Source: Candidatus Dormiibacterota bacterium (GTDB lineage: Bacteria; Chloroflexota; Dormibacteria; Aeolococcales; Aeolococcaceae). Taken from it: a stretch of DNA of 64,000 bases. The notes below the pieces were generated by a model that saw only the letters and a program-made list of their open reading frames with translations, ran no database searches and had not been told where the DNA came from. This document shows, piece after piece, positions 1-64,000 of this stretch. Both the position numbers and the translations under genes were made by a program. Position 1 is the stretch's first letter. Each line of letters opens with the position of its first letter. The stretch lies in NCBI GenBank assembly GCA_036495095.1, contig DASXNK010000106.1, positions 1-64,000 of the forward strand, written 5' to 3'.

Positions 1-94
1 CCCGTCCATCTGCTGCTGGGAGCGACACGACGTGCATCCCGGCTCGCCGGGGGCCGAGAGCGGCCGGGATCCGACGCTGCGGGAGTTCGGGCGC

Positions 95-100
95 TATCCT
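95..100 (+). promoter_or_regulatory. -10 box, leaderless promoter of the gene at 108
   Basis: TATCCT lies seven bases before the GTG start at 108. The expected transcription start falls on or next to the start codon, so the mRNA would be leaderless. There is no Shine-Dalgarno sequence and no clear -35 box. Confidence 0.5.
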
Positions 101-107
101 CCGGCCT

Positions 108-473
108 GTGTGCCGGGTGTGTCTGAAGCGGCCGGAGATTCCGGATGAGCGTCACGGGCGCTGTGAGCAGTGCGCCAAGGCGGGGCGGATCGCCTACCGC
201 CTTCGTCTGGGTCCTGCCCGCGGCGGTGCCGGGCTCGCCGTCAAGGCCGGTGAGCTGGCGCCGCGGCTGCTGCGTCAGCGCTTCCGCGAGCAGCTGGAGA
301 CGTACTCGGGCAATCCCGCGGTGAAGCCGCACCTCGGCCTCCATGAGATCGAGCTGGTCGCCGCCAAGGACCGCCTCGAGACCCTCCGCATCGCCAGCGA
401 CCTCAAGGACCACTCCGCCGAGGCGGTCGCAGCCCTCCGCGCCGCCGCCGAGCGCACCGACTCCGCCTGGTAG
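108..473 (+). CDS. small zinc-ribbon-like protein, unknown function
   Basis: 121-residue protein that I do not recognise. The first 22 residues hold two Cys pairs (Cys2/Cys5 and Cys19/Cys22), as in a treble-clef or ribbon zinc site. The rest is charged and probably helical (residues 75-115, rich in Glu, Leu, Ala), with no membrane segment. The GTG start is chosen because a TATCCT -10 box sits seven bases upstream and because it places the first Cys pair at the very N terminus. The gene converges on the phosphofructokinase gene. Bases 1-107 hold nothing I can assign. It could be a nucleic-acid-binding or regulatory protein, but nothing shows this directly. Confidence 0.6.
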   Translation: MCRVCLKRPEIPDERHGRCEQCAKAGRIAYRLRLGPARGGAGLAVKAGELAPRLLRQRFREQLETYSGNPAVKPHLGLHEIELVAAKDRLETLRIASDLKDHSAEAVAALRAAAERTDSAW

Positions 474-536
474 ACGGCCCCGTGGCCGGCGGCCGCACCC
501 GGCCGTATCCCGACGAGGGACGACGGAGGGAGCCCC

Positions 537-1571
537 TCAGCGGAACGCCTGCGTCATCTCGTAGAGCTCGCGGGGCACCAGGCGCTGCTCGGCGACGACG
601 TCCGCGATGGGGGCGGTGTCGACCCGGCCGCAGCGCACCACCGGCATCTGACCGAAGGCCTTCTTCTCGGCGAGGTCGTGGGAGACGGTGCCGCAGCGCG
701 TGGCCCAGATGCGGTCGAACGCGGTGGGGGTGCCGCCGCGCTGGATGTAGCTGGGGGCGACCCAGCGGGTCTCCTTGCCGGTGCGCTCCTCGATGGCCTC
801 GGCGAGGCGCTCGGCGACGCCGCGCTTGGCGAGGCGGACGTGGCCGAAGGCGTCGCGCTCGCCGCCGGTCTCCTCGCGGCCGCCCAGCTCGGGCATCTCG
901 GTGCCCTCGGCCGCGATGATCAGGCTGTGGCGCTTCCCCGCGGCCCAGCGCGCCTGCACGTGCTCGACCAGCTCGTCAAGGTGGGGTGGGAACTCGGGGA
1001 TGATGATGAAGTCGGCGCCGCCGGCGATGCCGCCGTCCAGGGCCACCCAGCCGGTGTCACGGCCCATCACCTCCATCACCACGGCGCGGTGGTGGGAGGT
1101 GGCGGTGGTCCGCACCCGGTCGAGCGCCTCGGCGACGATGCTCGTCGCGGTGTCGAAGCCGATGCAGTACTCGGTGACCGAGAGATCGTTGTCCATCGTC
1201 TTGGGGCAGCCGACCACCGGGCCGCCCTCGGCGGCGAGCCGCCGGGCGACGCTGAGGGTGTCGTCGCCGCCGATCGCGACCAGCGCGTCGAGGCCGGCGC
1301 GCTCGATGTTGCGCAGGCAGGCCTCGACCCCGCCCTCCATCTTCATCGGGTTGGTGCGGGAGCTGCCGAGGATGGTTCCGCCGATGTTGAGGATGCCGTC
1401 GAAGGCGCTCGGCTCCATCTCGACCAGGTCGCCGTCACCCACAAGTCCCCTCCAGCCGTCGCGCACCTGCACCACGCTTCCGCCATTCGCATAGGTCAGG
1501 ATGGCCACGGCACGGATGGCGGCGTTGAGGCCGGGAGCGTCACCCCCGCCGGTGAGAATGCCGACGCGCAT
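537..1571 (-). CDS. pfkA: 6-phosphofructokinase, possibly pyrophosphate-dependent
   Basis: 344-residue group A phosphofructokinase. It phosphorylates fructose 6-phosphate to fructose 1,6-bisphosphate in the cytoplasm. The N-terminal GGGDAPGLN loop (residues 8-16) is the nucleotide/phosphate site. GGDDT (101-105), PKTMDND (123-129) and MGRDTGW are family motifs. Positions equivalent to E. coli 104 and 124 are Asp and Lys here; in the family this pair is associated with use of pyrophosphate, whereas the classical ATP enzyme has Gly at both. Some actinobacterial ATP enzymes also deviate here, so the phosphate donor is open. The start is ATG with a GGGAGG Shine-Dalgarno about 9 bases upstream. 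Together with glpX nearby it would set glycolytic versus gluconeogenic flux. Confidence 0.93.
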   Translation of the reverse strand: MRVGILTGGGDAPGLNAAIRAVAILTYANGGSVVQVRDGWRGLVGDGDLVEMEPSAFDGILNIGGTILGSSRTNPMKMEGGVEACLRNIERAGLDALVAIGGDDTLSVARRLAAEGGPVVGCPKTMDNDLSVTEYCIGFDTATSIVAEALDRVRTTATSHHRAVVMEVMGRDTGWVALDGGIAGGADFIIIPEFPPHLDELVEHVQARWAAGKRHSLIIAAEGTEMPELGGREETGGERDAFGHVRLAKRGVAERLAEAIEERTGKETRWVAPSYIQRGGTPTAFDRIWATRCGTVSHDLAEKKAFGQMPVVRCGRVDTAPIADVVAEQRLVPRELYEMTQAFR

Positions 1572-1670
1572 GTTCTGACCTCCCGCCTGGTCGTTCCGAG
1601 TTGCCGGTCGCGGCGCAACGGTACCCGAAGCCGCTCGCGGTTGCGGCGGAATCCCCCCTGCGATCCCCCG

Positions 1671-2906
1671 TCAGCGGTGCTCGAAGAGCCGCCACAGCAC
1701 CGGCGGTGGACCGAGTGGCGCCGCCGTCATCACCCGCCACCGCGCCAGCACCGCGGTGCCGGAGCGCGCCTCCAGCCGGGCCACGGTGTCGCCGGCGGCG
1801 AGCCGGTCGCCGAGCGGGAACGTCACCGCCACCAGGTCGACGCTGGAGCCGGGCCGGAGCGCCAGCGTATCGCCGTCGCCGGGCGCGAGCAGCAGCGCCG
1901 CGCCGTCGCCCCAGGGGGCCGCCACCCTCCCCTGGACGGCAGGGTCGAGGTCGGCCAGGCGCACCGCACGATACCCGGCGTAGCCGCTCTCCACCGCGCT
2001 GCGGGCGGCGCTCAGCGCCTCCGCGAGGTGCGGCTGGCCGAGCACGGCGCCGACCACGGTGACCGGCTCGGCGGCGTCGCCGAGGCTGCGCCGGGCGGCG
2101 AACAGCAGGCAGCCCCCCGCAGAGGGGGTCTCGCCGGTCTTGACTCCGAGCCAGCCCGGGACCGAGGTGAGCAGGCTGTCGAGGTTGTGGAGGGTGATGC
2201 CGCCGTCGAAGGGCGCCTCGGTGGTGGCCACGATCCGTGCCAGGGCGGGGACGCCGAGCGCCGCCCGGCCCAGCCGCACCAGGTCGGCGGCGGTGGAGAC
2301 GGTGCGCGGGCTGAAGCCGCTGGGGTCGTCGAAGTGGGTCGAGGCCATGCCCAGGGTGGCGGCGAGGGCGTTGAGCCGGGTGACGAAGGCGTCGTGGCTG
2401 CCCGAGACCCAGCGGCCCAGGGTCTCGGCGAGGTTGTTCGCCGAGGGCAGCATCAGCCCGAGCAGCAGCCGGCGCTCGCTGAGCCGCTGGCCCGCGGTCA
2501 CCGGCAGCGACGAGCCGTCGACGGCGAGCGCGTCGCGGAAGAGGGCGACGTCGTCCGCGGTCATGGTGAGCACCGGCCCCTCCTCCTCGGCGCCGAGGGG
2601 ATGGGCGGTGAGCACCGCCAGGGCGGTCATCGTCTTGGCCACCGAGCCGATCGGGCGCACCACCTCGGCGCCCTGGGCCGCGAGCCGGGCGGGGCTGGCG
2701 CCGCCGGCCGCCGCCTCCACCACCAGGCTGCCGCCGGATGGGAGGGTGACCGGCGCCGGCGGGTCGCCGGCGACGGTCAGCGCGGTGGCGGCGAGGCGCA
2801 CCTCCGCGCGGAGCGGGGGCACCGCCGCGGACAGCCGCCAGGACCCGGCCGCGACGGCGGCGGCGAGGGCGGCGGTGCCGAGGACGGCGGCGAGCGCGGG
2901 CCTCAC
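1671..2906 (-). CDS. D-alanyl-D-alanine carboxypeptidase (peptidase S11, PBP5 type)
   Basis: 411-residue exported serine peptidase that trims the terminal D-Ala from peptidoglycan stem peptides. Residues 5-22 form a hydrophobic signal anchor. The three active-site motifs are in order and well spaced: SVAK (88-91, nucleophile Ser88), SAN (155-157) and KTG (256-258). The N-terminal region before the catalytic domain is Ala-rich. A C-terminal beta domain of about 100 residues follows, as in PBP5. The start is GTG at 2906; no promoter is obvious. It is divergent from the CDF transporter, 115 bases away. The family assignment is firm; the precise physiological role is inferred. Confidence 0.9.
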   Translation of the reverse strand: MRPALAAVLGTAALAAAVAAGSWRLSAAVPPLRAEVRLAATALTVAGDPPAPVTLPSGGSLVVEAAAGGASPARLAAQGAEVVRPIGSVAKTMTALAVLTAHPLGAEEEGPVLTMTADDVALFRDALAVDGSSLPVTAGQRLSERRLLLGLMLPSANNLAETLGRWVSGSHDAFVTRLNALAATLGMASTHFDDPSGFSPRTVSTAADLVRLGRAALGVPALARIVATTEAPFDGGITLHNLDSLLTSVPGWLGVKTGETPSAGGCLLFAARRSLGDAAEPVTVVGAVLGQPHLAEALSAARSAVESGYAGYRAVRLADLDPAVQGRVAAPWGDGAALLLAPGDGDTLALRPGSSVDLVAVTFPLGDRLAAGDTVARLEARSGTAVLARWRVMTAAPLGPPPVLWRLFEHR

Positions 2907-3009
2907 GCGGGCGTGGCGCAGGGGTGGGGCTGGCTCACGGGGCGGAGGTGATCATGCCAAGCGCGGCGCCCCTGCCACGCGCGGCCCGGGCGCGGCGGCG
3001 CCCGGAACG

Positions 3010-3015
3010 TACGAT
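3010..3015 (+). promoter_or_regulatory. -10 box, leaderless promoter of the CDF exporter
   Basis: TACGAT ends six bases before the GTG start at 3022. This spacing puts the predicted transcription start at the start codon. Confidence 0.5.
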
Positions 3016-3021
3016 GGCACC

Positions 3022-4053
3022 GTGGAGCAGAGCGGGCACGGCCACGATCATCGGGATCACGACGAGCACGGCCACGAGGACGCGCACCCGGACGCGGGCG
3101 GTCACGGCCACGTCCACGGCCGGCCGGCGGCCACCACCCCGGGCGCGCTGCGCACCCTGGGGATCGCCTCGGTGGGCCTCGCCCTGGTGTCCGCCTCGGA
3201 GCTGGTGGTGTCGGCGCTGTCGGGCAGCGCGGCGGTGCTCGCCGACGGCCTCCACAACCTCGGCGACGTGTTCACCACGGTCGCCCTGGCCGGCGCCTTC
3301 CTGCTCAGCAACCGGGCCCCCACCCGCCGTTTCCCCTACGGCTACCACCGCGGTGAGGACCTCGCCGGCGTCGTCGTCCTGCTCCTCATCCTCGCCAGCG
3401 CGATCGCGTCGGGGGTGACCTCGATCGAGCACCTCCTCCACCGCTCGCCCCTGTCCCATCCCGGGCTCGCCCTCGCCGCCGCGCTGGTCGGCTTCGCCGG
3501 CAACGAGGCGGTGGCGCGCTACAAGACGGTGATGGGGCGGCGGCTGCGCAGCATGTCGCTGGTGGCCGACGGCCAGCACTCCAGGATCGACGGGCTGGCC
3601 TCGCTGGGGGCGGCGGTGGGCGTGGCCGGGGCCTGGGCGGGGATGCCCGTGCTCGACCCCGTCGCCGGCCTGGTGCTCACCGCGGTGATCGCGGTGGTGG
3701 CCGTCGACACCGCCCGCAACGTCACCGCCCGGCTGCTCGACGAGGCCGACGCCTCGCTGCTGGCGACCATCGAGGAGGTTGCCGCGGCCGCCCCGGGGGT
3801 GGTCTCGGTGTCGGACGTCAGGGCCCGCTGGACCGGCCGGAAGATGCGCGCCGAGCTGGTGCTCGCGGTGCCCCCGGACGAGACCGTGTCACGGGCGCAC
3901 GCCCTCGGCGAGCAGGTCCGCCACGAGCTGTTCCACCGGATCGAGGGGCTGGCCGAGGTGGTGGTCCACCTCGACCCCGCCGGCGACGCGGAGGCGCACC
4001 AGGAGGTGCGCCACCACGAGGCCGGCTCGGGCTCGGGCTCGGGCGCCGGCTAG
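3022..4053 (+). CDS. cation diffusion facilitator (CDF) metal efflux transporter
   Basis: 343-residue integral membrane antiporter of the CDF/ZnT family, expected to export Zn2+, Co2+ or a similar divalent ion in exchange for protons. The N-terminal 32 residues contain ten His, a metal-binding extension seen in several CDF proteins. The transport site is visible as HNLGD (78-82) in TM2 and HSRID (186-190) in TM5. The cytoplasmic C-terminal domain (about 245-325) is of ferredoxin-like type, followed by a Gly/Ser tail. The GTG start at 3022 is chosen because it precedes the His-rich segment and has a TACGAT -10 box six bases upstream. Its stop overlaps the HU stop by 3 bases on the other strand. 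Confidence 0.92.
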   Translation: MEQSGHGHDHRDHDEHGHEDAHPDAGGHGHVHGRPAATTPGALRTLGIASVGLALVSASELVVSALSGSAAVLADGLHNLGDVFTTVALAGAFLLSNRAPTRRFPYGYHRGEDLAGVVVLLLILASAIASGVTSIEHLLHRSPLSHPGLALAAALVGFAGNEAVARYKTVMGRRLRSMSLVADGQHSRIDGLASLGAAVGVAGAWAGMPVLDPVAGLVLTAVIAVVAVDTARNVTARLLDEADASLLATIEEVAAAAPGVVSVSDVRARWTGRKMRAELVLAVPPDETVSRAHALGEQVRHELFHRIEGLAEVVVHLDPAGDAEAHQEVRHHEAGSGSGSGAG

Positions 4054-4388
4054 GCCTTCTTCGCCTTCTTCTTGGCGGGGGCCTTGGCGGTCTCCCTGAG
4101 CGACGCCGCCAGCGTGGTGCTGGGCGTGAACCGCGCCACCCGGCGCGCCGCCACCTGGACGGTCTCACCGGTGCGCGGGTTGCGGCCCACCCGGGCCGCG
4201 CGCTGCGCGGTCTTGAAGGTGCCGAACCCGTGGATGCGCACCTCGTCACCGGTCGCGAGCGAGGTGGCGAGGGTGTCGAAGAACCACTTGACCTCGTCCC
4301 GGGCCGCCACCATCGACATCTCGCCGTCGTTGGAGCGCACCCAGTCGGCCAGCCGCTCGGCAAGCACGTCGCGCGTGATGACACTCAT
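4050..4388 (-). CDS. HU-family DNA-binding protein with Lys/Ala tail
   Basis: 112-residue nucleoid-associated protein that bends and compacts DNA as a dimer. The GFGTF turn, the RNPRTGE beta-arm segment and the helical N-terminal half are all present. The C terminus adds a short Lys/Ala-rich tail (AKKKAKKA), as in HU proteins of high-GC Gram-positives. ATG at 4388 gives the normal N terminus; a longer form starting 17 codons upstream would run into the promoter leader. A good promoter lies upstream (-35 4448-4453, -10 4424-4429), leaving a leader of about 30 bases. Confidence 0.93.
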   Translation of the reverse strand: MSVITRDVLAERLADWVRSNDGEMSMVAARDEVKWFFDTLATSLATGDEVRIHGFGTFKTAQRAARVGRNPRTGETVQVAARRVARFTPSTTLAASLRETAKAPAKKKAKKA

Positions 4389-4423
4389 GTCCGATGTCTC
4401 CGATACTGATGGCACGGCGCGGA

Positions 4424-4453
4424 ATTGTAAGCACCGCAACGCATTTTGGACAA
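4424..4453 (-). promoter_or_regulatory. sigma-70-type promoter of the HU gene
   Basis: On the minus strand, TTGTCC (4453-4448) and TACAAT (4429-4424) are separated by 18 bases. This is the clearest -35/-10 pair in the window. Transcription should begin near 4417, giving a leader of about 30 bases before ATG 4388. The strength fits a highly expressed nucleoid protein. Confidence 0.65.
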
Positions 4454-4481
4454 CTGTACCCCTCTTGGACGAGGGCTGTCG

Positions 4482-5909
4482 CTAGCGCCACACCCGCTTC
4501 ATGATCACGCGGGCGAGCTTCTCCGGGTCGTGGTGCGTCGAGATCCGCGGCGAGACGACGTCGGCGAGGATGAAGTGGACCGGACGCCGTGACGCCTTCT
4601 CACGATCGAACGCGACCCGGGTGATGCCCGCCTCGACCGCCGAGGGGGGCAGGGGAAGGCCGTGGTTGCTGTTGCAGATCACGTAGTCGAAGAGATTGCC
4701 GCCGACGTGCTTCTCGATGGCGTCGAGGTGCTCGCTCACGGTGAAACCGGTGGTCTCCCCCGGCTGGGTGGCGACGTTGCACACGTACACCTTGACCGCC
4801 GGGGAGGCCCGCAGCGCCTCCACCAGCCCGTCCACCAGCAGGTTGGGGAGGATCGAGGTGTAGAGCGAGCCGGGGCCGACCACGATCAGCTCGGCGTCGA
4901 GGATGGCGAGCTCGGCCTCGGGGTTGATCTGGGGCGACGGCGGGTCGAGGAAGACCCGGTCGATCGGCCCGGCGCCCTGGGGGATGCGCGACTCGCCGAT
5001 GCGGATCTCGCCGCCCGCGTTGGCACACAGGACCACGTCCTGGAGGGTGCTCGGCATGATCTGGCCACGCACGCGCAGAACCCGTCCCGAGGCCTGGAGG
5101 GCGTGCTCGAAGTCGCCGGTGATCTCGGCCATCGCCATGATGAAGAGGTTGCCGAAGGAGTGGCCGCTCAGCGACCCCTCGCCGGTGAAGCGGTGGGAGA
5201 AGAGGCTGGTCATCAGCGGCTCGGTCTCCGCCAGGGCGGTGAGGCACTGGCGGAAGTCGCCCGGGGGCAGCACCTGGTACTCGGTGCGGAGCCGGCCGCT
5301 GGAGCCGCCGTCGTCGGCGACGGTGACGATCGCGGAGATGTTCCCGGTGTACTTCTTGATGCCGCGGAGCATCGAGCTCATCCCGGTGCCCCCGCCGATG
5401 GCCACCAGCCGCGGCCCCTTGGCGAGCAGGCGGTGGGTGTAGATCTGCTCGACCACGCCGCTGCCGCCCGACGACGCCAGCGGGAGGAAGGGGCCGAGGA
5501 TCGACCGGCCCAGCCGGTAGAACGCGAAGCCGGCCACGCTGACGCCGAGCCCGAGGAAGAGCACCGCCCGTGCCCAGCGGGGCATGAACTGCAGGGTGAG
5601 CGGGCCGACGAAGCGGGGGAAGGCGAAGGTGGTGTAGGCGTCCTTGAGCGCGTAGCCGAAGGCCAGGCTGAGCAGCACGATGGCGGCGAAGAGCAGCAGC
5701 AGCCAGCGCTTGACGTTCAGCCCGGGGGTGAACCACCGCACCATCCCCTCGGGCCGGAGAGGAGGGGAGTCGGGCATCGGGGGTCGATTGTCCCACGACG
5801 CCGCCTCGGGCTCCGCGGCCGAGGGGGCGGGCTCGCCGGCCGGGGCGGCCCCGCTGACGGGCGGCTCCTCCGGGCGCTCCGGGGCGGGCACGGCGAGGCG
5901 CGCGCGCAT
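4482..5909 (-). CDS. yvcK: YvcK/CofD-family protein with N-terminal membrane anchor
   Basis: 475-residue member of the YvcK (gluconeogenesis factor) branch of the CofD fold. YvcK proteins bind UDP-sugars and are needed for cell-wall integrity and growth on gluconeogenic carbon in Bacillus and Mycobacterium (CuvA). The core begins near residue 167 with the GGGTG loop (172-176), followed by TVADDGGSSGRLR. Unlike the roughly 317-residue soluble B. subtilis protein, this one has a Pro/Ala-rich 55-residue N terminus and two membrane segments (about 69-86 and 113-132). The start at 5909 lies 2 bases after the glpX stop, so the two genes form one operon. Membrane tethering is seen in sequence; its role is inferred. 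Confidence 0.92.
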   Translation of the reverse strand: MRARLAVPAPERPEEPPVSGAAPAGEPAPSAAEPEAASWDNRPPMPDSPPLRPEGMVRWFTPGLNVKRWLLLLFAAIVLLSLAFGYALKDAYTTFAFPRFVGPLTLQFMPRWARAVLFLGLGVSVAGFAFYRLGRSILGPFLPLASSGGSGVVEQIYTHRLLAKGPRLVAIGGGTGMSSMLRGIKKYTGNISAIVTVADDGGSSGRLRTEYQVLPPGDFRQCLTALAETEPLMTSLFSHRFTGEGSLSGHSFGNLFIMAMAEITGDFEHALQASGRVLRVRGQIMPSTLQDVVLCANAGGEIRIGESRIPQGAGPIDRVFLDPPSPQINPEAELAILDAELIVVGPGSLYTSILPNLLVDGLVEALRASPAVKVYVCNVATQPGETTGFTVSEHLDAIEKHVGGNLFDYVICNSNHGLPLPPSAVEAGITRVAFDREKASRRPVHFILADVVSPRISTHHDPEKLARVIMKRVWR

Positions 5910-5911
5910 GC

Positions 5912-6940
5912 TCAGAGGCCGGCCCCGGCGGGGGCGATGGGCGCGCGGGCCCGGAGGCGGGCGATGTCGTGGGTGGCCTCGATGTACCGCACCGTGCCCG
6001 AATACGAGCGCATCACCACGCTGTGGGTGCTGACCACGCCTCGACCGGCGAAGCGCACCCCCTGGAGGAGCTCGCCGTCGGTCACCCCGGTCGCCGCGAA
6101 GAACACGTTCTCGCCTCCGCACAGATCGTCGAGAGTCAGAACGCCGGTGTCCTTGCCCTCGGCACGCATCACCGCGCGCTCGCCCTCGTCACGCGGCGCC
6201 AGCCGGCCCTGCATGCCTCCGCCCACCGCCTTGACCGCGCAGGCGGCGAGCACCCCCTCGGGGGCGCCGCCGATGCCCCAGAGGACGTCGATGCCGGTGC
6301 GGTGCTCCATCGCCGCCCACAGCCCGGCGGCGATGTCGCCGTCGGGGATCAGCTTCACCCGCGCCCCGGCGGCGCGGATCTCGCGCAGCAGGCGCTGGTG
6401 GCGGGGGCGGTTGAGGACCACCACGGTCAGGTCCTCGACGTCGCGGCCCTCGGCCCGGGCGATCCGCTTCAGGTTGTTGGCCACGGTGTCGGTGATGTCG
6501 ATGACCTTGTGCGCGCGGGGCCCGACGATCAGCTTCTCCATGTAGTAGCAGTGGGTGTGGAAGAGCGCGCCGCGCTCCGCCAGCGCCACCGTGGAGACCG
6601 CTCCGGGGAGGCCCCCGGCCACCAGCCGGGCACTGTCGATGGGGTCGACGGCGACGTCCACGGTGGGCGGGTTGCCGTTGCCCACGTTCTCCCCGATGTA
6701 GAGCATCGGGTTGTCGTCCTTCTCGCCCTCGCCGATCACCACCACCCCGTCCATGTCGACGTAGCCGAGGCTGCGTCGCATCGCGTCCACGGCGGCCTGC
6801 TCGGCCTCGTCGAGGAGGTCGCGGCCCATGAACCGCGAGGCGGCGATCGCCGCCCCCTCGGTGACCCGCACCAGCTCGAGCGCGAGGTTGCGGTCGATCG
6901 GGGTGCCGATGTCGCGGCGCTGGCGGGCTCTCGGCGGCAT
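5912..6940 (-). CDS. glpX: fructose-1,6-bisphosphatase class II (GlpX)
   Basis: 342-residue cytoplasmic phosphatase that converts fructose 1,6-bisphosphate to fructose 6-phosphate in gluconeogenesis. Family signatures visible are GEGEKDDNPML, the VDPIDSARLV metal/phosphate motif, PDGDIA and the GIGGAPEG loop. The length matches the family (about 320-340). ATG at 6940 gives MPPRARQRRDIG, and a TATCAT -10 box lies nine bases upstream; upstream codons would extend past that promoter. It is followed 2 bases later by yvcK, so carbon flux and envelope control are transcriptionally linked. Confidence 0.94.
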   Translation of the reverse strand: MPPRARQRRDIGTPIDRNLALELVRVTEGAAIAASRFMGRDLLDEAEQAAVDAMRRSLGYVDMDGVVVIGEGEKDDNPMLYIGENVGNGNPPTVDVAVDPIDSARLVAGGLPGAVSTVALAERGALFHTHCYYMEKLIVGPRAHKVIDITDTVANNLKRIARAEGRDVEDLTVVVLNRPRHQRLLREIRAAGARVKLIPDGDIAAGLWAAMEHRTGIDVLWGIGGAPEGVLAACAVKAVGGGMQGRLAPRDEGERAVMRAEGKDTGVLTLDDLCGGENVFFAATGVTDGELLQGVRFAGRGVVSTHSVVMRSYSGTVRYIEATHDIARLRARAPIAPAGAGL

Positions 6941-6949
6941 GGCAGCGGG

Positions 6950-6955
6950 ATGATA
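6950..6955 (-). promoter_or_regulatory. -10 box, leaderless promoter of glpX-yvcK
   Basis: TATCAT on the minus strand, nine bases before the glpX ATG at 6940. Confidence 0.45.
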
Positions 6956-7034
6956 CGCGGAATCGGTGGCATCCCCGTCACGCCTCGGCTGCCCCCGGGC
7001 ACTCCCCGCCGGGGAGCGCAGAATCACTCCGACG

Positions 7035-7652
7035 ATGAGTCCCGATCTCTGCAGGCTCCACTATCGCGAGGCGGTCACCGGCTGCGCGGCCTGCGGGCGC
7101 GGGGTCTGCGCGAGCTGCCGGAGCGAGGCCGGCCTCTGCCCCCTCTGCGCCCGGCGGATCGAGGACGAGGCGGTGCTCGCCCGGGAGCGCCGCCGCTCGC
7201 GGATCGCGCTGCGCCGCGCCGGCATCGCCCTCCACGCCGAGCCGGGTGACCCGGTGGTCCTCCGCGAGGGACGGTTCCGGCTGCTGGTGCCGGTGCTCGG
7301 CGGGGGCGCCACCGCCGTCGTGGCCGCCGCCGTGTGCGCCGAGCTGGAGCGGCGCCTGGGGGTCGACGCCGCCCTCGCCGCGCTGCTCTGCGCCGCCGTG
7401 GTCGGGGTCAGCGTGCGCCTCGCCCTCGGCGGGGTCTCGCGCACCGCGGGGGTGATCGCCGCCGCGCTCTGCGTCACCGCGGCGCTGGCGGGGCGCTGGT
7501 GGGCGGGGGCGTACGTCGAGGGCGGCGGCGCCGGGGTGGGGCTGCGCAGCCTCTCCGACTGGGTGATCTCCCACGGTGCTCTGGTGCCGGCCCTCTACGC
7601 GGCCGCCGCGGTGCTCGCATACGGTGCCGCCGCGGGGCACCGGGCTGTCTGA
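7035..7652 (+). CDS. membrane protein with N-terminal zinc-binding (B-box-like) domain
   Basis: 205-residue protein of unknown function. The first 38 residues carry a dense set of zinc ligands: Cys6, His9, Cys17, Cys20, Cys25, Cys28, Cys35, Cys38, resembling a B-box zinc finger as found before rhomboid or other membrane modules. A charged, Arg-rich linker follows. The rest is hydrophobic with four likely membrane segments (about 73-95, 101-121, 124-142 and 180-200). ATG at 7035 starts just before the first Cys. It is divergent from glpX and precedes the PATAN-like gene by 73 bases. The zinc finger probably faces the cytoplasm; the partner is unknown. Confidence 0.75.
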   Translation: MSPDLCRLHYREAVTGCAACGRGVCASCRSEAGLCPLCARRIEDEAVLARERRRSRIALRRAGIALHAEPGDPVVLREGRFRLLVPVLGGGATAVVAAAVCAELERRLGVDAALAALLCAAVVGVSVRLALGGVSRTAGVIAAALCVTAALAGRWWAGAYVEGGGAGVGLRSLSDWVISHGALVPALYAAAAVLAYGAAAGHRAV

Positions 7653-7725
7653 GTTGGCTCCGGCTGCTAGCATGCCGGTTCCGGGGAGGGCAACCGCCCA
7701 TCCCGCGACAACAGGGACACCTTCG

Positions 7726-8571
7726 ATGGCCGACGACATCCTCGACCGGGTGCGCAGCTTCGCAACCCGCGGTGACGAGCAGCCGGCGGAGGAGGCCGCC
7801 GAGGAGCCGGCCGGCACCGAGACGCCCGAGACGGCAGCCGAGCAAGGAGCGCAGCAGGAGATGGCGATGAGCGATGCCCAGGCGGGCCCCGGGGTCCAGG
7901 AGGGCGGCGCCGCCCCCACCACCGGCCGCGGAGGCGGCGCGCTGGGCCCGGCGGGGATCATCCGGGCCTGCCCCATCCCGTCCGGAGCGGTGATCTTCGG
8001 CGAGCTCACCTCCGCCTTCGTCGACGGGAGCCGCCTGGTCCGCTTCCTCGCCGAGCGCCGCCACACCGGCGCGGTCGTCGACGCCGGCCGCACCCGGGTG
8101 CAGGTCGCCCTCCTCCACGAGGGCGCCGCGGTCGGGCTGGTGGCGGTCGGCGACGGGGCCACCCGCCGGGTCGACACCCTGTCCCTCTCCGCCCCGGGGT
8201 CGGCGGACGAGCATCAGCTCACCGTGCTCACCTACCGGCCGGAGATCACCCTGGCGCTGGCCCAGCTGATCAACATGCCGGAGCGCTTCGATCGGATGCA
8301 CGGCTCCTTCGTCGACCTCCCCGCGCTGCTCTCGTTCCTGCGCCGGGAGCGGGCCAACGGCGCGGTGCGGGTCACCACCGGCGAGGACGCGGGGGTCATC
8401 CTGCTGCGCGCCGGCGAGGTGCTCGGTGGCTACACCCGGCACCTGCCCGAGCTGGACGACGAGGAGGTCGTGTTCCCGCTCGCCAAGGCCGCCGACGCCG
8501 AGGTCGACGTGTGTGTCGGTGCGCTGTCGCTGCCACCCCCCTCGATCCCGGTGGCGTCCATCCTCGGCTGA
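7726..8571 (+). CDS. PATAN/DUF4388-like regulatory protein (paralogue of 53579-54787)
   Basis: 281-residue soluble protein. The first 75 residues are acidic, Ala/Glu-rich and probably disordered. The rest holds two related alpha/beta units (about 90-170 and 180-265), each with the pattern 'F-V-D-x-x-x-L-x-x-F-L ... G-A-V ... L-L-x-x-G'. The C-terminal unit is clearly similar to the C-terminal part of the protein at 53579-54787 (both have GVILLR followed by a short loop and G-x-Y-T-H/R). That points to the same family of DUF4388-type modules, often found with two-component and gliding systems. The ATG start precedes MADDILDRV. It runs with the lipoprotein gene 13 bases downstream. Confidence 0.65.
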   Translation: MADDILDRVRSFATRGDEQPAEEAAEEPAGTETPETAAEQGAQQEMAMSDAQAGPGVQEGGAAPTTGRGGGALGPAGIIRACPIPSGAVIFGELTSAFVDGSRLVRFLAERRHTGAVVDAGRTRVQVALLHEGAAVGLVAVGDGATRRVDTLSLSAPGSADEHQLTVLTYRPEITLALAQLINMPERFDRMHGSFVDLPALLSFLRRERANGAVRVTTGEDAGVILLRAGEVLGGYTRHLPELDDEEVVFPLAKAADAEVDVCVGALSLPPPSIPVASILG

Positions 8572-8584
8572 TCCGGGAACCCGG

Positions 8585-9124
8585 GTGCCGCCGCTCCGGC
8601 TCCTCATCGCGCTGGCGACCGCGCTGCTGGCGCTGCTCGCCGCCTGCGGTGGCAGTCCCGCGGGCGGTCCCGGCAGTCACGACAGTCCCGAGGGCGCGGT
8701 GCGCGGCTTCCTCGGCGCGGTGGCGGCCAACGACGTCAACGAGGCGCTCAACTGGATCCCGCCGGCGCAGCGCACCCAGGCGTCGAACCTCCTCAACGGC
8801 AGGGAGGGGGTGAAGGTGTCCTTCCGGGTGGAGCACGTCGAGGTCGGCGCCGCCACCGTCGACCGCGACCATCCCGACCAGGCGATGGTCCCGGTCAAGG
8901 GCCAGGCGTCGGCCTGCGTCAACGGCGGCTCCGGCGACCTCGCCTCGCTGAACACCTGTTTCCCCTTCTCGAAGTTCGCCCAGACGGCGGGGTCCGACCA
9001 GGTCTCCTGCGTGCGCATCGGCGGCCAGTGGTACGTCGACATCGGCTCCGGCAGCGACGCCCCCGCCCCCGAGCCCTCGCCGTCCCCGACCCCCGCGGGC
9101 GGGTCCCCCAGCCCGCACGGCTGA
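8585..9124 (+). CDS. putative lipoprotein, unknown function
   Basis: 179-residue exported protein. Residues 4-20 form a Leu/Ala signal peptide ending in the lipobox LAAC, with Cys21 as the acylated residue. The mature part has an NTF2-like start (SPEGAVRGFLGAVAAND), typical of small extracytoplasmic lipoproteins with a cystatin/NTF2 fold, then two further Cys that could pair. The tail is Pro/Ser-rich. The GTG start at 8585 is the one that gives a proper signal peptide. It lies 13 bases after the PATAN-like gene, so the two are probably cotranscribed. Confidence 0.75.
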   Translation: MPPLRLLIALATALLALLAACGGSPAGGPGSHDSPEGAVRGFLGAVAANDVNEALNWIPPAQRTQASNLLNGREGVKVSFRVEHVEVGAATVDRDHPDQAMVPVKGQASACVNGGSGDLASLNTCFPFSKFAQTAGSDQVSCVRIGGQWYVDIGSGSDAPAPEPSPSPTPAGGSPSPHG

Positions 9125-9191
9125 GCGCGCCGCGACACCGGCGTCAGGGCGGCGCCGAGCGAACGTGACGCGTCCCGAAGTGGGCGAGGCG

Positions 9192-9286
9192 TACCATTGA
9201 CCCTCCGGTCGCACCCCGCGGGGAGGCGCGGGTCGCTGTCGCGGAGGTTGTCGTGAGCCTGTCGGAGCCACCATGGCGTCGCTGCG
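9192..9286 (+). promoter_or_regulatory. promoter and structured leader of the MgtE-N/CBS-NRAMP operon
   Basis: TACCAT at 9192-9197 resembles a -10 box and would start a leader of about 80 bases, long for this window. The leader can fold: CTCCG (9203-9207) pairs with CGGAG (9263-9267), enclosing the stem CCCGCG/CGCGGG (9215-9220 with 9227-9232). A five-codon reading frame (ATG at 9273, product MASLR) stops at TGA 9288-9290, overlapping the TTG start of the main gene. It does not match a riboswitch class I know. An ion-sensing leader or coupling peptide is a hypothesis. Confidence 0.3.
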
Positions 9287-10534
9287 TTGATCTTTCTCAG
9301 CGACTTCCTGCGCGCCGACGTGGTCGACGTCCATCAGAGGACCGTCGGCAAGGTCCGTGACCTGATCGTGCGCATGGGCGATCCGTACCCCACGGTCATC
9401 GCCCTCGCGGTGCGCGGTCACTCGGCCCCGGCGACCATCGACTGGAGCGTGGTCCGCGCCTGGGAGAACCGCGAGATCAGCCTCGGCGTCGGCGCCGCCG
9501 ACCTCAGGGAGCACGAGCCCGTGCCCGAGGAGGTCTGGCTGAGCCGCGACATCCTCGACAAGCAGATCGTCGACACCGACGGCCGCCGGGTGGTGCGGGT
9601 CAACGACCTCCAGCTCCAGCAGAGCAACGGCTCGGTGCTGCTGGTGGGGGTGGACATCGGCACCCGCGGACTGCTCCGCCGGCTCAACGCCGAGCACGTG
9701 GGCCGGCGGCTGCGCCGACTCGCCGGCGGCGACCTCCCCCAGCGGCTGATCAGCTGGGACGCGGTCGACACGCTGCACAGCGACGAGCGCTCGGTGAAGC
9801 TGCGCATCAGCCACCGCAAGCTCTCGAAGATGCATCCCGCCGACATCGCCGAGATCGTCGGCCAGCTCGGCGGCCGCGACCGGGAGGCGATCTTCGCCAG
9901 CCTCGACGACGAGATCGCCGCCGACACCCTCGAGGAGTCGTCCGACGAGGTGCAGGCGCAGATCCTCGCCCGGCTCGACGACGAGCGCGCCGCCGACATC
10001 CTCGAGGCGATGTCGCCGGACGAGGCCGCCGACCTGCTCGCCGACCTCCCCGAGGAACGCCGCGAGCAGCTGATCGCCAAGATGGAGGCCGAGGAGGCCG
10101 AGGACGTCGAGGAGCTGCTCGCCTACGGTGAGGACACCGCCGGCGGCCTGATGACCACCGAGTACGTGGCCATCCCCGCCAGCCTCACCGCGGCCGAGGC
10201 GATCGACCGCCTCCGCGAGCTCGAACCCGACGCCGAGTCGATCTACTACGTGTACGTGATCGACGACGACGAGCGGCTGCTCGGGGTGCTGAGCCTCCGC
10301 GACCTCATCGTCGCCAAGCCGGCGACCCCGATCGCCGACCTGATGATCAAGCGGGTCATCGCCGTGCCCCTCGACGCCCGGCCTGAGGACGTGGCCGCGG
10401 TGATCGCCAAGTACAACCTCCTCGCCGTCCCGGTTGTGGACGACGACGACCGTATCCAGGGGATCGTCACCATCGACGACGCCCTCGACACGGTCATGCC
10501 CGCCGGGCTGAAGCGGAGGGCCAGGGCGCTGTGA
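9287..10534 (+). CDS. soluble PRC-barrel/MgtE-N/CBS protein, putative Mg2+ sensor subunit
   Basis: 415-residue cytoplasmic protein with the regulatory half of an MgtE magnesium channel but no membrane domain. Residues 1-80 look like a PRC-barrel, followed by a second beta-rich repeat (about 85-165). Residues 178-275 are the MgtE N superhelical domain (KMHPADIAEIV, repeated E-x-A-A-D-I/L-L-E-x-M). Two CBS domains follow (about 285-405). In MgtE the N and CBS domains bind Mg2+ and gate the pore. The TTG start at 9287 is the best available; the upstream ATG at 9273 is in another frame and ends after five codons. The NRAMP-like gene follows 71 bases downstream, which suggests that this protein regulates that transporter. 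Confidence 0.85.
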   Translation: MIFLSDFLRADVVDVHQRTVGKVRDLIVRMGDPYPTVIALAVRGHSAPATIDWSVVRAWENREISLGVGAADLREHEPVPEEVWLSRDILDKQIVDTDGRRVVRVNDLQLQQSNGSVLLVGVDIGTRGLLRRLNAEHVGRRLRRLAGGDLPQRLISWDAVDTLHSDERSVKLRISHRKLSKMHPADIAEIVGQLGGRDREAIFASLDDEIAADTLEESSDEVQAQILARLDDERAADILEAMSPDEAADLLADLPEERREQLIAKMEAEEAEDVEELLAYGEDTAGGLMTTEYVAIPASLTAAEAIDRLRELEPDAESIYYVYVIDDDERLLGVLSLRDLIVAKPATPIADLMIKRVIAVPLDARPEDVAAVIAKYNLLAVPVVDDDDRIQGIVTIDDALDTVMPAGLKRRARAL

Positions 10535-10605
10535 CCACCCCGCGGATTCCGCACCCGGCCACGGCGAATTCGCGGGGGCCCCGGTGGTGAGCCGGCGGCG
10601 GTGCG

Positions 10606-11949
10606 ATGAAGACGCCCCCTCAGACCGCCGCCCTGCGCCGCAAGGCCGAGGAGGCGATCGCGGCGCGCCGTGAGCGCCGGTCCGCCCATCCCCGCCGCTT
10701 CGCCGGGGCGCGCAAGTACCTGGCGATCATCGGCCCCGGCCTGATCGTCGCCAATGCCGGCAACGACGCCGGCGGCATCTTCACCTACAGCAACACCGGG
10801 TCCAAGTACGGCCTCAACCTGCTCTGGACCTTCCTGCCCATCCTGCTCGCGCTGATCGTCACCCAGGAGATGGTGGCCCGGCTCGGCTGCGTGACCGGCA
10901 AGGGGCTGATGGACCTGATCCGCGAACGCTTCGGGGTGCGCTGGACGCTCTTCGCCTCGGTGGTGGTGATCGTCGCCAACGGCGGCACCGTGCTCGCCGA
11001 GTTCGCCGGCATCGGGGGCGCGCTGGGCCTGCTCGGCGTGCCCCTGCCCGTCGCCGTGCTGAGCGCGGCGCTGATGATCGGGGTGCTGGTGCTGCGCGCC
11101 AACCGCCGGCTGGTGGAACGGGTGTTCCTGGCGATGGGGCTGACCTTCGTCAGCTACATCGTCACCGCATTCATGGTGCCCCACAGCTGGGCCGAGGTCG
11201 CCCACGCACTGGTGGTCCCCACCCTCTCCCATCCGCCGATCCGCCCCGGCGCCACCTCCTACACCACCGACGTCATCACCCTGATCGGCACCACCATCAC
11301 GCCCTACATGCAGCTCTTCCTGCAGTCGTCGATCGTCGACAAGGGCACCTCGGAGAAGGAGCTGGGCTACGCCCGCGCCGACGTGATCAGCGGGTCGGCG
11401 TTCGCGGTGATGGTGGCGATCTTCATCGTCATCACCACCGCCTACACGCTCAACAGGGCGGGTTTCGCCGGGCAGGACCTGAGCAGCGCCACCGACGCCG
11501 CCCGCGCGCTCCAGCCCCTGGCCGGCGCCCACGCCACCCAGCTCTTCGCCATCGGCCTGCTCGGCGCCTCGCTGCTGGCGGCGGCGGTGCTGCCGCTGAG
11601 CACCGCCTTCGTCGTCTGCGAGGCCTTCGGGGCCGAGCGCAGCGTCCAGAGCCGCTTCGGCGAGGCGCCGCTCTTCTTCGGCCTCTTCATCCTGCTGCTC
11701 GCGACCGGTGCGATCACCGTGGCGCTGCTCGGACCCTCGTCGATCGCCGCGGTGGCGATCGGCACCCAGACCCTCGACGGCGTGCTGCTGCCGGTGCTGC
11801 TGGTGTTCATCCTCATCCTCGCCAACGACCGGCGGCTGCTCGGCCGCTACCGCAACGGGCCGGTCAACAACGCGATCGCCGGGGCGCTCACGGTGGTGCT
11901 CTCGGCGCTGACCGCCTACCTGGTGCTGACCACGCTCACCGGGCTGTAG
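10606..11949 (+). CDS. NRAMP-family divalent metal transporter of non-canonical type (candidate Mg2+ transporter)
   Basis: 447-residue membrane protein with about 11 membrane segments after a basic 38-residue N terminus. It aligns with NRAMP/MntH, but the metal-site motifs differ. The TM1 motif DPGN is DAGG here (Asp54 kept, Asn replaced by Gly57). The TM6 motif MPH reads TPY, so the Met that selects for transition metals is missing. The Asn-to-Gly and Met loss resemble the NRAMP-related magnesium transporters (NRMT) described in other bacteria. The upstream MgtE-N/CBS protein fits magnesium. The ATG at 10606 follows the GTGCG of a weak ribosome site. Its end overlaps the convergent kinase gene by 14 bases. 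Substrate is inferred, the fold is not. Confidence 0.88.
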   Translation: MKTPPQTAALRRKAEEAIAARRERRSAHPRRFAGARKYLAIIGPGLIVANAGNDAGGIFTYSNTGSKYGLNLLWTFLPILLALIVTQEMVARLGCVTGKGLMDLIRERFGVRWTLFASVVVIVANGGTVLAEFAGIGGALGLLGVPLPVAVLSAALMIGVLVLRANRRLVERVFLAMGLTFVSYIVTAFMVPHSWAEVAHALVVPTLSHPPIRPGATSYTTDVITLIGTTITPYMQLFLQSSIVDKGTSEKELGYARADVISGSAFAVMVAIFIVITTAYTLNRAGFAGQDLSSATDAARALQPLAGAHATQLFAIGLLGASLLAAAVLPLSTAFVVCEAFGAERSVQSRFGEAPLFFGLFILLLATGAITVALLGPSSIAAVAIGTQTLDGVLLPVLLVFILILANDRRLLGRYRNGPVNNAIAGALTVVLSALTAYLVLTTLTGL

Positions 11950-12829
11950 GGGCGCCGTCCCGGGACACCGGGGGGTCGAGCAGTCCCTCGGGTCCGAAGC
12001 GGGAGATCGCCTGGGCGGCGCGGGCCAGCCCGGCGTCGAGGGCCTCGACGAGGTGGTCGAGCGGGTCCAGCTCGGCGCGGGCGCAGGCGCCGAGGAAGCC
12101 GCCCGCGAGGGCGTCGCCGGCGCCGGTGGGATCGACCACCGCGCCCACCGGGTGGGCGGCGCGCTCCACCACCTCGGTGGCGGTCACGCAGGCTGCTCCC
12201 AGCGGGCCCGCCTTCACCACCACCACCCGCAGCCGGCTCCGGCCGCAGAGCGCCGCCGCCGACTCCCGCCACTCGGCGGCGGGCCTGTCGCTGAGCGCGG
12301 CGAGCTCGGTCCGGTTGAGGAAGAGGACGTCGGCGCTCTCCGCCACCTTCACGACGCGGTCGCGCTCAGGGCCGCCGATGTACACGGTCATGCTGTCGGC
12401 GCCGACCACCCGCGCCCCCGACTGGGCGAGCGCCTCGAGCTGAGAGGCCGGCGGCATGCTCCCCAGGAAGAGCACCTCGGCGGCGGCGGCGATGCCGTCC
12501 AGCCGCGGTCGCCAGGAGGCGTACGCGCCCGCCTCGGCGTGCTCGCAGGCGGTCACCCAGCGCTCGAAGTCGTGAATGGCGCGCCAGCGGAAGGTGGGCT
12601 CGCCACTGACCTCGAGGCCGTCGAGGTCGACCCCCGCGCCGCCGGCGATCTCGCGCAGCCGGGCCTCGCCGTCACGGCCCACCACCCCGACGATGCGCAC
12701 CGGTGCGAAGGGGGCGGCGGCGAGCGAGAAGTAGACCGCCGAGCCGCCCTGCAGATCGGTGGCGCGGCCCGCCGGGGTGGTGACGTCGTCGATGGTCACC
12801 GTCCCGGTCGCCGTGATCGCCCAGGCCAC
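11936..12829 (-). CDS. PfkB-family carbohydrate kinase
   Basis: 297-residue ribokinase-like sugar or nucleoside kinase. The C-terminal signature DPTGAGDALAGGF carries the catalytic Asp. The N-terminal region has the usual D-x-x-x-x-P-G-G-x-A pattern in diverged form (TDLQGGSAVYFSLAAA). The length is normal for the family. The GTG start at 12829 gives VAWAITATGTVTIDD, which matches the first beta strand. The substrate cannot be read from sequence. The gene for a small unknown protein lies 16 bases upstream on the same strand, so they may be cotranscribed. Confidence 0.87.
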   Translation of the reverse strand: MAWAITATGTVTIDDVTTPAGRATDLQGGSAVYFSLAAAPFAPVRIVGVVGRDGEARLREIAGGAGVDLDGLEVSGEPTFRWRAIHDFERWVTACEHAEAGAYASWRPRLDGIAAAAEVLFLGSMPPASQLEALAQSGARVVGADSMTVYIGGPERDRVVKVAESADVLFLNRTELAALSDRPAAEWRESAAALCGRSRLRVVVVKAGPLGAACVTATEVVERAAHPVGAVVDPTGAGDALAGGFLGACARAELDPLDHLVEALDAGLARAAQAISRFGPEGLLDPPVSRDGAPTAR

Positions 12830-12845
12830 CCCTCCCGGTTCCGGC

Positions 12846-13271
12846 TCAGCCGGCGTCGGCAGGGCTGCCCGCGACCGAGCGCGCGGGGGAGGCGGGGGCG
12901 AAGAGGGGGATGATCCGCGCCGTCCGCGGCCGCCGCTCGTCGAGGCGGTGGCGGCAGATCTCCGCCTGGGCCGCGAAGAGCGCGTCGCTGGCGTGGTCGG
13001 GGCGCCGGCTCGAGCCCAGCCCGTCGCGGAGCGCCGGGTCGATCTCGCCGACGAAGCGCACCACCGAGGCCCACACCTGGCCGGGAAGGAGGGCGTATCC
13101 GCGCACCCGGCACTCCTCGACGAGGTCGAGGATGAGGTCGGACTCGCGCAGCCGGCTGTGCCAGCGCAGCTCGCGCTCGCGCCGGAACGACGCCAGCCGG
13201 CGGAGGTTCTCGAGCTCGGCCGCGGTCCGCGCGAGCGGGCCTGCGAAGCGGGACGCCGCGTGCTGGAGCAT
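12846..13271 (-). CDS. conserved helical protein, unknown function
   Basis: 141-residue, mostly helical, Arg/Leu-rich soluble protein that I do not recognise. The N-terminal 55 residues (RTAAELENLRRLASFRRERELRWHSRLRESDLILDLVEE) could form a coiled coil. No cofactor motif or membrane segment is seen. The ATG at 13271 is supported by TACAAT six bases upstream, giving a leaderless mRNA. It ends 16 bases before the PfkB kinase start, suggesting one transcript. Confidence 0.6.
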   Translation of the reverse strand: MLQHAASRFAGPLARTAAELENLRRLASFRRERELRWHSRLRESDLILDLVEECRVRGYALLPGQVWASVVRFVGEIDPALRDGLGSSRRPDHASDALFAAQAEICRHRLDERRPRTARIIPLFAPASPARSVAGSPADAG

Positions 13272-13277
13272 CGCCGC

Positions 13278-13283
13278 ATTGTA
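13278..13283 (-). promoter_or_regulatory. -10 box, leaderless promoter of the gene starting at 13271
   Basis: TACAAT on the minus strand, six bases before ATG 13271. Confidence 0.5.
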
Positions 13284-13321
13284 GTACCCGACCCGCGCGG
13301 ATCCCCCCCTGCCCGAACGCC

Positions 13322-13954
13322 TCAGCGCGCGGCCGCGGAGCGGGGGTAGCAGATCGAACGCCAGCCGTCGGGGGCGGCGACGAGGTGGACAGTTCGTGAC
13401 AGCGTGGCCGCCCGCGCGGTGGACAGGCGCACCCGGTAGTCGACCTCCAGCTCGGCGACGTCGCGGTGGACGCAGCCGCCGTCCTCGTCGACCCACTCGG
13501 CGAGGTAGCGCACCTCGCGGACCAGCAGGCCGAGCAGGTTCCCGGCGGACGCCGCCTGCTCGGCGGCGAAGGCCTCGGCGGAGCCCCAGCGGTCCTGGCA
13601 GGCGGAGGCGAGCAGCGTGAAGGCGCCGTCGAAGTGGCCCTCGCGGAGCAGCTCGACGAACCGCTCCTCGGAGCCGGCGGGCCCCGCGCCGGGGGCGGTG
13701 CCGGCGTCGCGGCATCCCGGCGGCGGTGGCGGCGCGTCCCGGGCGGCGAGCATTGCGGCGACCTTGCGCCCCACCGACTCGCCCTCGGCGGCGCCGCCGG
13801 AGGCCTCGACCAGGGTGCTCGCCGTGCCCGTGGTCCGCGACCAGAAGGTGCGGGTCTGGGGGTCGACGAGGACGGTGTCGGGATCGGCGACCGGATCGGC
13901 GTCGACGAGAACCGGAAACGCCTCTCGCCAGCGGCGCAGCAGATCGGTCAGCAC
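13322..13954 (-). CDS. hypothetical protein
   Basis: 210-residue soluble protein with no family I recognise. Residues 1-70 contain an alpha/beta segment with DADPVADPDTVLVDPQ. A Pro/Gly-rich linker (75-95) separates a second domain (100-205) that reads like an NTF2-fold unit (ERFVELLREGHFDGAFTLLASACQDRWG, then strands EVDYRVRL and DGWRSICY). The start is GTG at 13954; alternatives are unclear because no strong ribosome site is present. It stands 50 bases from the next gene on the same strand. The domain reading is tentative. Confidence 0.55.
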   Translation of the reverse strand: MLTDLLRRWREAFPVLVDADPVADPDTVLVDPQTRTFWSRTTGTASTLVEASGGAAEGESVGRKVAAMLAARDAPPPPPGCRDAGTAPGAGPAGSEERFVELLREGHFDGAFTLLASACQDRWGSAEAFAAEQAASAGNLLGLLVREVRYLAEWVDEDGGCVHRDVAELEVDYRVRLSTARAATLSRTVHLVAAPDGWRSICYPRSAAAR

Positions 13955-14009
13955 GGAAGCCGGGGAACCCGCATGCGGGTCCTAGGGTACCCCGCCCCGG
14001 CCCGGAGCG

Positions 14010-14327
14010 TCACCCGCCTCCGATCGCCAGCACCCGCTGCAGCTCGGCGGAGTCGACGGTGCCCGCGGCGAGGAGCACCTCGAGCTCCTCGCGGAGCTCG
14101 ATCAGGCGGTCGACGGGGAGGTCGCCGAGCAGCGCCTCGAGCTGGTCGAGGCGGCGCAGCACCCCCTCGTCGACGCGCACCGGGGCGGCGGGCCGCCGGC
14201 GCGCCGGCCGGGCCGCCGGCTTCGGGGTCGCCGCCGCGGCCCGCTCGCGGGGCGCCCGCCGGGGCGCGGGAGCCGGCGGCCCGCCGAAGAGCGCGTCCGC
14301 GCTCGGCACCTCAATCCGTCGGGGCAC
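14010..14327 (-). CDS. small Pro/Ala-rich protein downstream of orphan ParA
   Basis: 105-residue protein. The N-terminal 60 residues are Pro, Ala and Arg rich and likely disordered. The C-terminal 45 residues form an amphipathic Leu-rich helix pair (VLRRLDQLEALLGDLPVDRLIELREELEVLL cannot be split by any membrane segment). The GTG start at 14327 lies within the end of the ParA gene (17-base overlap), so translation is coupled. A small basic/helical partner of a ParA-type ATPase is a common arrangement. No ParB-like motif is present. Function unknown. Confidence 0.55.
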   Translation of the reverse strand: MPRRIEVPSADALFGGPPAPAPRRAPRERAAAATPKPAARPARRRPAAPVRVDEGVLRRLDQLEALLGDLPVDRLIELREELEVLLAAGTVDSAELQRVLAIGGG

Positions 14328-15078
14328 GCCGCAGCACCTCCTCCGCCAGCTGCCGGTAGGCCCGGGCGCCGGGGGAGCGCCCATCGTACTCGAGGATGCT
14401 CACGCCCCCGGCGCTGGCCTCGGGGAAGCGCACCGAGGTGCGGACCACGGTGTCGAAGACGAGCCCGCCGAAGCGCTCGCGCACCCGGCTGAGCACCTCC
14501 TCGCTGTGCACCGCCCGCCCCCGCTGCATGGTGCCGAGGATGCCGCCGACCCGCAGGCCGGGGTTGAGGGTGGAGCGCACCGAGGCGACGGTCCCGAGCA
14601 GCGCCCGCATGCCCCCCAGGGCGAGGAAGTCGAGCTGCAGGGGAACCAGCACCTCGCCGGCGGCGGCGAGCGCGTTGACGGTGAGCATCCCCAGGGTCGG
14701 AGGGCAGTCGACCACCATCGCGTCGAAGCGGTGGTGGAGGGGCTGGAGCGCGGTGCGCAGCCGCAGCCCCCCGGCGGGTGCCGAGGCCAGCCCGGGCTCG
14801 ACCTCGCCGAGCCGCGCCGAGCCGGTGAGCAGCCACACCCGGGGGCGGGGGCGGCGCAGCACCTCCTCCGCGGCGGCGGCGCCCTCGAGGCACTCGCCCA
14901 GCCCGGGGCCGCCCTCGTCCGGGAACGCGCCGCACATCACCGTCAGCGCGGCCTGGGGGTCGAGGTCGACGAGCAGCACCCGCAAACCGGTCTCGGCGAG
15001 CGCGAATCCGAGGTTCTGGGTGGTGGTGCTCTTGCCCACGCCGCCCTTCTGATTGGCGATGGCGATCACCCGGGACAC
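14311..15078 (-). CDS. orphan ParA/MinD-family ATPase
   Basis: 255-residue ParA-type ATPase. The deviant Walker A motif KGGVGKST (residues 11-18), LLVDLDPQ and the DCPPTLG motif are intact. ParA proteins form ATP-dependent dimers on DNA or membrane and position plasmids, chromosomes or protein clusters. This copy differs from the chromosomal ParA at 35826 and has no ParB or parS beside it; instead it follows an Fe-S protein gene by 3 bases and overlaps a small helical protein gene. A cargo-positioning or regulatory role is more likely than origin segregation. The GTG start at 15078 places MSRVIAIANQKGG correctly. Confidence 0.85.
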   Translation of the reverse strand: MSRVIAIANQKGGVGKSTTTQNLGFALAETGLRVLLVDLDPQAALTVMCGAFPDEGGPGLGECLEGAAAAEEVLRRPRPRVWLLTGSARLGEVEPGLASAPAGGLRLRTALQPLHHRFDAMVVDCPPTLGMLTVNALAAAGEVLVPLQLDFLALGGMRALLGTVASVRSTLNPGLRVGGILGTMQRGRAVHSEEVLSRVRERFGGLVFDTVVRTSVRFPEASAGGVSILEYDGRSPGARAYRQLAEEVLRRAPTD

Positions 15079-15081
15079 CGG

Positions 15082-15573
15082 CTAGAGCACCGGTGGCGGC
15101 GTGGTCGGGAGGGGGGCGGGACGGCGGGGCGCCGGCGGCTCGACGCCGTCCCGCTCCAGCCGGTCGCGGACGAAGCCGCGCATCGCCTCGAGCGGGACGC
15201 CCATCGGGCAGACCGCGGCGCCCCTGCCCCAGTCGACGGCGTCGAGCGGGAGGTCGCGGGTCGCCCACAGCTCGGGGAGGCTGCGGGTGAGCTGCGAGGC
15301 GAGCCGCTCGGGCCGGACGTAGCCGGCCCGCGGGGTGGCGAGGCCACAGAGCCCGCAGCCGACACAGCGCCCGTGGGCGGCGAGCTGCGCGCGCTCGCCC
15401 GGGGTGACCGCGGTGATCCGGTCGGGGCCGTAGAGGGCCTCGAACCGGGCCAGGCCGGCGCCCGCCGAGCGGTGGATCACGAGCTCGGCGCCGCGGCGGG
15501 CCAGGTGGCGGCCGTACAGGGCGCCGAGGCGGCCGAGGGCGGTGGCGCGGCGCAGCCGCGGACGCTCAGACAT
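15082..15573 (-). CDS. 4Fe-4S cluster protein coupled to glycerol-3-phosphate dehydrogenase
   Basis: 163-residue protein. Cys70, Cys73 and Cys76 (CVGCGLC) with Cys122-Pro are the ligands of one [4Fe-4S] cluster. The rest is basic and has no membrane segment. Its ATG lies inside the end of the glycerol-3-phosphate dehydrogenase gene (8-base overlap), and that enzyme also has Fe-S ligands. By position it plays the electron-transfer role of GlpC, though it is far shorter and lacks the CCG motifs of GlpC, so that is inference. Confidence 0.7.
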   Translation of the reverse strand: MSERPRLRRATALGRLGALYGRHLARRGAELVIHRSAGAGLARFEALYGPDRITAVTPGERAQLAAHGRCVGCGLCGLATPRAGYVRPERLASQLTRSLPELWATRDLPLDAVDWGRGAAVCPMGVPLEAMRGFVRDRLERDGVEPPAPRRPAPLPTTPPPVL

Positions 15574-17188
15574 CGCCCATCGCGCAGAGCGCCCCCCGGT
15601 ACAGCTCCTCCTGGGCGAGCGCGGGCCCGCGGAGCACCGCGGGCCGGTCGCGCCAGCGGCTGTCGAGGAAGTCGCGCACCTCCTCCTCGGTGCGCCGCTG
15701 GCTCCATCCCCGCTCCTGGGCCATCACCCGGGCCGCCGGCCACGCGCAGCGCATCCCCAGGCAGGCGCCGCCGGTGCAGCGGGTGCGCCGGTAGAGGTCC
15801 TGGAGCCGCTCCACCTGCTCGTGGCGGACGGAGTGGCGCACCTCGGCGACGGTCACCGGCTCGCACTCGCAGAGCAGCGCCCGCCGCTCGTCGACGGGGG
15901 CGGCGGCGAGCAGGGCCTCGGCGCCGTCGCCGTGGCGGCCGGCGAGCCGTGCGGCCACCACGAGCGGCAGCCCGAAGCGGCCGGCGAGGCCGGGCACGTC
16001 CACCGGCGAGCCGCCCCCGGGGAGGGGCAGCAGGTGGGTGCGGCAGGCCACGGCCGGGCGCCCCAGCACGCGCAGGATCACGTCGACGGTGTCCTCGGCC
16101 ATCTTCCGGAACATCGACATCTTGCCGCCGACGACGGTCACCAGTCCGGCCGCCCCCTCGGCGCGGTGGTCGACCACCCGATAGTCGCGGGTGAGGTCGT
16201 CCTCGTAGCGGTGCCACTGGTGGAGGGTGGGGCGGAGCGCGGCGTTGGCGTGGGCGATGCGGTGCTCGCGGATGGTCGGGAGGATGCGCTCGGTGGCCTG
16301 CAGGATGTACTCGATCTCGTCGCCGGTGACCTCGAGCTGCTCGGGATCGGCGTAGCAGTCGTCGTCGGTGGTGCCGAGGATGGTGGCGTTGGCGTGGGGC
16401 ACCAGGAGCAGGCCGCGGCCGTCGACCGCCTCGAGGGCGAGCGCGACGTTGGTGATCCGCCGGTCGTAGACGAGGTGCACGCCCTTGGCGGGCCGCAGCC
16501 GCAGCCGCACCCCCGCCATCGCGCAGAGCTCGGACGCCCACGGGCCGGTGGCGTTGCAGACCGCCCGCGCCGCCACCGTCTCCTCGGCACCGCCCAGCCG
16601 CGAGCGCAGCCGCACCCCCTGCACCGCGCCGCCCTCGCGGCTCACCCCCACCACCTCGGTCCAGGTGCGCAGCTCGGCGCCGGCGTCGCGCGCGGAGAGC
16701 GCGTTGAGGGTGACCAGCCGGGTGGGGTCGACGCCCCACTCGTCCATGGTCAGCGCCCCCACCAGGTCGGGGGTGAGCCCGGGCTCGAGCCGGAGCGCCT
16801 GGTCCCGGGTGAGGCGCACGTGGGGCCGGCCCGCCTTGTACGGCTGGTAGCGGTCGTAGGCCTCGAGCCCGACCTCGGTGGTCTCCATGCCTCGCTTCGC
16901 GCCGGGGAGGACGGGGATGAGGAAGACCACCGGAAAGAGGAGGTGGGGCGCGATCCGCTGGATGTGCCCGCCGTCGACGCAGGAGAGCCGGGTCGTCTCC
17001 CAGTCGCGCTCCAGGTAGCGGATGCCCCCGTGGATCATCCCGCTGCTGCCCCAGGTGGTCCCCGAGGCGAGGTCGCGCTGCTCGACCAGGAGCACTCGCA
17101 GACCCCGGAGGGCGGCGTCCCGGGCCACGCCGGCCCCGGTGATGCCGCCCCCGACGACGACCACGTCGTAGGGCTTGGTGCCGGGCAT
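15566..17188 (-). CDS. glpA: glycerol-3-phosphate dehydrogenase, GlpA type with [2Fe-2S] (BFD-like) domain
   Basis: 540-residue flavoprotein that oxidises glycerol 3-phosphate to dihydroxyacetone phosphate. The FAD-binding GGGITG motif is at 13-18 and the substrate-domain segment GSSGMIHGGIRYL follows. The C-terminal region carries Cys440-x-Cys442 and Cys471-x4-Cys476, the ligand pattern of a BFD-like [2Fe-2S] domain. This fits the anaerobic-type GlpA subunit better than aerobic GlpD. ATG 17188 has CACAAT six bases upstream. The downstream gene encodes a 4Fe-4S protein and overlaps by 8 bases, so electrons probably pass to it. Confidence 0.9.
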   Translation of the reverse strand: MPGTKPYDVVVVGGGITGAGVARDAALRGLRVLLVEQRDLASGTTWGSSGMIHGGIRYLERDWETTRLSCVDGGHIQRIAPHLLFPVVFLIPVLPGAKRGMETTEVGLEAYDRYQPYKAGRPHVRLTRDQALRLEPGLTPDLVGALTMDEWGVDPTRLVTLNALSARDAGAELRTWTEVVGVSREGGAVQGVRLRSRLGGAEETVAARAVCNATGPWASELCAMAGVRLRLRPAKGVHLVYDRRITNVALALEAVDGRGLLLVPHANATILGTTDDDCYADPEQLEVTGDEIEYILQATERILPTIREHRIAHANAALRPTLHQWHRYEDDLTRDYRVVDHRAEGAAGLVTVVGGKMSMFRKMAEDTVDVILRVLGRPAVACRTHLLPLPGGGSPVDVPGLAGRFGLPLVVAARLAGRHGDGAEALLAAAPVDERRALLCECEPVTVAEVRHSVRHEQVERLQDLYRRTRCTGGACLGMRCAWPAARVMAQERGWSQRRTEEEVRDFLDSRWRDRPAVLRGPALAQEELYRGALCAMGDV

Positions 17189-17194
17189 GGGCGC

Positions 17195-17200
17195 ATTGTG
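17195..17200 (-). promoter_or_regulatory. -10 box, leaderless promoter of the glpA operon
   Basis: CACAAT on the minus strand, six bases before ATG 17188. Confidence 0.45.
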
Positions 17201-17256
17201 CCCGCCGCCCCCGCTTCGGCGGCTTCTCGTCAGCGCCCCGAACCCAGCCGCCTGGG

Positions 17257-17262
17257 TAGGAT
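17257..17262 (+). promoter_or_regulatory. -10 box, leaderless promoter of the receiver protein
   Basis: TAGGAT, six bases before ATG 17269. Confidence 0.5.
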
Positions 17263-17268
17263 GCTGTG

Positions 17269-17646
17269 ATGGAGAGCGTGCGCGGGGTGATCATCGTGGC
17301 CGAGGACGAGGGACGGGTGGCCCAGGTGGTCACCAGCCGCCTGGGCTCGGACGGCCACGAGGTCCACTGGGTCCGCACCGCCCGCGACGTGCGCACCGAG
17401 CTGCTGGAGCGGCCCTGCGACCTGCTCCTCCTCGACGTCAGCCTCGAGACCGACGGCCTGGAGCTGCTCCAGGCGCTGCGCTTCTCGCCCCAGGCGCCGC
17501 GGGGCGGCATCGTGATGCTCGCCGACCGCGAGGACATCAGCAGCCAGGAGCGGGCCCAGCAGCTCGGCGCCGCCGCGGTGCTCAGCAAGCCGCTCGACCC
17601 CGCCGGGCTCTCGGCGACGGTCCGCGACCTGCTGGAGTGCATGTAG
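17269..17646 (+). CDS. single-domain response regulator (receiver only)
   Basis: 125-residue CheY-like receiver without an output domain. The acidic pair (ED at 12-13), phospho-acceptor Asp56 in LLLLDVSLE, and Lys107 in LSKPLD are present. Such proteins act by protein-protein contact or as phosphorelay intermediates. No kinase is adjacent; the nearest is at 60088. GTG 17266 directly precedes ATG 17269; the ATG is preferred because TAGGAT lies six bases upstream, so the transcript likely starts at it. Confidence 0.85.
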   Translation: MESVRGVIIVAEDEGRVAQVVTSRLGSDGHEVHWVRTARDVRTELLERPCDLLLLDVSLETDGLELLQALRFSPQAPRGGIVMLADREDISSQERAQQLGAAAVLSKPLDPAGLSATVRDLLECM

Positions 17647-17654
17647 CCCGCTGA

Positions 17655-18188
17655 CTAGGACAGGGCGCGGAGGGCCACGAAGGCGACGCTGGTGGCCGCC
17701 CAGAAGGCGATCAGGCCGCCCACGTGGAGCGGCACCGGTCCGGGCTCCCTGTACCACGCCGCGATCCGCGGCCCGGTCATCGCCGTCACCGCGCAGAGGT
17801 CGATGAGCGCGAAGAGCGCCACCCCGAGGAGCGGCGGCAGATCGAGGCCGGCGTGGGCGGTGATCTCGTCGACGGCGACCGACACCACCGCCAGGGCCAC
17901 GTCCATCAGCAGCAGGACGATCTGGGCGCGGCGCACCCAGGCGCGGCGGCGGGTGAGCAGGGTGCCGACCACGAAGAGGGCGGCGGCGAGCGACGCCGAG
18001 GCGAGCGCGGCGAGGACCTGCGACAGCACGGAGACGTGGACGGTCCTGCCGTGGACGATGACGTCGGCGCCGAAGGCGGTGATCGCCCCGAAGAGGGCGA
18101 GGATGCCCCGCACCATGTCCCAGGTATAGACGAGCAGCAGCGCGGTGGGGCGGCGCGCCGTCTCCTCCCCGGCGCTGCTGGTGGGCAT
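17655..18188 (-). CDS. membrane protein, four or five TM segments, unknown function
   Basis: 177-residue hydrophobic protein. Segments near 24-45, 55-78, 86-106, 118-138 and 150-175 are long enough to cross the membrane. The N terminus is short and polar (MPTSSAGEETARR). No catalytic motif is visible. GTG 18191 directly precedes ATG 18188; the ATG is preferred. It is divergent from the isocitrate dehydrogenase gene with only 20 bases between the starts, and convergent with the receiver gene. Confidence 0.65.
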   Translation of the reverse strand: MPTSSAGEETARRPTALLLVYTWDMVRGILALFGAITAFGADVIVHGRTVHVSVLSQVLAALASASLAAALFVVGTLLTRRRAWVRRAQIVLLLMDVALAVVSVAVDEITAHAGLDLPPLLGVALFALIDLCAVTAMTGPRIAAWYREPGPVPLHVGGLIAFWAATSVAFVALRALS

Positions 18189-18196
18189 CACCCCGC

Positions 18197-18202
18197 TAGG
18201 CT
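18197..18202 (+). promoter_or_regulatory. -10 box, leaderless promoter of isocitrate dehydrogenase
   Basis: TAGGCT, six bases before GTG 18209. Confidence 0.45.
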
Positions 18203-18208
18203 ACCGGG

Positions 18209-19291
18209 GTGCCGTACACGATCGCCGTCCTCGAGGGCGACCAGACCGGGCAGGAGCTCCTCGAGGAGGCGCTCCGGGTCCTCGACCCGGCGGTGATCGG
18301 CGTCCAGCTCGAGCTGCAGCGCTTCGACCTCTCCCTGGAGAACCGGCGCCTCACCGAGAACCGGGTGGTGCTCGAGGCCGCCGCGGCGATGGTCGGTTGC
18401 GGCTACGGCATCAAGGCGGCCACGGTCACCCCGGAGAACCGCGGCGACGTCGGCAGCCCCAACGCCATCCTCCGCGAGCAGGTGGGCGGCCGGGTGATCG
18501 TGCGCACCGGCCGGCGCATCCCCGGGGTGGCGCCGCTCGGCGGGGTCAGCGCCCCCATCAGCGTGGTGCGGATGGCGGTGGACGACGCCTACGGCGCCAC
18601 CGAGTGGCGCGAAGGCAGCGGCGTCGACGAGATCGCCTACCGGACCGAGCGGGTGACCCGGTCGACCTGCAGGATCGTCGCCGAGTTCGCCTTCCAGCAG
18701 GCGGAGCGCACCCGCGCGCGGGTGTTCGGCGGCCCCAAGTTCACGGTCTCGCCGGTCTACGAGGGGATGCTGAAGGAGGAGATGGACGCCGCCGCGCTGC
18801 GCCACCCCGAGACCGGCTACGAGCCCCAGCTGATCGACGCCACCTACGCGCTGCTGCTGTCCCAGGACGGCGATCCGCTGGTGATCCCCGCCCTCAACCG
18901 CGACGGCGACTGCCTCAGCGACTTCGTGCTCCAGCTCTTCGGCAGCATCGCCGGCGCGGAGTCGATCCTGCTCGGCTTCGAGGGCGACGGCACCACCCCG
19001 AAGGTGGTGATGACCGAGGCGCCCCACGGCACCGCGCCGGGGCTGCAGGGCCGCAACGTCGCCAACCCGATGGCGATGATCCTCGCCGGCGCCTCGCTGC
19101 TCGGCTTCATCCCCGACCGCCAGTGCCGCACCGCGTCGCGGGCCATCTACGAGGCGGTGTTCGAGACCGTCCGCGCCGGGGTGCGCACCAGCGACCTCGG
19201 CGGCCACGCGCTGACCGACGAGTTCACCGCCGCGGTCATCGACCGGGTGCACGGGAAGCTGGAGGTGTGGGACAGCCTCGGCGTCGAGTAG
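18209..19291 (+). CDS. icd: isocitrate/isopropylmalate dehydrogenase family, probably isocitrate dehydrogenase
   Basis: 360-residue beta-decarboxylating dehydrogenase. Substrate-site residues follow the isocitrate pattern: Ser83-x-Asn85-x3-Arg89, then YGATEW (128-133) and the metal-binding GDCLSD (233-238). The EAPHGTAP loop (270-277) is the cofactor-proximal motif of isocitrate dehydrogenases. The enzyme is short for an NADP isocitrate dehydrogenase (usually about 400), so an NAD-linked or homoisocitrate-like enzyme remains possible. GTG 18209 is preceded by TAGGCT at leaderless spacing. Confidence 0.83.
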   Translation: MPYTIAVLEGDQTGQELLEEALRVLDPAVIGVQLELQRFDLSLENRRLTENRVVLEAAAAMVGCGYGIKAATVTPENRGDVGSPNAILREQVGGRVIVRTGRRIPGVAPLGGVSAPISVVRMAVDDAYGATEWREGSGVDEIAYRTERVTRSTCRIVAEFAFQQAERTRARVFGGPKFTVSPVYEGMLKEEMDAAALRHPETGYEPQLIDATYALLLSQDGDPLVIPALNRDGDCLSDFVLQLFGSIAGAESILLGFEGDGTTPKVVMTEAPHGTAPGLQGRNVANPMAMILAGASLLGFIPDRQCRTASRAIYEAVFETVRAGVRTSDLGGHALTDEFTAAVIDRVHGKLEVWDSLGVE

Positions 19292-19327
19292 CCCCGTTCG
19301 GGCGGGGAGCGCGGCGGGATCCGCGCC

Positions 19328-19333
19328 TATACT
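19328..19333 (+). promoter_or_regulatory. -10 box of the zinc-ribbon gene
   Basis: TATACT, giving a leader of about 28 bases to GTG 19368, which has a CAGGGA ribosome-site remnant. Confidence 0.45.
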
Positions 19334-19367
19334 CGGCCGACCAGCCACGCGCCAGCAGGGACCGCCG

Positions 19368-19676
19368 GTGGATATCCTCGCCGTCATCCGCGAACGCGCC
19401 GGGGAGTACGACTGCCCGGTGTGCCACCGGACGCTCGACGGCTGCGGGCTCAGCCTCGTCAAGGACGAGTCCCCCGTGTACACCGTGCAGGTGTCCTGCG
19501 CCCACTGCAGGGTGACGTTCGTGGTGGTGCTCCACGTGCGCCACGAGCGGCGGCGGCGGCGACCGCAGGCCCCGTCCCCGCCCCCGGCGCCGCCGATCGG
19601 CGCCGACGAGGTCCTCGACGTCCGCGAGCTGCTCCGCGGCCACACCGGCCCGCTCACCGAGCTGCTCCGCCGCTGA
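19368..19676 (+). CDS. small zinc-ribbon protein, unknown function
   Basis: 102-residue protein. Cys16-x2-Cys19 and Cys44-x2-Cys47 form a classical zinc ribbon, with a further Cys26. A basic Arg/Pro-rich linker (about 58-75) leads to a helical C terminus (ADEVLDVRELLRGHTGPLTELL). Not recognised at family level. GTG 19368 puts MDILAVIRERAGEYD before the ribbon. It stands between icd and the cysteine desulfurase, each with its own promoter. Confidence 0.65.
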   Translation: MDILAVIRERAGEYDCPVCHRTLDGCGLSLVKDESPVYTVQVSCAHCRVTFVVVLHVRHERRRRRPQAPSPPPAPPIGADEVLDVRELLRGHTGPLTELLRR

Positions 19677-19697
19677 CTCGCGATCCGGCGCCGCTCC

Positions 19698-19703
19698 TAC
19701 ACT
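19698..19703 (+). promoter_or_regulatory. -10 box, leaderless promoter of the cysteine desulfurase gene
   Basis: TACACT, six bases before ATG 19710. Confidence 0.5.
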
Positions 19704-19709
19704 GGCACC

Positions 19710-20876
19710 ATGAGCGCGCCGGTCTATCTGGACCATGCGGCGACCACCCCGGTCGCCCCCGAGGTGCGCGCGGCGATGCTGCCCTTCCTCGGCGAGGTCT
19801 TCGGCAACCCCTCCTCGGCCCACGCCGCCGGCAGGGTGGCGCGCGAGGCGGTCGACGACGCCCGCGCCCGGGTGGCGGCGGCGCTCGGCTGTGCCCCCGC
19901 GGAGATCGTCTTCACCTCCGGCGGCAGCGAGGCCGACAACCTCGCCCTCCGGGGCGCCCTCGACCGCCACTCGTCCCGGGGCCGTCACCTCGTGGTCACC
20001 GCCATCGAGCACGACGCGGTGCTGAAGACCGCCGAGGAGCTGGCCGGCTGGGGCAGGTGCGAGATCACCGTGGTGCCCTGCGACCGCCACGGGGTCGTCG
20101 ACCCCGAGGCGGTGGGCGACGCGGTCCGGACCGACACCGTGCTGGTCTCGGTGATGCTCGCCAACAACGAGGTCGGCACGGTGCAGGACGTGGCCGCCGC
20201 GGCCGAGGCGGCGCGGCGGCGCAACCCCGCCGTGCTGGTGCACACCGACGCGGTGCAGGCGCTGGGTCGGCTGCCCGTCGACGTGCGCGCGCTCGGCGTC
20301 GACCTCGCCTCGATCACCGCCCACAAGGTGTACGGGCCGAAGGGGGCGGGCGCCCTGTACGTGCGCCGGGGCGTCCCCATCGCCGCCCAGGTGAGCGGCG
20401 GCGGCCAGGAGCGCGCCCGCCGCAGCGGCACCGAGAACGTCGCCGCCATCGCCGGGCTGGCGGCGGCGGTCGACCTCGTCGAGGCCGAGCGCGAGCGCGA
20501 GATGCCCCGGCTTGCCCGGCTCTCGGAGCGCCTCGTCGAGGGCGTCCTCGAGGGCGTGGCCGACGCCGTGCTCACCGGCCGCGGCGCCCCCCGGCTGCCG
20601 AGCTTCGCGACCTTCGCCTTCGCCGGCCTCGAGACCGAGATGCTGCTCACCCTCCTCGACCGCCACGGGATCGAGGCCTCGGGGGGCTCGGCCTGCTCCA
20701 GCGGCGCGCAGATGCCGTCCCACGTGCTCCTGGCCATGGGCCTCCCCCCCGGAGTGGCCGGCGGAGCGCTCCGCTGCACCCTCGGCCGCGCCACCACCGA
20801 GGAGGAGGTCGACCTCGCCGCCCGCGAGATCGTCGCCGCGGTCGTCCGCTTGCGCTCCGCCGCCTCTGTCGTCTAG
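19710..20876 (+). CDS. iscS: cysteine desulfurase, IscS/NifS type (class I)
   Basis: 388-residue PLP enzyme that takes sulfur from L-cysteine for Fe-S clusters or tRNA thiolation. The PLP Lys is Lys206 in TAHKVYGPKG, and the mobile-loop Cys is Cys329 in GSACSSG; both sit at nearly the same numbers as in E. coli IscS. HDAVLK and NNEVGT are further family motifs. No mnmA gene lies next to it here, so the sulfur acceptor is open. It precedes the Rrf2-suf operon by 27 bases but has a separate -10 box. A class II desulfurase (SufS) is also in the window. Confidence 0.93.
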   Translation: MSAPVYLDHAATTPVAPEVRAAMLPFLGEVFGNPSSAHAAGRVAREAVDDARARVAAALGCAPAEIVFTSGGSEADNLALRGALDRHSSRGRHLVVTAIEHDAVLKTAEELAGWGRCEITVVPCDRHGVVDPEAVGDAVRTDTVLVSVMLANNEVGTVQDVAAAAEAARRRNPAVLVHTDAVQALGRLPVDVRALGVDLASITAHKVYGPKGAGALYVRRGVPIAAQVSGGGQERARRSGTENVAAIAGLAAAVDLVEAEREREMPRLARLSERLVEGVLEGVADAVLTGRGAPRLPSFATFAFAGLETEMLLTLLDRHGIEASGGSACSSGAQMPSHVLLAMGLPPGVAGGALRCTLGRATTEEEVDLAAREIVAAVVRLRSAASVV

Positions 20877-20890
20877 CAACCCCGGCGAGC

Positions 20891-20896
20891 TATAAT
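20891..20896 (+). promoter_or_regulatory. -10 box, leaderless promoter of the Rrf2-suf operon
   Basis: A perfect TATAAT, seven bases before ATG 20904. No Shine-Dalgarno. An Rrf2 autoregulatory site is expected to overlap it, but I see no clear palindrome. Confidence 0.6.
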
Positions 20897-20903
20897 CCTG
20901 ACC

Positions 20904-21434
20904 ATGGCGGTCGGAAATTCGCGCAATGCCTCCTTCTCGATGCGAGTCTCCTCCAAGGCCCACTACGGGCTGCGGATGATGACCGAGTTCGCGAAGGCGT
21001 ACGGACAGGGTCCGCTCAGCCTCGCCGAGGTGGCCCGGGTCGAGCACCTGCCCCTCGCGTACCTCGAGCAGCTCGCCGGCCCGCTGCGGCGGGGCGGCCT
21101 GATCGAGGCCACCCGGGGGGCTCACGGCGGCTACGTCCTGTGCCACCGCCCCGAGGACATCACCGTCCTCGACGTCATCGCCCTCGTCGAGGGTGAGGTG
21201 GCCCCGGTGGAGTGCGTCGCCCACGGCTACGAGGCGGGCTGCTGCGTGCGCGAGACCGACTGCGCCTCCCGGACCCTCTGGCAGCGGCTCAAGCAGAGCG
21301 TCGACGCGGTGCTCAGCGGCACCACCCTCGCCGAGCTGGTGTGCGAGCGCGCGCCGGTCACGATGTTCATCCCGCTCGAGGACGTGCGCGACCACTCCTC
21401 GAGCGCCCACCTCCACGAGGCAGCTCATGTCTGA
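20904..21434 (+). CDS. Rrf2-family Fe-S-sensing transcriptional regulator of the suf operon
   Basis: 176-residue winged-helix regulator of the Rrf2 family (SufR/IscR/NsrR relatives). The helix-turn-helix spans about residues 38-70 (SLAEVARVEHLPLAYLEQL, then GGYVL). Cys104, Cys113, Cys114 and Cys120 offer ligands for an Fe-S cluster in the loop where IscR and NsrR bind theirs. As first gene of the suf operon it probably represses the operon when clusters are sufficient. It overlaps sufC by 8 bases. The C-terminal extension past residue 140 is unusual for the family and of unknown use. Confidence 0.88.
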   Translation: MAVGNSRNASFSMRVSSKAHYGLRMMTEFAKAYGQGPLSLAEVARVEHLPLAYLEQLAGPLRRGGLIEATRGAHGGYVLCHRPEDITVLDVIALVEGEVAPVECVAHGYEAGCCVRETDCASRTLWQRLKQSVDAVLSGTTLAELVCERAPVTMFIPLEDVRDHSSSAHLHEAAHV

Positions 21435-22215
21435 CACCGCCCGGCTCGTCGTCGAAGGCCTGCGCGCCACCGTCGAGGGGAAGGAGATCCTCAACGGGGT
21501 CGACCTCGTCGTCCCCGCCGGCGAGATCCACGCGCTCATGGGGCCGAACGGCTCCGGCAAGAGCACGCTCGCCTACACCCTCATGGGCCATCCCAACTAC
21601 GCGGTGACGGGCGGATCGGCCACCTTCGGCGGCACCGACCTCCTCCCCCTGGCGGCGGACGAGCGGGCCCGGCTCGGCATCTTCCTCTGCTTCCAGTACC
21701 CCACCTCCATCCCCGGCGTCTCGGTGGTCAACTTCCTTCGCGCCGCGCTCAAGGCGCAGGGCAAGGAGATGCCCGCCCGTGAGTTCCTGCGCACCCTCTC
21801 CACGGTGATGCGCGACCTCAACATCGACGAGAGCTTCCGGAGCCGGTACATCAACGACGGCTTCAGCGGCGGCGAGAAGAAGCGCATGGAGATCCTCCAG
21901 CTGGCGCTGCTGCGACCCAGGCTGGCGATCCTCGACGAGACCGACTCCGGGCTCGACGTCGACGCGCTGCGCACCGTGGCCGAGGGGGTCGGCAAGGTGG
22001 CCGGACCGGACATGGGCCTGCTGGTGATCACCCACTACCCACGCATCCTCGAGTACCTGCGTCCCGACGTGGTTCACGTGCTCCACCGGGGGCGCGTCGT
22101 CGTCTCCGGCGGCCACGACCTGGCCAGGCGCATCGAGAGCGACGGCTACGACCCCATCCTGGGTGCCGGCACCGCCGGTACGGCAGCTCGGAACCAGACG
22201 AAGGGAGCCCTCTGA
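21427..22215 (+). CDS. sufC: Fe-S cluster assembly ATPase SufC
   Basis: 262-residue ABC-type ATPase of the SufBCD scaffold. Walker [10 protein letters not shown] (39-47), signature FSGGEKKR and Walker [13 protein letters not shown] are all intact. SufC drives conformational change of SufB-SufD during cluster assembly in the cytoplasm. Its ATG lies inside the end of the Rrf2 gene, and its TGA overlaps the sufB ATG by 1 base, so the operon is tightly coupled. Confidence 0.97.
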
Positions 22216-23615
22216 TGGCAGTCGAAGCACACGAGCTGACCAAGGACTACAAGTTCGGGTTCCACGACATCGACGTCTCCGTCTTCCGCTGCGAGAAGGG
22301 GCTGTCGGCGGAGGTCGTGGCCGCGATCAGCGCGCACAAGAACGAGCCCGAGTGGATGCTGAAGTTCCGCCTCAAGGCGCTCGCCCACTTCTACAAGCGG
22401 TCGATGCCCAGCTGGGGCGCCGACCTGAGCGGCATCGACTTCGACAACATCTACTACTACGTCAAGCCGACCGAGGAGCAGAGCCGGAGCTGGGACGACG
22501 TCCCCGACTCGATCCGGCAGACCTTCGACAAGCTCGGCATCCCGGAGGCGGAGCGCAAGTTCCTCGCCGGCGTGAGCGCCCAGTACGACTCCGAGGTGGT
22601 GTACCACAGCATCCGTGAGGACCTCGACAAGCTCGGCGTCCTCTTCGGAGACTGCGACACCGGCCTCCGCGAGCACCCGGAGATCTTCCGCAAGTACTTC
22701 GGCACCGTGATCCCCGCCAACGACAACAAGTTCGCGGCGCTGAACAGCGCGGTGTGGTCGGGCGGCTCGTTCGTCTACGTGCCCAAGGGGGTGCGCGTCG
22801 ACATCCCGCTGCAGGCCTACTTCCGGATCAACTCCGACAACATGGGCCAGTTCGAGCGGACGCTGATCATCGCCGACGAGGGGTCGTACGTCCACTACAT
22901 CGAGGGCTGCACGGCGCCGACGTACTCGAGCGACTCGCTGCACTCCGCGGTGGTCGAGATCATCGCCCACAAGGACGCCCACGTCCGCTACACGACGATC
23001 CAGAACTGGTCGAACAACGTGTACAACCTGGTCACCAAGCGGGCCGTCGCCTACGAGGGTGCCCGGGTCGAGTGGATCGACGGCAACCTGGGCAGCAAGG
23101 TGACGATGAAGTACCCGGCGATCTACCTCATGGGCGAGCACGCCCACGGGGAGGTGCTGTCCGCCGCCTTCGCGGGCGAGGGTCAGCACCAGGACGCCGG
23201 CTCGAAGTGCGTCCACGTCGCCTCCAACACCACCAGCAACGTGGTCTCCCGCTCGATCTCCAAGGACGGCGGCCGCACCTCGTACCGCGGCCACATCAAG
23301 GTCCACGAGAAGGCCACCGGGGTGAAGAGCAGCGTCCGCTGCGACGCCCTGCTGCTCGACGAGAACTCGCAGAGCGACACCTACCCGTACATGGACATCG
23401 ACAGCCCGGACGTCACCATCGGCCACGAGGCCACGGTGAGCAAGATCGGCGACGAGCAGATCTTCTACCTGATGTCGCGCGGCCTCAGCGAGGGCGACGC
23501 CACTGCGCTCATCGTCAACGGCTTCTTCGAGCCGTTCGTCAAGGAGCTGCCGATGGAGTACGCGCTCGAGCTCAACCGTCTGCTGGCGGTGCAGATGGAG
23601 GGTTCGGTGGGATGA
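22215..23615 (+). CDS. sufB: Fe-S cluster assembly scaffold SufB
   Basis: 466-residue scaffold protein of the SUF machine. The conserved core segments [36 protein letters not shown] and [17 protein letters not shown] are intact, as is the C-terminal SRGL motif. Length matches the family (about 465-495). It receives sulfur from SufS/SufU and assembles [4Fe-4S] clusters together with SufC and SufD. ATG 22215 shares one base with the sufC stop. Confidence 0.97.
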
Positions 23616-23664
23616 CCGGGTTCACCCCATCCGTCCGCCGGGCTCGGAGGCGGTCGAAGGCCTG

Positions 23665-25014
23665 ATGGCGACCCAGCTGCAGACCCCCGGGGCGATCGGC
23701 CCGGAGGCGGTCACGACACGTGTGGAGGCGGCCGGCCGCTGGCTGGCCGAGCGGCGCCGTGCCGCCTGGGACGCATACACCGCGCTCCCCATGCCCGACC
23801 GCAACAACGAGGACTACCGGCGCACCGACGTGTCCGGCCTGCGCCCCGACGAGTTCATCGCCGACCCGGGCGAGACCGGTCACGGCGCCGGCCTGCTGGC
23901 GACCCTGCGGGAGATGCGGGCGCAGATCGCGCCCGAGGCCGCCTTCGTGGCCACCACCCGCAACGGGGTGCGCGCCTGCGAGGGCACCGACCCGCTGCTC
24001 GCCCAGGGGGTGCTGGTGAGCTCCCTCGAGGAGGCCGCCGAGCGCGACGACGAGGCGGTGCGCCGGGCGCTCAGCCATGTCCCCGTCGACGGCACCAAGT
24101 TCACCGCGCTCTGGAATGCGCTCTGGCGCGGCGGCGTGTTCGTTCACGTTCCTGCGGGGGTCGAGGCGCGGGTGCCGGTGATCGCCGCCCACAGCGCCGC
24201 CGGTGAGCAGGCGGCGGTCTTCCCCGCCACCGTGGTGGTGCTCGAGGCGAACGCGTCGCTCACCCTGGTGGAGCTGCAGGCCTCGCCCGCTGCCCAGGGC
24301 ACGATGCTCTCCGACGCGGTCACGGTGCTCCACCTCGGCGAGGGCGCGCGGCTCGACTACTGCCTGCTCCAGCGCTGGAGCGCCGCCACCTGGCACCTGG
24401 CCACCCACCGCGCGGTGCTCGAGCGCGACTCCCGGCTCCGCTTCTTCGCCGCCACCTTCGGGTCGCGGCTGCAGAAGGCCTACTGGGACGCGCTGCTCGA
24501 GGGCCCCGGCGCCGACGCCACCCTGACCGGGGTGTGCTTCGGAGGCGGCGACCAGCACCTCGACCACCAGTCGCTCCAGGCCCACCAGGCGCCGTCGACG
24601 CACAGCGACCTGCTCCTCAAGGTGGCGGTCCGCGACCGTGCCCAGAGCGTCTACGGCGGCCTCATCAGCGTCGACCGGGTGGCCCAGAAGACCGACGGGT
24701 ACGTGCAGAACCGCAACCTCATGCTCTCCCGCGGAGCCAGGGCGTCGGGCATCCCCATGCTCGAGATCCAGGCCAACGACGTGCGCTGCAGCCACGGCGT
24801 GACCGCCGGGCACATCGACGACGACCAGCGCTTCTACTCCCACTCGCGGGGCATCGAGCCCGAGGCGGCCGACCGGATGATCGTCCGGGGTTTCATGCAG
24901 GACGCCCTCGACCGCTGCCCCCACCAGGGCTTCGCCGAGTTCGTCGGCGGGGTGCTCGACGAGGTCGTCGCCGGCCACTCCGCGGCCGGCGTCGAGGCGG
25001 AGGCGCAGGCGTGA
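23665..25014 (+). CDS. sufD: Fe-S cluster assembly protein SufD
   Basis: 449-residue partner of SufB in the SufBC2D complex. The N-terminal region PMPDRNNEDYRRTDVS and the C-terminal core (CSHGVTAGHIDDDQRFYSHSRG) are typical. The His in this last motif matches the SufD residue that joins SufB in cluster formation. A 49-base gap follows sufB, the only gap of any size in the operon. The SufD TGA overlaps the Rieske GTG. Confidence 0.94.
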   Translation: MATQLQTPGAIGPEAVTTRVEAAGRWLAERRRAAWDAYTALPMPDRNNEDYRRTDVSGLRPDEFIADPGETGHGAGLLATLREMRAQIAPEAAFVATTRNGVRACEGTDPLLAQGVLVSSLEEAAERDDEAVRRALSHVPVDGTKFTALWNALWRGGVFVHVPAGVEARVPVIAAHSAAGEQAAVFPATVVVLEANASLTLVELQASPAAQGTMLSDAVTVLHLGEGARLDYCLLQRWSAATWHLATHRAVLERDSRLRFFAATFGSRLQKAYWDALLEGPGADATLTGVCFGGGDQHLDHQSLQAHQAPSTHSDLLLKVAVRDRAQSVYGGLISVDRVAQKTDGYVQNRNLMLSRGARASGIPMLEIQANDVRCSHGVTAGHIDDDQRFYSHSRGIEPEAADRMIVRGFMQDALDRCPHQGFAEFVGGVLDEVVAGHSAAGVEAEAQA

Positions 25015-25343
25015 GCGACTGGGTGACGGTGGGCGCCGCCGCGGACATCCCCCCGGGGCACGCGGCGCTGGTGGACATCGACGGCAACCCGGTGGCGGTG
25101 TTCAACGTCAACGGGCAGTTCTACGCGGTCGACGACACCTGCTCGCACGCCGAGGCGTCGCTGAGCGAGGGCGAGCTCGACCCCGAGGCCTGCAGCATCG
25201 AGTGCCCGATGCACGGCTCGTGCTTCGACCTGCGCACCGGCGAGCCGCTGTCGCTGCCCGCCTACGACCCGGTGCGGGTGCACCGCGTCGAGGTGGTCGA
25301 CGGCACCCTGCGGGTCGCGGTCGACGAGGGAGCGCTGCCGTGA
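25011..25343 (+). CDS. Rieske-type ferredoxin in the suf operon
   Basis: 110-residue soluble Rieske [2Fe-2S] protein. Ligands are Cys44-x-His46 and Cys65-x2-His68, with a third Cys61 just before the second pair. It resembles the small ferredoxins of non-haem dioxygenases and NirD. Its place between sufD and sufS, with GTGA overlaps on both sides, suggests electron supply to cluster assembly or a client that is checked for cluster loading. This arrangement is known from actinobacterial and chloroflexal suf operons. Confidence 0.9.
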   Translation: MSDWVTVGAAADIPPGHAALVDIDGNPVAVFNVNGQFYAVDDTCSHAEASLSEGELDPEACSIECPMHGSCFDLRTGEPLSLPAYDPVRVHRVEVVDGTLRVAVDEGALP

Positions 25344-26632
25344 GCATCTCCGTCCCGCCCCGGACCACCGCGCGGGGCACGCTCTCGCTGGCGCCCGACT
25401 ACGACGTGGAGGCGGTGCGCGCCGACTTCCCGATCCTCCAGCGCCGGGTCGGCGACCGGCCCCTCGTCTACCTCGACTCGGCGGCCACGTCGCAGAAGCC
25501 GGTCCAGGTGCTCGACGCCATCCAGGCCTACTACCGCGAGAGCAACTCGAACGTGCACCGCGGCGCCCACACCCTGGGCAACGAGGCCACCGAGCTCTTC
25601 GAGGGGGCCCGCCGCCGGGTCTCGGCGTTCATCGACGCCGACCCCCGCGGCCTGGTCTTCACCCGCAACGCCAGCGAGTCGCTGAACCTGGTCGCCTCGT
25701 CGTACGCCCGCGAGCTGCTGCGTCCGGGCGACCGGATCGTGCTCACGCTGATGGAGCACCACAGCAACCTGGTGCCCTGGCAGCTCGCCGCCGAGCGCGC
25801 CGGTCTCGACCTCGCCTTCATCGGCCTCACCGCCGAGGGCCGCCTCGACATGGAGGTGGCGGCGCGGCTGCTGACCGAGCCCACCCGGCTGCTCGCGGTG
25901 ACCCATCAGAGCAACGTGCTCGGCACCGTGAACCCGATCCGCGAGCTCGCCGAGCTCGCCCACCGCTGCGGCGCGCTGATCGCCGTCGACGCCTGCCAGA
26001 GCGTGCCCCACATGCCCGTCTCGGTGCGCGACCTCGACGTCGACTTCCTCGCCTTCAGCGGGCACAAGGCCTGCGGACCGATGGGCGCCGGAGTGCTCTG
26101 GGCACGGCCCGAGCTGCTCGAGCGCATGCCCCCGTTCCTCGGCGGCGGCAGCATGATCCAGCGCGTCGAGCTGGAGCGGTCGAGCTGGGCGGAGGTCCCC
26201 GCCAAGTTCGAGGCGGGCACCCCCGACGTGGCCAGCGCCCACGGGCTGGCGGCGGCCTGCGACTACCTCGACGCGATCGGGCGCGACCGCATCCACGCCC
26301 ACGAGCAGGCGCTCACCGGCCACCTCCTCGAGGTGCTCGACGAGGCCGGGGTCGACATCCAGGGCCCCCGCGAGGTGGTGGAGCGCGGCGGCGCGGTCTC
26401 CTTCACCATGGGCGAGATCCACCCCCACGACATCGCCACCATCCTCGACCGCCAGGGGGTGGCGATCCGCGCCGGCCACCACTGCTGCCAGCCGCTGATG
26501 CGCCATCTCGGCACCCCGGCGACGGCCCGGGCCTCGGTCTACCTCTACACCACCCACAGCGAGATCGACGCGCTCGGCGCCGGCCTCCAGGAGGTCGGGC
26601 GCATCCTCGGCCCTCCGGGAGCGCGGGGGTAG
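25340..26632 (+). CDS. sufS: cysteine desulfurase SufS (class II)
   Basis: 430-residue PLP enzyme that feeds sulfur to SufU/SufB. PLP Lys243 is in FSGHKACGPMG and the reactive Cys382 in RAGHHCCQP. The N terminus (about 20 residues) is a variable extension before DYDVEAVRADFPIL. The GTG start shares four bases with the Rieske stop. The stop TAG (26630-26632) is part of the TAGGAT -10 box for sufU. Confidence 0.96.
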   Translation: MSISVPPRTTARGTLSLAPDYDVEAVRADFPILQRRVGDRPLVYLDSAATSQKPVQVLDAIQAYYRESNSNVHRGAHTLGNEATELFEGARRRVSAFIDADPRGLVFTRNASESLNLVASSYARELLRPGDRIVLTLMEHHSNLVPWQLAAERAGLDLAFIGLTAEGRLDMEVAARLLTEPTRLLAVTHQSNVLGTVNPIRELAELAHRCGALIAVDACQSVPHMPVSVRDLDVDFLAFSGHKACGPMGAGVLWARPELLERMPPFLGGGSMIQRVELERSSWAEVPAKFEAGTPDVASAHGLAAACDYLDAIGRDRIHAHEQALTGHLLEVLDEAGVDIQGPREVVERGGAVSFTMGEIHPHDIATILDRQGVAIRAGHHCCQPLMRHLGTPATARASVYLYTTHSEIDALGAGLQEVGRILGPPGARG

Positions 26633-26635
26633 GAT
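26630..26635 (+). promoter_or_regulatory. internal -10 box, leaderless promoter of sufU-sufT
   Basis: TAGGAT overlaps the sufS stop codon and lies six bases before ATG 26642, so sufU-sufT could be transcribed separately from the main operon. Confidence 0.45.
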
Positions 26636-26641
26636 CGGGAC

Positions 26642-27112
26642 ATGGCAGCAGGCGCGACGCCGATCGAGGACGAGCTGTACCGCGAGATCATCCTCGACCA
26701 CTGGCGCAACCCCCGGTACAAGGGCCACGTCGACCCCGCCGACGTCACCGTGGAGGGCTACAACCCGCTCTGCGGTGACGAGGTGCTGCTCACCATGCGG
26801 ATGCGCGACGGCAGCGTCGAGGAGATCGCCTTCGACGGCCACGGCTGCTCGATCAGCCGCGCCTCGGCGAGCATGATGTGCGAGGGGGTGGCGGGCCGCA
26901 GCGTCGGCGAGGCCACCGAGCTCGGCCACCGCTTCCGGGCGATGATGCTCGAGGGCGGCAGCGCCGACGACCTCGGCGACCTCGAGGCGCTGCAGGGCGT
27001 CGCCCGCATCCCGCTGCGCATCAAGTGCGCCGTGCTCCCCTGGAACGCCCTTCTCGAGGGCCTGCAGCGCGGCGGGGGCACGGTGACCACCGAGGAGGTA
27101 CCCCTCTCGTGA
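26642..27112 (+). CDS. sufU: SufU sulfur-transfer/scaffold protein
   Basis: 156-residue IscU-like protein that accepts persulfide sulfur from SufS. The zinc/sulfur ligands Cys44 and Asp46 (CGDE), Cys69 (GHGCSIS) and Cys129 (RIKCA) are conserved at the spacing of B. subtilis SufU, including the roughly 18-residue insertion that marks SufU. It may have its own leaderless promoter within the end of sufS. The GTG of sufT overlaps its TGA. Confidence 0.95.
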   Translation: MAAGATPIEDELYREIILDHWRNPRYKGHVDPADVTVEGYNPLCGDEVLLTMRMRDGSVEEIAFDGHGCSISRASASMMCEGVAGRSVGEATELGHRFRAMMLEGGSADDLGDLEALQGVARIPLRIKCAVLPWNALLEGLQRGGGTVTTEEVPLS

Positions 27113-27465
27113 GCGACACCGAGCAGACCACCCCGGCGACGTCGACGGCGGATGCCGAGCGGCCCACCGGCGAGCAGATCCTCGACGCCCTCACCGCGGT
27201 CTACGACCCCGAGATCGGCATCGACATCATCAATCTCGGCCTGGTCTACGACCACGCGATCGACGAGACCGGGCTGCTCACCATCGACATGACCCTGACC
27301 TCGCCCTACTGCCCCTTCGGCAGCATCATCCAGAGCCAGGCCGACGCCGTCTGCCGGGTGCTCCCGGGGATCAACGACGTCAAGGTCAACCTGGTCTGGA
27401 CCCCGCCGTGGGATCCCCGCACGATGGCGAGCGAGGAGGCCAAGCTCGACCTGGGCATCTTCTGA
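27109..27465 (+). CDS. sufT: SufT / MIP18-family (DUF59) Fe-S maturation factor
   Basis: 118-residue protein of the DUF59 family. The core YDPEIGIDIINLGLVYD and SPYCPFGSII, with the conserved Cys, is typical. These proteins help mature Fe-S proteins downstream of the SUF scaffold. It is the last gene of the operon, with GTGA overlap to sufU. It converges on the ferritin-like genes with 4 bases between stops. Confidence 0.94.
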   Translation: MSDTEQTTPATSTADAERPTGEQILDALTAVYDPEIGIDIINLGLVYDHAIDETGLLTIDMTLTSPYCPFGSIIQSQADAVCRVLPGINDVKVNLVWTPPWDPRTMASEEAKLDLGIF

Positions 27466-27469
27466 GCTC

Positions 27470-28006
27470 CTAGGGCCCGGTGACGAAGCTGCTCGGGACC
27501 GGGTTCCGGGCGCTGGCGCTGCGCCAGACCGCCGCGTGGCGGGCGTCGACCCCGAAGATGCTCGCCACCTCGGCCCGGAGCGACTGCCGCTCCAGCGCCG
27601 CGAGCGCGGCGTACTGAGCGCCGAGCAGACGGCCCTCGATCTCCAGCAGCGCCGCCAGCGCCGCCGGCTCGCCGGGGGACGAGGGCACCGCGTCGGGACG
27701 GGGCCGGTCGGTGCCCGGCGGCGCCGCCCCCAGCCTGCGGATCGCCGAGATCAGCGCGGCGCGATGATCGCGGTGGTGGGTGAGGAACGACTGGGCCAGG
27801 CCGGGCAGCGGCGCCCGGGTGAGGCCCGGCCCCACCGTGGTGAGCACGTAGACGGCGGTGTCCTCGAGCATCGCCAGGGTGGTGAGGAGGGCGGCGTCGT
27901 CACCGGCGGCCAGCACCCGGTCGACGCCCTCGGCGAGGGGGGCCAGGGCGGCGGCGACGAGCGCGGTACCGCCCCCGATCAGCGCGGCCCGGCGGTCGAG
28001 GCTCAC
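27470..28006 (-). CDS. ferritin-like exported protein
   Basis: 178-residue helical protein. Residues 6-22 are hydrophobic (LIGGGTALVAAALAPLA) after a basic MSLDRR, suggesting an export signal or anchor. Possible metal ligands follow in helix pattern: Glu48, His-x2-His in THHRDHR, Glu in ALLEIEGRLLGAQY, and D-A-R-H near the end. This is the DUF4439-like ferritin fold of its upstream neighbour, to which it is coupled by a GTGA overlap. Pairing of two such genes suggests a heteromeric complex outside the membrane. Metal binding is inferred. Confidence 0.65.
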   Translation of the reverse strand: MSLDRRAALIGGGTALVAAALAPLAEGVDRVLAAGDDAALLTTLAMLEDTAVYVLTTVGPGLTRAPLPGLAQSFLTHHRDHRAALISAIRRLGAAPPGTDRPRPDAVPSSPGEPAALAALLEIEGRLLGAQYAALAALERQSLRAEVASIFGVDARHAAVWRSASARNPVPSSFVTGP

Positions 28007-28554
28007 GCGGAGACGAAGGAGGCGGGGGCCGGATCCTGCTGGAGCACGGTGCGGAGCACCGCGGAGTGCTGCGCCTCGTCGCCCATGATCGAGGCGAGCA
28101 GCTGGACCACGACGGGGTCGGCAAGCTGCCGTAGCGCCGCGTAGTGGGCCCTGGCCGCCTGCTCCTCGAGGGTGGCGGCGAGGCTCGTCATCGCGCCCTC
28201 GTCGGCGGGCGGGGTGCCGATCTCGTAGCTGTCCCGGGCGGGGGTGGGGGTGCCGCCGAGCCCGGTGATCACCTCGGCCAGGCGGTCGCGGTGGTCGGCG
28301 TGGTTCTGACGGAAGGCGGTGGCGAGGGGGGCGGTCACCGACCCGAGCAGGGGCAGGCCGGCGGTGTACGCGTGGATGATCGTGTGCTCGGTGACCAGCA
28401 TCTGGTTGAGGATCCGGACGGTGTCCCCGGGGCGGGGGGTCGAGCCCGTGCCGGTGCCCGACGGCGGGCCGCCGCAGGCGCCGAGGGTGGCGCCGGCCGC
28501 GGCCGCGCCGGAGGCCCGGAGGAGGGAACGGCGGGTGAGACGCGGTTGCTCCAT
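28003..28554 (-). CDS. ferritin-like Tat-exported lipoprotein (DUF4439-like)
   Basis: 183-residue exported protein. The signal begins MEQPRLTRRSLLRASG, a twin-arginine motif, and ends in a lipobox before Cys30 (LGACGG). The mature part is a four-helix bundle with TEHTIIHAY, HADHRDRL, EEQAARAHY and GDEAQHSAV, which supply Glu/His ligands in ferritin-like order. The start at 28554 is chosen for the Tat signal. It is divergent from the ECF sigma gene 91 bases away, so the sigma factor is a candidate regulator. Confidence 0.75.
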   Translation of the reverse strand: MEQPRLTRRSLLRASGAAAAGATLGACGGPPSGTGTGSTPRPGDTVRILNQMLVTEHTIIHAYTAGLPLLGSVTAPLATAFRQNHADHRDRLAEVITGLGGTPTPARDSYEIGTPPADEGAMTSLAATLEEQAARAHYAALRQLADPVVVQLLASIMGDEAQHSAVLRTVLQQDPAPASFVSA

Positions 28555-28645
28555 CGCGAGCGGGGATGATGACAGGCGGCCCAGTGATCCGGCACCGTCT
28601 CGTTCACGTACACGCGAGGAGACGGCAGCCTTCACAGGGGAGACG

Positions 28646-29212
28646 GTGACACCTTCCGACGAAAGGGTCATCGACCTCATCGCTCAGGGATCTCCTGAGG
28701 GGATCGAGATGCTCTACGACCGCTACGGGCGCCTGGCCTACACCCTGGCGCTGCGCGTCCTCGGCGACACCGGGGCGGCCGAGGACGTGGTCCAGGAGGC
28801 GTTCCTGTCGGTCTGGCGGCGCGCCGCCTCGTACCGGCAGGAGCGGGGCAGCCTGCGCACCTGGGTCTGCTCGATCGTCCACCACCGTGCCATCGACCGC
28901 CTCCGTGGCCGCAGCGGCCGGGCGCGGCTCGACCTCTCGCTCGACAAGGCGCCGCCGGAGGCCGCCCTCTCCGACACCTGGGAGACGGTGGCGGCCGACC
29001 TCGAGCGCGGTCACCTCCGTCGGGCGCTCGACGGGCTGCCCGACGAGCAGCGCAAGACCATCGAGCTCGCCTACTACGCCGGCTACTCACAGAGTGAGAT
29101 CAGCTCGCTGATGAGCGTTCCCCTCGGCACCGTGAAGGGCCGGACGCGGATGGCGCTGCGCAAGCTGCGCAGCTCGCTCGAGCACCAGGGCCTGGAGTGG
29201 AGCCTGCAATGA
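28646..29212 (+). CDS. ECF-type RNA polymerase sigma factor
   Basis: 188-residue group IV sigma factor. Region 2 is residues 14-85 (YDRYGRLAYTLALRVLGD, AEDVVQEAFLSVWR) and region 4 is 125-178 (LPDEQRKTIELAYYAGYSQSEIS ... GTVKGRTRMALRKL). It belongs to the SigK/SigL-like group whose partners are RskA-type anti-sigma factors, and exactly such a gene overlaps its stop by 4 bases. The GTG start at 28646 is favoured by the AGGGGAGA ribosome site just upstream. Expected signals are extracytoplasmic, perhaps redox. Confidence 0.92.
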   Translation: MTPSDERVIDLIAQGSPEGIEMLYDRYGRLAYTLALRVLGDTGAAEDVVQEAFLSVWRRAASYRQERGSLRTWVCSIVHHRAIDRLRGRSGRARLDLSLDKAPPEAALSDTWETVAADLERGHLRRALDGLPDEQRKTIELAYYAGYSQSEISSLMSVPLGTVKGRTRMALRKLRSSLEHQGLEWSLQ

Positions 29213-29970
29213 CCTGTGACGACTGCGACCTGCTGCTCGCGGCACACGCCGTCGACGCCCTCGACCCCGGCGAGGACCGCCAGCTCCAGCTGCACCTGGC
29301 GGGCTGCGCCCAGTGCCAGGCGGCCGCGGCCACCTACCAGAGCACCGGCGACCTGCTCGCCCTCGCCCTCGACCCGGTGGCGCCGCCGCCGGCGCTGCGC
29401 AGCCGGCTGCTCGCGCAGGTGCACGCCGAGGCGGCGGGGGTGGCCGCCGCGGCCGCGCGGCCGCGGCGCGTGCCCTGGCGGGAGCGGCTGTGGCAGGCGC
29501 TGCCGGCCGGGCGCGGGCTCACCGTGATGGGCGGCCTCTCGGCCGCCGCCGCGGTGGCCCTGGCGGTGTGGTCGTTCGCCATCCCCCATCAGCAGGCGGC
29601 GGCGCCCACGGTGCTGGTCAGCCGCGCCTGCGGCCTCACCACGGGTTCCTCGGCCTGCGGCCAGCTCACCTACAGCCCGGCCACCCACCAGACGGTGCTC
29701 ACCGTCCAGGGCCTGCCCGCGCTGCCGGTGGTGAACCAGCAGACCAGCGGCGCCTACGCGGTGTGGCTGATCCACGGAGACGGCAGCCCCGAGCTCGGCG
29801 CCTACCTCACCGCCGCCCCCGACGGGCGCACCTGGTCGGCGGTCCTCACCCAGGATGTCCGCGCGTACCAGGCGATCGCCACCACCCACGAGCCCCGGCC
29901 GGGCGGGACCGTCCCCACCGGGCCCGTGCTGCTCCAGATCTCCCGACCGGTGGCGCCCGCCAGCTCCTGA
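29209..29970 (+). CDS. RskA-type anti-sigma factor with zinc-binding N terminus
   Basis: 253-residue single-pass membrane protein. The N-terminal anti-sigma domain has His29-x3-Cys33-x2-Cys36, the zinc-binding anti-sigma (ZAS) motif, plus Cys3 and Cys6. One membrane segment lies at about 104-124. The C-terminal 130 residues form the extracytoplasmic RskA-like domain with two Cys (RACGLTTGSSACG) that could form a disulfide. It would hold the ECF sigma at the membrane until a signal triggers release. Translation is coupled to the sigma gene by ATGA. Confidence 0.9.
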   Translation: MTCDDCDLLLAAHAVDALDPGEDRQLQLHLAGCAQCQAAAATYQSTGDLLALALDPVAPPPALRSRLLAQVHAEAAGVAAAAARPRRVPWRERLWQALPAGRGLTVMGGLSAAAAVALAVWSFAIPHQQAAAPTVLVSRACGLTTGSSACGQLTYSPATHQTVLTVQGLPALPVVNQQTSGAYAVWLIHGDGSPELGAYLTAAPDGRTWSAVLTQDVRAYQAIATTHEPRPGGTVPTGPVLLQISRPVAPASS

Positions 29971-30002
29971 CCCGGGCTCGGTGCGGGGGGGTGCGTCCGG
30001 CG

Positions 30003-30008
30003 TAGCAT
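30003..30008 (+). promoter_or_regulatory. -10 box, leaderless promoter of the DUF2203 gene
   Basis: TAGCAT, six bases before ATG 30015. Confidence 0.5.
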
Positions 30009-30014
30009 CGCCCG

Positions 30015-30389
30015 ATGGCCGACCGGCTCTTCACCCGCGAGGAGGCGAATCTGCTGCTGCCCCGGCTGCAGCCCCTGCTGGAGCGGGCGCGGGAGGTGAG
30101 CGCGGTGCTCGGCGACCGTGCTCGTCAGCGCCGGCTGCGTTCGGTGACCATCGGCAACGGGGGCGGCGAGGCCGCCAGGGAGATGATGGCCGAGGGCGAC
30201 GAGCTCAGCCGCGTGGTCGCCGAGATCGCCGAGATGGGGGTGGTGGTGCGCGATCCGACCACGGGGCTGGTGGACTTCCCCGCCGAGCGCGACGGCGAGC
30301 CCGTCTACCTGTGCTGGCGGCTGGGGGAGGAGGAGGTGGCCCACTGGCACGACCGCGACAGCGGTTTCGGCGGCCGCAGACCGCTGTAG
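30015..30389 (+). CDS. DUF2203 family protein
   Basis: 124-residue soluble helical protein. It matches the DUF2203 pattern: F-T-x-x-E-A-N-x-L-L-P at the start, a long helical middle, G-V-x-V-R-D-P at 75-81, and the closing segment VYLCWRLGEEEVAHWHDRDSGFGGRRP. The biochemical role of the family is unknown. It is a stand-alone gene with a leaderless promoter. Confidence 0.8.
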   Translation: MADRLFTREEANLLLPRLQPLLERAREVSAVLGDRARQRRLRSVTIGNGGGEAAREMMAEGDELSRVVAEIAEMGVVVRDPTTGLVDFPAERDGEPVYLCWRLGEEEVAHWHDRDSGFGGRRPL

Positions 30390-30397
30390 CCGGGCGC

Positions 30398-30706
30398 CTA
30401 TGCCCGGCGGTCGCGCGCCGTGGCGCGCACCGGTGCGACCGGGACGCCGCCGAGCTCGGTGACGACCGCACCCTCGCCGGTCTCCGAACGGTCGAGCGGG
30501 CCCAGGTCGAGGCGGCCGGTGAGCCGGTTGAAGGCGGAGAGCGCGGTGGGGACGGGTGGCGCCGCCGTCGCCACCGGCAGGCCCTCGCCGCGGCGCCCCA
30601 GCGGGCCGGGCAGCCGCACCGCCGCAACCGCGTCCGCGTCCGCGGGAGGGCGTGCGCCGACCAGAGGATCCATGTCGTCGGACGCCGGGGGGACTGGCTG
30701 GTTCAT
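30398..30706 (-). CDS. small Pro/Ala-rich protein, unknown
   Basis: 102-residue protein without recognisable domains, rich in Pro, Ala, Gly and Arg and likely disordered, with a more ordered centre (LSAFNRLTGRLDLGPLDRSE). The ATG at 30706 is preceded directly by a GTG. It lies 27 bases downstream of lysA on the same strand and could be cotranscribed with it. The composition differs from antisense noise only modestly, so gene status is uncertain. Confidence 0.45.
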   Translation of the reverse strand: MNQPVPPASDDMDPLVGARPPADADAVAAVRLPGPLGRRGEGLPVATAAPPVPTALSAFNRLTGRLDLGPLDRSETGEGAVVTELGGVPVAPVRATARDRRA

Positions 30707-30733
30707 CACCGTGAGCTGGTGCCCGGGCGCGGC

Positions 30734-32044
30734 TCAGAGGTGAGGGACCGTCGCCCCGGTCTGCTCACCGCGCAGGAGGTCATCCACCGTCTCCCGCCGC
30801 CGCACCAATCGTGCGATCCCGTCGTGGACAAAGACGACTGCGGGTCGGAGGCCGGCATTGTAGTTCGATGCCATGGACAACGTGTACGCACCCGCCGCGG
30901 GTACGGCGAGAATGTCACCGGGCGACAGCTCGGGCAGTGGGCAGTCGCGCACCAGGATGTCGGTCGACTCGCAGTACCGTCCCGCGATGGTGACCGTCTC
31001 CACCGCGGCGCCCTCGGGATCGCGCGCCAGCAGCGGCTGATAGCGCGCCCCATAGAGCTCGGGGCGGATGTTGTCCGCCATCCCGCCGTCAACGCTCACA
31101 TATGTGCGAACGCCCGGAATCGCCTTGCGCGCGCCGACGGTGTAGAGCGCCACCCCGGCGGGACCGACGACGCTCCGACCGGGCTCGACGTGCAGCCCGG
31201 GCAGCGGCAGGTCCCGTGCGCTGAAGCTGCGGCTCACAGAATCGGTCAGAATCGACATGAACTTGCTGACCGCGGGGGGACGGTCGGCGGTGGTGTGGGC
31301 GATGCCCAGACCGCCGCCGGCACTGAGGGTGCGGGTCTCGAATCCGAGCTGCTCGCGGGCGGCGGCGGCGAAGTCGGCAACGGCGTCGACCGCCGCGGCG
31401 TGACTCCTGAGCTCGAGGATCTGCGAACCGATGTGCATGTGCAGTCCGCGCACGTCGAGCGCGGCGACGTCGAGGGCGCGGCGCAGCGCGGCCATCGCCT
31501 GGCCGCTGGCGATGCCGAATCCGAACTTGCTGTCGACCTGCCCGGTGCTGATGTGGTCGTGGGTGTCGGGGCGAACCCCCGGCGACACCCGGAGCAATGC
31601 GCCCACCCGAGCCCCGCCGCCGCGGCGGGCGAGCAGCTCGAGCTCGTGCTCGGAGTCGACGACGAGGTGACCGATGCCGGCGGCGAGCGCGGCGTCCAGC
31701 TCCGCCGCGGACTTGTTGTTCCCCGGGAAGGCGATCCGCGCCGCCGGCAGGCCACCGCGGAGCACGATCTCCAGCTCGCCGCCGCTGACCACGTCGGCGC
31801 CGCAGTCCTCCTCCACGAGGAGGCGCACCATCGCCAGCGAGAGGTAGGCCTTGGCGCTGTAGAGCACGTCGCCGCCCCCGGGCCAGCCGCGCAGGCCGTC
31901 GCGGTAGGCGCGCAGCCGGGTGCGGATGGTGGCCTCGTCGAAGACGTACAGCGGAGTGCCGAACTCCTCCGCCAGCTCGACGAGATCGCAGCCGCCGACG
32001 CTGAGATTGCCGGCGGCCGACCGTCCCGCGGTGTCGGGCAGCAT
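30734..32044 (-). CDS. lysA: diaminopimelate decarboxylase
   Basis: 436-residue PLP enzyme (fold III, alanine racemase-like barrel) that makes L-lysine from meso-diaminopimelate. PLP Lys65 is in YSAKAYL. HIGSQI, the glycine-rich GGGLGI phosphate loop, EPGRS and GRYCES (active-site Cys of the partner subunit) are all present. The length is typical (about 420). ATG 32044 has CATGAT nine bases upstream. Lysine from this enzyme serves protein synthesis and possibly the cell wall, given the FemAB-type transferases in the window. Confidence 0.96.
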   Translation of the reverse strand: MLPDTAGRSAAGNLSVGGCDLVELAEEFGTPLYVFDEATIRTRLRAYRDGLRGWPGGGDVLYSAKAYLSLAMVRLLVEEDCGADVVSGGELEIVLRGGLPAARIAFPGNNKSAAELDAALAAGIGHLVVDSEHELELLARRGGGARVGALLRVSPGVRPDTHDHISTGQVDSKFGFGIASGQAMAALRRALDVAALDVRGLHMHIGSQILELRSHAAAVDAVADFAAAAREQLGFETRTLSAGGGLGIAHTTADRPPAVSKFMSILTDSVSRSFSARDLPLPGLHVEPGRSVVGPAGVALYTVGARKAIPGVRTYVSVDGGMADNIRPELYGARYQPLLARDPEGAAVETVTIAGRYCESTDILVRDCPLPELSPGDILAVPAAGAYTLSMASNYNAGLRPAVVFVHDGIARLVRRRETVDDLLRGEQTGATVPHL

Positions 32045-32187
32045 GCCGACATCATCATGGTTCGGGTGCTGCGGGCGCAGATCTCCGGGTACACTCTTGG
32101 TGCGTCTCCGGCCACGGTGCGCCCCGCCTAGTTGACCGGCGCAGTGGGAGCGGCCGCGGCACTCTTGGAAAAGGAGGGACCTGCCCT

Positions 32188-32241
32188 ATGCCCGATTCGA
32201 GTACAACCTCCGTCCCGACCAGCGCCATGGTGAGCAGCTGA
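32188..32241 (+). CDS. candidate 17-residue micropeptide
   Basis: Reading frame ATG to TGA encoding MPDSSTTSVPTSAMVSS. An AAGGAGGGA ribosome site (32171-32179) lies about 9 bases upstream, one of the best in the window, where most genes lack any. The peptide is Ser/Thr-rich and has no membrane segment. No gene follows on this strand before the terminator at 32312. It may be a leader peptide, a small regulatory peptide, or a coincidence within a small RNA. Confidence 0.35.
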   Translation: MPDSSTTSVPTSAMVSS

Positions 32242-32311
32242 CCGCCGGGAGTTCTTAGAACCAGGAGGCGCAGACCGCAGCTCTGTGGCGGTCACTCATC
32301 ATCGCGCCCGA

Positions 32312-32343
32312 ACGGGGTGCCGGCATCGCCGGCACCCCGTTTT
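32312..32343 (+). terminator. strong Rho-independent terminator
   Basis: A perfect 13-base inverted repeat (ACGGGGTGCCGGC with its complement at 32328-32340) with a three-base loop, followed by TTTCT. The T tract on the plus strand shows it ends a transcript that crosses 32100-32310. It is the only textbook intrinsic terminator I see in the window. It could also act weakly on minus-strand transcription. Confidence 0.8.
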
Positions 32344-32385
32344 CTGTTGAGGGGTACCGGCCGTTGCCCCGCGGGGCGAAGGCCG

Positions 32386-33018
32386 TCAGCCGTAGAGCGC
32401 GGTCGTGACCTGGGCCTCCCGGGTCGCCACCGGCGGGGCGGGGACGAGCTGGTCGCGCTCGATCCAGCCGGTGGCGCCGGTCTCGGTGCGCACCTGGACG
32501 AAGGCGCCATGGTGGCCGAGGGAGAACAGGCGGGTGGCGGTGAGCACCGCCTCGCCGCGGGGGGCGTCGAAGCGCGGCTCGGTGTACATGCGATACCGCA
32601 TGCCCGCCCACGAGGCCACCAGGGTGACCGGGCCGTTGGGGAAGTGGCGGTCGCGGTAGATGGTGCGGCGGTCGCGGTTGCCGCGGCTGAGCAGCACCAC
32701 CAGCTGGAGGCCCCGGGGCACCGCTCCCTTCCCCTTGCTGGCCTCCACCGCCACCTCGGTGCCGGTCTCGATCAGCCGCGCGGTGCAGGTCACCCAGCGG
32801 GGGCGGCGCACCCGCTTCGACCACTGCCCGAAGAAGCCCTTGCGCTCGGCCTCGATGGCGCGGGCGCTGTCGGGGCCGGTGACCTCGTAGCGGAACGGCG
32901 GGATGCCGACCATCTGCTCCATCACCGCGAAGACCTCGCGCGGCGGCGCGGCGGCGACGAACTTCCAGCTCTGCCGGCTGGGGGCGAGACGGGCGGGCTC
33001 GCCGGAGTCGGGGGCCAT
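32386..33018 (-). CDS. hypothetical protein with polyketide-cyclase/SH3-like features
   Basis: 210-residue soluble protein. The N-terminal part (PREVFAVMEQMVGIPPFRYEVTGPDSARAIE) resembles the start of a START/SRPBCC-like fold. The C-terminal 60 residues (LFSLGHHGAFVQVRTETGATGWIERDQLV) look like an SH3-type beta barrel. Neither reading is certain. ATG 33018 is preceded eight bases upstream by TACAAT, so the mRNA is probably leaderless. Confidence 0.6.
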   Translation of the reverse strand: MAPDSGEPARLAPSRQSWKFVAAAPPREVFAVMEQMVGIPPFRYEVTGPDSARAIEAERKGFFGQWSKRVRRPRWVTCTARLIETGTEVAVEASKGKGAVPRGLQLVVLLSRGNRDRRTIYRDRHFPNGPVTLVASWAGMRYRMYTEPRFDAPRGEAVLTATRLFSLGHHGAFVQVRTETGATGWIERDQLVPAPPVATREAQVTTALYG

Positions 33019-33026
33019 GGGCCGGG

Positions 33027-33032
33027 ATTGTA
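33027..33032 (-). promoter_or_regulatory. -10 box, leaderless promoter of the gene starting at 33018
   Basis: TACAAT on the minus strand, eight bases before ATG 33018. Confidence 0.45.
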
Positions 33033-33065
33033 CGGATTGGCCCCCTGGACGGCGCTCGGAGGCCG

Positions 33066-34145
33066 TCAGCTGAGCAGGGGACGGCCCCGGAGGGCCCGGC
33101 GCTCGAGGAGGCGGGGGAGCCCGGCCAGGCGCGGCCACAGCGGCGCGTCCTGGCAGCGCAGGTGCCGCAGCACCTCGCCGTTCCAGCGGCGCTTGAACTC
33201 GAAGTACCCGGCCCCGGGAGCGGTGGGGTCCTCGTGGTTGGGCACCCCCCACATGTCGTAGACCCCGCAGCCCTGGTCCAGGCCCCACTCGATCGCCCGC
33301 CAGTGGAGGAGGTAGGTGGGCTGGAGGGCGGCGTGCTCGAGGGTGCTGCCGCCGAACAGGTAGATCAGCCGCGGCCCGGCGGCGACCGCGACCATCCCCG
33401 AGACCGGCGTTCCCTCCACCCGGGCGATCAGGGTCGCCACCGGGCAGCTGCCGGGGAGGTGGCGGAGGACGGCGCGGTGATAGGCGAGGTCGCGGGCGAC
33501 GAAGCCGTTGCGGCGCACCGTGGCCTCGAGCAGGGGATGGAAGAGGGCGGCGGCGGCGGGATCGCGGTGGATCTCGACGCTCACCCCTCCCGCCTGGGCC
33601 CGCCGGATGTGCCGCCGGGTGCTCGCCTTCACCCGCTCCAGCACCGCGGCCGCCCCGCCGCCGAGATCGACGGCGTAGGTGAGGCGGTGCTGGACGTCGT
33701 AGGCGCTGTCGCGCAGCCCGGTGGCGGCCCGGATCGCGGCGGCGTGGGGATCGTCCACCCCCCACTCCGGGTCGAGCTTCAGCACCAGGGCGCGGCGGCG
33801 GCGGGCGGTCCGTGCGGCCGCCTCGATCAGCGCCACCGCCGGTGCCACCCCGGCCGCGCCGCCGGCGACCGCGGGCCCCCGCGGCGCGTAGGCGAAGCTG
33901 AGGACCCCGCCCGGTCCAGGCCGGTTGAGCAGGTGCAGCGCGCCGTCGAGCTCGCCGGCCGGGCCCTCGGCCACCAGCCGGTCCACCGCCCAGCCGTGCT
34001 CGCGTTTCAGCTCCGCCCACGCCCAGGTCTGGAGCAGGTTGCCGCCGGCGGCGCCGAGCACGAACGCGTCCCAGCGCTCGCGGTCGGCGGGGGTGGCGGC
34101 GCGGACGCGCGGGGCCGCCGGCGCGGTGGTGATCAGGCGGGGCAT
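33066..34145 (-). CDS. FemAB/FemX-like peptidyltransferase (GNAT fold)
   Basis: 359-residue enzyme of the FemABX family, which adds amino acids from aminoacyl-tRNA to the peptidoglycan precursor. NLLQTWAWAELKREHGW, the VKASTRRHIRRAQAGGV segment and YDMWGVPNHEDP ... YFEFKRRWNGEV are characteristic. The tandem GNAT domains span residues 15-180 and 185-345. TTTAAT lies six bases before ATG 34145. A second, diverged paralogue is at 54974. Interpeptide bridging is inferred; some family members modify other molecules. Confidence 0.87.
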   Translation of the reverse strand: MPRLITTAPAAPRVRAATPADRERWDAFVLGAAGGNLLQTWAWAELKREHGWAVDRLVAEGPAGELDGALHLLNRPGPGGVLSFAYAPRGPAVAGGAAGVAPAVALIEAAARTARRRRALVLKLDPEWGVDDPHAAAIRAATGLRDSAYDVQHRLTYAVDLGGGAAAVLERVKASTRRHIRRAQAGGVSVEIHRDPAAAALFHPLLEATVRRNGFVARDLAYHRAVLRHLPGSCPVATLIARVEGTPVSGMVAVAAGPRLIYLFGGSTLEHAALQPTYLLHWRAIEWGLDQGCGVYDMWGVPNHEDPTAPGAGYFEFKRRWNGEVLRHLRCQDAPLWPRLAGLPRLLERRALRGRPLLS

Positions 34146-34151
34146 CGGGCC

Positions 34152-34157
34152 ATTAAA
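34152..34157 (-). promoter_or_regulatory. -10 box, leaderless promoter of the FemAB-like gene
   Basis: TTTAAT on the minus strand, six bases before ATG 34145. Confidence 0.45.
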
Positions 34158-34201
34158 CGGGGGTGGAGGGGGGCGGGCACGGGGCCGGTCACGGCGGCCT
34201 G

Positions 34202-34207
34202 TATCGT
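34202..34207 (+). promoter_or_regulatory. -10 box, leaderless promoter of the CPBP protease gene
   Basis: TATCGT, seven bases before GTG 34215. Confidence 0.4.
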
Positions 34208-34214
34208 CCCCCGG

Positions 34215-35186
34215 GTGGACCCCAGCACCCTGCTCACCTACGGCTTCATCGCCGTGGTCGCCCTGGTGGCCCAGGCCGCCGAGCGGCGCGGCGCCGGGCG
34301 CGAGGTGCCGGCGGCCCGGGGGACGCTGGCGATCCTCGACCTCGCCCGTGTGCTGGTGCTGTTCGTGGTGGTCTACGCGATGCTGCTGGGGGCCGTCGAG
34401 ATCCTCGATCACGGCCGCAGCGGCGGCAGCGTGGTCGACGGGGTCCTGACCATCGTCGCCGGCGCCGGCTCGCTGCTGCTGATGCTCAGCGGGTGGAGCC
34501 GCATCCCCGGCCTCCGTGGGCTGCGGCCGCGCGCCCCGATCTCCTGGCTCGCCCTCTCGCTGTTCCTGCTCGCCCTGGCCCACAACCTGGCTCCCACCTC
34601 CGGCTCCTCGTCGGTGGCGGCCACGGTCTCGAAACCGCAGACCACGAGCGACCTCGTCGCCGGGCAGGTGCCCTTCGTGATGCTCGCCATCGCCTCGGTG
34701 GGACCGGGGGTGCGCCGCAACCTCCGCGAGACCCTCGAGCGGCTCGGCCTGCTGCCCCTGCGACCGTGGTGGTGGCTGCTCGGGATCGCCACCGGGATCG
34801 CCGTGGTCAAGGGCGGGAGCCACGTCTACGACCTGGTGAACTCGTTCACGCCCGCCGACTGCCGCCTCCAGCAGGAGCGCGTCTTCCAGCATCTCGCCGG
34901 CCCGGCGCGGCACTGGTACGGCCAGGTCGCCGTCGGGGTCGCCGCCGGGACGGGGGAGGAGCTGCTCTTCCGCGGCGCGCTGCAGCCGCGCGTGGGCATC
35001 CTCCTGGCCTCACTCCTGTGGGCCAGCTTCCACCTCCAGTACACCTGCCACGGGCTCCCGTCGGCGTCGAATCTCTACATCCTGGTGCTCGGGCTGCTCT
35101 TCGGTGCGCTGCGGAAGTGGTTCGGCCTCGGCACCGCGATGGCCGCGCACATCGCCTACGACACCACCATCCTGCTCGGGTTCTGA
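34215..35186 (+). CDS. CPBP (CAAX/Abi) family intramembrane protease
   Basis: 323-residue membrane protein with about eight membrane segments. The catalytic motifs of the CPBP family are present: Glu248-Glu249-x3-Arg253 (EELLFR), His273 (FHLQ) and a final His near 314 (HIAYD). Family members cleave membrane-bound or prenylated proteins; some act in bacteriocin immunity or anti-sigma cleavage. GTG 34215 has TATCGT at leaderless spacing. The last 177 bases overlap the opposite-strand LAGLIDADG-like reading frame. Confidence 0.88.
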   Translation: MDPSTLLTYGFIAVVALVAQAAERRGAGREVPAARGTLAILDLARVLVLFVVVYAMLLGAVEILDHGRSGGSVVDGVLTIVAGAGSLLLMLSGWSRIPGLRGLRPRAPISWLALSLFLLALAHNLAPTSGSSSVAATVSKPQTTSDLVAGQVPFVMLAIASVGPGVRRNLRETLERLGLLPLRPWWWLLGIATGIAVVKGGSHVYDLVNSFTPADCRLQQERVFQHLAGPARHWYGQVAVGVAAGTGEELLFRGALQPRVGILLASLLWASFHLQYTCHGLPSASNLYILVLGLLFGALRKWFGLGTAMAAHIAYDTTILLGF

Positions 35187-35555
35187 CCTGGGGATGCGGT
35201 AGGTCCGGCACATCGCGTCGAAGCGGCCCAGGGTGTGCTCGTCGAGGAGCCGGCGGTGGCGGTCGACGAGCGGCGCGAGCTCATCGCGCAGGAAGCGCCC
35301 CCGCGCCATCCACTGGAAGTAGCTGCGGCCGCCGTGGTGATAGGGGCCGTAGAGGACGCCGCCGGGGAAGGTGCGCTCCAGCCAGCGGAACAGGCCCTCG
35401 TGGCGGGTGTGCATCCGCAGGGTCACCTGTGGCTGGCGGCCGTCGCCGCCGAAGTGGCCCTCACCCGCGAGCACGCCGAGGAGGTAGCCCACCTCCAGAT
35501 CGGGGACGTCGGCGATGGCGGAGGTGTCGTCGGTCTGAGCGTGTTTCACCGTCAT
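35010..35555 (-). CDS. LAGLIDADG-type DNA-binding/homing endonuclease-like protein
   Basis: 181-residue reading frame. Residues 20-125 form a single LAGLIDADG domain: the motif LLGVLAGEG (25-33) has Glu32 where the catalytic acid sits, followed by FGGDGRQPQVTLRMHTRHEGLF and YFQWMARGRFLRDELAPLVDRH. One motif per chain implies a homodimer. The frame continues 177 bases into the antisense of the CPBP gene because no stop codon occurs after the domain, so the tail may be unreal or read-through. ATG 35555 lies inside the first parS-like repeat; ATG 35660, in the third repeat, is in the same frame. A WhiA-like DNA-binding role is as possible as endonuclease action. Confidence 0.65.
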   Translation of the reverse strand: MTVKHAQTDDTSAIADVPDLEVGYLLGVLAGEGHFGGDGRQPQVTLRMHTRHEGLFRWLERTFPGGVLYGPYHHGGRSYFQWMARGRFLRDELAPLVDRHRRLLDEHTLGRFDAMCRTYRIPRSEPEQDGGVVGDVRGHRGAEAEPLPQRTEEQPEHQDVEIRRRREPVAGVLEVEAGPQE

Positions 35556-35569
35556 GTTTCCCGTGAAAC
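35542..35569 (+). repeat. parS: parS-like repeat, copy 1
   Basis: 28-base unit beginning TGTTTCACCGTCA. Its right part TGTTTCCCGTGAAACG (35555-35570) differs from the bacterial parS consensus TGTTTCACGTGAAACA at two positions. The left part adds an extra half site TGTTTCAC five bases before. Expected ParB-CTP loading site. Confidence 0.8.
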
Positions 35570-35591
35570 GCAGCTCTCGGGGAAAAGGTGT

Positions 35592-35619
35592 TGTTTCACC
35601 GTCATGTTTCCCGTGGAAC
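35592..35619 (+). repeat. parS: parS-like repeat, copy 2
   Basis: Same 28-base unit, 50 bases after copy 1. The core TGTTTCCCGTGGAACG (35605-35620) has one more mismatch to consensus (A to G in the right arm), so it is likely the weakest site. Confidence 0.75.
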
Positions 35620-35646
35620 GTGACCCCCAGGCGCCCAACACCATCT

Positions 35647-35674
35647 TGTTTCACCGTCATGTTTCCCGTGAAAC
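35647..35674 (+). repeat. parS: parS-like repeat, copy 3
   Basis: Same 28-base unit, 55 bases after copy 2. The core TGTTTCCCGTGAAACC occupies 35660-35675. It lies 150 bases before the parA start. Confidence 0.8.
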
Positions 35675-35810
35675 CCCGGCTCCCTCCCTGTCCACAGCGC
35701 CCCATCCTGCTCTCCCCGGCACCCATTGGCGCCGCCCGGGGGGCGGTGGAGGGACGGTGGACGGGGCGGGCTCCCCGAACATGTGCGCTCGCCTCGTTCC
35801 CCGCGGCGCG

Positions 35811-35816
35811 CATAAT
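35811..35816 (+). promoter_or_regulatory. -10 box of the parAB operon
   Basis: CATAAT, nine bases before GTG 35826, giving a leaderless or near-leaderless parA mRNA downstream of the parS-like cluster. Confidence 0.5.
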
Positions 35817-35825
35817 CGGGACGTC

Positions 35826-36640
35826 GTGCCGACCAGGATCATCGCCGTCGCCAATCAGAAGGGTGGGGTCGGAAAGACGACCACGACGATCAACCTGGGC
35901 GTCGCCCTCGCCGACCTCGGTCACACGGTCCTGATCGTCGACTGCGATCCGCAGGCGAACGCCACCTCCGGCCTGGGGGTGACCAAGGACGAGATCAACG
36001 CCAGCATCTACGACGTCGTCGTGCTCGGGCGGCCCCTGGCCGACGCGCGGATCCCCACCATGGTCCCCAACCTCGACCTCATCCCCTCGACGATCGCGCT
36101 CGCCGGCGCCGAGATCGAGCTGGTCGGGCTGGCGCGCCGGGAGATGCGTCTGCGCTACGCCCTGGAGGCCCTGGACGGTCACAGCGACGAGTACCTGCTC
36201 ATCGACTGCCCGCCCAGCCTCGGCCTGCTCACCGTGAACGCCGTCGTCGCCGCCCACTCGCTGCTGGTCCCGATCCAGTGCGAGTACTACGCGCTCGAGG
36301 GCCTCGGGCTCATCACCCACACCCTCGAGCTGCTCCGCCGCGAGCTGAACCCGACCCTGCTCATCGAGGGCATCGTCCTCACCCTGCACGACCCCCGCCT
36401 CACCCTCTCCACCCAGGTGGTGCAGGAGGTGCGCCGGCGGTTCCCCGCCGAGACCATGGACACGGTGGTGCCGCGCAACGTCCGGCTCAGCGAGGCGCCC
36501 AGCCACGGCCTGCCGATCAGCCGGTACGACCCCACCTGCAAGGGGGCGGCGGCCTACGCGCACCTCGCCACCGAGCTCCACGAGCGCGTCCAGGGGCACA
36601 CCCTGCCGCTGCCGGGCAGGGCCGCCATCCAGGCGACGTG

Positions 36641-36644
<4 letters not shown>
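35826..36644 (+). CDS. parA: chromosome-partitioning ATPase ParA (Soj)
   Basis: 272-residue ParA ATPase. The deviant Walker A KGGVGKT (12-18), LIVDCDPQANAT and LIDCPPSLGLLTVNA are intact. It binds DNA non-specifically as an ATP dimer and moves ParB-parS complexes so that origins segregate. GTG 35826 sits nine bases after CATAAT. ParB follows with a GTGA overlap, and three parS-like sites lie just upstream. This is the chromosomal system, about 8 kb from dnaA. Confidence 0.95.
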
Positions 36645-37591
<947 letters not shown>

Positions 37592-37659
37592 CCGCTCCAC
37601 CCCGCGACCCCTCGACACGAACCGATGTTCGGCGACCACGGGGCGCGCCGATCCCCCGT

Positions 37660-37676
37660 CCGGGTCGACGACCCGG
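37660..37676. promoter_or_regulatory. inverted repeat before the signal peptidase promoter
   Basis: CCGGGTC-GAC-GACCCGG is a perfect 7-base inverted repeat ending six bases before the TATAAT box of lepB. It occupies the -35 region, so it may be an operator. A weak terminator for parAB is the other option, but no T tract follows. Confidence 0.35.
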
Positions 37677-37682
37677 CACCCA

Positions 37683-37688
37683 TATAAT
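37683..37688 (+). promoter_or_regulatory. -10 box of the signal peptidase gene
   Basis: A perfect TATAAT, nine bases before GTG 37698. Confidence 0.55.
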
Positions 37689-37697
37689 CGGCGCGAC

Positions 37698-38465
37698 GTG
37701 TCTCAGGTAACCACCGACCCCCCGGAGGTGGAGGTGCCCTCCGCACCGCAGCATCCCCGGCGCCGGTGGGAGAGCCGCAACCTCCTGCGCGACATCCTCG
37801 AGGTGCTCGCGCTGGCGTTCGCCCTCTACATCGTGATCGCGCTCGCCCTCCAGACCGTCCGCGTCGAGGGCGACAGCATGATCCCGACGCTGAGGAACAA
37901 CGATCTCCTCTTCGCCGACAAGCTCTCCTACCACCTCCACGCGCCGGACCGTGGCGACATCATCGTGCTGAAACCGCCCGACGAGCCCAACCGCGACTTC
38001 ATCAAGCGGGTGGTCGGCCTCCCCGGTGACACCATCGAGATCGACGGGCACTACTCGGAGAACGGGCGCCAGCACGCGGCGGTGCTCATCCGGCCCGCCG
38101 GCGCCAGCGGCTTCCAGGTGCTCAAGGAGCCCTACCTCCCCGACCAGAGCAAGGACCCGTGGGACGAGATGACGTTCTGCTGCGACTCCGGCGGCCGCGC
38201 CACCACCGAGCCGCAGCCGCTGGTCATCCCCAAGGACGACTACTTCGTGATGGGCGACAACCGCAACCGCTCCCGCGACTCGCGCTTCATCGGGCTGATC
38301 CCACGGAACAACGTCCTCGGACGGGCCTGGATCCGCATCTGGCCGCTCGGCCACCTCGGCTTCCTCGGCCAGGGCCCATCGCTCGCCGCCGCACTGCTGC
38401 CCCTGCCCCTGTTCGGCCTCCGCCGGAGCCGGCGCCTGCTCGCCGCGCTGCGGCGGCGGGGTTAG
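37698..38465 (+). CDS. lepB: signal peptidase I
   Basis: 255-residue membrane protease that removes signal peptides from secreted proteins. Residues 33-52 form the N-terminal anchor. The nucleophile is Ser60 (GDSMIPT), the general base Lys103 ([11 protein letters not shown]), and [12 protein letters not shown] is the box E motif. A short C-terminal hydrophobic, basic tail ([20 protein letters not shown]) may be a second membrane contact. The GTG start is nine bases after TATAAT. It ends in a 4-base overlap with ndk on the other strand. Confidence 0.93.
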
Positions 38466-38923
38466 GAGCCCTCGACCACCCACCTCGACTGGGTCCGGTC
38501 CCAGTCGACGAGCTCGGACGGCTCGAAGAACAGCGCCACCTCCTCGGCGGCGCGCTCCGGCGAGTCGCTGCCGTGGATCACGTTCATCCCGAGGTCGACG
38601 GCGAGGTCGCCGCGGATGGTCCCGGGCGGCGCCACCGCCGGGTTGGTGGGGCCCATCATCGCCCGCACCATGGACACCGCGTTGGGCCCCTCCCAGACCA
38701 TCGCCACCACCGGTGAGGAGGTGATGAACTCGACGAGGCCGGGGAAGAACCTCTTCTCGCGGTGCTCCCCGTAGTGGCGCCCGGCCAGGGCCTCGTCGAT
38801 CCTCATCAGCTTCAGCGCCACCGGCTTGAGGCCGCGCCGTTCCAGGCGGCAGATCACCTCTCCGACCAGGCCGCGCTGCACCCCGTCGGGCTTGACCAGC
38901 ACAAGGGTTCGCTCGACCGTCAT
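38462..38923 (-). CDS. ndk: nucleoside diphosphate kinase
   Basis: 153-residue NDP kinase that equalises nucleoside triphosphate pools by a phosphohistidine intermediate. The catalytic His117 lies in NVIHGSDS; Lys11 (VKPDGV) and the RDP-loop region are conserved. The C terminus is 10-12 residues longer than in E. coli. ATG overlaps the stop of the upstream M16 peptidase gene by 4 bases. Confidence 0.96.
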
Positions 38924-40257
38924 GATCCTGCCACGATTGTCATGAACTTCTCCGCGTCTCGGAAGGGGCCGATCACGGCGCCGCGGAGACCACCCTCGAG
39001 GATGCTCCCCGCCAGCCGCCGGACGTCCTCGGCGGTCACCGCCTCGATGCGCTCCACGACCGTCTCGGGAAGCAGGATCTCGCCGCCGAGCAGCTCCTGC
39101 TGACCCAGGTAGCTGCACATCGAGTTGGTGCCCTCGAGGTGGAGCACCAGCCGGCCGCGGGCGTACTCGCGGGCGCGGCCCAGCTCCTCCTCGTCGACGA
39201 GCTCCTCGGCGAGGCGGCGCAGCTCGGCCACCGCCGCGGCCAGGGCGGCGCGGGCCTGGCGCGGCTCGCACCCGAGGTAGATGCCCAGCGCGCCGCTGTC
39301 GCTCAGCTTCACGGTGAAGGAGTGGACGTCGTAGGCGAGGCCGCGATTCTCGCGCAGCTCGAGGAAGAGCCGGCTCGACATCCCCTCGCCGAGGATGATG
39401 TTGAGCACGTCGAGGGCGAAGCGGTCGGCGTCCCGATAGCCGGGGGCGCGGCTGCCGATGATCAGGTTCGCCTGCTCGGTCCGCCGGTTGACCAGGCGCA
39501 CCTCGCCGCCGGCGGGCACGGGCTCGGCGGCCAGCATCGGCGGGCGCGCACCCGTGCCCCAGCCGCCCACCACGCCGGCGACCAGCTCGAGGGCGGACTC
39601 GTGCTCGATCGCGCCGGCGACGCTCACCACCACGCTGTCCGGGTGGTAGTGCTCGGCCAGGTAGCGCAGGCAGTCGTCGCGCCCGAAGCTCCGCACCGTC
39701 TCCTCGGTGCCGGCGACGTCCCGCCCCAGGGGATGGTCGGGCCACATCACCTCGTCGAAGAGGGTGCCCACGTACTCCTGGGGGTTGTCCAGGTACATGC
39801 GCAGCTCCTCGATCACCACCAGCCGCTCCTTGGCGAGCTCGGTGGCGTCGAAGGTCGACTGGAAGGCCATGTCGCCGAGCACCTCGACGGCGAGCGGGAA
39901 CCGCTCCGCGGGCACCTTCGCCCAGAGCATCGTCAGCTCGCGGTCGGTGGCGGCGTTCAGCACCCCGCCCACGCCCTCGATCGCCTCGGAGAGCGACTTC
40001 GCGGTGGGGTAGCGCCGGGCACCCTTGAAGAGCATGTGCTCGATGAAGTGGGAGAGCCCGCCCCGCTCCGGCTCCTCGTAGCGGGAGCCGACTCCGAACA
40101 TCACCGAGAGCGACACCGAGGCGCGCTCACGCATCGGCGCGGTGATGACACGCACGCCGCTGGGCAGACGGGTGAGGCGATACGCGCTCCCGGCACCGGG
40201 CACGGGGCGGGAGTGTACTCGACCGTGGCCCCCGGCACCGTTCGGCGCGCCCGTCAT
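38920..40257 (-). CDS. M16 family zinc peptidase (processing-protease like)
   Basis: 445-residue pitrilysin-type protease. The inverted zinc motif is His70-x2-Glu73-His74 (HFIEH), and the downstream Glu is in ERLVVIEEL. The C-terminal M16 domain follows (about 200-430), so this is a single-chain, half-size M16B enzyme like B. subtilis YmxG/MlpA. The role is likely clearance or processing of peptides in the cytoplasm. It sits in a coupled series with ndk downstream and a putative lipoprotein upstream (1-base overlap). Confidence 0.92.
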
Positions 40258-40778
40258 CAGTGCTCGCCCTCCGACTGACGCCGGGCGATAGCGATCGCGT
40301 CGCCCAGCCCGGTTCCGCCGAGGCGGCCGCGCACCGCCATCTCGTTGACCAGGTTGGCCACCCGCCAGAGCACCGTCACCTGCACCACCCGGGTGCCGTC
40401 GGGAGCGAGCGCGTTCTCGGTGACCGCGTGGGACTCGTCGCCGAGGTCACCCGCCGAGATCGCGCCGGCGCCGGGCCGGGCGTCGACCTCGGCGGCCAGC
40501 CGGCGCATCACATCGTGCGCGCCGCTCCCGGCACCGAAGGCGGCGACGGTGGCGACCACGTCCAGCGGCCCGTTGGCGGTCGCCAGCTCGGGCACCTGGC
40601 GCACGTAGTGGGCGCTGGCGACCCCGCGGAGGCCGGCGGCGCGCAGGGCGCTCTGCACCGCGGCCTGGGTCGACAGCGCGGCGGCGTCGACCCGCTGCGG
40701 CCCCGGCGCGGCGATGAACCCCGCCGCCGGCAGGCGGTCGAGGGGTAGCACGTAGCTCACCGGCGCGCCGGGGAGCAC
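40257..40778 (-). CDS. putative lipoprotein with unusual start
   Basis: At least 173 residues from the first canonical start codon (GTG 40778); no homology that I recognise. The same frame is open further upstream to 40865 and encodes a good lipoprotein signal: ARRCARLIGAAACALAGC, with lipobox LAGC. No ATG, GTG or TTG exists in that extension. The frame begins with GTA (40865-40863) overlapping the TAG stop of jag, so the true start is either a rare codon there or the signal is lost through a base error. The mature part is alpha/beta with VQVTVLWRVANLVNEMAV near the end. Confidence 0.65.
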   Translation of the reverse strand: MLPGAPVSYVLPLDRLPAAGFIAAPGPQRVDAAALSTQAAVQSALRAAGLRGVASAHYVRQVPELATANGPLDVVATVAAFGAGSGAHDVMRRLAAEVDARPGAGAISAGDLGDESHAVTENALAPDGTRVVQVTVLWRVANLVNEMAVRGRLGGTGLGDAIAIARRQSEGEH

Positions 40779-40861
40779 CGCCGGCGCAGGCGCCGCCGCA
40801 CCGCCGCCGCATCCCGCCAGCGCGCAGGCCGCCGCACCGATGAGGCGAGCGCAGCGCCGCG

Positions 40862-41761
40862 CTACCGCGGCGGCGGCCCTCCCGGGCGGCTGGGGAACGG
40901 GCGCCCGGGGCCTCCACGCGGCGGGCCGCCGTAGCCACCACCACCACCACCGCCACCACCGCCGCCCCTGCGGTCGCCGAAGCCACCGCGCATCGGCGGC
41001 CGCGGACCCCGGGGGATGCCGTGGAAGGTCGACTCGGGCGGCCCTCCCTGGGCGGGACCGGTGGGATGGATGGTCACCCGCCGGGCCGGCTCCTGGCCGG
41101 CCGACTCGGTGCGCACCCCCTCGTCGCCCTCCAGGCTGATGTGGATCACCCGGCGCTCGTACGCCTGCATGGGATCGAGGGTGTAGCGCTGGCCGGTGCG
41201 CTTCACCCGGTGGGCGATGCGGAGGGCGAGCTCGCGGACGTGCTCCTCGCGGCGGGCCCGGTAGCGCTCGACGTCGAGGATGAGGCGCCGGCCATCGGCC
41301 TCGCCGTCTCCGGTCATCAGGTTCAGCACGGTCTGGAGCGCGCGCAGGTTCTCGCCGCGCCAGCCGATCAGCATGCCGAGGTCGTCACCGCTGATGTCGA
41401 GGATCACCGGCTCGCGGCCGGCGTCGCTCTCGCGGACGGCGACGGCGCGCCGCACCGACACCCGGGCGGGGATCTCCATGCGGGTCAGCAGCTCCTCGAG
41501 GAGCCCCTTGGCACGGGCCGCGTAGGGATCGGCGGGCCGCACCCGCACCTTCGCCAGCGCCGACGAGATCCGCTCTCCGGCGACCGCCTTCGTCCCCTCG
41601 CTGAGCACCTCGACCTCGGCCGCCTCGCGGCCGATCCCGAGCTCGGCGAGCGCCGTGGCCACCGCCTCCTCGACGGTGTCGGCACTGGCCTCGACCATTC
41701 TCGTCGTGGACGCCGGCGCGTCCGTTCGCGTCTCGCTCACGCTCTCTCCACCACCAACCAT
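40862..41761 (-). CDS. jag: Jag/KhpB RNA-binding protein with Gly/Arg-rich tail
   Basis: 299-residue protein with a Jag-N domain (about 20-70), a KH domain (80-155; motif GMLIGWRGENLRAL, the G-x-x-G loop) and an R3H domain (160-225; RHxxx replaced by REEHVRELALRIAHRVKRTG). Residues 230-299 are rich in Gly, Pro and Arg, including a run of 11 Gly, resembling RGG-box tails. KhpB-type proteins bind small RNAs and mRNAs and affect cell division and wall growth. It lies in the usual place after yidC. Confidence 0.9.
   Translation of the reverse strand: MVGGGESVSETRTDAPASTTRMVEASADTVEEAVATALAELGIGREAAEVEVLSEGTKAVAGERISSALAKVRVRPADPYAARAKGLLEELLTRMEIPARVSVRRAVAVRESDAGREPVILDISGDDLGMLIGWRGENLRALQTVLNLMTGDGEADGRRLILDVERYRARREEHVRELALRIAHRVKRTGQRYTLDPMQAYERRVIHISLEGDEGVRTESAGQEPARRVTIHPTGPAQGGPPESTFHGIPRGPRPPMRGGFGDRRGGGGGGGGGGGYGGPPRGGPGRPFPSRPGGPPPR
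40933..40975. repeat. CCACCACC/CCGCC simple repeat coding the Gly run of Jag
   Basis: A run of CCACC and CCGCC triplet repeats, read on the minus strand as consecutive GGT/GGC Gly codons. Replication slippage here would change tail length without a frameshift. Confidence 0.6.
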
Positions 41762-41783
41762 CCCTCCGCCCGCCGGGGCCGCC

Positions 41784-42836
41784 TCAGCGACCGCGTCCCC
41801 GTCGGCGCACCGATCCCTGAGAAGCCCGCCCCGCTCCGCCCGGCGTCCGGCTGGTCACCGATCGCGGTGCTCGTCCATTGGTCGTCCGGGGAGCCGTCGA
41901 CGGCTGGGGCGGGGTCGCCGACCCGGCGCGCGGCTTGACCGGACGCCTGGCCGCATCCTTGGCCGGCGTCGATCCCCCCGCCAGCGCCCGGCGCACCGGT
42001 GCGCCGGCTCCGCCGGAGCCGGCGCCGCCGTCGGTCCGGTAGCTGAGCGAGGTCACCCGCCCGGCCCCCGGGAACCACGGCGGCACCTTCAGCCCGCCCC
42101 ACCCGATCACCAGCCACTGCTGGACGATCATCACCAGGCTCTGGGTCAGCCAGTAGATCCCCAGGCCGACGGGCAGCTGGTACCCGAACAGCAGGACCAT
42201 GCCCGGCGCCAGGAAGAGCATGTTCTTGCTCAGGCTGTACATCTTCAGCTCCTGCTCGGACATGTCCGCGCGAGGAGGCTGCATCATCATCTTGGCCTGC
42301 ACGAAGCTGGCCAGGCCGGCGAGGACCGGGAGGATCATCACCGTCCAGTGGGTGCCGATCCCCTGGGCGAGGAGGTCCTTCGGGCTCTTGCTCACGTTGC
42401 CGATCCAGAGGAAGCCGAGGCCCTGGTGCAGGTCCTTGGTGGCCGAGGTGATGCCCCGGTAGAGCCCGTAGAGGATCGGCATCTGGACCAGCAGGGGGAG
42501 GCAGCCGGTGAGGTTGCTGAAGGGGGAGATGCCGTGCTCTTTGTAGAGCTTCATCATCTCCTCGTTCAGCTTCTGGGGCTCCTTCTTGTACTTCTTGCGG
42601 AGCTCGGCCAGCTGCGGGGCCACCAGCCGCTGCTCCGCCTGGATGCGGCGCTGAGTGCGCACCTGCCACCCGAAGACGGGGAAGAGCCCCATCCGGAGGC
42701 ACAGGGTCACCACCACGATGGCGAACCCGAACGCGCTGCCCTGGATCAGGCTGATGCCACCGAAGAAGTGGGTGAGGTGGGTCAGCGCCCACTCGATCGG
42801 CGGGCCCAGCGCGCTGAGGATGTCGAAGGGGTTCAC
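41784..42836 (-). CDS. yidC: membrane protein insertase YidC
   Basis: 350-residue insertase of the short Gram-positive (Oxa1/SpoIIIJ) type without the large periplasmic domain. Five membrane segments are visible, with the hydrophilic hairpin (QLAELRKKYKKEPQKLNEEMMKLYKEHG begins near 85) and the groove segment LTGCLPLLVQMPILYGLYRGI. The C-terminal 100 residues are basic and Pro-rich, which helps ribosome docking. The GTG start has GGGAGG six bases before it and overlaps the yidD stop. Confidence 0.96.
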   Translation of the reverse strand: MNPFDILSALGPPIEWALTHLTHFFGGISLIQGSAFGFAIVVVTLCLRMGLFPVFGWQVRTQRRIQAEQRLVAPQLAELRKKYKKEPQKLNEEMMKLYKEHGISPFSNLTGCLPLLVQMPILYGLYRGITSATKDLHQGLGFLWIGNVSKSPKDLLAQGIGTHWTVMILPVLAGLASFVQAKMMMQPPRADMSEQELKMYSLSKNMLFLAPGMVLLFGYQLPVGLGIYWLTQSLVMIVQQWLVIGWGGLKVPPWFPGAGRVTSLSYRTDGGAGSGGAGAPVRRALAGGSTPAKDAARRPVKPRAGSATPPQPSTAPRTTNGRAPRSVTSRTPGGAGRASQGSVRRRGRGR

Positions 42837-43102
42837 CGGGTGCCTCCCGCCTCGGCGTGGCGGCGGCTCCGCCGGCTCACGTACTCGTCGGGCACGGGGT
42901 CGTAGCCGCACCCGCCCCAGGGGTTGCACCGGCCGATCCGCCGCACCGCCATCCACCAGCCCCGCCGCCAGCCGAACCGCTCGATGGCCGCGTAGCCGTA
43001 CTCGGAGCAGGTGGGCGTGAAGCGGCAGCCGCTCATCAGCGCGAAGAGCGGGCCGAGGGTCACTCGGTAGAGGCGGATGAGAAGGAGGCTCAGTCTGGTC
43101 AT
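42833..43102 (-). CDS. yidD: membrane protein insertion efficiency factor YidD
   Basis: 89-residue protein that helps YidC. The motif SGCRFTPTCSEYGYAAIERFG and WRRGWWMAVRRIGRCNPWGGCGYDPVP with its Cys are family hallmarks. An N-terminal amphipathic helix contacts the membrane. It overlaps rnpA upstream and yidC downstream by 4 bases each. Confidence 0.97.
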   Translation of the reverse strand: MTRLSLLLIRLYRVTLGPLFALMSGCRFTPTCSEYGYAAIERFGWRRGWWMAVRRIGRCNPWGGCGYDPVPDEYVSRRSRRHAEAGGTR

Positions 43103-43587
43103 GGCGATGCGGGGCGGCTCCCCCCAGGATCGACCCGGTCGGGCCGGGTGCTGCCGCCGCCACCGCGATTGTCCCTCAGGGGGCGCTCAGATGCGGCGCG
43201 ATCACCCCCGGCGTTCCGAGCCGTCGCCCGGGCGTCACCGCGTCGCAGCCGCGCCCGGGCGCCGGCGAGGCAGGAGTCGAGGTCGGCGCCGAGCGCCTCC
43301 CACGGGCACGAGGCCGCGGCGACGCCCGCGGACACGACCACGTCGACGCCGGCGAGGGCCTCGATCCGGGGTCGCATCAGGGCGCGCAGCCGGCGGCGCA
43401 CCCGGTTGCGCACCACCGCGCCGCCCACCGCCCGGGGCACCACGAAGCCCACCCGCGCGACGCCGGCGAGGTTGGCGGCGACCTGCACCCGCAGCGGACC
43501 GGCGGACGACGAGGCCCGCCGCTCGCGGACGGCGGCGAAGGCACCGCCGCCGCGGAGGCGATGGCGCCGGTTCACCGCGAGGCTCAC
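43099..43587 (-). CDS. rnpA: ribonuclease P protein component
   Basis: 162-residue protein subunit of RNase P, which processes the 5' ends of tRNAs with the catalytic RNA. The RNR motif region ([17 protein letters not shown]) is intact, as is [11 protein letters not shown]. The C terminus is about 45 residues longer than usual and rich in Arg, Asp and Gly ([20 protein letters not shown]), probably disordered. The GTG start shares 4 bases with the rpmH stop. Confidence 0.94.
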
Positions 43588-43730
43588 CGAACGGGCGCGG
43601 GCGTCAGCAGCTTGCGGCCCTTGCGGCGCCGCGCCTTGAGCACCTGTCGCCCCCCGGGCGAGGACATCCTGATGCGGAAGCCGTGGGTCTTCCGGCGGTA
43701 GCGCTTCTTCGGCTGGTACGTGCGCTTGAT
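43584..43730 (-). CDS. rpmH: ribosomal protein bL34, apparent ATC start codon
   Basis: 48-residue ribosomal protein. The sequence [18 protein letters not shown]... matches bL34 from its second residue on, with an ATC codon (43730-43728) exactly where ATG is expected. A GGAGAG ribosome site lies about 8 bases upstream of this ATC. The next canonical start in frame is GTG 43793, which would add 21 residues of Arg-rich sequence not found in bL34. Highly expressed and essential, so start usage matters. First gene of the rpmH-rnpA-yidD-yidC-jag operon. Confidence 0.9.
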
Positions 43731-43811
43731 GGGAGTGCTCTCCGTCGATCGATGCCGCCCAGGACGGGGGCGCGTACAGCGCCGCTTCCGCACCGGGGGT
43801 GGGGCCCCGGG

Positions 43812-43817
43812 AGTATA
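43812..43817 (-). promoter_or_regulatory. -10 box of the rpmH operon
   Basis: TATACT on the minus strand. It predicts a transcript starting near 43805 and a leader of about 75 bases to the ATC start of rpmH. Confidence 0.5.
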
Positions 43818-43860
43818 GCAGCGACCCGCCGCGACGGGCCGCCCAGCGCCACGAGCGCAC

Positions 43861-44150
43861 CCTCCGCAGCAGGCTCGCTTAACGCGCCGGAAAGCGCTGA
43901 TCCGGGGCCGGACCGAAACGTTCTGACCCCCCCTGCCCGTTGTTAGACTTCGCGTTCACTCCACCGGGTTGCCGTCTCCCGAGGTGCACAACAGTTCGAT
44001 ATGCACCCGGTGGAACAACGCGTTTTATCCACGGATGTGGACAGATTGTGGGAAACACCCACAAGGGTGATGGAGCACTCACCCGCGCCCTTCTCGACAC
44101 GCGCGACGGACCGTTCGTCGCCACACACCCGGGGATCAAGGGGACGTTCC
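43861..44150. other. oriC: rpmH-dnaA intergenic region, candidate origin of replication
   Basis: No gene is seen here. DnaA-box-like sequences cluster at 44025-44055: TTATCCACG (44025-44033, one mismatch to TTATCCACA), TGTGGACAG (44036-44044, reverse orientation, two mismatches) and TGTGGGAAA (44047-44055, reverse, two mismatches). The segment 43935-44030 is less GC-rich than its surroundings (GTTGTTAGACTTCGCGTT; CAACGCGTTTTATCC). The position beside dnaA is the common origin site. A further box lies at 45718-45726, after dnaA. Confidence 0.6.
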
Positions 44151-45566
<1,416 letters not shown>

Positions 45567-45788
45567 GCACCGCGAGGACGAGGCTGTGGACTCCGGCGGG
45601 AACCAGCGGTGGGAAACCCCGCGCGACCTCCGCGCTGTGGGCGGCCACCGGCATCCCGCCCCGCCATCCCCAGCGTCTCCCGCCCCCCGGACCGGCGTTC
45701 GATCGGGCGGCAGGGGGTTATCCCCGCGGTGCACCGCCCTACTGGGACGACTGAATACATACACCATTCCTGAGAAGGAACCGCCCTG
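45567..45788. other. dnaA-dnaN intergenic region with a DnaA-box-like site
   Basis: 222 bases without a gene. TTATCCCCG (45718-45726) is a DnaA-box-like site with two mismatches. The end holds AAGGA (45776-45780), the dnaN ribosome site, and a T/A-richer stretch GAATACATACACCATT that may contain the dnaN promoter. It could form a bipartite origin with the region before dnaA. Confidence 0.4.
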
Positions 45789-46949
45789 GTGACAACCGCC
45801 TCGCCCATCACCGAGAGCACCCTCATGAAGTGCACCGTCTCCCCGACCGCCGTGGCCGCCGCCCTCAGCCTGGTCTCGCGCGCCGTCTCACCCCGGTCGA
45901 CGCTGCCGATCCTCAGCAACGTCCTGCTGGAGACCACCGGCGAGGGCCTGCGGCTCACCGCCACCAACCTCGACCTCACGATCACCACCACGGTGCCCGC
46001 CGAGGTGGTGCGCGAGGGACGGGTCACCGTGCCCGCCCGGCTGGTGACGGAGTACGTCTCCTCCCTCGCCGAGGCGCCCTGCACCCTGGAGCTCGACCCC
46101 GCCACCCAGGTGCTCCGGATCACCTGCGGCATCCACCGCACCAACATCCACGGCATCGACGCGGTCGAGTTCCCGCCGCTGCCCGCGCGGGACGCCGAGG
46201 CGGCGGTGATCCTCGACGCCCAGACCCTGGATGCGGCGATCGGCCAGACGGCGGTGGCGGCGAGCACCGACGAGGCGCGCCCGGTGCTCACCGGGGTGCT
46301 GCTGCAGCTCGAGGGCGACGGGGTGACCCTCGCCGCCACCGACGGTCACCGGCTGGCGGTGCGGAAGCTGCCGCGGCAGGGCGAGGGCGACGGCGAGGCG
46401 CCGGCCACCAGCGTGATCGTGCCGGCACGGCACCTCGGCGAGGTGGCCCGGGCGATCACCGCGGCCCGGCCCTCGGTGGAGGTGACGCTGTCGGCGTCGC
46501 GCAACCACATCTTCTTCACGATGCGCGACGTGGAGGTGTCCTCGCGACTGATCGAGGGCGCGTATCCCAACTACGCCCAGGTCATCCCCGCCTCCCAGAG
46601 CACCACCGTGACCCTGTCGTCGGCGACCCTGCTGCGTGAGACCCGAACCGCCTCGATCCTCGCCAAGGACGCGGCCAACGTGGTGCGCCTGGCCACCGGC
46701 GAGGGCACCCTCACCCTTCATGCCCAGACCGCCGAGGTGGGCGACGACGAGGCCCCGCTGGTGGCCACGGTGGTCGGCGAGGGGGTGCAGATCGCCTTCA
46801 ACGCCCGCTACGTCCTCGACGCCCTCGCGGTGATCGACAGCGAGGAGGTGGCGCTCGGGTTCAACGGACCGCTGTCACCGGGCGTGATCCGGCCGGTGGG
46901 GCGCGACGACTACCTGTACATCGTGATGCCCGTCCGCGTCCCCATGTAG
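45789..46949 (+). CDS. dnaN: DNA polymerase III sliding clamp (beta subunit)
   Basis: 386-residue beta clamp with three repeated domains (about 13-130, 140-258, 260-385). Family segments include LPILSNVLLE, the ATDGHRLAVR loop, EGAYPNYAQVIP and the C terminus YLYIVMPVRVPM. GTG 45789 has AAGGA eight bases upstream; the inner ATG, 12 codons on (MKCTVSP), is the conventional N terminus and remains possible. Confidence 0.97.
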   Translation: MTTASPITESTLMKCTVSPTAVAAALSLVSRAVSPRSTLPILSNVLLETTGEGLRLTATNLDLTITTTVPAEVVREGRVTVPARLVTEYVSSLAEAPCTLELDPATQVLRITCGIHRTNIHGIDAVEFPPLPARDAEAAVILDAQTLDAAIGQTAVAASTDEARPVLTGVLLQLEGDGVTLAATDGHRLAVRKLPRQGEGDGEAPATSVIVPARHLGEVARAITAARPSVEVTLSASRNHIFFTMRDVEVSSRLIEGAYPNYAQVIPASQSTTVTLSSATLLRETRTASILAKDAANVVRLATGEGTLTLHAQTAEVGDDEAPLVATVVGEGVQIAFNARYVLDALAVIDSEEVALGFNGPLSPGVIRPVGRDDYLYIVMPVRVPM

Positions 46950-46964
46950 GGCGGTCCCCGCGGC

Positions 46965-47309
46965 TCAGCGGGTTCCGCCGGTCGGGCCGCCGTCGAGGGC
47001 GCGGAAGCGCAGCCGCTTGACGACCTCGCCGCCGAGGTGCTCGTTGAGCGAGGCGATCAGCCGGGGTGAGTCGAGCTGGAGCTGGTGGGCGAGGGCGCCG
47101 TGGGCGGTGGCGATGGTGAGCACCCCGCGGTCGAGGCCGGCGGGGCGGCAGAGCGGGGCCAGGTGGGGTCCCACCACCACGGCGAGGACGTCGTCGAGCT
47201 GGGCGTCGCGGACCTTCCGGCTGATCCCCATCCGGCGCAGTGCCGGCCACACGATGGCGTCGAGGCGCTGCTCCGCGGGAAGCCGGCCGGGCTCGGCCTC
47301 GGAGCTCAT
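46965..47309 (-). CDS. DciA-like (DUF721) replicative helicase-loading protein
   Basis: 114-residue protein with the DUF721 core: VVGPHLAPLCRPAGLDRGVLTIATAHGALAHQLQLDSPRLIASLNEHLG. DciA proteins deliver the replicative helicase DnaB in bacteria without DnaC/DnaI. The start overlaps the recF stop by 4 bases. Its place beside recF and dnaN supports a replication role. In the canonical order it would follow dnaN on the same strand; here it faces it. Confidence 0.82.
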   Translation of the reverse strand: MSSEAEPGRLPAEQRLDAIVWPALRRMGISRKVRDAQLDDVLAVVVGPHLAPLCRPAGLDRGVLTIATAHGALAHQLQLDSPRLIASLNEHLGGEVVKRLRFRALDGGPTGGTR

Positions 47310-48486
47310 GCTGCCGACCCTCCCTCGACGACCACCGCGGGGACGCGGTCGACCCGGCCCGCCGCCACGGTGAGGTGGCGCACCCGATCGCTGCCGAGGG
47401 CGAGGCCGGCGGGGTCGGTGGTGGTGAGCACGGTCTGCAGAGAGGTGCCGGCGCCGAGGGCGCGGAGCAGCCGCTCGCGGCGCAGCGAGTCGAGCTCGCT
47501 GAGCACGTCGTCGAGGAGCAGCACCGGCGCGGTGCCGAGCAGGGCGGTGAGGTGGCGCACCTCGGCGAGCTTGCAGGCGAGCACCAGGCTGCGCTGCTGG
47601 CCCTGGCTCGCCGCCGCCCTCGCCGGCCGTCCGTCGAGGAGCACCTCGACGTCGTCGCGGTGGGGGCCGGCCACGGTGACCCCCCGGGCCAGCTCCTCGG
47701 CGCGGCGTGCCTCCAGCGACCCGGCCAGCCAGGCCGAGGCGTCCTCCGCGGTCGCCGGCGGGTCGCCGTCCAGCCCCTCGGCGCGGTAGCGCAGGTCGAC
47801 CTGCTCGCGGCCGTCGCTGATCTCTCCCAGGGCGGCGGCGGCGAGCGGGGCGAGGGCCTCGACGAGCCGCAGGCGGGCGACCAGCACCGTCCCGGCGGAG
47901 CGGGTCAGCTCGGCGGTGAAGCCGCGCAGCGGCGCGGCGCTCGCCTGGCCGAGGCGCACCTGGCGGAGGAGCGCGTTGCGCTGCTCGAGCACCCGCCGGT
48001 ATCGGACCATCTCGGCGGCGGCGCGCGGATCGGTCTGGGCGACGACCATGTCGAGGAGCCGCCGCCGTCCCTCCGGGGCGCCCTTCACCAGGAGCAGGTC
48101 CTCGGGCCAGAAGAGCACCACCGGACAGACGCCGAGCACCGCCCGGGCGGCCCGGGGCACGCCGTCGACGGTGACGGTGCGCACCATCGCGCCCTGGCCG
48201 GCCGGCCGCTGCAGCCGGAGGTCGATGACGGTGGGGCCGTCGGGCCGCTGCACCAGGGCGCGCACCCGGGCGGCGTCGCTGCCCCAGCGGACCAGCTCGG
48301 CGGCCGAGGCGGCACGCGGTGAGCGGGTGAGCGCGGCGGTGGCGAGGGCCTCGAGCAGGTTGGTCTTGCCCTGGGCGTTGGGACCGGAGACGACGTTCAG
48401 CCCGGGGCCGAGCTCGACGGTCTGGTCGGTGTAGTTGCGGAAGCAGAACAGGCGGAGCTCGTCGACGCGGCAGGCGGGGGCTGCGC

Positions 48487-48490
<4 letters not shown>
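47306..48490 (-). CDS. recF: DNA replication and repair protein RecF
   Basis: 394-residue SMC-like ATPase that loads RecA at gapped DNA. Walker A GPNAQGKTN (36-44), the FWPEDLLLVKGAPEGRRRLLD segment, the ASQGQQRS signature and VLLLDDVLSELD Walker B are intact. It lies on the opposite strand from dnaA-dnaN, convergent with dnaN via the dciA-like gene, which departs from the usual dnaA-dnaN-recF order. The stop/start overlap with the glycosyltransferase upstream is 4 bases. Confidence 0.95.
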
Positions 48491-49716
<1,226 letters not shown>

Positions 49717-49722
49717 GTGCGA

Positions 49723-49729
49723 TACCCTA
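49723..49729. promoter_or_regulatory. overlapping divergent -10 boxes
   Basis: TAGGGT on the minus strand (49729-49724), seven bases before ATG 49716, shares five bases with TACCCT on the plus strand (49723-49728), which is 13 bases before ATG 49742. Polymerase binding on one strand should exclude the other, so the two glycosyltransferase genes may be reciprocally expressed. Confidence 0.4.
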
Positions 49730-49741
49730 CCTCCGAGGCAC

Positions 49742-51049
49742 ATGACCTTCGAGAGCAGGCGTCCCGACGGACCGAACAGCGCCCGCCGGGCAATCGCTGT
49801 GCTGTCGATGCACGCCTCCCCGGTCGGGCGGCTGGGCAAGGGCGAGAACGGGGGAATGAACCTCACCGTCCACCAGCTCTGCGCCGGCCTCAGCGCGCGC
49901 GGCGTCCCCAGCGACGTGTTCGTGCGTCGCGACGATCCCCACGCCCCGGCCGAGGAGCTGATCGCCCCGGGCAGCCGCCTGGTGCGGCTCGACGCCGGCG
50001 CCCCCGAGCCGCTGCCGAAGAGCCGCCTGGTCGCCGAGCTGCCGCTCTTCACCCGCGCCCTGCTCGAGCACGTCGCCTCGGAGCGGCGCCCCTACCGCCT
50101 GGTGCACTCCCACTACTGGCTCAGCGGATGGGTGGCGCGCCGGGCCGCCCTGCAGTGGGCGGTGCCGTGGGTGCACTCGTTCCACACCCTGGCGCGGATG
50201 AAGGCAGCCGCGGGCATGCCCGACGAGCCCACCCGCGGCGAGGCCGAGCAGGTGATCGCCCGCGCCGCCGGCCGGCTGGTGGCGATGAGCCCGGCCGAGG
50301 AGCGCGCGCTCATCGAGCTCTACGGCGTCGACCCCGACACCGTGTGCGTGGTGCCGCCGGGGGTGGACATGGAGCACTACCAGCCCCGCCCCACCGGGCG
50401 CACCCGCGCCCGGCTCGGCCTGCTCGGCCGCCGGGTGGTGGTGTACGCCGGCCGCCTCGAGCGCCTGAAGGGGGCCGACCTCTTCATCGACGCGGTGGCC
50501 GAGCTGCTCCGGAGCCCCGGCACCGAGGACGTGGTGGCGCTGGTCTGCGGTGACGACAGCGGCGACGGCCGCCGCCAGTCGCGCCACGCCGGCGGCGAGC
50601 GCGGCCGCCTCGAGGCGCTGGTGCGCGAGCGCGGGCTCGAGGGCCGGGTGCGCTTTCTCGGAGCGGTGCCGCCGAGCCGGCTCGCCGAGCTGTACGCCCT
50701 CGCCGAGGTCTGCGTGGTGCCCTCCCACACCGAGTCCTTCGGGCTGGTGGCGCTCGAGGCCCAGGCCTCGGGCACCCCGGTGGTGGCCACCGCGGTCGGC
50801 GGCCTCGTCGAGGTGGTCGAGAACGGCGTCACCGGGTTCCTGCTCGAGGGTCGCGACCCCGCCGCGTTCGCCGGCCGGATCGGCGAGCTGCTCGGCGACA
50901 CCGCGCTCCGCGAGCGCATGGGCGCGGCGGCGCGGGAGCGGGCCGGCCGCTACACCTGGGACCGCTCGGTGGAGCGGCTGCTCGCCCTCTACGACTGCGT
51001 CGAGTACCCGGAGGCGGCCGGGACGCTCGAGACCTGCGGCTGCCTGTGA
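49742..51049 (+). CDS. GT4-family glycosyltransferase (MshA/sucrose-phosphate-synthase like)
   Basis: 435-residue retaining GT-B glycosyltransferase. The N-terminal GKGENGGMNLTVHQLCAGL matches the MshA/SPS group acceptor region; HSHYWLSGW follows. The nucleotide-sugar site is VVYAGRLERLKGADLFIDA and E-S-F-G-L-V-A-L-E-A (HTESFGLVALEAQASGTPVVA), with the E-x7-E motif. The substrate might be a sugar phosphate or glycolipid. ATG 49742 has GAGG four bases before it. The HAD phosphatase gene overlaps its end, which fits a synthase-phosphatase pair as for sucrose or related sugars. Confidence 0.87.
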   Translation: MTFESRRPDGPNSARRAIAVLSMHASPVGRLGKGENGGMNLTVHQLCAGLSARGVPSDVFVRRDDPHAPAEELIAPGSRLVRLDAGAPEPLPKSRLVAELPLFTRALLEHVASERRPYRLVHSHYWLSGWVARRAALQWAVPWVHSFHTLARMKAAAGMPDEPTRGEAEQVIARAAGRLVAMSPAEERALIELYGVDPDTVCVVPPGVDMEHYQPRPTGRTRARLGLLGRRVVVYAGRLERLKGADLFIDAVAELLRSPGTEDVVALVCGDDSGDGRRQSRHAGGERGRLEALVRERGLEGRVRFLGAVPPSRLAELYALAEVCVVPSHTESFGLVALEAQASGTPVVATAVGGLVEVVENGVTGFLLEGRDPAAFAGRIGELLGDTALRERMGAAARERAGRYTWDRSVERLLALYDCVEYPEAAGTLETCGCL

Positions 51050-51828
51050 CCGGGCTGCGTCCCGCCGGAGCACCGCCGCTCCGCACCGTCTTCCTCGACC
51101 TCGGCGACACCCTGATGTACGTCCATCCCGACGTGCCCACGGTGTACCTGGAGACCTGCCGCGAGCTGGGCCTCGAGGTCGAGCCGGCGGGGGTGGCGGC
51201 GGCCCTCCACGCCGGCGAGCGCCACTACCGCGAGGCGCTGCGCACCGGCCGCTCCTTCGAATCGTCGATGGTCGACGCCCGCGCCTTCTGGCAGGAGTAC
51301 AACCAGCTCATCCTCGGCGAGCTCGGCGCCGCCGGCGACACCGCGACGATGGCCCGGACCCTCTCCGAGCGGTTCTGGTCGCCGCCCTCCTGGCGGGCGT
51401 TCCCCGAGGTCCACGAGGTGCTCGGTGCGCTCCGCACCGCGGGGGTGCAGCTCGCGGTGATCTCCAACTTCACCGACGCGCTCGTCGCCGTCTGCCGCAC
51501 CCACGAGCTCGACGGGTATTTCGACTGCCTGGTGGCCTCCACCGTGACCGGGTCGCAGAAGCCGGACGTCAGCATCTTCCGCGAGGCGCTCCGCCGCACC
51601 GGCGCCGACCCCGAGACCAGCCTGCACGTCGGCGACAACTACATCGCCGACGTGCTCGGCGCCCGCGCCGCCGGCATCGACGGGGTGCTCGTCGACCGCA
51701 CCCGCGGCGGCGGCCGGGGGATGTTCGACTTCGCCCTGCGCGACGGCCTCGGCGGCAGCCGCGGCGCGGTGCTCGACTGCCCGGTGGTCGCCGACCTCCG
51801 CGAGCTGCTGGCGCTGATCGAGACCTAG
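51046..51828 (+). CDS. HAD-superfamily phosphatase
   Basis: 260-residue haloacid-dehalogenase-like hydrolase. The four motifs are present: FLDLGDTL (nucleophile Asp at about 18), ISNFTD (motif II), QKPDVSIF (Lys) and HVGDNYIADVLGA (acidic motif IV). The helical cap (about 30-100) is of the C1 type. The first motif has Gly in place of the usual Asp+2 general acid (DLGDT), a variation also seen in dehalogenase-like and some phosphatase members. Coupled by GTGA to the glycosyltransferase. Confidence 0.88.
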   Translation: MTGLRPAGAPPLRTVFLDLGDTLMYVHPDVPTVYLETCRELGLEVEPAGVAAALHAGERHYREALRTGRSFESSMVDARAFWQEYNQLILGELGAAGDTATMARTLSERFWSPPSWRAFPEVHEVLGALRTAGVQLAVISNFTDALVAVCRTHELDGYFDCLVASTVTGSQKPDVSIFREALRRTGADPETSLHVGDNYIADVLGARAAGIDGVLVDRTRGGGRGMFDFALRDGLGGSRGAVLDCPVVADLRELLALIET

Positions 51829-53582
51829 GCGAAGCTCACCGCGAAGGCCTCGAGACCCTCGCTGACGAAGCTGGTCAGGGGCGCCGGGTTGCTGCCGTCG
51901 GCGTTCTCGATGTAGGCCTGGGTGGTGCCGGACGGGTCGGCGAGCAGGTAGGCGATCTCGCCGCCGGAGATCGCCGCCGCGATGGTGTCGAGGTCGGAGG
52001 CCGCCGGGCCGGTGGCGAGGCGGGTGACGTCGCCGCCGCGCACCCCGATGCGCACCAGTCCGGGGGTGTCGCCGGCGGGCCGGTCGACGGCGAGCAGGGT
52101 GCTGGCGTCGGCGTAGGCCACCGGGGTCAGGCCGGGGCCGAGACGGCGTGGGGTGGGGTCGCCGCCGCGCAGCCGGACCAGCCAGCCGCCCTCGACCTCG
52201 GCACGGCCCTCGCGGTGCACGGCGAGCTCGCTGCCGTCACTGTTGAGCGCCGGGGCGGTGGCCTCGCCGTTGATGCCGGGGACCGGGTAGCGGATGCCCA
52301 GCGCGGGATCCGCGAGGTCGACGTGGAGGAGCCCGTCGGGGGCGCGGACGGGGAGCGCGAGGACGCTGCCGTCGCCGCTCCAGGTGGGCTGGCCGGCGAG
52401 CGGGTCGCCGGGTGGGAGGAGCCGGTCGGAGTCGGCGACGGGGTCGTAGAGGTGCACCGTCTGGGCGGTGCCGTAGGCGAGCAGCCGGCCCGCCGGAGAC
52501 CAGGACGGGTGGCTGGCGCCGCTGTGGATGTCGGTGTCGAGCCCGGTGGCGAGGTCGATGAGGTGGAGCTCGGGTGGTGCCCCGGCGACGGTGAGGTCGT
52601 GCTCGACCACCGCGATCCGGCGGCCGTCCGGCGACGCGGTGGCCTCCAGGTAGGCGGCCTGGGCTCCGCCTCGGGGCACCGCGCCGCAGCTCGCCTGGGC
52701 GCAGCGGGCGGCCTGGAGCACGGTCGCCGCGGGCGCGGGCTCGCCGTCGGAGAGGGCGCCGAGTCCGGTGAGGAGCACCTCGGAGGCGGCCTCGCCGCGG
52801 CGGCCGGCGAGCACCAGGGCATGCTCGGCGCGGCCCAGCCCCCCGGTCCGGAAGTGCAGCGCCACCGCCCTCTGGACCGGCTGGAGGTGCTCGTTGCGGG
52901 CGCCATTGCCGATGGTCACGGTGTAGCTCGTCGCCGGGTCGAGGAGCCGGCCGGGGAGCAGGAGGAAGCGGCCGTGGTCGCGGCGGTTGGCCACCACCCG
53001 GGTGCCCGCCACCGCCGGGGAGAGGTGGATCGCGGCGGCGGTGGCGGGGCCGTCCATGAGGTCGTTGAAGGAGACCACCACCGGGCTGTCCATGGGGACG
53101 TCGGTGGCGCCGTCGGAGGGGCTGCCGCTCAGCAGCTGCGGGGCCGGCGCGGTGGTGAGCTCCCAGTGGTGGTCGAGGGAGTTGGCCGCGCCGCCGGTGT
53201 CGCGCACCCCCGAGTCGATATGGAAGGTGTACTTGGTGGAGGGGAGGAAGATGGCGCCGCGGTGCTCGAGCACGAGGGTCGCCGACGCGGGCAGCCAGGT
53301 GACCCGGCAGGGGGCGCCGGCGGCGGCGCCGAAGGCGTGCCCGAGGTCACAGCCGGCGAGCGGTGGCTCCACCCGGAAGCGCCGCGCCACCGAGGCGTGG
53401 TCGACGGGGTGGTCGAACACGACCTTGATCGGGGCGTCGGCGGTGATGCTGGTGGAGCCGCCGGCGGGGCTGAGCGCGATGATCTGCGGAGGCGCCCCTG
53501 CGCAGCCGGGCAGCAGCGCGGCCGCCAGGCCGAGGACGATCCCTCCGGCGGCGGCTCGCCGCCCGATCCGGGTCCCGGTCAG
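51825..53582 (-). CDS. lipoprotein with Ig-like and beta-propeller domains; probable CTG start
   Basis: 585 residues if started at CTG 53582, which overlaps the stop of the upstream gene (CTGA). The reading from there gives a basic start, a hydrophobic stretch (GGIVLGLAAALLPGC) and lipobox LPGC, a complete lipoprotein signal. The first canonical start, GTG 53420, would lose it. Residues 40-170 hold SbsA-like Ig folds (ADAPIKVVFDHPVD; DVPMDSPVVVSFNDLMD). The rest repeats W-S-P/D-G-x-L-L-A units like a TolB/WD40 propeller. Its terminus overlaps the HAD gene by 4 bases. An extracytoplasmic binding or sensor role is inferred. Confidence 0.78.
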   Translation of the reverse strand: MTGTRIGRRAAAGGIVLGLAAALLPGCAGAPPQIIALSPAGGSTSITADAPIKVVFDHPVDHASVARRFRVEPPLAGCDLGHAFGAAAGAPCRVTWLPASATLVLEHRGAIFLPSTKYTFHIDSGVRDTGGAANSLDHHWELTTAPAPQLLSGSPSDGATDVPMDSPVVVSFNDLMDGPATAAAIHLSPAVAGTRVVANRRDHGRFLLLPGRLLDPATSYTVTIGNGARNEHLQPVQRAVALHFRTGGLGRAEHALVLAGRRGEAASEVLLTGLGALSDGEPAPAATVLQAARCAQASCGAVPRGGAQAAYLEATASPDGRRIAVVEHDLTVAGAPPELHLIDLATGLDTDIHSGASHPSWSPAGRLLAYGTAQTVHLYDPVADSDRLLPPGDPLAGQPTWSGDGSVLALPVRAPDGLLHVDLADPALGIRYPVPGINGEATAPALNSDGSELAVHREGRAEVEGGWLVRLRGGDPTPRRLGPGLTPVAYADASTLLAVDRPAGDTPGLVRIGVRGGDVTRLATGPAASDLDTIAAAISGGEIAYLLADPSGTTQAYIENADGSNPAPLTSFVSEGLEAFAVSFA

Positions 53583-54787
53583 AGAGGCTTGCGCAGCGCC
53601 GACTCGACGTCGATGCCGGGAGGCGATCCCGCGCCGGCCTTGACCTCGATGCGCGCCGGGCGCTCCGCCGCCAGCCGGTTCACCGCCAGCGGCGACTCCT
53701 GGAGATCCCGCTGGGAGTGGGTGTAGGCGCCGTGGAGCGCCCCCTTGCGGAGCAGGATGACCCCGGTCTCGGTGCCGCCGGCGACCACGACGGAGCCGTC
53801 GACCTTCTCCTCCGACAGGTACTCGAGGAGCTGCTCGAAGTTGACGAAGCGTCCCAGCAGGCCGGTGAACAGCGGCCGGGCGGTGAGCAGCTGGGCGAGC
53901 GCCACCACCGTCTCTCCGCTCAGCTCGATGACGTCGAGCAGGCCCTCGCCGCGCTCCATGCGCCGGCGGAGGTGCTGGAACGCGATCTCGGCCTGGGTGA
54001 GGGTGCCGTCGCTGAACAGCGCCTCGAGCACGTGGCCGTCGTGGAGCAGGAGCACGCCGCTGAAGCCGGGGCCCTCGAGCCGCACGTAGCCGGTGAGCTT
54101 GTCGGTGTCGAGGGTGCGCAGCAGCTTGGGGAAGTCGACGAAGGCGCTCTTCAGGCCCTCGTAGATCGGCTTGCCCGCGGGCAGCGGGTAGAGCTCGCCG
54201 AGCGGCTTCGCGTTGGGGTTGCCGTAGACCTGGCCTGCGTCCGGCGACGTGGTGGGCGGCTGGGCGATGCCCATGGTGGGGATTGCGGTCTCGGTCACCA
54301 TGGTGTCTCCCGTCGTGATCGGCGTCGGTGGGGGTGGCGGCGAACCCCAGGAGGTGGCGGCGGAGGCGACCGGCTTCGCCGGCTCCGCGACCGCGGTGGC
54401 CACGCCCGTGCCCCGGCTGTCGGCGACGCCGCCCACGGCCTGGACCTCGAGGGGGCGGCCGCTGCCGTTGCTCGGGGCGGCCACCGGCTGCCGGCGCTCG
54501 GCCTCGGCGAGGAGCTCGGTGGTGGCGGCCTTGATGGTCTCCTCGGCGGGCAGCTTCGCCCGCGGGTCGAAGGTGAACTGCCCGTCCTTCCAGGAGAGGG
54601 CGGAGATCACCGCCTCCTCTCCCTGGCCGAGATCACCCGCGGCGTGGAAAAGGTGTCCGAAGAGAAAATAGAGCGAGCAGCTGGCATCCCCGGACGCCAC
54701 CGAGAGCGTGCCGGTGGCACGCTCCGACTGCATGGCCTCGAGCAACGAGGCGAGGCTGTTCTGCGCGAGCGAGCCCTGCGTCTGCAC
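53579..54787 (-). CDS. PATAN/DUF4388-domain protein
   Basis: 402-residue soluble protein. Residues 1-75 form a DUF4388 (PATAN) domain: GSLAQNSLASLLEAMQSERATGTLSV ... GDLGQGEEAVISALSWKDGQFTF. A Pro/Ala/Thr-rich linker (98-200) follows, then two further alpha/beta units (about 215-290 and 310-400) that pair with those of the protein at 7726. PATAN domains are linked to gliding, pili and two-component signalling. The GTG start has a strong AGGAGGAGA ribosome site. The coupled downstream lipoprotein suggests a shared, perhaps surface-sensing, function. Confidence 0.8.
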   Translation of the reverse strand: MQTQGSLAQNSLASLLEAMQSERATGTLSVASGDASCSLYFLFGHLFHAAGDLGQGEEAVISALSWKDGQFTFDPRAKLPAEETIKAATTELLAEAERRQPVAAPSNGSGRPLEVQAVGGVADSRGTGVATAVAEPAKPVASAATSWGSPPPPPTPITTGDTMVTETAIPTMGIAQPPTTSPDAGQVYGNPNAKPLGELYPLPAGKPIYEGLKSAFVDFPKLLRTLDTDKLTGYVRLEGPGFSGVLLLHDGHVLEALFSDGTLTQAEIAFQHLRRRMERGEGLLDVIELSGETVVALAQLLTARPLFTGLLGRFVNFEQLLEYLSEEKVDGSVVVAGGTETGVILLRKGALHGAYTHSQRDLQESPLAVNRLAAERPARIEVKAGAGSPPGIDVESALRKPL

Positions 54788-54973
54788 CCGGGTCTCCTCC
54801 TAGCATGCTGGTCGAGCGGTTACTCCGGGGGGCATCCGCGCGGCTCAGCCGACCGCGTTGCACCGCGGGCATAGGTCCGGCGACCTGACCTGTGGCAGTG
54901 GGCGGCCTATAGTAGCAACGATTCGCGCGCTGACACGCTCGCCGCCCCCCTCTGACGTCCCCGCGATCATGCC

Positions 54974-56068
54974 GTGACCGCTGCCACATCCGCCAGTTCC
55001 GTGTTGCCAGAGCGTCCGCGCGCCCTCGCGCCGCCCACCTCGCCGGCGGACTCGTGGGACCGCGCGCTGGCGGGATGGCCGCGCGCCCACCTGCTCCAGA
55101 GCCATGGCTGGGGCGCGGTGCAGGCGGCGACGGGCTGGAGCGTGCACCGACTCCGTGTCGACGCCGGCGCCGGCCGCACCCTCCCGGTCACCGCGCTGTC
55201 CGCTCCGGTGGTGCCGGGGGCGCCGCCCCGCGTCTACGTCCCCCGCGGGCCCGCCTGCGCCCCCGCCGACGCCACCGCATGGGCGGCGGCCCTCGCCGCG
55301 CTCGAGGAGCTGGCCGCGCGGCTGGGAGCGGTGCACGTCACCGTCGAGCCCAGCGCCTGGAGCGAGGACGCGCCGGAGCTGGAGCGGCGGCTGGGCCCGG
55401 GCTGGGCGCCGGTCGACCCGGTGCAGCCCTCCCACACCGCCGTCGTCGACCTCGCCGGGGGCGAGGCCGCGGTGCTGGCGCGGATGCGCCCGAAGGGCCG
55501 CTACAACGTGCGCCTCGCCGAGCGCCGCGGCGTGGTCGTGGAGACGCTCACCGACGAGCGGCTCGCCGCCGCCCGGCTGGCGCGGCTCTGCGCCGCCACC
55601 GAGCGACGCCAGGGGATCGTCCTGCCCGGCTCCGGCCATCTCCGGCTGGTGCTCACCGCCCTCCCGGGCGCCTGGGTGCAGATCGCGAGCGTCGACGGCG
55701 AGGTTGCGGCCGGCGCCCTGGTGGTGCCCTTCGCCGGCGAGGCGATCTACCTGTACGGCGGCTCGTCGTCGGCGCACCGCGAACGCCAGCCCTCGGCGCT
55801 GATGCAGTTCGCGGCGATGCGGGCGGCGCTGGCCGCGGGGTGCACCCGCTACGACCTCTGGGGCATCCCCCCCGACGCCGACGCGAGCCATCCCTGGCAC
55901 GGCCTGCGCCAGTTCAAGCTGGCCCTCGGGGGCCACGAGATGGTCGCAGCGGGGGCGTGGCGGCGGGAGCGCCGGCCGCTGGCGGGGCGGGCGCTCGAGG
56001 CCGCCGAGGCCGCCCGGCTGGCGGCACGCCGGGTGCGCCGGCGGCTGCACCATGGCAGCGGAGGGTGA
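54974..56068 (+). CDS. FemAB-family / GNAT acyltransferase (second paralogue)
   Basis: 364-residue protein of the FemAB-GNAT class. LQSHGWGAVQAATGW (45-58), ARMRPKGRYNVRLAERRGV and YDLWGIPPDAD ... HGLRQFKLALGG correspond to segments of the family protein at 33066, in diverged form. It is also like the GNAT proteins that modify exopolysaccharides or peptides. The GTG start has no clear ribosome site; GATCAT four bases before it may be a -10 box. The region 54788-54973 upstream has TATAGT at 54907-54912 and no gene. Confidence 0.8.
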   Translation: MTAATSASSVLPERPRALAPPTSPADSWDRALAGWPRAHLLQSHGWGAVQAATGWSVHRLRVDAGAGRTLPVTALSAPVVPGAPPRVYVPRGPACAPADATAWAAALAALEELAARLGAVHVTVEPSAWSEDAPELERRLGPGWAPVDPVQPSHTAVVDLAGGEAAVLARMRPKGRYNVRLAERRGVVVETLTDERLAAARLARLCAATERRQGIVLPGSGHLRLVLTALPGAWVQIASVDGEVAAGALVVPFAGEAIYLYGGSSSAHRERQPSALMQFAAMRAALAAGCTRYDLWGIPPDADASHPWHGLRQFKLALGGHEMVAAGAWRRERRPLAGRALEAAEAARLAARRVRRRLHHGSGG

Positions 56069-56107
56069 CGTGCCCATAGAATCGCGCCGCCTGATGCGGA
56101 CGCTGGG

Positions 56108-56818
56108 ATGGATGTGAACGGACAGCGACGGGTCCTCGTCATCGACGACGAGGCGCTCATTCGCAAGACCGTCCGGCTCGCCTGCGAGCAGGAGGGCTAT
56201 GCGGTGCAGGAGGCGGAGACCGGCACCCAGGCGCTCTCCGCCCTGGAGAGCTTCCGCCCCGACATCATCCTGCTCGACCTGATGCTGCCCGACATCAGCG
56301 GCTTCGACATCTGCCGCGACATCCGCCGCACCGGTTCCAAGGTGCCGATCCTCATCCTCAGCGCCAAGACCGAGGAGATCGACGTGGTGGTGGGGCTGGA
56401 GATCGGCGCCGACGACTACATCGTCAAGCCGTTCCGGCCGCGGGAGCTGCTCGCCCGCATCGCCGCCCACCTGCGCAAGGCGCGCCAGGACGAGGAGCGC
56501 GGCGACGACGGGCGGATGGTCTTCCGCGACCTGGTCATCGACGTCAACGAGCGCCGGGTGTTCCGCGGGGGGATCGAGGTCAACCTCACCCACACCGAGT
56601 TCGACCTCCTCACCCTGCTCGCCGCCCAGGCGGGCAAGGCGCTCTCCCGGGAGAAGATCCTCAACGCGGTGTGGGGGTACGACCACCCCATCGAGACCCG
56701 GGTCATCGACGTGCACATCCGCAACCTGCGGCGGAAGATCGAGGAGAATCCCTCCCAGCCGCTGTACATCCTGGCGGTGCCGGGGGTGGGCTACCGGTTC
56801 ACCGCCACCAAGCCCTGA
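56108..56818 (+). CDS. OmpR/PhoB-family response regulator
   Basis: 236-residue DNA-binding regulator. Receiver: acidic pair (IDDE, 12-15), phospho-acceptor Asp57 (LLDLMLPD), and Lys in DDYIVKPF. The winged-helix output domain spans 130-234 (HTEFDLLTLLAAQAGKALSREKILNAVWG ... VIDVHIRNLRRKIEE). No kinase is adjacent. TAGAAT lies upstream at 56076-56081 with a leader of about 20 bases to ATG 56108. It resembles the paired regulator at 61303. Confidence 0.92.
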   Translation: MDVNGQRRVLVIDDEALIRKTVRLACEQEGYAVQEAETGTQALSALESFRPDIILLDLMLPDISGFDICRDIRRTGSKVPILILSAKTEEIDVVVGLEIGADDYIVKPFRPRELLARIAAHLRKARQDEERGDDGRMVFRDLVIDVNERRVFRGGIEVNLTHTEFDLLTLLAAQAGKALSREKILNAVWGYDHPIETRVIDVHIRNLRRKIEENPSQPLYILAVPGVGYRFTATKP

Positions 56819-56867
56819 CGGGGCGGTTCACCGTGCTGGTGAGCACAGGGATAGACTTCGCCTCTAC

Positions 56868-57134
56868 ATGTCCATTCCGATGCTCCAGCCGCGGCGGGGG
56901 GAGATCCGCGCCGCGCCGCCCACGCCCGCCGACCCCTGGGTCTCGATCACCGTGCTCCTGCTCGGGCTGACGGTGGTCGGGCTGGTCGCCGGCGGGGTGC
57001 TGGCCGTCGACGACTGGACCACTCCGAGGGCGGAGCAGCCGCTCCTCCTCACCGTGCTCGGCATCTTCGTCGTCGCCCTCGGGATCCCGGTGATCACGGC
57101 CGCGGCGCGCTGGGCACGCACGGGTCAGCGGTAG
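56868..57134 (+). CDS. small membrane protein, two TM segments
   Basis: 88-residue protein with two membrane helices (about 25-47 and 59-80) and a short loop containing DDWTTPRAEQ. Termini are cytoplasmic by the positive-inside rule (QPRRGEIR; RWARTGQR). Family unknown. ATG 56868 is preceded by TAGACT (56852-56857). The gene ends 3 bases before the next start, indicating coexpression. Confidence 0.65.
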   Translation: MSIPMLQPRRGEIRAAPPTPADPWVSITVLLLGLTVVGLVAGGVLAVDDWTTPRAEQPLLLTVLGIFVVALGIPVITAAARWARTGQR

Positions 57135-57137
57135 CGC

Positions 57138-57800
57138 GTGGCCGAGCGCGCACGGCGGGGCGAGAGGTCGAACGGGGCCGCCAGCGACCGCCCGGAGCCC
57201 TTTCCCAGCTACGAGGAGCTCGCCTCCGACCTCCTCGAGGCCCTCGACGAGGCGGGGCTGTCGATCGAGGACGTCCGCCACGAGCTCGAGCCCGGCGCCG
57301 GCGAGCGCCGCTTCGAGTGCACCGTCCGGCTGCAGCCGAGCGAGCCGCCCTCCCGCTACCACGCCCATCTCAGCTTCGTCTGGGACGCGCTGATGACCTA
57401 CGTCGCCGCCTACGGGCCGGGGGCCGACTGCGACCTCTACCACGACGACGAGGAGCAGGAGGACTGTCCCCACCGGCGGCTCCAGCCCCAGCCCTTCGTC
57501 GAGATCGAGGCCGAGTTCGTGCTCGGCGACGGCGGCTATGAGCTCCAGGAGCTGGGTGAGGTGGCGGGCTGGCTCGACACCGTGCAGACGCTGCTCGGCA
57601 AGGCCTTCCCCACCGACGACCGCCCCAGCGTCCACGTCGGCCTCGCCGCCCTCGGCGGCTCGGTGCTGGTCGAGAAGCTGACCGCCGAGCACTCCTGGCT
57701 CATCGACTTCGACGAGCCCCCCGACTTCACCTCGATGGCGGCGCAGGTGATGGCGGCGCTGCGGCTCGTCCCTCAGCTGGCAGACCGGCTGCCGATGTAG
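57138..57800 (+). CDS. hypothetical protein, acidic
   Basis: 220-residue, strongly acidic soluble protein. No known family. The centre has a Cys/His-bearing acidic segment (DCDLYHDDEEQEDCPHRRLQ) that could bind a metal. C-terminal helices (SMAAQVMAALRLVPQLADRL) end the chain. The GTG start lies 3 bases after the preceding membrane-protein gene. The last 74 bases overlap folK on the other strand, one of the longest convergent overlaps in the window. Confidence 0.6.
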   Translation: MAERARRGERSNGAASDRPEPFPSYEELASDLLEALDEAGLSIEDVRHELEPGAGERRFECTVRLQPSEPPSRYHAHLSFVWDALMTYVAAYGPGADCDLYHDDEEQEDCPHRRLQPQPFVEIEAEFVLGDGGYELQELGEVAGWLDTVQTLLGKAFPTDDRPSVHVGLAALGGSVLVEKLTAEHSWLIDFDEPPDFTSMAAQVMAALRLVPQLADRLPM

Positions 57801-58278
57801 CCCACTTCCCGGCGCGCTCCACCAGGAGCCAGCCGTCGGGGTGGCGGAGGTCGGGGTCGAGCTCGGCGAGCAGGGCGCAGAAGAAGGGACGGTTGCCGAG
57901 CTCGGGGTGGGGGACGCACATCCCCGGGTGGTCGGCGGCCACCTCGCCACGCTCGCCGAGCAGGAGGACGTCGGCGTCGGCGCGGCGCGGACCCCAGTGG
58001 TAGGTGGGGCGCCGCCCCGCCGCCCGCTGGGCGCGCTCACAGTGCCCCAGCCACTCCGCCGGCGCCAGCGGGACGTCGGAGCGCAGCCGCACCACCTGGT
58101 TGTGGAAGTCGGGCTGGCGCCGGACGCCGACCGCGCGGGTGAGCAGCACGCTCGAGGCGGCCTCGAGGTGGACCGGCGGGCTCGCCAGCCCCGCCCGCAG
58201 CGCCCGGAGAGCCGCGGTGCGGTTGCCCAGGTTGGCGCCGAGGGAGACCCAGGCCACCGCGGTGCCGCCCGGGGTCAC
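57727..58278 (-). CDS. folK: 2-amino-4-hydroxy-6-hydroxymethyldihydropteridine pyrophosphokinase
   Basis: 183-residue HPPK, which makes the pyrophosphorylated pterin used by FolP. The SLGANLGNR start, RAVGVRRQPDFHNQVV, the RADADVLLLGE segment (D-x-D metal site) and VPHPELGNRPFFCALLAEL are the family signatures. The GTG start overlaps the folP stop by 4 bases. The intermediate gene folB is not present here, so it must be elsewhere or the aldolase is replaced. Confidence 0.9.
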   Translation of the reverse strand: MTPGGTAVAWVSLGANLGNRTAALRALRAGLASPPVHLEAASSVLLTRAVGVRRQPDFHNQVVRLRSDVPLAPAEWLGHCERAQRAAGRRPTYHWGPRRADADVLLLGERGEVAADHPGMCVPHPELGNRPFFCALLAELDPDLRHPDGWLLVERAGKWATSAAGLPAEGRAAAPPSPAPPSR

Positions 58279-59510
58279 CCGGTGGGCCCGGGCCGGGGCA
58301 GCGCGAGGATCTCCTCGGGGGTGCCGCGGAGCACCGCGTCGGCGACCCGGAGCGCCCGGGCCACCTCGGCGACGTCGTGGACCCGCACCAGGTCGGCGCC
58401 GTTGGCGGCGGCGAGCACGCAGAGCGCCAGGGTGCCCTCGAGCCGCTGCTCGGGTGGCGCCCCGCCGAGGAGGGCGCCGATCGTCGACTTCCGCGACGGT
58501 CCCACCAGCAGGGGGCGGTCGAGGGAGCGGAGCTCGCCGAGCCGGCGGAGCAGCTCGAGGTTGTGGGCCGCGGTCTTGCCGAAGCCGAGGCCGGGGTCGA
58601 CGATGACCCGCTCGCGCTCGATCCCCGCGGCCTCGGCGATGGCGAGGCACTCGTGGAGACCGGCGCAGACCTCCTCGACGACGTCGGCGTACTCGGGGTC
58701 GGCCTGGTTGTGCATCACCACCACCGCGGCCCCGGCGGCGGCGACCACCGCCGCCATGCCGGGGTCGCGGCGCAGGCCCCAGACGTCGTTGACGATCACC
58801 GCCCCGGCCTCGAGCGCGGCCCCGGCGACCGCGGCCTTCCGGGTGTCGACGCTCACCGGCACCTCGAGGCGGGCGGCCAGCTCGCGCACCACCGGCACCA
58901 CCCGGGCGATCTCCGCCTCCTCGGGCACCGGGTTGCTGCCGGGCCGGGTGCTCTCGCCGCCGACGTCGACGATGTCCGCGCCGGCGGCGGCGAGGGCGAG
59001 GCCGCGGGCGACGGCGTCGTCCGGGTCGGCGCCGGTGCCGTCGCCGCTGAAGGAGTCGGGGGTGGCGTTGACGATCCCCATCACCAGGGTCCGGCGGTCG
59101 AAGCGGAGCACGTGGCCGCCGGCGGCGACCGGGGCCGGCCGGCTGCCGCGCCCGGCGAGGGCGGCCTGGAGGGCGGCGCCGAGCACCTCGGTGCGCCGTC
59201 CCCACTCCACCAGCCGCGAGGGCAGGTCGCCGAAGGCACTGAGCGGGCCGAGCAGCAGCGCGCGGTCGCCCGGCGCCGAGGTCAGCGCCTCGCCGCCGAG
59301 GCGGCGGAGCTCGCGGACCAGCACCCGGCACTCGTCGGGGGCCAGGCCGCTCACCGCGATCGCCTCGGCTCGGCCGTGCCGGGCCAGCGCCGGCAGCGCC
59401 GCGGGACCGCCGCCGAGCGCGAGCACCGCGTCGCGCAGCGCCGACTCCGGCCCCGGGGTCAGGGGGCGGACGTTGTAGCGCCCCAGCTCGGCCTCGCTCG
59501 GGGTGGTCAT
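58275..59510 (-). CDS. folP: dihydropteroate synthase with N-terminal extension
   Basis: 411-residue enzyme joining pterin pyrophosphate and p-aminobenzoate. The TIM-barrel begins near residue 139 with TLVMGIVNATPDSFSGDG and contains GADIVDVGGESTRPG, VSVDTRKAAV, NDVWGL, DPGLGFGK and the PSRKST motif. Residues 1-135 are an alpha/beta extension (SGLAPDECRVLVRELRRLGGEAL) absent from E. coli FolP (about 280 residues). Similar extensions occur in some DHPS proteins of other lineages. It overlaps maoC-like and folK by 4 bases each. Confidence 0.92.
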   Translation of the reverse strand: MTTPSEAELGRYNVRPLTPGPESALRDAVLALGGGPAALPALARHGRAEAIAVSGLAPDECRVLVRELRRLGGEALTSAPGDRALLLGPLSAFGDLPSRLVEWGRRTEVLGAALQAALAGRGSRPAPVAAGGHVLRFDRRTLVMGIVNATPDSFSGDGTGADPDDAVARGLALAAAGADIVDVGGESTRPGSNPVPEEAEIARVVPVVRELAARLEVPVSVDTRKAAVAGAALEAGAVIVNDVWGLRRDPGMAAVVAAAGAAVVVMHNQADPEYADVVEEVCAGLHECLAIAEAAGIERERVIVDPGLGFGKTAAHNLELLRRLGELRSLDRPLLVGPSRKSTIGALLGGAPPEQRLEGTLALCVLAAANGADLVRVHDVAEVARALRVADAVLRGTPEEILALPRPGPTG

Positions 59511-60025
59511 CGCTCCAGGTCGGGCGTGGCTCCGCGCGGGACGAACGGCTCGTCGGGCGGCTGCACCAGTCCGGCGGATCTCTTCGGCACCATCACCCGC
59601 CGCCGGAAGAAGCAGACCAGCTCACCGCGCTGGTTGTAGGCACGGGTCTCCACGGTCACCACCCCCCGGTCGGAGCGCGACTGCGACTCGCGCATCGCCA
59701 CCACGGTGGACTCGGCGTAGATGGTGTCGCCGTGGAAGGTGGGGTTCTCGTGCTTGAGCGTCTCCACCTCGAGGTTGGCGATCGCCTTCCCGCTGACGTC
59801 CGCGACGCTCATCCCCAGCGCCAGGCTGTACACGAGGTTGCCGACCACCACGTTGCGCTTGAAGTGCGTCGACGTCTCCGCGTAGTGGGCGTCGATGTGG
59901 AGAGGATGGTGGTTCATGGTGATCATGCAGAAGAGGTGGTCGTCCGCCTCCGTGATCGTCTTGCCGGGCCAGTGCCGGTAGGTGGCGCCGACCTCGAACT
60001 CCTCGTAGTACCTGCCGAACTGCAC
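59507..60025 (-). CDS. MaoC-like hot-dog dehydratase
   Basis: 172-residue protein with the MaoC dehydratase fold. The hydratase motif is ITEADDHLFCMITMNHHPLHIDAHYA, giving the Asp-x4-His catalytic pair. R-specific enoyl-CoA hydration or a related acyl-CoA reaction is typical; closest relatives are mesaconyl/itaconyl-CoA-type and general MaoC proteins. GTG 60025 follows a TACAGT -10 box and GGAGGT ribosome site. It heads the transcript for folP-folK. The biochemical link to folate is unclear; cotranscription may be incidental. Confidence 0.88.
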   Translation of the reverse strand: MQFGRYYEEFEVGATYRHWPGKTITEADDHLFCMITMNHHPLHIDAHYAETSTHFKRNVVVGNLVYSLALGMSVADVSGKAIANLEVETLKHENPTFHGDTIYAESTVVAMRESQSRSDRGVVTVETRAYNQRGELVCFFRRRVMVPKRSAGLVQPPDEPFVPRGATPDLER

Positions 60026-60058
60026 GGGGATGGACCTCCGGGTGGGTGGAGGCCGCCA

Positions 60059-60064
60059 ACTGTA
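60059..60064 (-). promoter_or_regulatory. -10 box of the maoC-folP-folK operon
   Basis: TACAGT on the minus strand, about 33 bases before GTG 60025, with a GGAGGT ribosome site in between. A normal leadered promoter, in contrast to many others here. Confidence 0.45.
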
Positions 60065-60087
60065 GCGGGAGGGTGCGGGCTCGCCGC

Positions 60088-61161
60088 TCAGCCCGCGCCG
60101 GGCAGCCGCACGATGAACACCGAGCCCACCCCGGGGCTGCTCTCCACCTCGATGCTGCCGCCGTGCGCCTCCACGGTGTGGCGGGCGATCGCCAGGCCCA
60201 GGCCGGTGCCCTCGCCGTCGCGGCCGCGGGAGCGGTCGGTCTTGTAGAAGCGCTCGAAGACCCGCCCCAGCTCCTCGGGTGCGATGCCGCAGCCGGTGTC
60301 GGCGACGCGCAGCTCGACCAGCTCCCGGCCGCGGTGGTGGCGGCCCCGGGCGGAGAGGGTGATGACCCCGCCCTCGGGGGTGAACTTGATGGCGTTGTGG
60401 ACCAGGTTGCGGACCACCTGGCCGAGGCGGCTGGGGTCGCCGAGCACCGCGGGGGTGCCGGGCTCGACCTGGTGGCGCAGCTCCTGGCGGCGCTCGTCGG
60501 CGAGCGGGCGCAGCCGCTCGGCGGCGGCCACCAGGTCCTCCACCGGGGTCGGCACCGGTCGCAGCGGCAGCCGGCCGGACTCGATGGTGCTCAGCTCGAT
60601 GAGCTCGGCCACCATCTGGGCCATGTGGGCGGTCTCCAGGCCGATCTTGCTGACGAACTCGCCGGCGACGCTGGTGTCGTCGAGGGCGCCGCCGAGCAAG
60701 GTCTCGACCAGCAGCTGGATGGCGGTGACCGGGGTGCGGAGCTCGTGGGAGACGTTGGCGACGAAGTCGCGGCGCACCCTCTCGAGGCGGCGGAGCCGGG
60801 TCTCGTCGCGGAGCAGGATGGCGACCTCCACCGGCTGGGCCACCGCCTCGCCGATCGGCAGGGCGCGGACCACCAGGTGGCGGGAGGCGGCGGGGTCGTC
60901 GAGCTCGCGGACCACCTCGCCGGCGCCGCCCAGGCACGAGGTCAGCATCAGCGGGATCCGGTAGTCGCGGACGCTGTCCTCCAGCCGCAGCCCCTCCACC
61001 TCGTCGGGGAGGTCGAGCAGCACCCGGGCCGCGGGGTTGGCGAAGCGCAGGCGGTGGTCGGCGCCGACCACCACCAGGCCTTCCTCGAGCCGCAGCGCGA
61101 CGATCTCGAAGAGCCGGACGGGCAGGGCCGAGGGGCCCTGCGCCCCCGTGTCAGGCGACAT
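60088..61161 (-). CDS. soluble PAS histidine kinase (PhoR/SenX3 type)
   Basis: 357-residue sensor kinase. A PAS domain (20-110; ALRLEEGLVVVGADHRLRFANPAARVLL) precedes the HisKA domain with His139 (FVANVSHELRTP). The HATPase domain has NLVHNAIKFTPEGG, DTGCGIAPEEL, ERFYKTD and GTGLGLAIA. No membrane segment or extracellular domain exists, so it must sense a cytoplasmic signal or partner. ATG 61161 is chosen because TATACT lies nine bases upstream. Divergent from the OmpR-type regulator at 61303, its probable partner. Confidence 0.9.
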   Translation of the reverse strand: MSPDTGAQGPSALPVRLFEIVALRLEEGLVVVGADHRLRFANPAARVLLDLPDEVEGLRLEDSVRDYRIPLMLTSCLGGAGEVVRELDDPAASRHLVVRALPIGEAVAQPVEVAILLRDETRLRRLERVRRDFVANVSHELRTPVTAIQLLVETLLGGALDDTSVAGEFVSKIGLETAHMAQMVAELIELSTIESGRLPLRPVPTPVEDLVAAAERLRPLADERRQELRHQVEPGTPAVLGDPSRLGQVVRNLVHNAIKFTPEGGVITLSARGRHHRGRELVELRVADTGCGIAPEELGRVFERFYKTDRSRGRDGEGTGLGLAIARHTVEAHGGSIEVESSPGVGSVFIVRLPGAG

Positions 61162-61170
61162 GGTGGGGGG

Positions 61171-61176
61171 AGTATA
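61171..61176 (-). promoter_or_regulatory. -10 box, leaderless promoter of the histidine kinase gene
   Basis: TATACT on the minus strand, nine bases before ATG 61161. Confidence 0.5.
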
Positions 61177-61302
61177 TGCGGCCATCCGTCCGGTGGCGGA
61201 AGGCTGCTTAAGGACCTGTTAATATGTGGACAACCCACCCGACGCTGTACCTCCCGCAGCATGAGGAAGAGGGCGGATCCGGCGCCGAAGGGGGACACTG
61301 GG

Positions 61303-62043
61303 ATGAGCGCCAAACGCATCCTCGTCGTCGAGGACGAGGAGAACATCCGCGACACGCTGCGCTACAACCTGGTCAAGGAGGGCTACCGGGTCGACGAGGC
61401 TCGCACCGGGCCGGAGGCGCTCACCGAGGCGCGCCGGGTGCGCCCCGACCTCATCCTCCTCGACCTCATGCTCCCCGAGCTGAGCGGGCTCGAGGTCTGC
61501 CGGATCCTCCGCCAGGAGATGACCACCCCGATCATCGTGCTCACCGCCAAGGGCGCGGAGGTCGACAAGGTGGTGGGTCTGAGCATCGGCGCCGACGACT
61601 ACGTCACCAAGCCGTTCTCGCTCAGCGAGCTGATGGCCAGGATCACCGCCATCCTCCGACGCGTCGAGCTCAGCCGGGGCAGCGCCGTCGCCGCCACCGA
61701 GGTCGAGGAGCTGGGCGGCTTCACCCTCGACCGCGGCGCCCGGATCGTGCGCATGAACGCCGAGGAGGTGCGGCTGGCGCCCAAGGAGTTCGACCTCCTC
61801 TCCTACCTCCTCGCCCATCCCGGCCGGGTGCAGTCTCGGGAGCGGCTCATCCAGGCGGTCTGGGGCAGCAACTTCTTCGGCGACCGGAAGACCGTCGACG
61901 TCCACGTGCGCTGGCTGCGCGAGAAGTTCGAGGGCTTCGCCGCCCTGCCCTTCCGCATCACCACCGTGTTCGGTGTCGGCTACCGCCTCGACCGGCTCGA
62001 GGACGCCGCCACCCCCGAGCCCGCGCCTGCGGCGAAGCGATGA
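61303..62043 (+). CDS. OmpR/PhoP-family response regulator (likely PhoP/RegX3 role)
   Basis: 246-residue regulator. Receiver: VVEDEE (8-13), phospho-acceptor Asp54 (LLDLMLPE), and Lys in DDYVTKPF. Winged helix: APKEFDLLSYLLAHPGRVQSRERLIQAVWG, then TVDVHVRWLREKFE. The combination of divergent PhoR-like kinase and this sequence resembles PhoP-PhoR and RegX3-SenX3 phosphate systems; no phosphate transport gene is here to confirm it. The intergenic region 61177-61302 has a less GC-rich stretch at 61206-61232 (CTTAAGGACCTGTTAATATG). The NUDIX gene overlaps by ATGA. Confidence 0.92.
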   Translation: MSAKRILVVEDEENIRDTLRYNLVKEGYRVDEARTGPEALTEARRVRPDLILLDLMLPELSGLEVCRILRQEMTTPIIVLTAKGAEVDKVVGLSIGADDYVTKPFSLSELMARITAILRRVELSRGSAVAATEVEELGGFTLDRGARIVRMNAEEVRLAPKEFDLLSYLLAHPGRVQSRERLIQAVWGSNFFGDRKTVDVHVRWLREKFEGFAALPFRITTVFGVGYRLDRLEDAATPEPAPAAKR

Positions 62044-62465
62044 GCGAGGCCCCGCCCGAGGTCCGGGCGGCGGGCGCCGTGGTCTGGCGGCGCGGGCCCG
62101 GCGGCCACCGCCGCTGGGCGATCATCCACCGCCCCCGGTACGACGACTGGAGCCTGCCCAAGGGCAAGCTCGAGGAGGGGGAGAGCCTCGAGGAGGCGGC
62201 GGTGCGCGAGGTCAGGGAGGAGACCGGGTTGAGCGGTCGCCTCGGCCCCCACGTCGGCACCACCCGCTACCTCGACGGTCGTGGCCGCACCAAGACCGCC
62301 GACTACTGGCTGATGGAGGCGCTCGACGGCACCGACGGCTTCGAGCCCAACGCCGAGGTCGACGAGCTGCGCTGGCTCGACTCCGCCGAGGCGGCGGCGA
62401 TGCTCAGCAACGACCACGACCGCGAGATCCTCGCCCGGGCCGCCGCCGACCCGCTGTCGCGCTGA
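62040..62465 (+). CDS. NUDIX hydrolase
   Basis: 141-residue MutT-like hydrolase. The Nudix box reads G-x5-E-x7-R-E-x2-E-E-x-G-L in GKLEEGESLEEAAVREVREETGL. Near the start, AGAVVWRRG ... WSLPKGKLE resembles the MutT1/diadenosine polyphosphate or ADP-ribose group, where a C-terminal phosphohistidine domain is absent here. It may remove damaged or signalling nucleotides. Translation is coupled to the response regulator. Confidence 0.87.
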   Translation: MSEAPPEVRAAGAVVWRRGPGGHRRWAIIHRPRYDDWSLPKGKLEEGESLEEAAVREVREETGLSGRLGPHVGTTRYLDGRGRTKTADYWLMEALDGTDGFEPNAEVDELRWLDSAEAAAMLSNDHDREILARAAADPLSR

Positions 62466-62584
62466 TCATCGGGGGATCGTGACCGGCGTGTCACCGGATA
62501 CGCGCCCGCCTCCTGCGACAGTTCGACTGCGTCCCAGGTCCGCCGCCCGGCACGGACCGAACGATGAGAGAGGAGGTTGCCACC

Positions 62585-62701
62585 GTGATGATCCGTCGCG
62601 CCGCGTCGTGGATGGGCGAGACCGCAGTGGCCATGCTCCTCGCCCTCTGCGTCATCGCCGTGAGCATGCCCGTGACCACCGTCGAGGCTGCCCTGCGCTG
62701 A
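62585..62701 (+). CDS. small single-pass membrane peptide (about 38 residues)
   Basis: Encodes MMIRRAASWMGETAVAMLLALCVIAVSMPV and seven more residues, with one membrane helix of about 20. The start is GTG 62585 or ATG 62588, with an AGGAGG site 8-11 bases upstream; an in-frame ATG at 62564 overlapping that site is less likely. Small basic N terminus then a hydrophobic helix suggests a membrane-associated or secretion-signal-like peptide. No family known. It lies in the 243-base gap between the NUDIX gene and the acyl-CoA dehydrogenase gene. Confidence 0.5.
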   Translation: MMIRRAASWMGETAVAMLLALCVIAVSMPVTTVEAALR

Positions 62702-62708
62702 GAGCGCC

Positions 62709-63875
62709 CTAGCTCCTGGCCCGCTCCAGGAGGCGCTTGGCGATGATGATCCGCTGGATCTCGTTGGTGCCCTCGCCGATGCACAGCAGCGGCGCGTCGC
62801 GGTAGAGCTGCTCGATCTCGAACTCGCGGCTGAAGCCGTAGCCGCCGTGGATGCGCATCGCCTCGTTGACCGCCTCCATGCAGGTCTCGGTGGCGAAGAG
62901 CTTTGCCATCCCCGACTCGAGGTCGGTGCGCTCGCCGCGGTCCTTGGTGCGGGCGGCCTTCTGGGTGAGCAGCCGGGCGGCCTCGATCTTGGTCGCCATG
63001 TCGGCGAGCTTGAACTGGATCGCCTGGTGCTCGGCGATGGGCTTGCCGAAGGTCTGCCGCTCCTGGGCGTAGGCGAGGGCGAGCTCGAAGGCGCGCTGGG
63101 CGACCCCGACACCGCGGGCGGCGACGTTGATGCGGCCCACCTCGATCGCGGCCATCATCTGCTGGAAGCCGCGGCCCTCGACGCCGCCGAGGAGGTTGGC
63201 CTCGGGCTGCCGGTTGGCCTCGAAGACCAGCTCGGTGGTCTCCACGCCCTTGTAGCCGAGCTTGTGGATGTGCTTGCTGGCGCTGAGACCCGGGTACTTC
63301 TTCTCGGCGAGGATGCAGGCCATCCCCCTGTGTGCCGGCCTGGCGCTGGGATCGGTCTTCACCAGGGTGGCGACGACGGTGGAACGCTCGCCGTTGGTGA
63401 CCCACATCTTGGTGCCGTCGATCACGTATTCGCCGTTGTCGCGCACCGCACGGGTGCGGATCGCCTGCACGTCCGAGCCGCAGTTGGGCTCGCTCATCGA
63501 GAAGGCGGCGTGGTACTCGCCGGTGGCCATCCTCGGGAGGAAGCGCTGCTTCTGGTCGTCGGTGCCGAACTGCTGGAGCAGGAAGGCGACGATGAAGTGG
63601 GTGTTGATCACCCCGGTGATCGACATCCAGCCGCGCGCGATCTCCTCGCAGACCCGCGCATAGGTCTCCATGTTCAGGCCGGCGCCGCCCCACGCCTCGT
63701 CGATCGCGAACCCGAAGAAGCCGAGCTCCTTCATCTTGGCGACGATCGCCTCGGGGTAGGTGTCGTCGTACTCGAGCCTGTGGGCCACCGGGATGATCTC
63801 GCGCTCGACGAAGTCGCGGACCAGGGCGATGACATCGCGCTGCTCGGTGGTGAGTCCGTCCAGGGTGCTCGCCAT
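62709..63875 (-). CDS. acyl-CoA dehydrogenase
   Basis: 388-residue flavoenzyme that oxidises acyl-CoA at alpha-beta carbons. Family segments: MSEPNCGSD (FAD/substrate), GTKMWVTNG, GRINVAARGVGVAQRAFELALAYAQERQTFGKPIAEHQ, and the C-terminal RIHGGYGFSREFEIEQLYRDAP ... IGEGTNEIQRIIIAKRLL, where the Glu of GEGTNE is close to the catalytic base position. Closest to short/medium-chain ACADs of FadE type. ATG 63875 has GAGGAG eight bases before it. The gene downstream of an unidentified partial gene (63894). Confidence 0.93.
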   Translation of the reverse strand: MASTLDGLTTEQRDVIALVRDFVEREIIPVAHRLEYDDTYPEAIVAKMKELGFFGFAIDEAWGGAGLNMETYARVCEEIARGWMSITGVINTHFIVAFLLQQFGTDDQKQRFLPRMATGEYHAAFSMSEPNCGSDVQAIRTRAVRDNGEYVIDGTKMWVTNGERSTVVATLVKTDPSARPAHRGMACILAEKKYPGLSASKHIHKLGYKGVETTELVFEANRQPEANLLGGVEGRGFQQMMAAIEVGRINVAARGVGVAQRAFELALAYAQERQTFGKPIAEHQAIQFKLADMATKIEAARLLTQKAARTKDRGERTDLESGMAKLFATETCMEAVNEAMRIHGGYGFSREFEIEQLYRDAPLLCIGEGTNEIQRIIIAKRLLERARS

Positions 63876-63893
63876 GTGGCTCCTCAACTCCCC

Positions 63894-64000
63894 TCAGCCG
63901 GCCGCGGCGGCCTGCCGGGGCTCGAGACCGGCCGCACGTCCACGCAGGTAGAACTGCGTCGCCATCTTGCGCGACGCCTCGTCGATCATCTCGTCGCCGA
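63894..64000 (-). CDS. partial gene, C terminus only
   Basis: The reading frame enters from the right edge and ends at TGA 63894-63896. The visible C terminus reads GDEMIDEASRKMATQFYLRG, then RAAGLEPRQAAAAG. It is helical and basic. It is probably cotranscribed with the acyl-CoA dehydrogenase gene 18 bases downstream, so a fatty-acid or acyl-CoA role is plausible, but the fragment is too short to name. Confidence 0.5.
   Translation of the reverse strand, partial: GDEMIDEASRKMATQFYLRGRAAGLEPRQAAAAG

Follow-up and report, generated by a model that had tools for sequence, protein, structure and literature searches.

The window, a 64,000-nucleotide stretch of DNA from a Dormibacterota-related genome, contains two open reading frames on the plus strand, at 9287–10534 and 10606–11949, with a spacing of 71 bp. 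The first starts with TTG and encodes a soluble 415-residue protein in which a PRC region is followed by an MgtE_N domain and two CBS domains, with no channel domain; its start codon is uncertain, as the frame stays open for ~10 codons further upstream. The second starts with ATG and encodes a 447-residue NRMT-type transporter of the NRAMP family. Neither an M-box riboswitch nor any other Rfam match was found in the window. On the minus strand of the same window, reading frames for a CofD/YvcK-like protein (4482–6122) and a glpX-type fructose-bisphosphatase (5912–7027) overlap by ~200 nt as called, and the true start of the CofD/YvcK-like frame is probably later than its first possible start.

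Pfam matches in the first protein, which we call the sensor, were to MgtE_N (1.2e-28), to CBS in two copies (3.5e-21) and to PRC (2.8e-8), and the scan found no MgtE membrane domain (PF01769), in keeping with the original prediction of an upstream protein with the N and CBS domains of MgtE but no channel. In an AF2 model of the sensor (pLDDT 89.8), the MgtE part superposed on the Mg2+-bound cytosolic domain of MgtE (2yvy) with an rmsd of 1.6 Å over 230 columns. The PRC-barrel domain (PF05239) spans residues 2–60 (9290–9466, plus strand). A second PRC-like, strand-rich region at residues 82–123 (9530–9655, plus strand) was evident as a second PRC stretch in the Pfam scan and as strands in the AF2 model; its borders are our judgement, and it ranks among the most conserved stretches of the sensor family (consensus DLLDKQIVDTDGRKVVRVNDLQL). 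Among the 52 sensors encoded next to an NRMT gene in the survey described below, 49 have the PRC region, and the remaining three are split or cut reading frames.

In MgtE, Mg2+ ions at the N/CBS interface are bound by Asp91 and Asp247 (Mg4), Asp95 (Mg6), and Glu59 (Mg7) (PMC5882242). The counterparts in the window sensor are all acidic, with Asp245 (Mg4), Asp249 (Mg6), and Asp213 (Mg7) in the MgtE_N domain (residues 182–283; 9830–10135, plus strand) and Asp398 (Mg4) in the CBS pair (approximately residues 288–402; 10148–10492, plus strand). The Mg5 site is half retained, as Asp401 is kept and the position of Asp226 is occupied by Asn377. The Mg2 and Mg3 sites of MgtE involve Glu258 and Asp259 (PMC5882242), which sit past CBS2 in the plug helix; the window sensor has only ~12 residues beyond CBS2 and no plug helix. 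Contacts of MgtE with ATP include those of Phe227, by stacking, and Asn203 (PMC5529423). In the window sensor these positions are Leu378 and Ile354, and in the sensor family leucine is the commonest residue at the Phe227 position and the Asn203 position is variable. MgtE-like modulation of the sensor by ATP therefore seems doubtful. Taken together, the first protein has what defines the MgtE cytosolic sensor, the N and CBS2 fold with acidic interface Mg2+ sites, and lacks what defines the channel, PF01769 and the plug helix. As the module is intact and its conservation extends across phyla, we rejected the idea that the protein is a broken fragment of MgtE.

The second protein matched the Pfam Nramp family (8e-80). 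Mn/Fe carriers of this family have a DxxN–A/CxxM metal site, whereas NRMTs have a DxxG–TxxA/T signature (PMC8806188). The window transporter has Asp54-Ala-Gly-Gly57 (10765–10776, plus strand) in the helix-1 part of this site and Thr229-Thr-Ile-Thr232-Pro-Tyr234 (11290–11307, plus strand) in the helix-6 part, confirming the replacement of DPGN by DAGG and of MPH by TPY that had been read from the DNA. Its DxxG...TxxT pattern, where canonical family members have DxxN...AxxM, satisfies the NRMT signature and leaves the canonical MntH site unsatisfied. Both helix-6 replacements, methionine by threonine and alanine by threonine, count toward the NRMT signature, as does loss of the helix-6b histidines, which have been linked to proton coupling (PMC8806188) and whose positions are taken by Tyr234 and Leu239 in the window transporter. 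The helix-3 glutamate is kept as Glu132. The pore letters otherwise match a clostridial group with an M-box in seven of eight members, the one exception being a change of Glu to Asp at position 132.

Structural and phylogenetic comparisons gave the same assignment. In a search of all solved chains, EleNRMT was the best match to the window transporter at 312 bits and the runner-up, a canonical NRAMP, scored 78 bits; EleNRMT was also the first-ranked Foldseek match to the AF2 model (pLDDT 89), with a TM score of 0.91 normalised to the target. Two trees, of 113 and 38 sequences, from which the C. acetobutylicum proteins themselves were absent, placed the window transporter together with EleNRMT and all sampled M-box NRMTs and left canonical NRAMPs outside (support of 99–100 in one tree; 100 for the canonical split and 92 for the clade in the other). 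Close relatives of the window transporter are Dormibacterota records. Score, motif, and tree led us to reject a degenerate Mn/Fe NRAMP, and sequence, predicted fold, pore signature, and phylogeny support an NRMT, as had been predicted. By analogy with characterized NRMTs, the window transporter would be expected to carry Mg2+ without proton coupling.

The two genes are conserved together far beyond this genome. With this, and with the transporter placed apart from Mn/Fe carriers, neither result named beforehand as refuting the original prediction was obtained. At 80 NRMT loci from GTDB genomes, a sample chosen for likeness to the window's family and not a census, a same-strand PRC-MgtE_N-CBS gene lay no more than 400 nt away in 52 cases (51 upstream and 1 downstream), which span at least 12 named phyla and include one archaeon. 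The sensor gene was more distant at 7 of the 80 loci, and no sensor was detectable in the available flank, which in a few cases was short, at another 21. We also surveyed 121 genomes of the window's phylum, taking a Pfam model score of 360 bits or more as the mark of a canonical NRAMP. Same-strand MgtE_N genes within 2.5 kb accompanied 43 of 113 non-canonical NRAMPs among the matches listed and 0 of 37 canonical ones (Fisher p 5e-7, a value that ignores the relatedness of the genomes). Viewed from the sensor side, 63 of the 105 MgtE_N matches in the phylum were not beside an NRAMP; MgtE channels as well as stand-alone sensors are among these 63. An M-box riboswitch lies upstream of the transporter at 12 of the 80 loci, and these M-boxes tie the NRMT clade to Mg2+ independently. 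Mirror trees of the two genes correlated with r of 0.66 over 67 pairs, which we do not count as evidence for contact because shared ancestry yields the same result. An NRMT–MgtE_N fusion, as would prove contact, was found in none of the loci examined.

The sensor module also occurs in other settings. In a related genome of the same phylum (L149, 460–2493, minus strand), a single protein has the scanned layout PRC-MgtE_N-CBS-CBS-MgtE membrane domain, with one copy of PF01769; three other proteins (L150, L151, and L152) share its N-terminal layout and are of similar length, making fusion to an MgtE membrane domain probable for them as well. The phylum also has PRC-MgtE_N-CBS genes with no NRAMP gene beside them. 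At one such locus, L156, the sensor gene is followed after ~20 bp by a gene for a Yip1-domain membrane protein (the two genes occupy 275–1063 and 1084–2397, both on the minus strand), and this protein may be a third partner of the module. Elsewhere (G149, contig C78, 11259–12392), two MgtE_N matches fall in one open frame of 1042 codons, possibly a double sensor.

A family-by-family search of the window's own genome found no PF01769 channel, and the window sensor is the sole MgtE_N protein encoded there. The genome has one CorA, and Mg2+ uptake therefore does not depend on the NRMT alone. Two further NRAMPs (L001 and L003) have sites of the DxxN...AxxM type. A second NRMT-like protein (L004, contig C196) has no MgtE_N partner in its flanks. 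L004 belongs with L019, L020, and L021 to a separate long NRMT-like branch, with a DxxG–TxxA site and a C-terminal extension of ~100 residues; L019 and L020 do have an MgtE_N neighbor.

We favor, with a probability of roughly 0.6, a reading of the locus as an NrmT/NRMT-type unit of two genes for Mg2+ uptake, in which the sensor exerts Mg2+ feedback inhibition in trans. The transporter would admit hydrated Mg2+, and probably Mn2+ too, down its electrochemical gradient without coupling to protons. The soluble PRC-MgtE_N-CBS protein would dimerize via its CBS domains and, like the MgtE cytosolic domain, would close when cytoplasmic Mg2+ fills the acidic sites at the N/CBS interface, and the closed sensor would then inhibit the transporter, providing feedback control. 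We infer that sensor and transporter touch, that the PRC region is where they dock, and that the sign of regulation is negative; regulation in trans and docking through the PRC region, both part of the original prediction, are plausible but unproven.

Several observations count in favor of this feedback unit. First, the transporter resembles EleNRMT and belongs to the clade with M-boxes. Second, the sensor gene is its neighbor, and the Mg4, Mg6, and Mg7 residues of the sensor are kept. Third, the genome has no MgtE channel, and in L149 the same module is fused to an MgtE membrane domain. By contrast, the plug helix, which is the signal transmitter of MgtE, is absent from the sensor; no NRMT–MgtE_N fusion was found; and the sensor-less loci (21 of 80), the lack of an M-box in the window, the MgtE_N matches located elsewhere (63 of 105), and the CorA of the genome also count against it. 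So does the one pair studied experimentally. In the work of Shin et al. (2014; PMC4072509), co-expression of the MgtE-N fragment did not improve Mg2+ rescue by its A. capsulatum transporter, which preferred Mn2+. Rescue in that study was scored when Mg2+ was limiting, a condition under which an inhibitor that works at high Mg2+ would be expected to have no visible effect.

The same experiments bear on a competing explanation that we regard as unlikely, namely that the transporter carries chiefly Mn2+, or divalent metals broadly, and that its MgtE-like partner responds to Mn2+ or to the overall pool of divalent ions. A. capsulatum Acp2977, whose gene also adjoins one for MgtE-N, gave full rescue of a Mn2+ uptake mutant and only partial rescue of a Mg2+ mutant (Shin et al., 2014; PMC4072509), and the Acidobacterium relatives L054 and L080 lie inside the window's NRMT clade. 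L054, one Acidobacterium proxy, has a TxxA-PW site, however, whereas the pore signature of the window transporter is that of the M-box-rich clostridial group. The window's own lack of an M-box fits a Mn2+ carrier, but the DxxN/AxxM site for Mn2+ is lost and the genome has L001 and L003 available for this metal.

We judge it slightly less probable still that the sensor is a separate Mg2+-responsive factor that does not act on the transporter, for instance one that targets a different membrane protein or buffers metal, with the operon reflecting a shared need only. PRC-MgtE_N-CBS genes without an NRAMP neighbor, including the one beside the Yip1-domain gene in L156, and the ineffective fragment in A. 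capsulatum speak for this explanation. It accounts less well for adjacency to NRMT genes over at least 12 phyla, set against none for the 37 canonical NRAMPs sampled from the phylum of the window, or for the joining of the same module to an MgtE membrane domain in L149.

A broader idea, which we hold tentatively and at somewhat less than even odds, is that one Mg2+-sensing module may serve two unrelated transporter folds, being fused to an MgtE membrane domain in some genomes and docked in trans on an NRMT in others, perhaps via the PRC region, and in the latter case would gate without the plug helix or ATP contacts. Such a case would exemplify a single regulatory module common to two folds. 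The pairing of the two genes is old as well as widespread, occurring in at least 12 phyla, one archaeon included. Establishing what the MgtE-like partner does for NRMTs would explain how a LeuT-fold facilitator that has no energy source escapes Mg2+ overload.

The window itself contributes no new kind of system, and the idea that the pairing had not been described proved wrong. Shin et al. (2014; PMC4072509) found that a gene for the N-terminal cytoplasmic domain of MgtE adjoins most nrmT genes, observed that the C. acetobutylicum transporters gave Mg2+ rescue in the absence of this fragment, and suggested feedback or chaperone roles for the fragment, so that cytoplasmic feedback is their own hypothesis; the window locus is an added member, from a Dormibacterota-related genome, of this known two-gene arrangement. 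A search largely outside subscription journals found nothing beyond Shin et al. on the MgtE-N fragment or on a link between PRC, MgtE_N, and NRAMP. The NrmT operons of that study (C. acetobutylicum Ca_c0685 and A. capsulatum Acp2976–2977) resemble the window in pairing an NRAMP relative of altered pore with an MgtE-N gene, but the window has no M-box, and its sensor has an N-terminal PRC region of which the passages of PMC4072509 that we consulted make no mention. EleNRMT from Eggerthella lenta (PDB 7QIA; PMC8806188) shares with the window transporter 43–45% identity, the fold, the DxxG motif, the TM3 glutamate, and the lost helix-6b histidines, and differs in having TxxA-PW where the window has TxxT-PY. 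MgtE of T. thermophilus (2YVX/2ZY9) is ~42% identical to the sensor over the Foldseek-aligned part of the N and CBS domains, with most interface Mg2+ residues kept in the sensor; in contrast to MgtE, the sensor has no channel domain or plug helix, has replacements of the ATP-site phenylalanine and asparagine, and has the PRC region in addition. What our analysis adds to the 2014 work is the conserved PRC region, the retention of most interface Mg2+ sites, the loss of the plug helix and of key ATP contacts, and the form of the module that is fused to an MgtE membrane domain.
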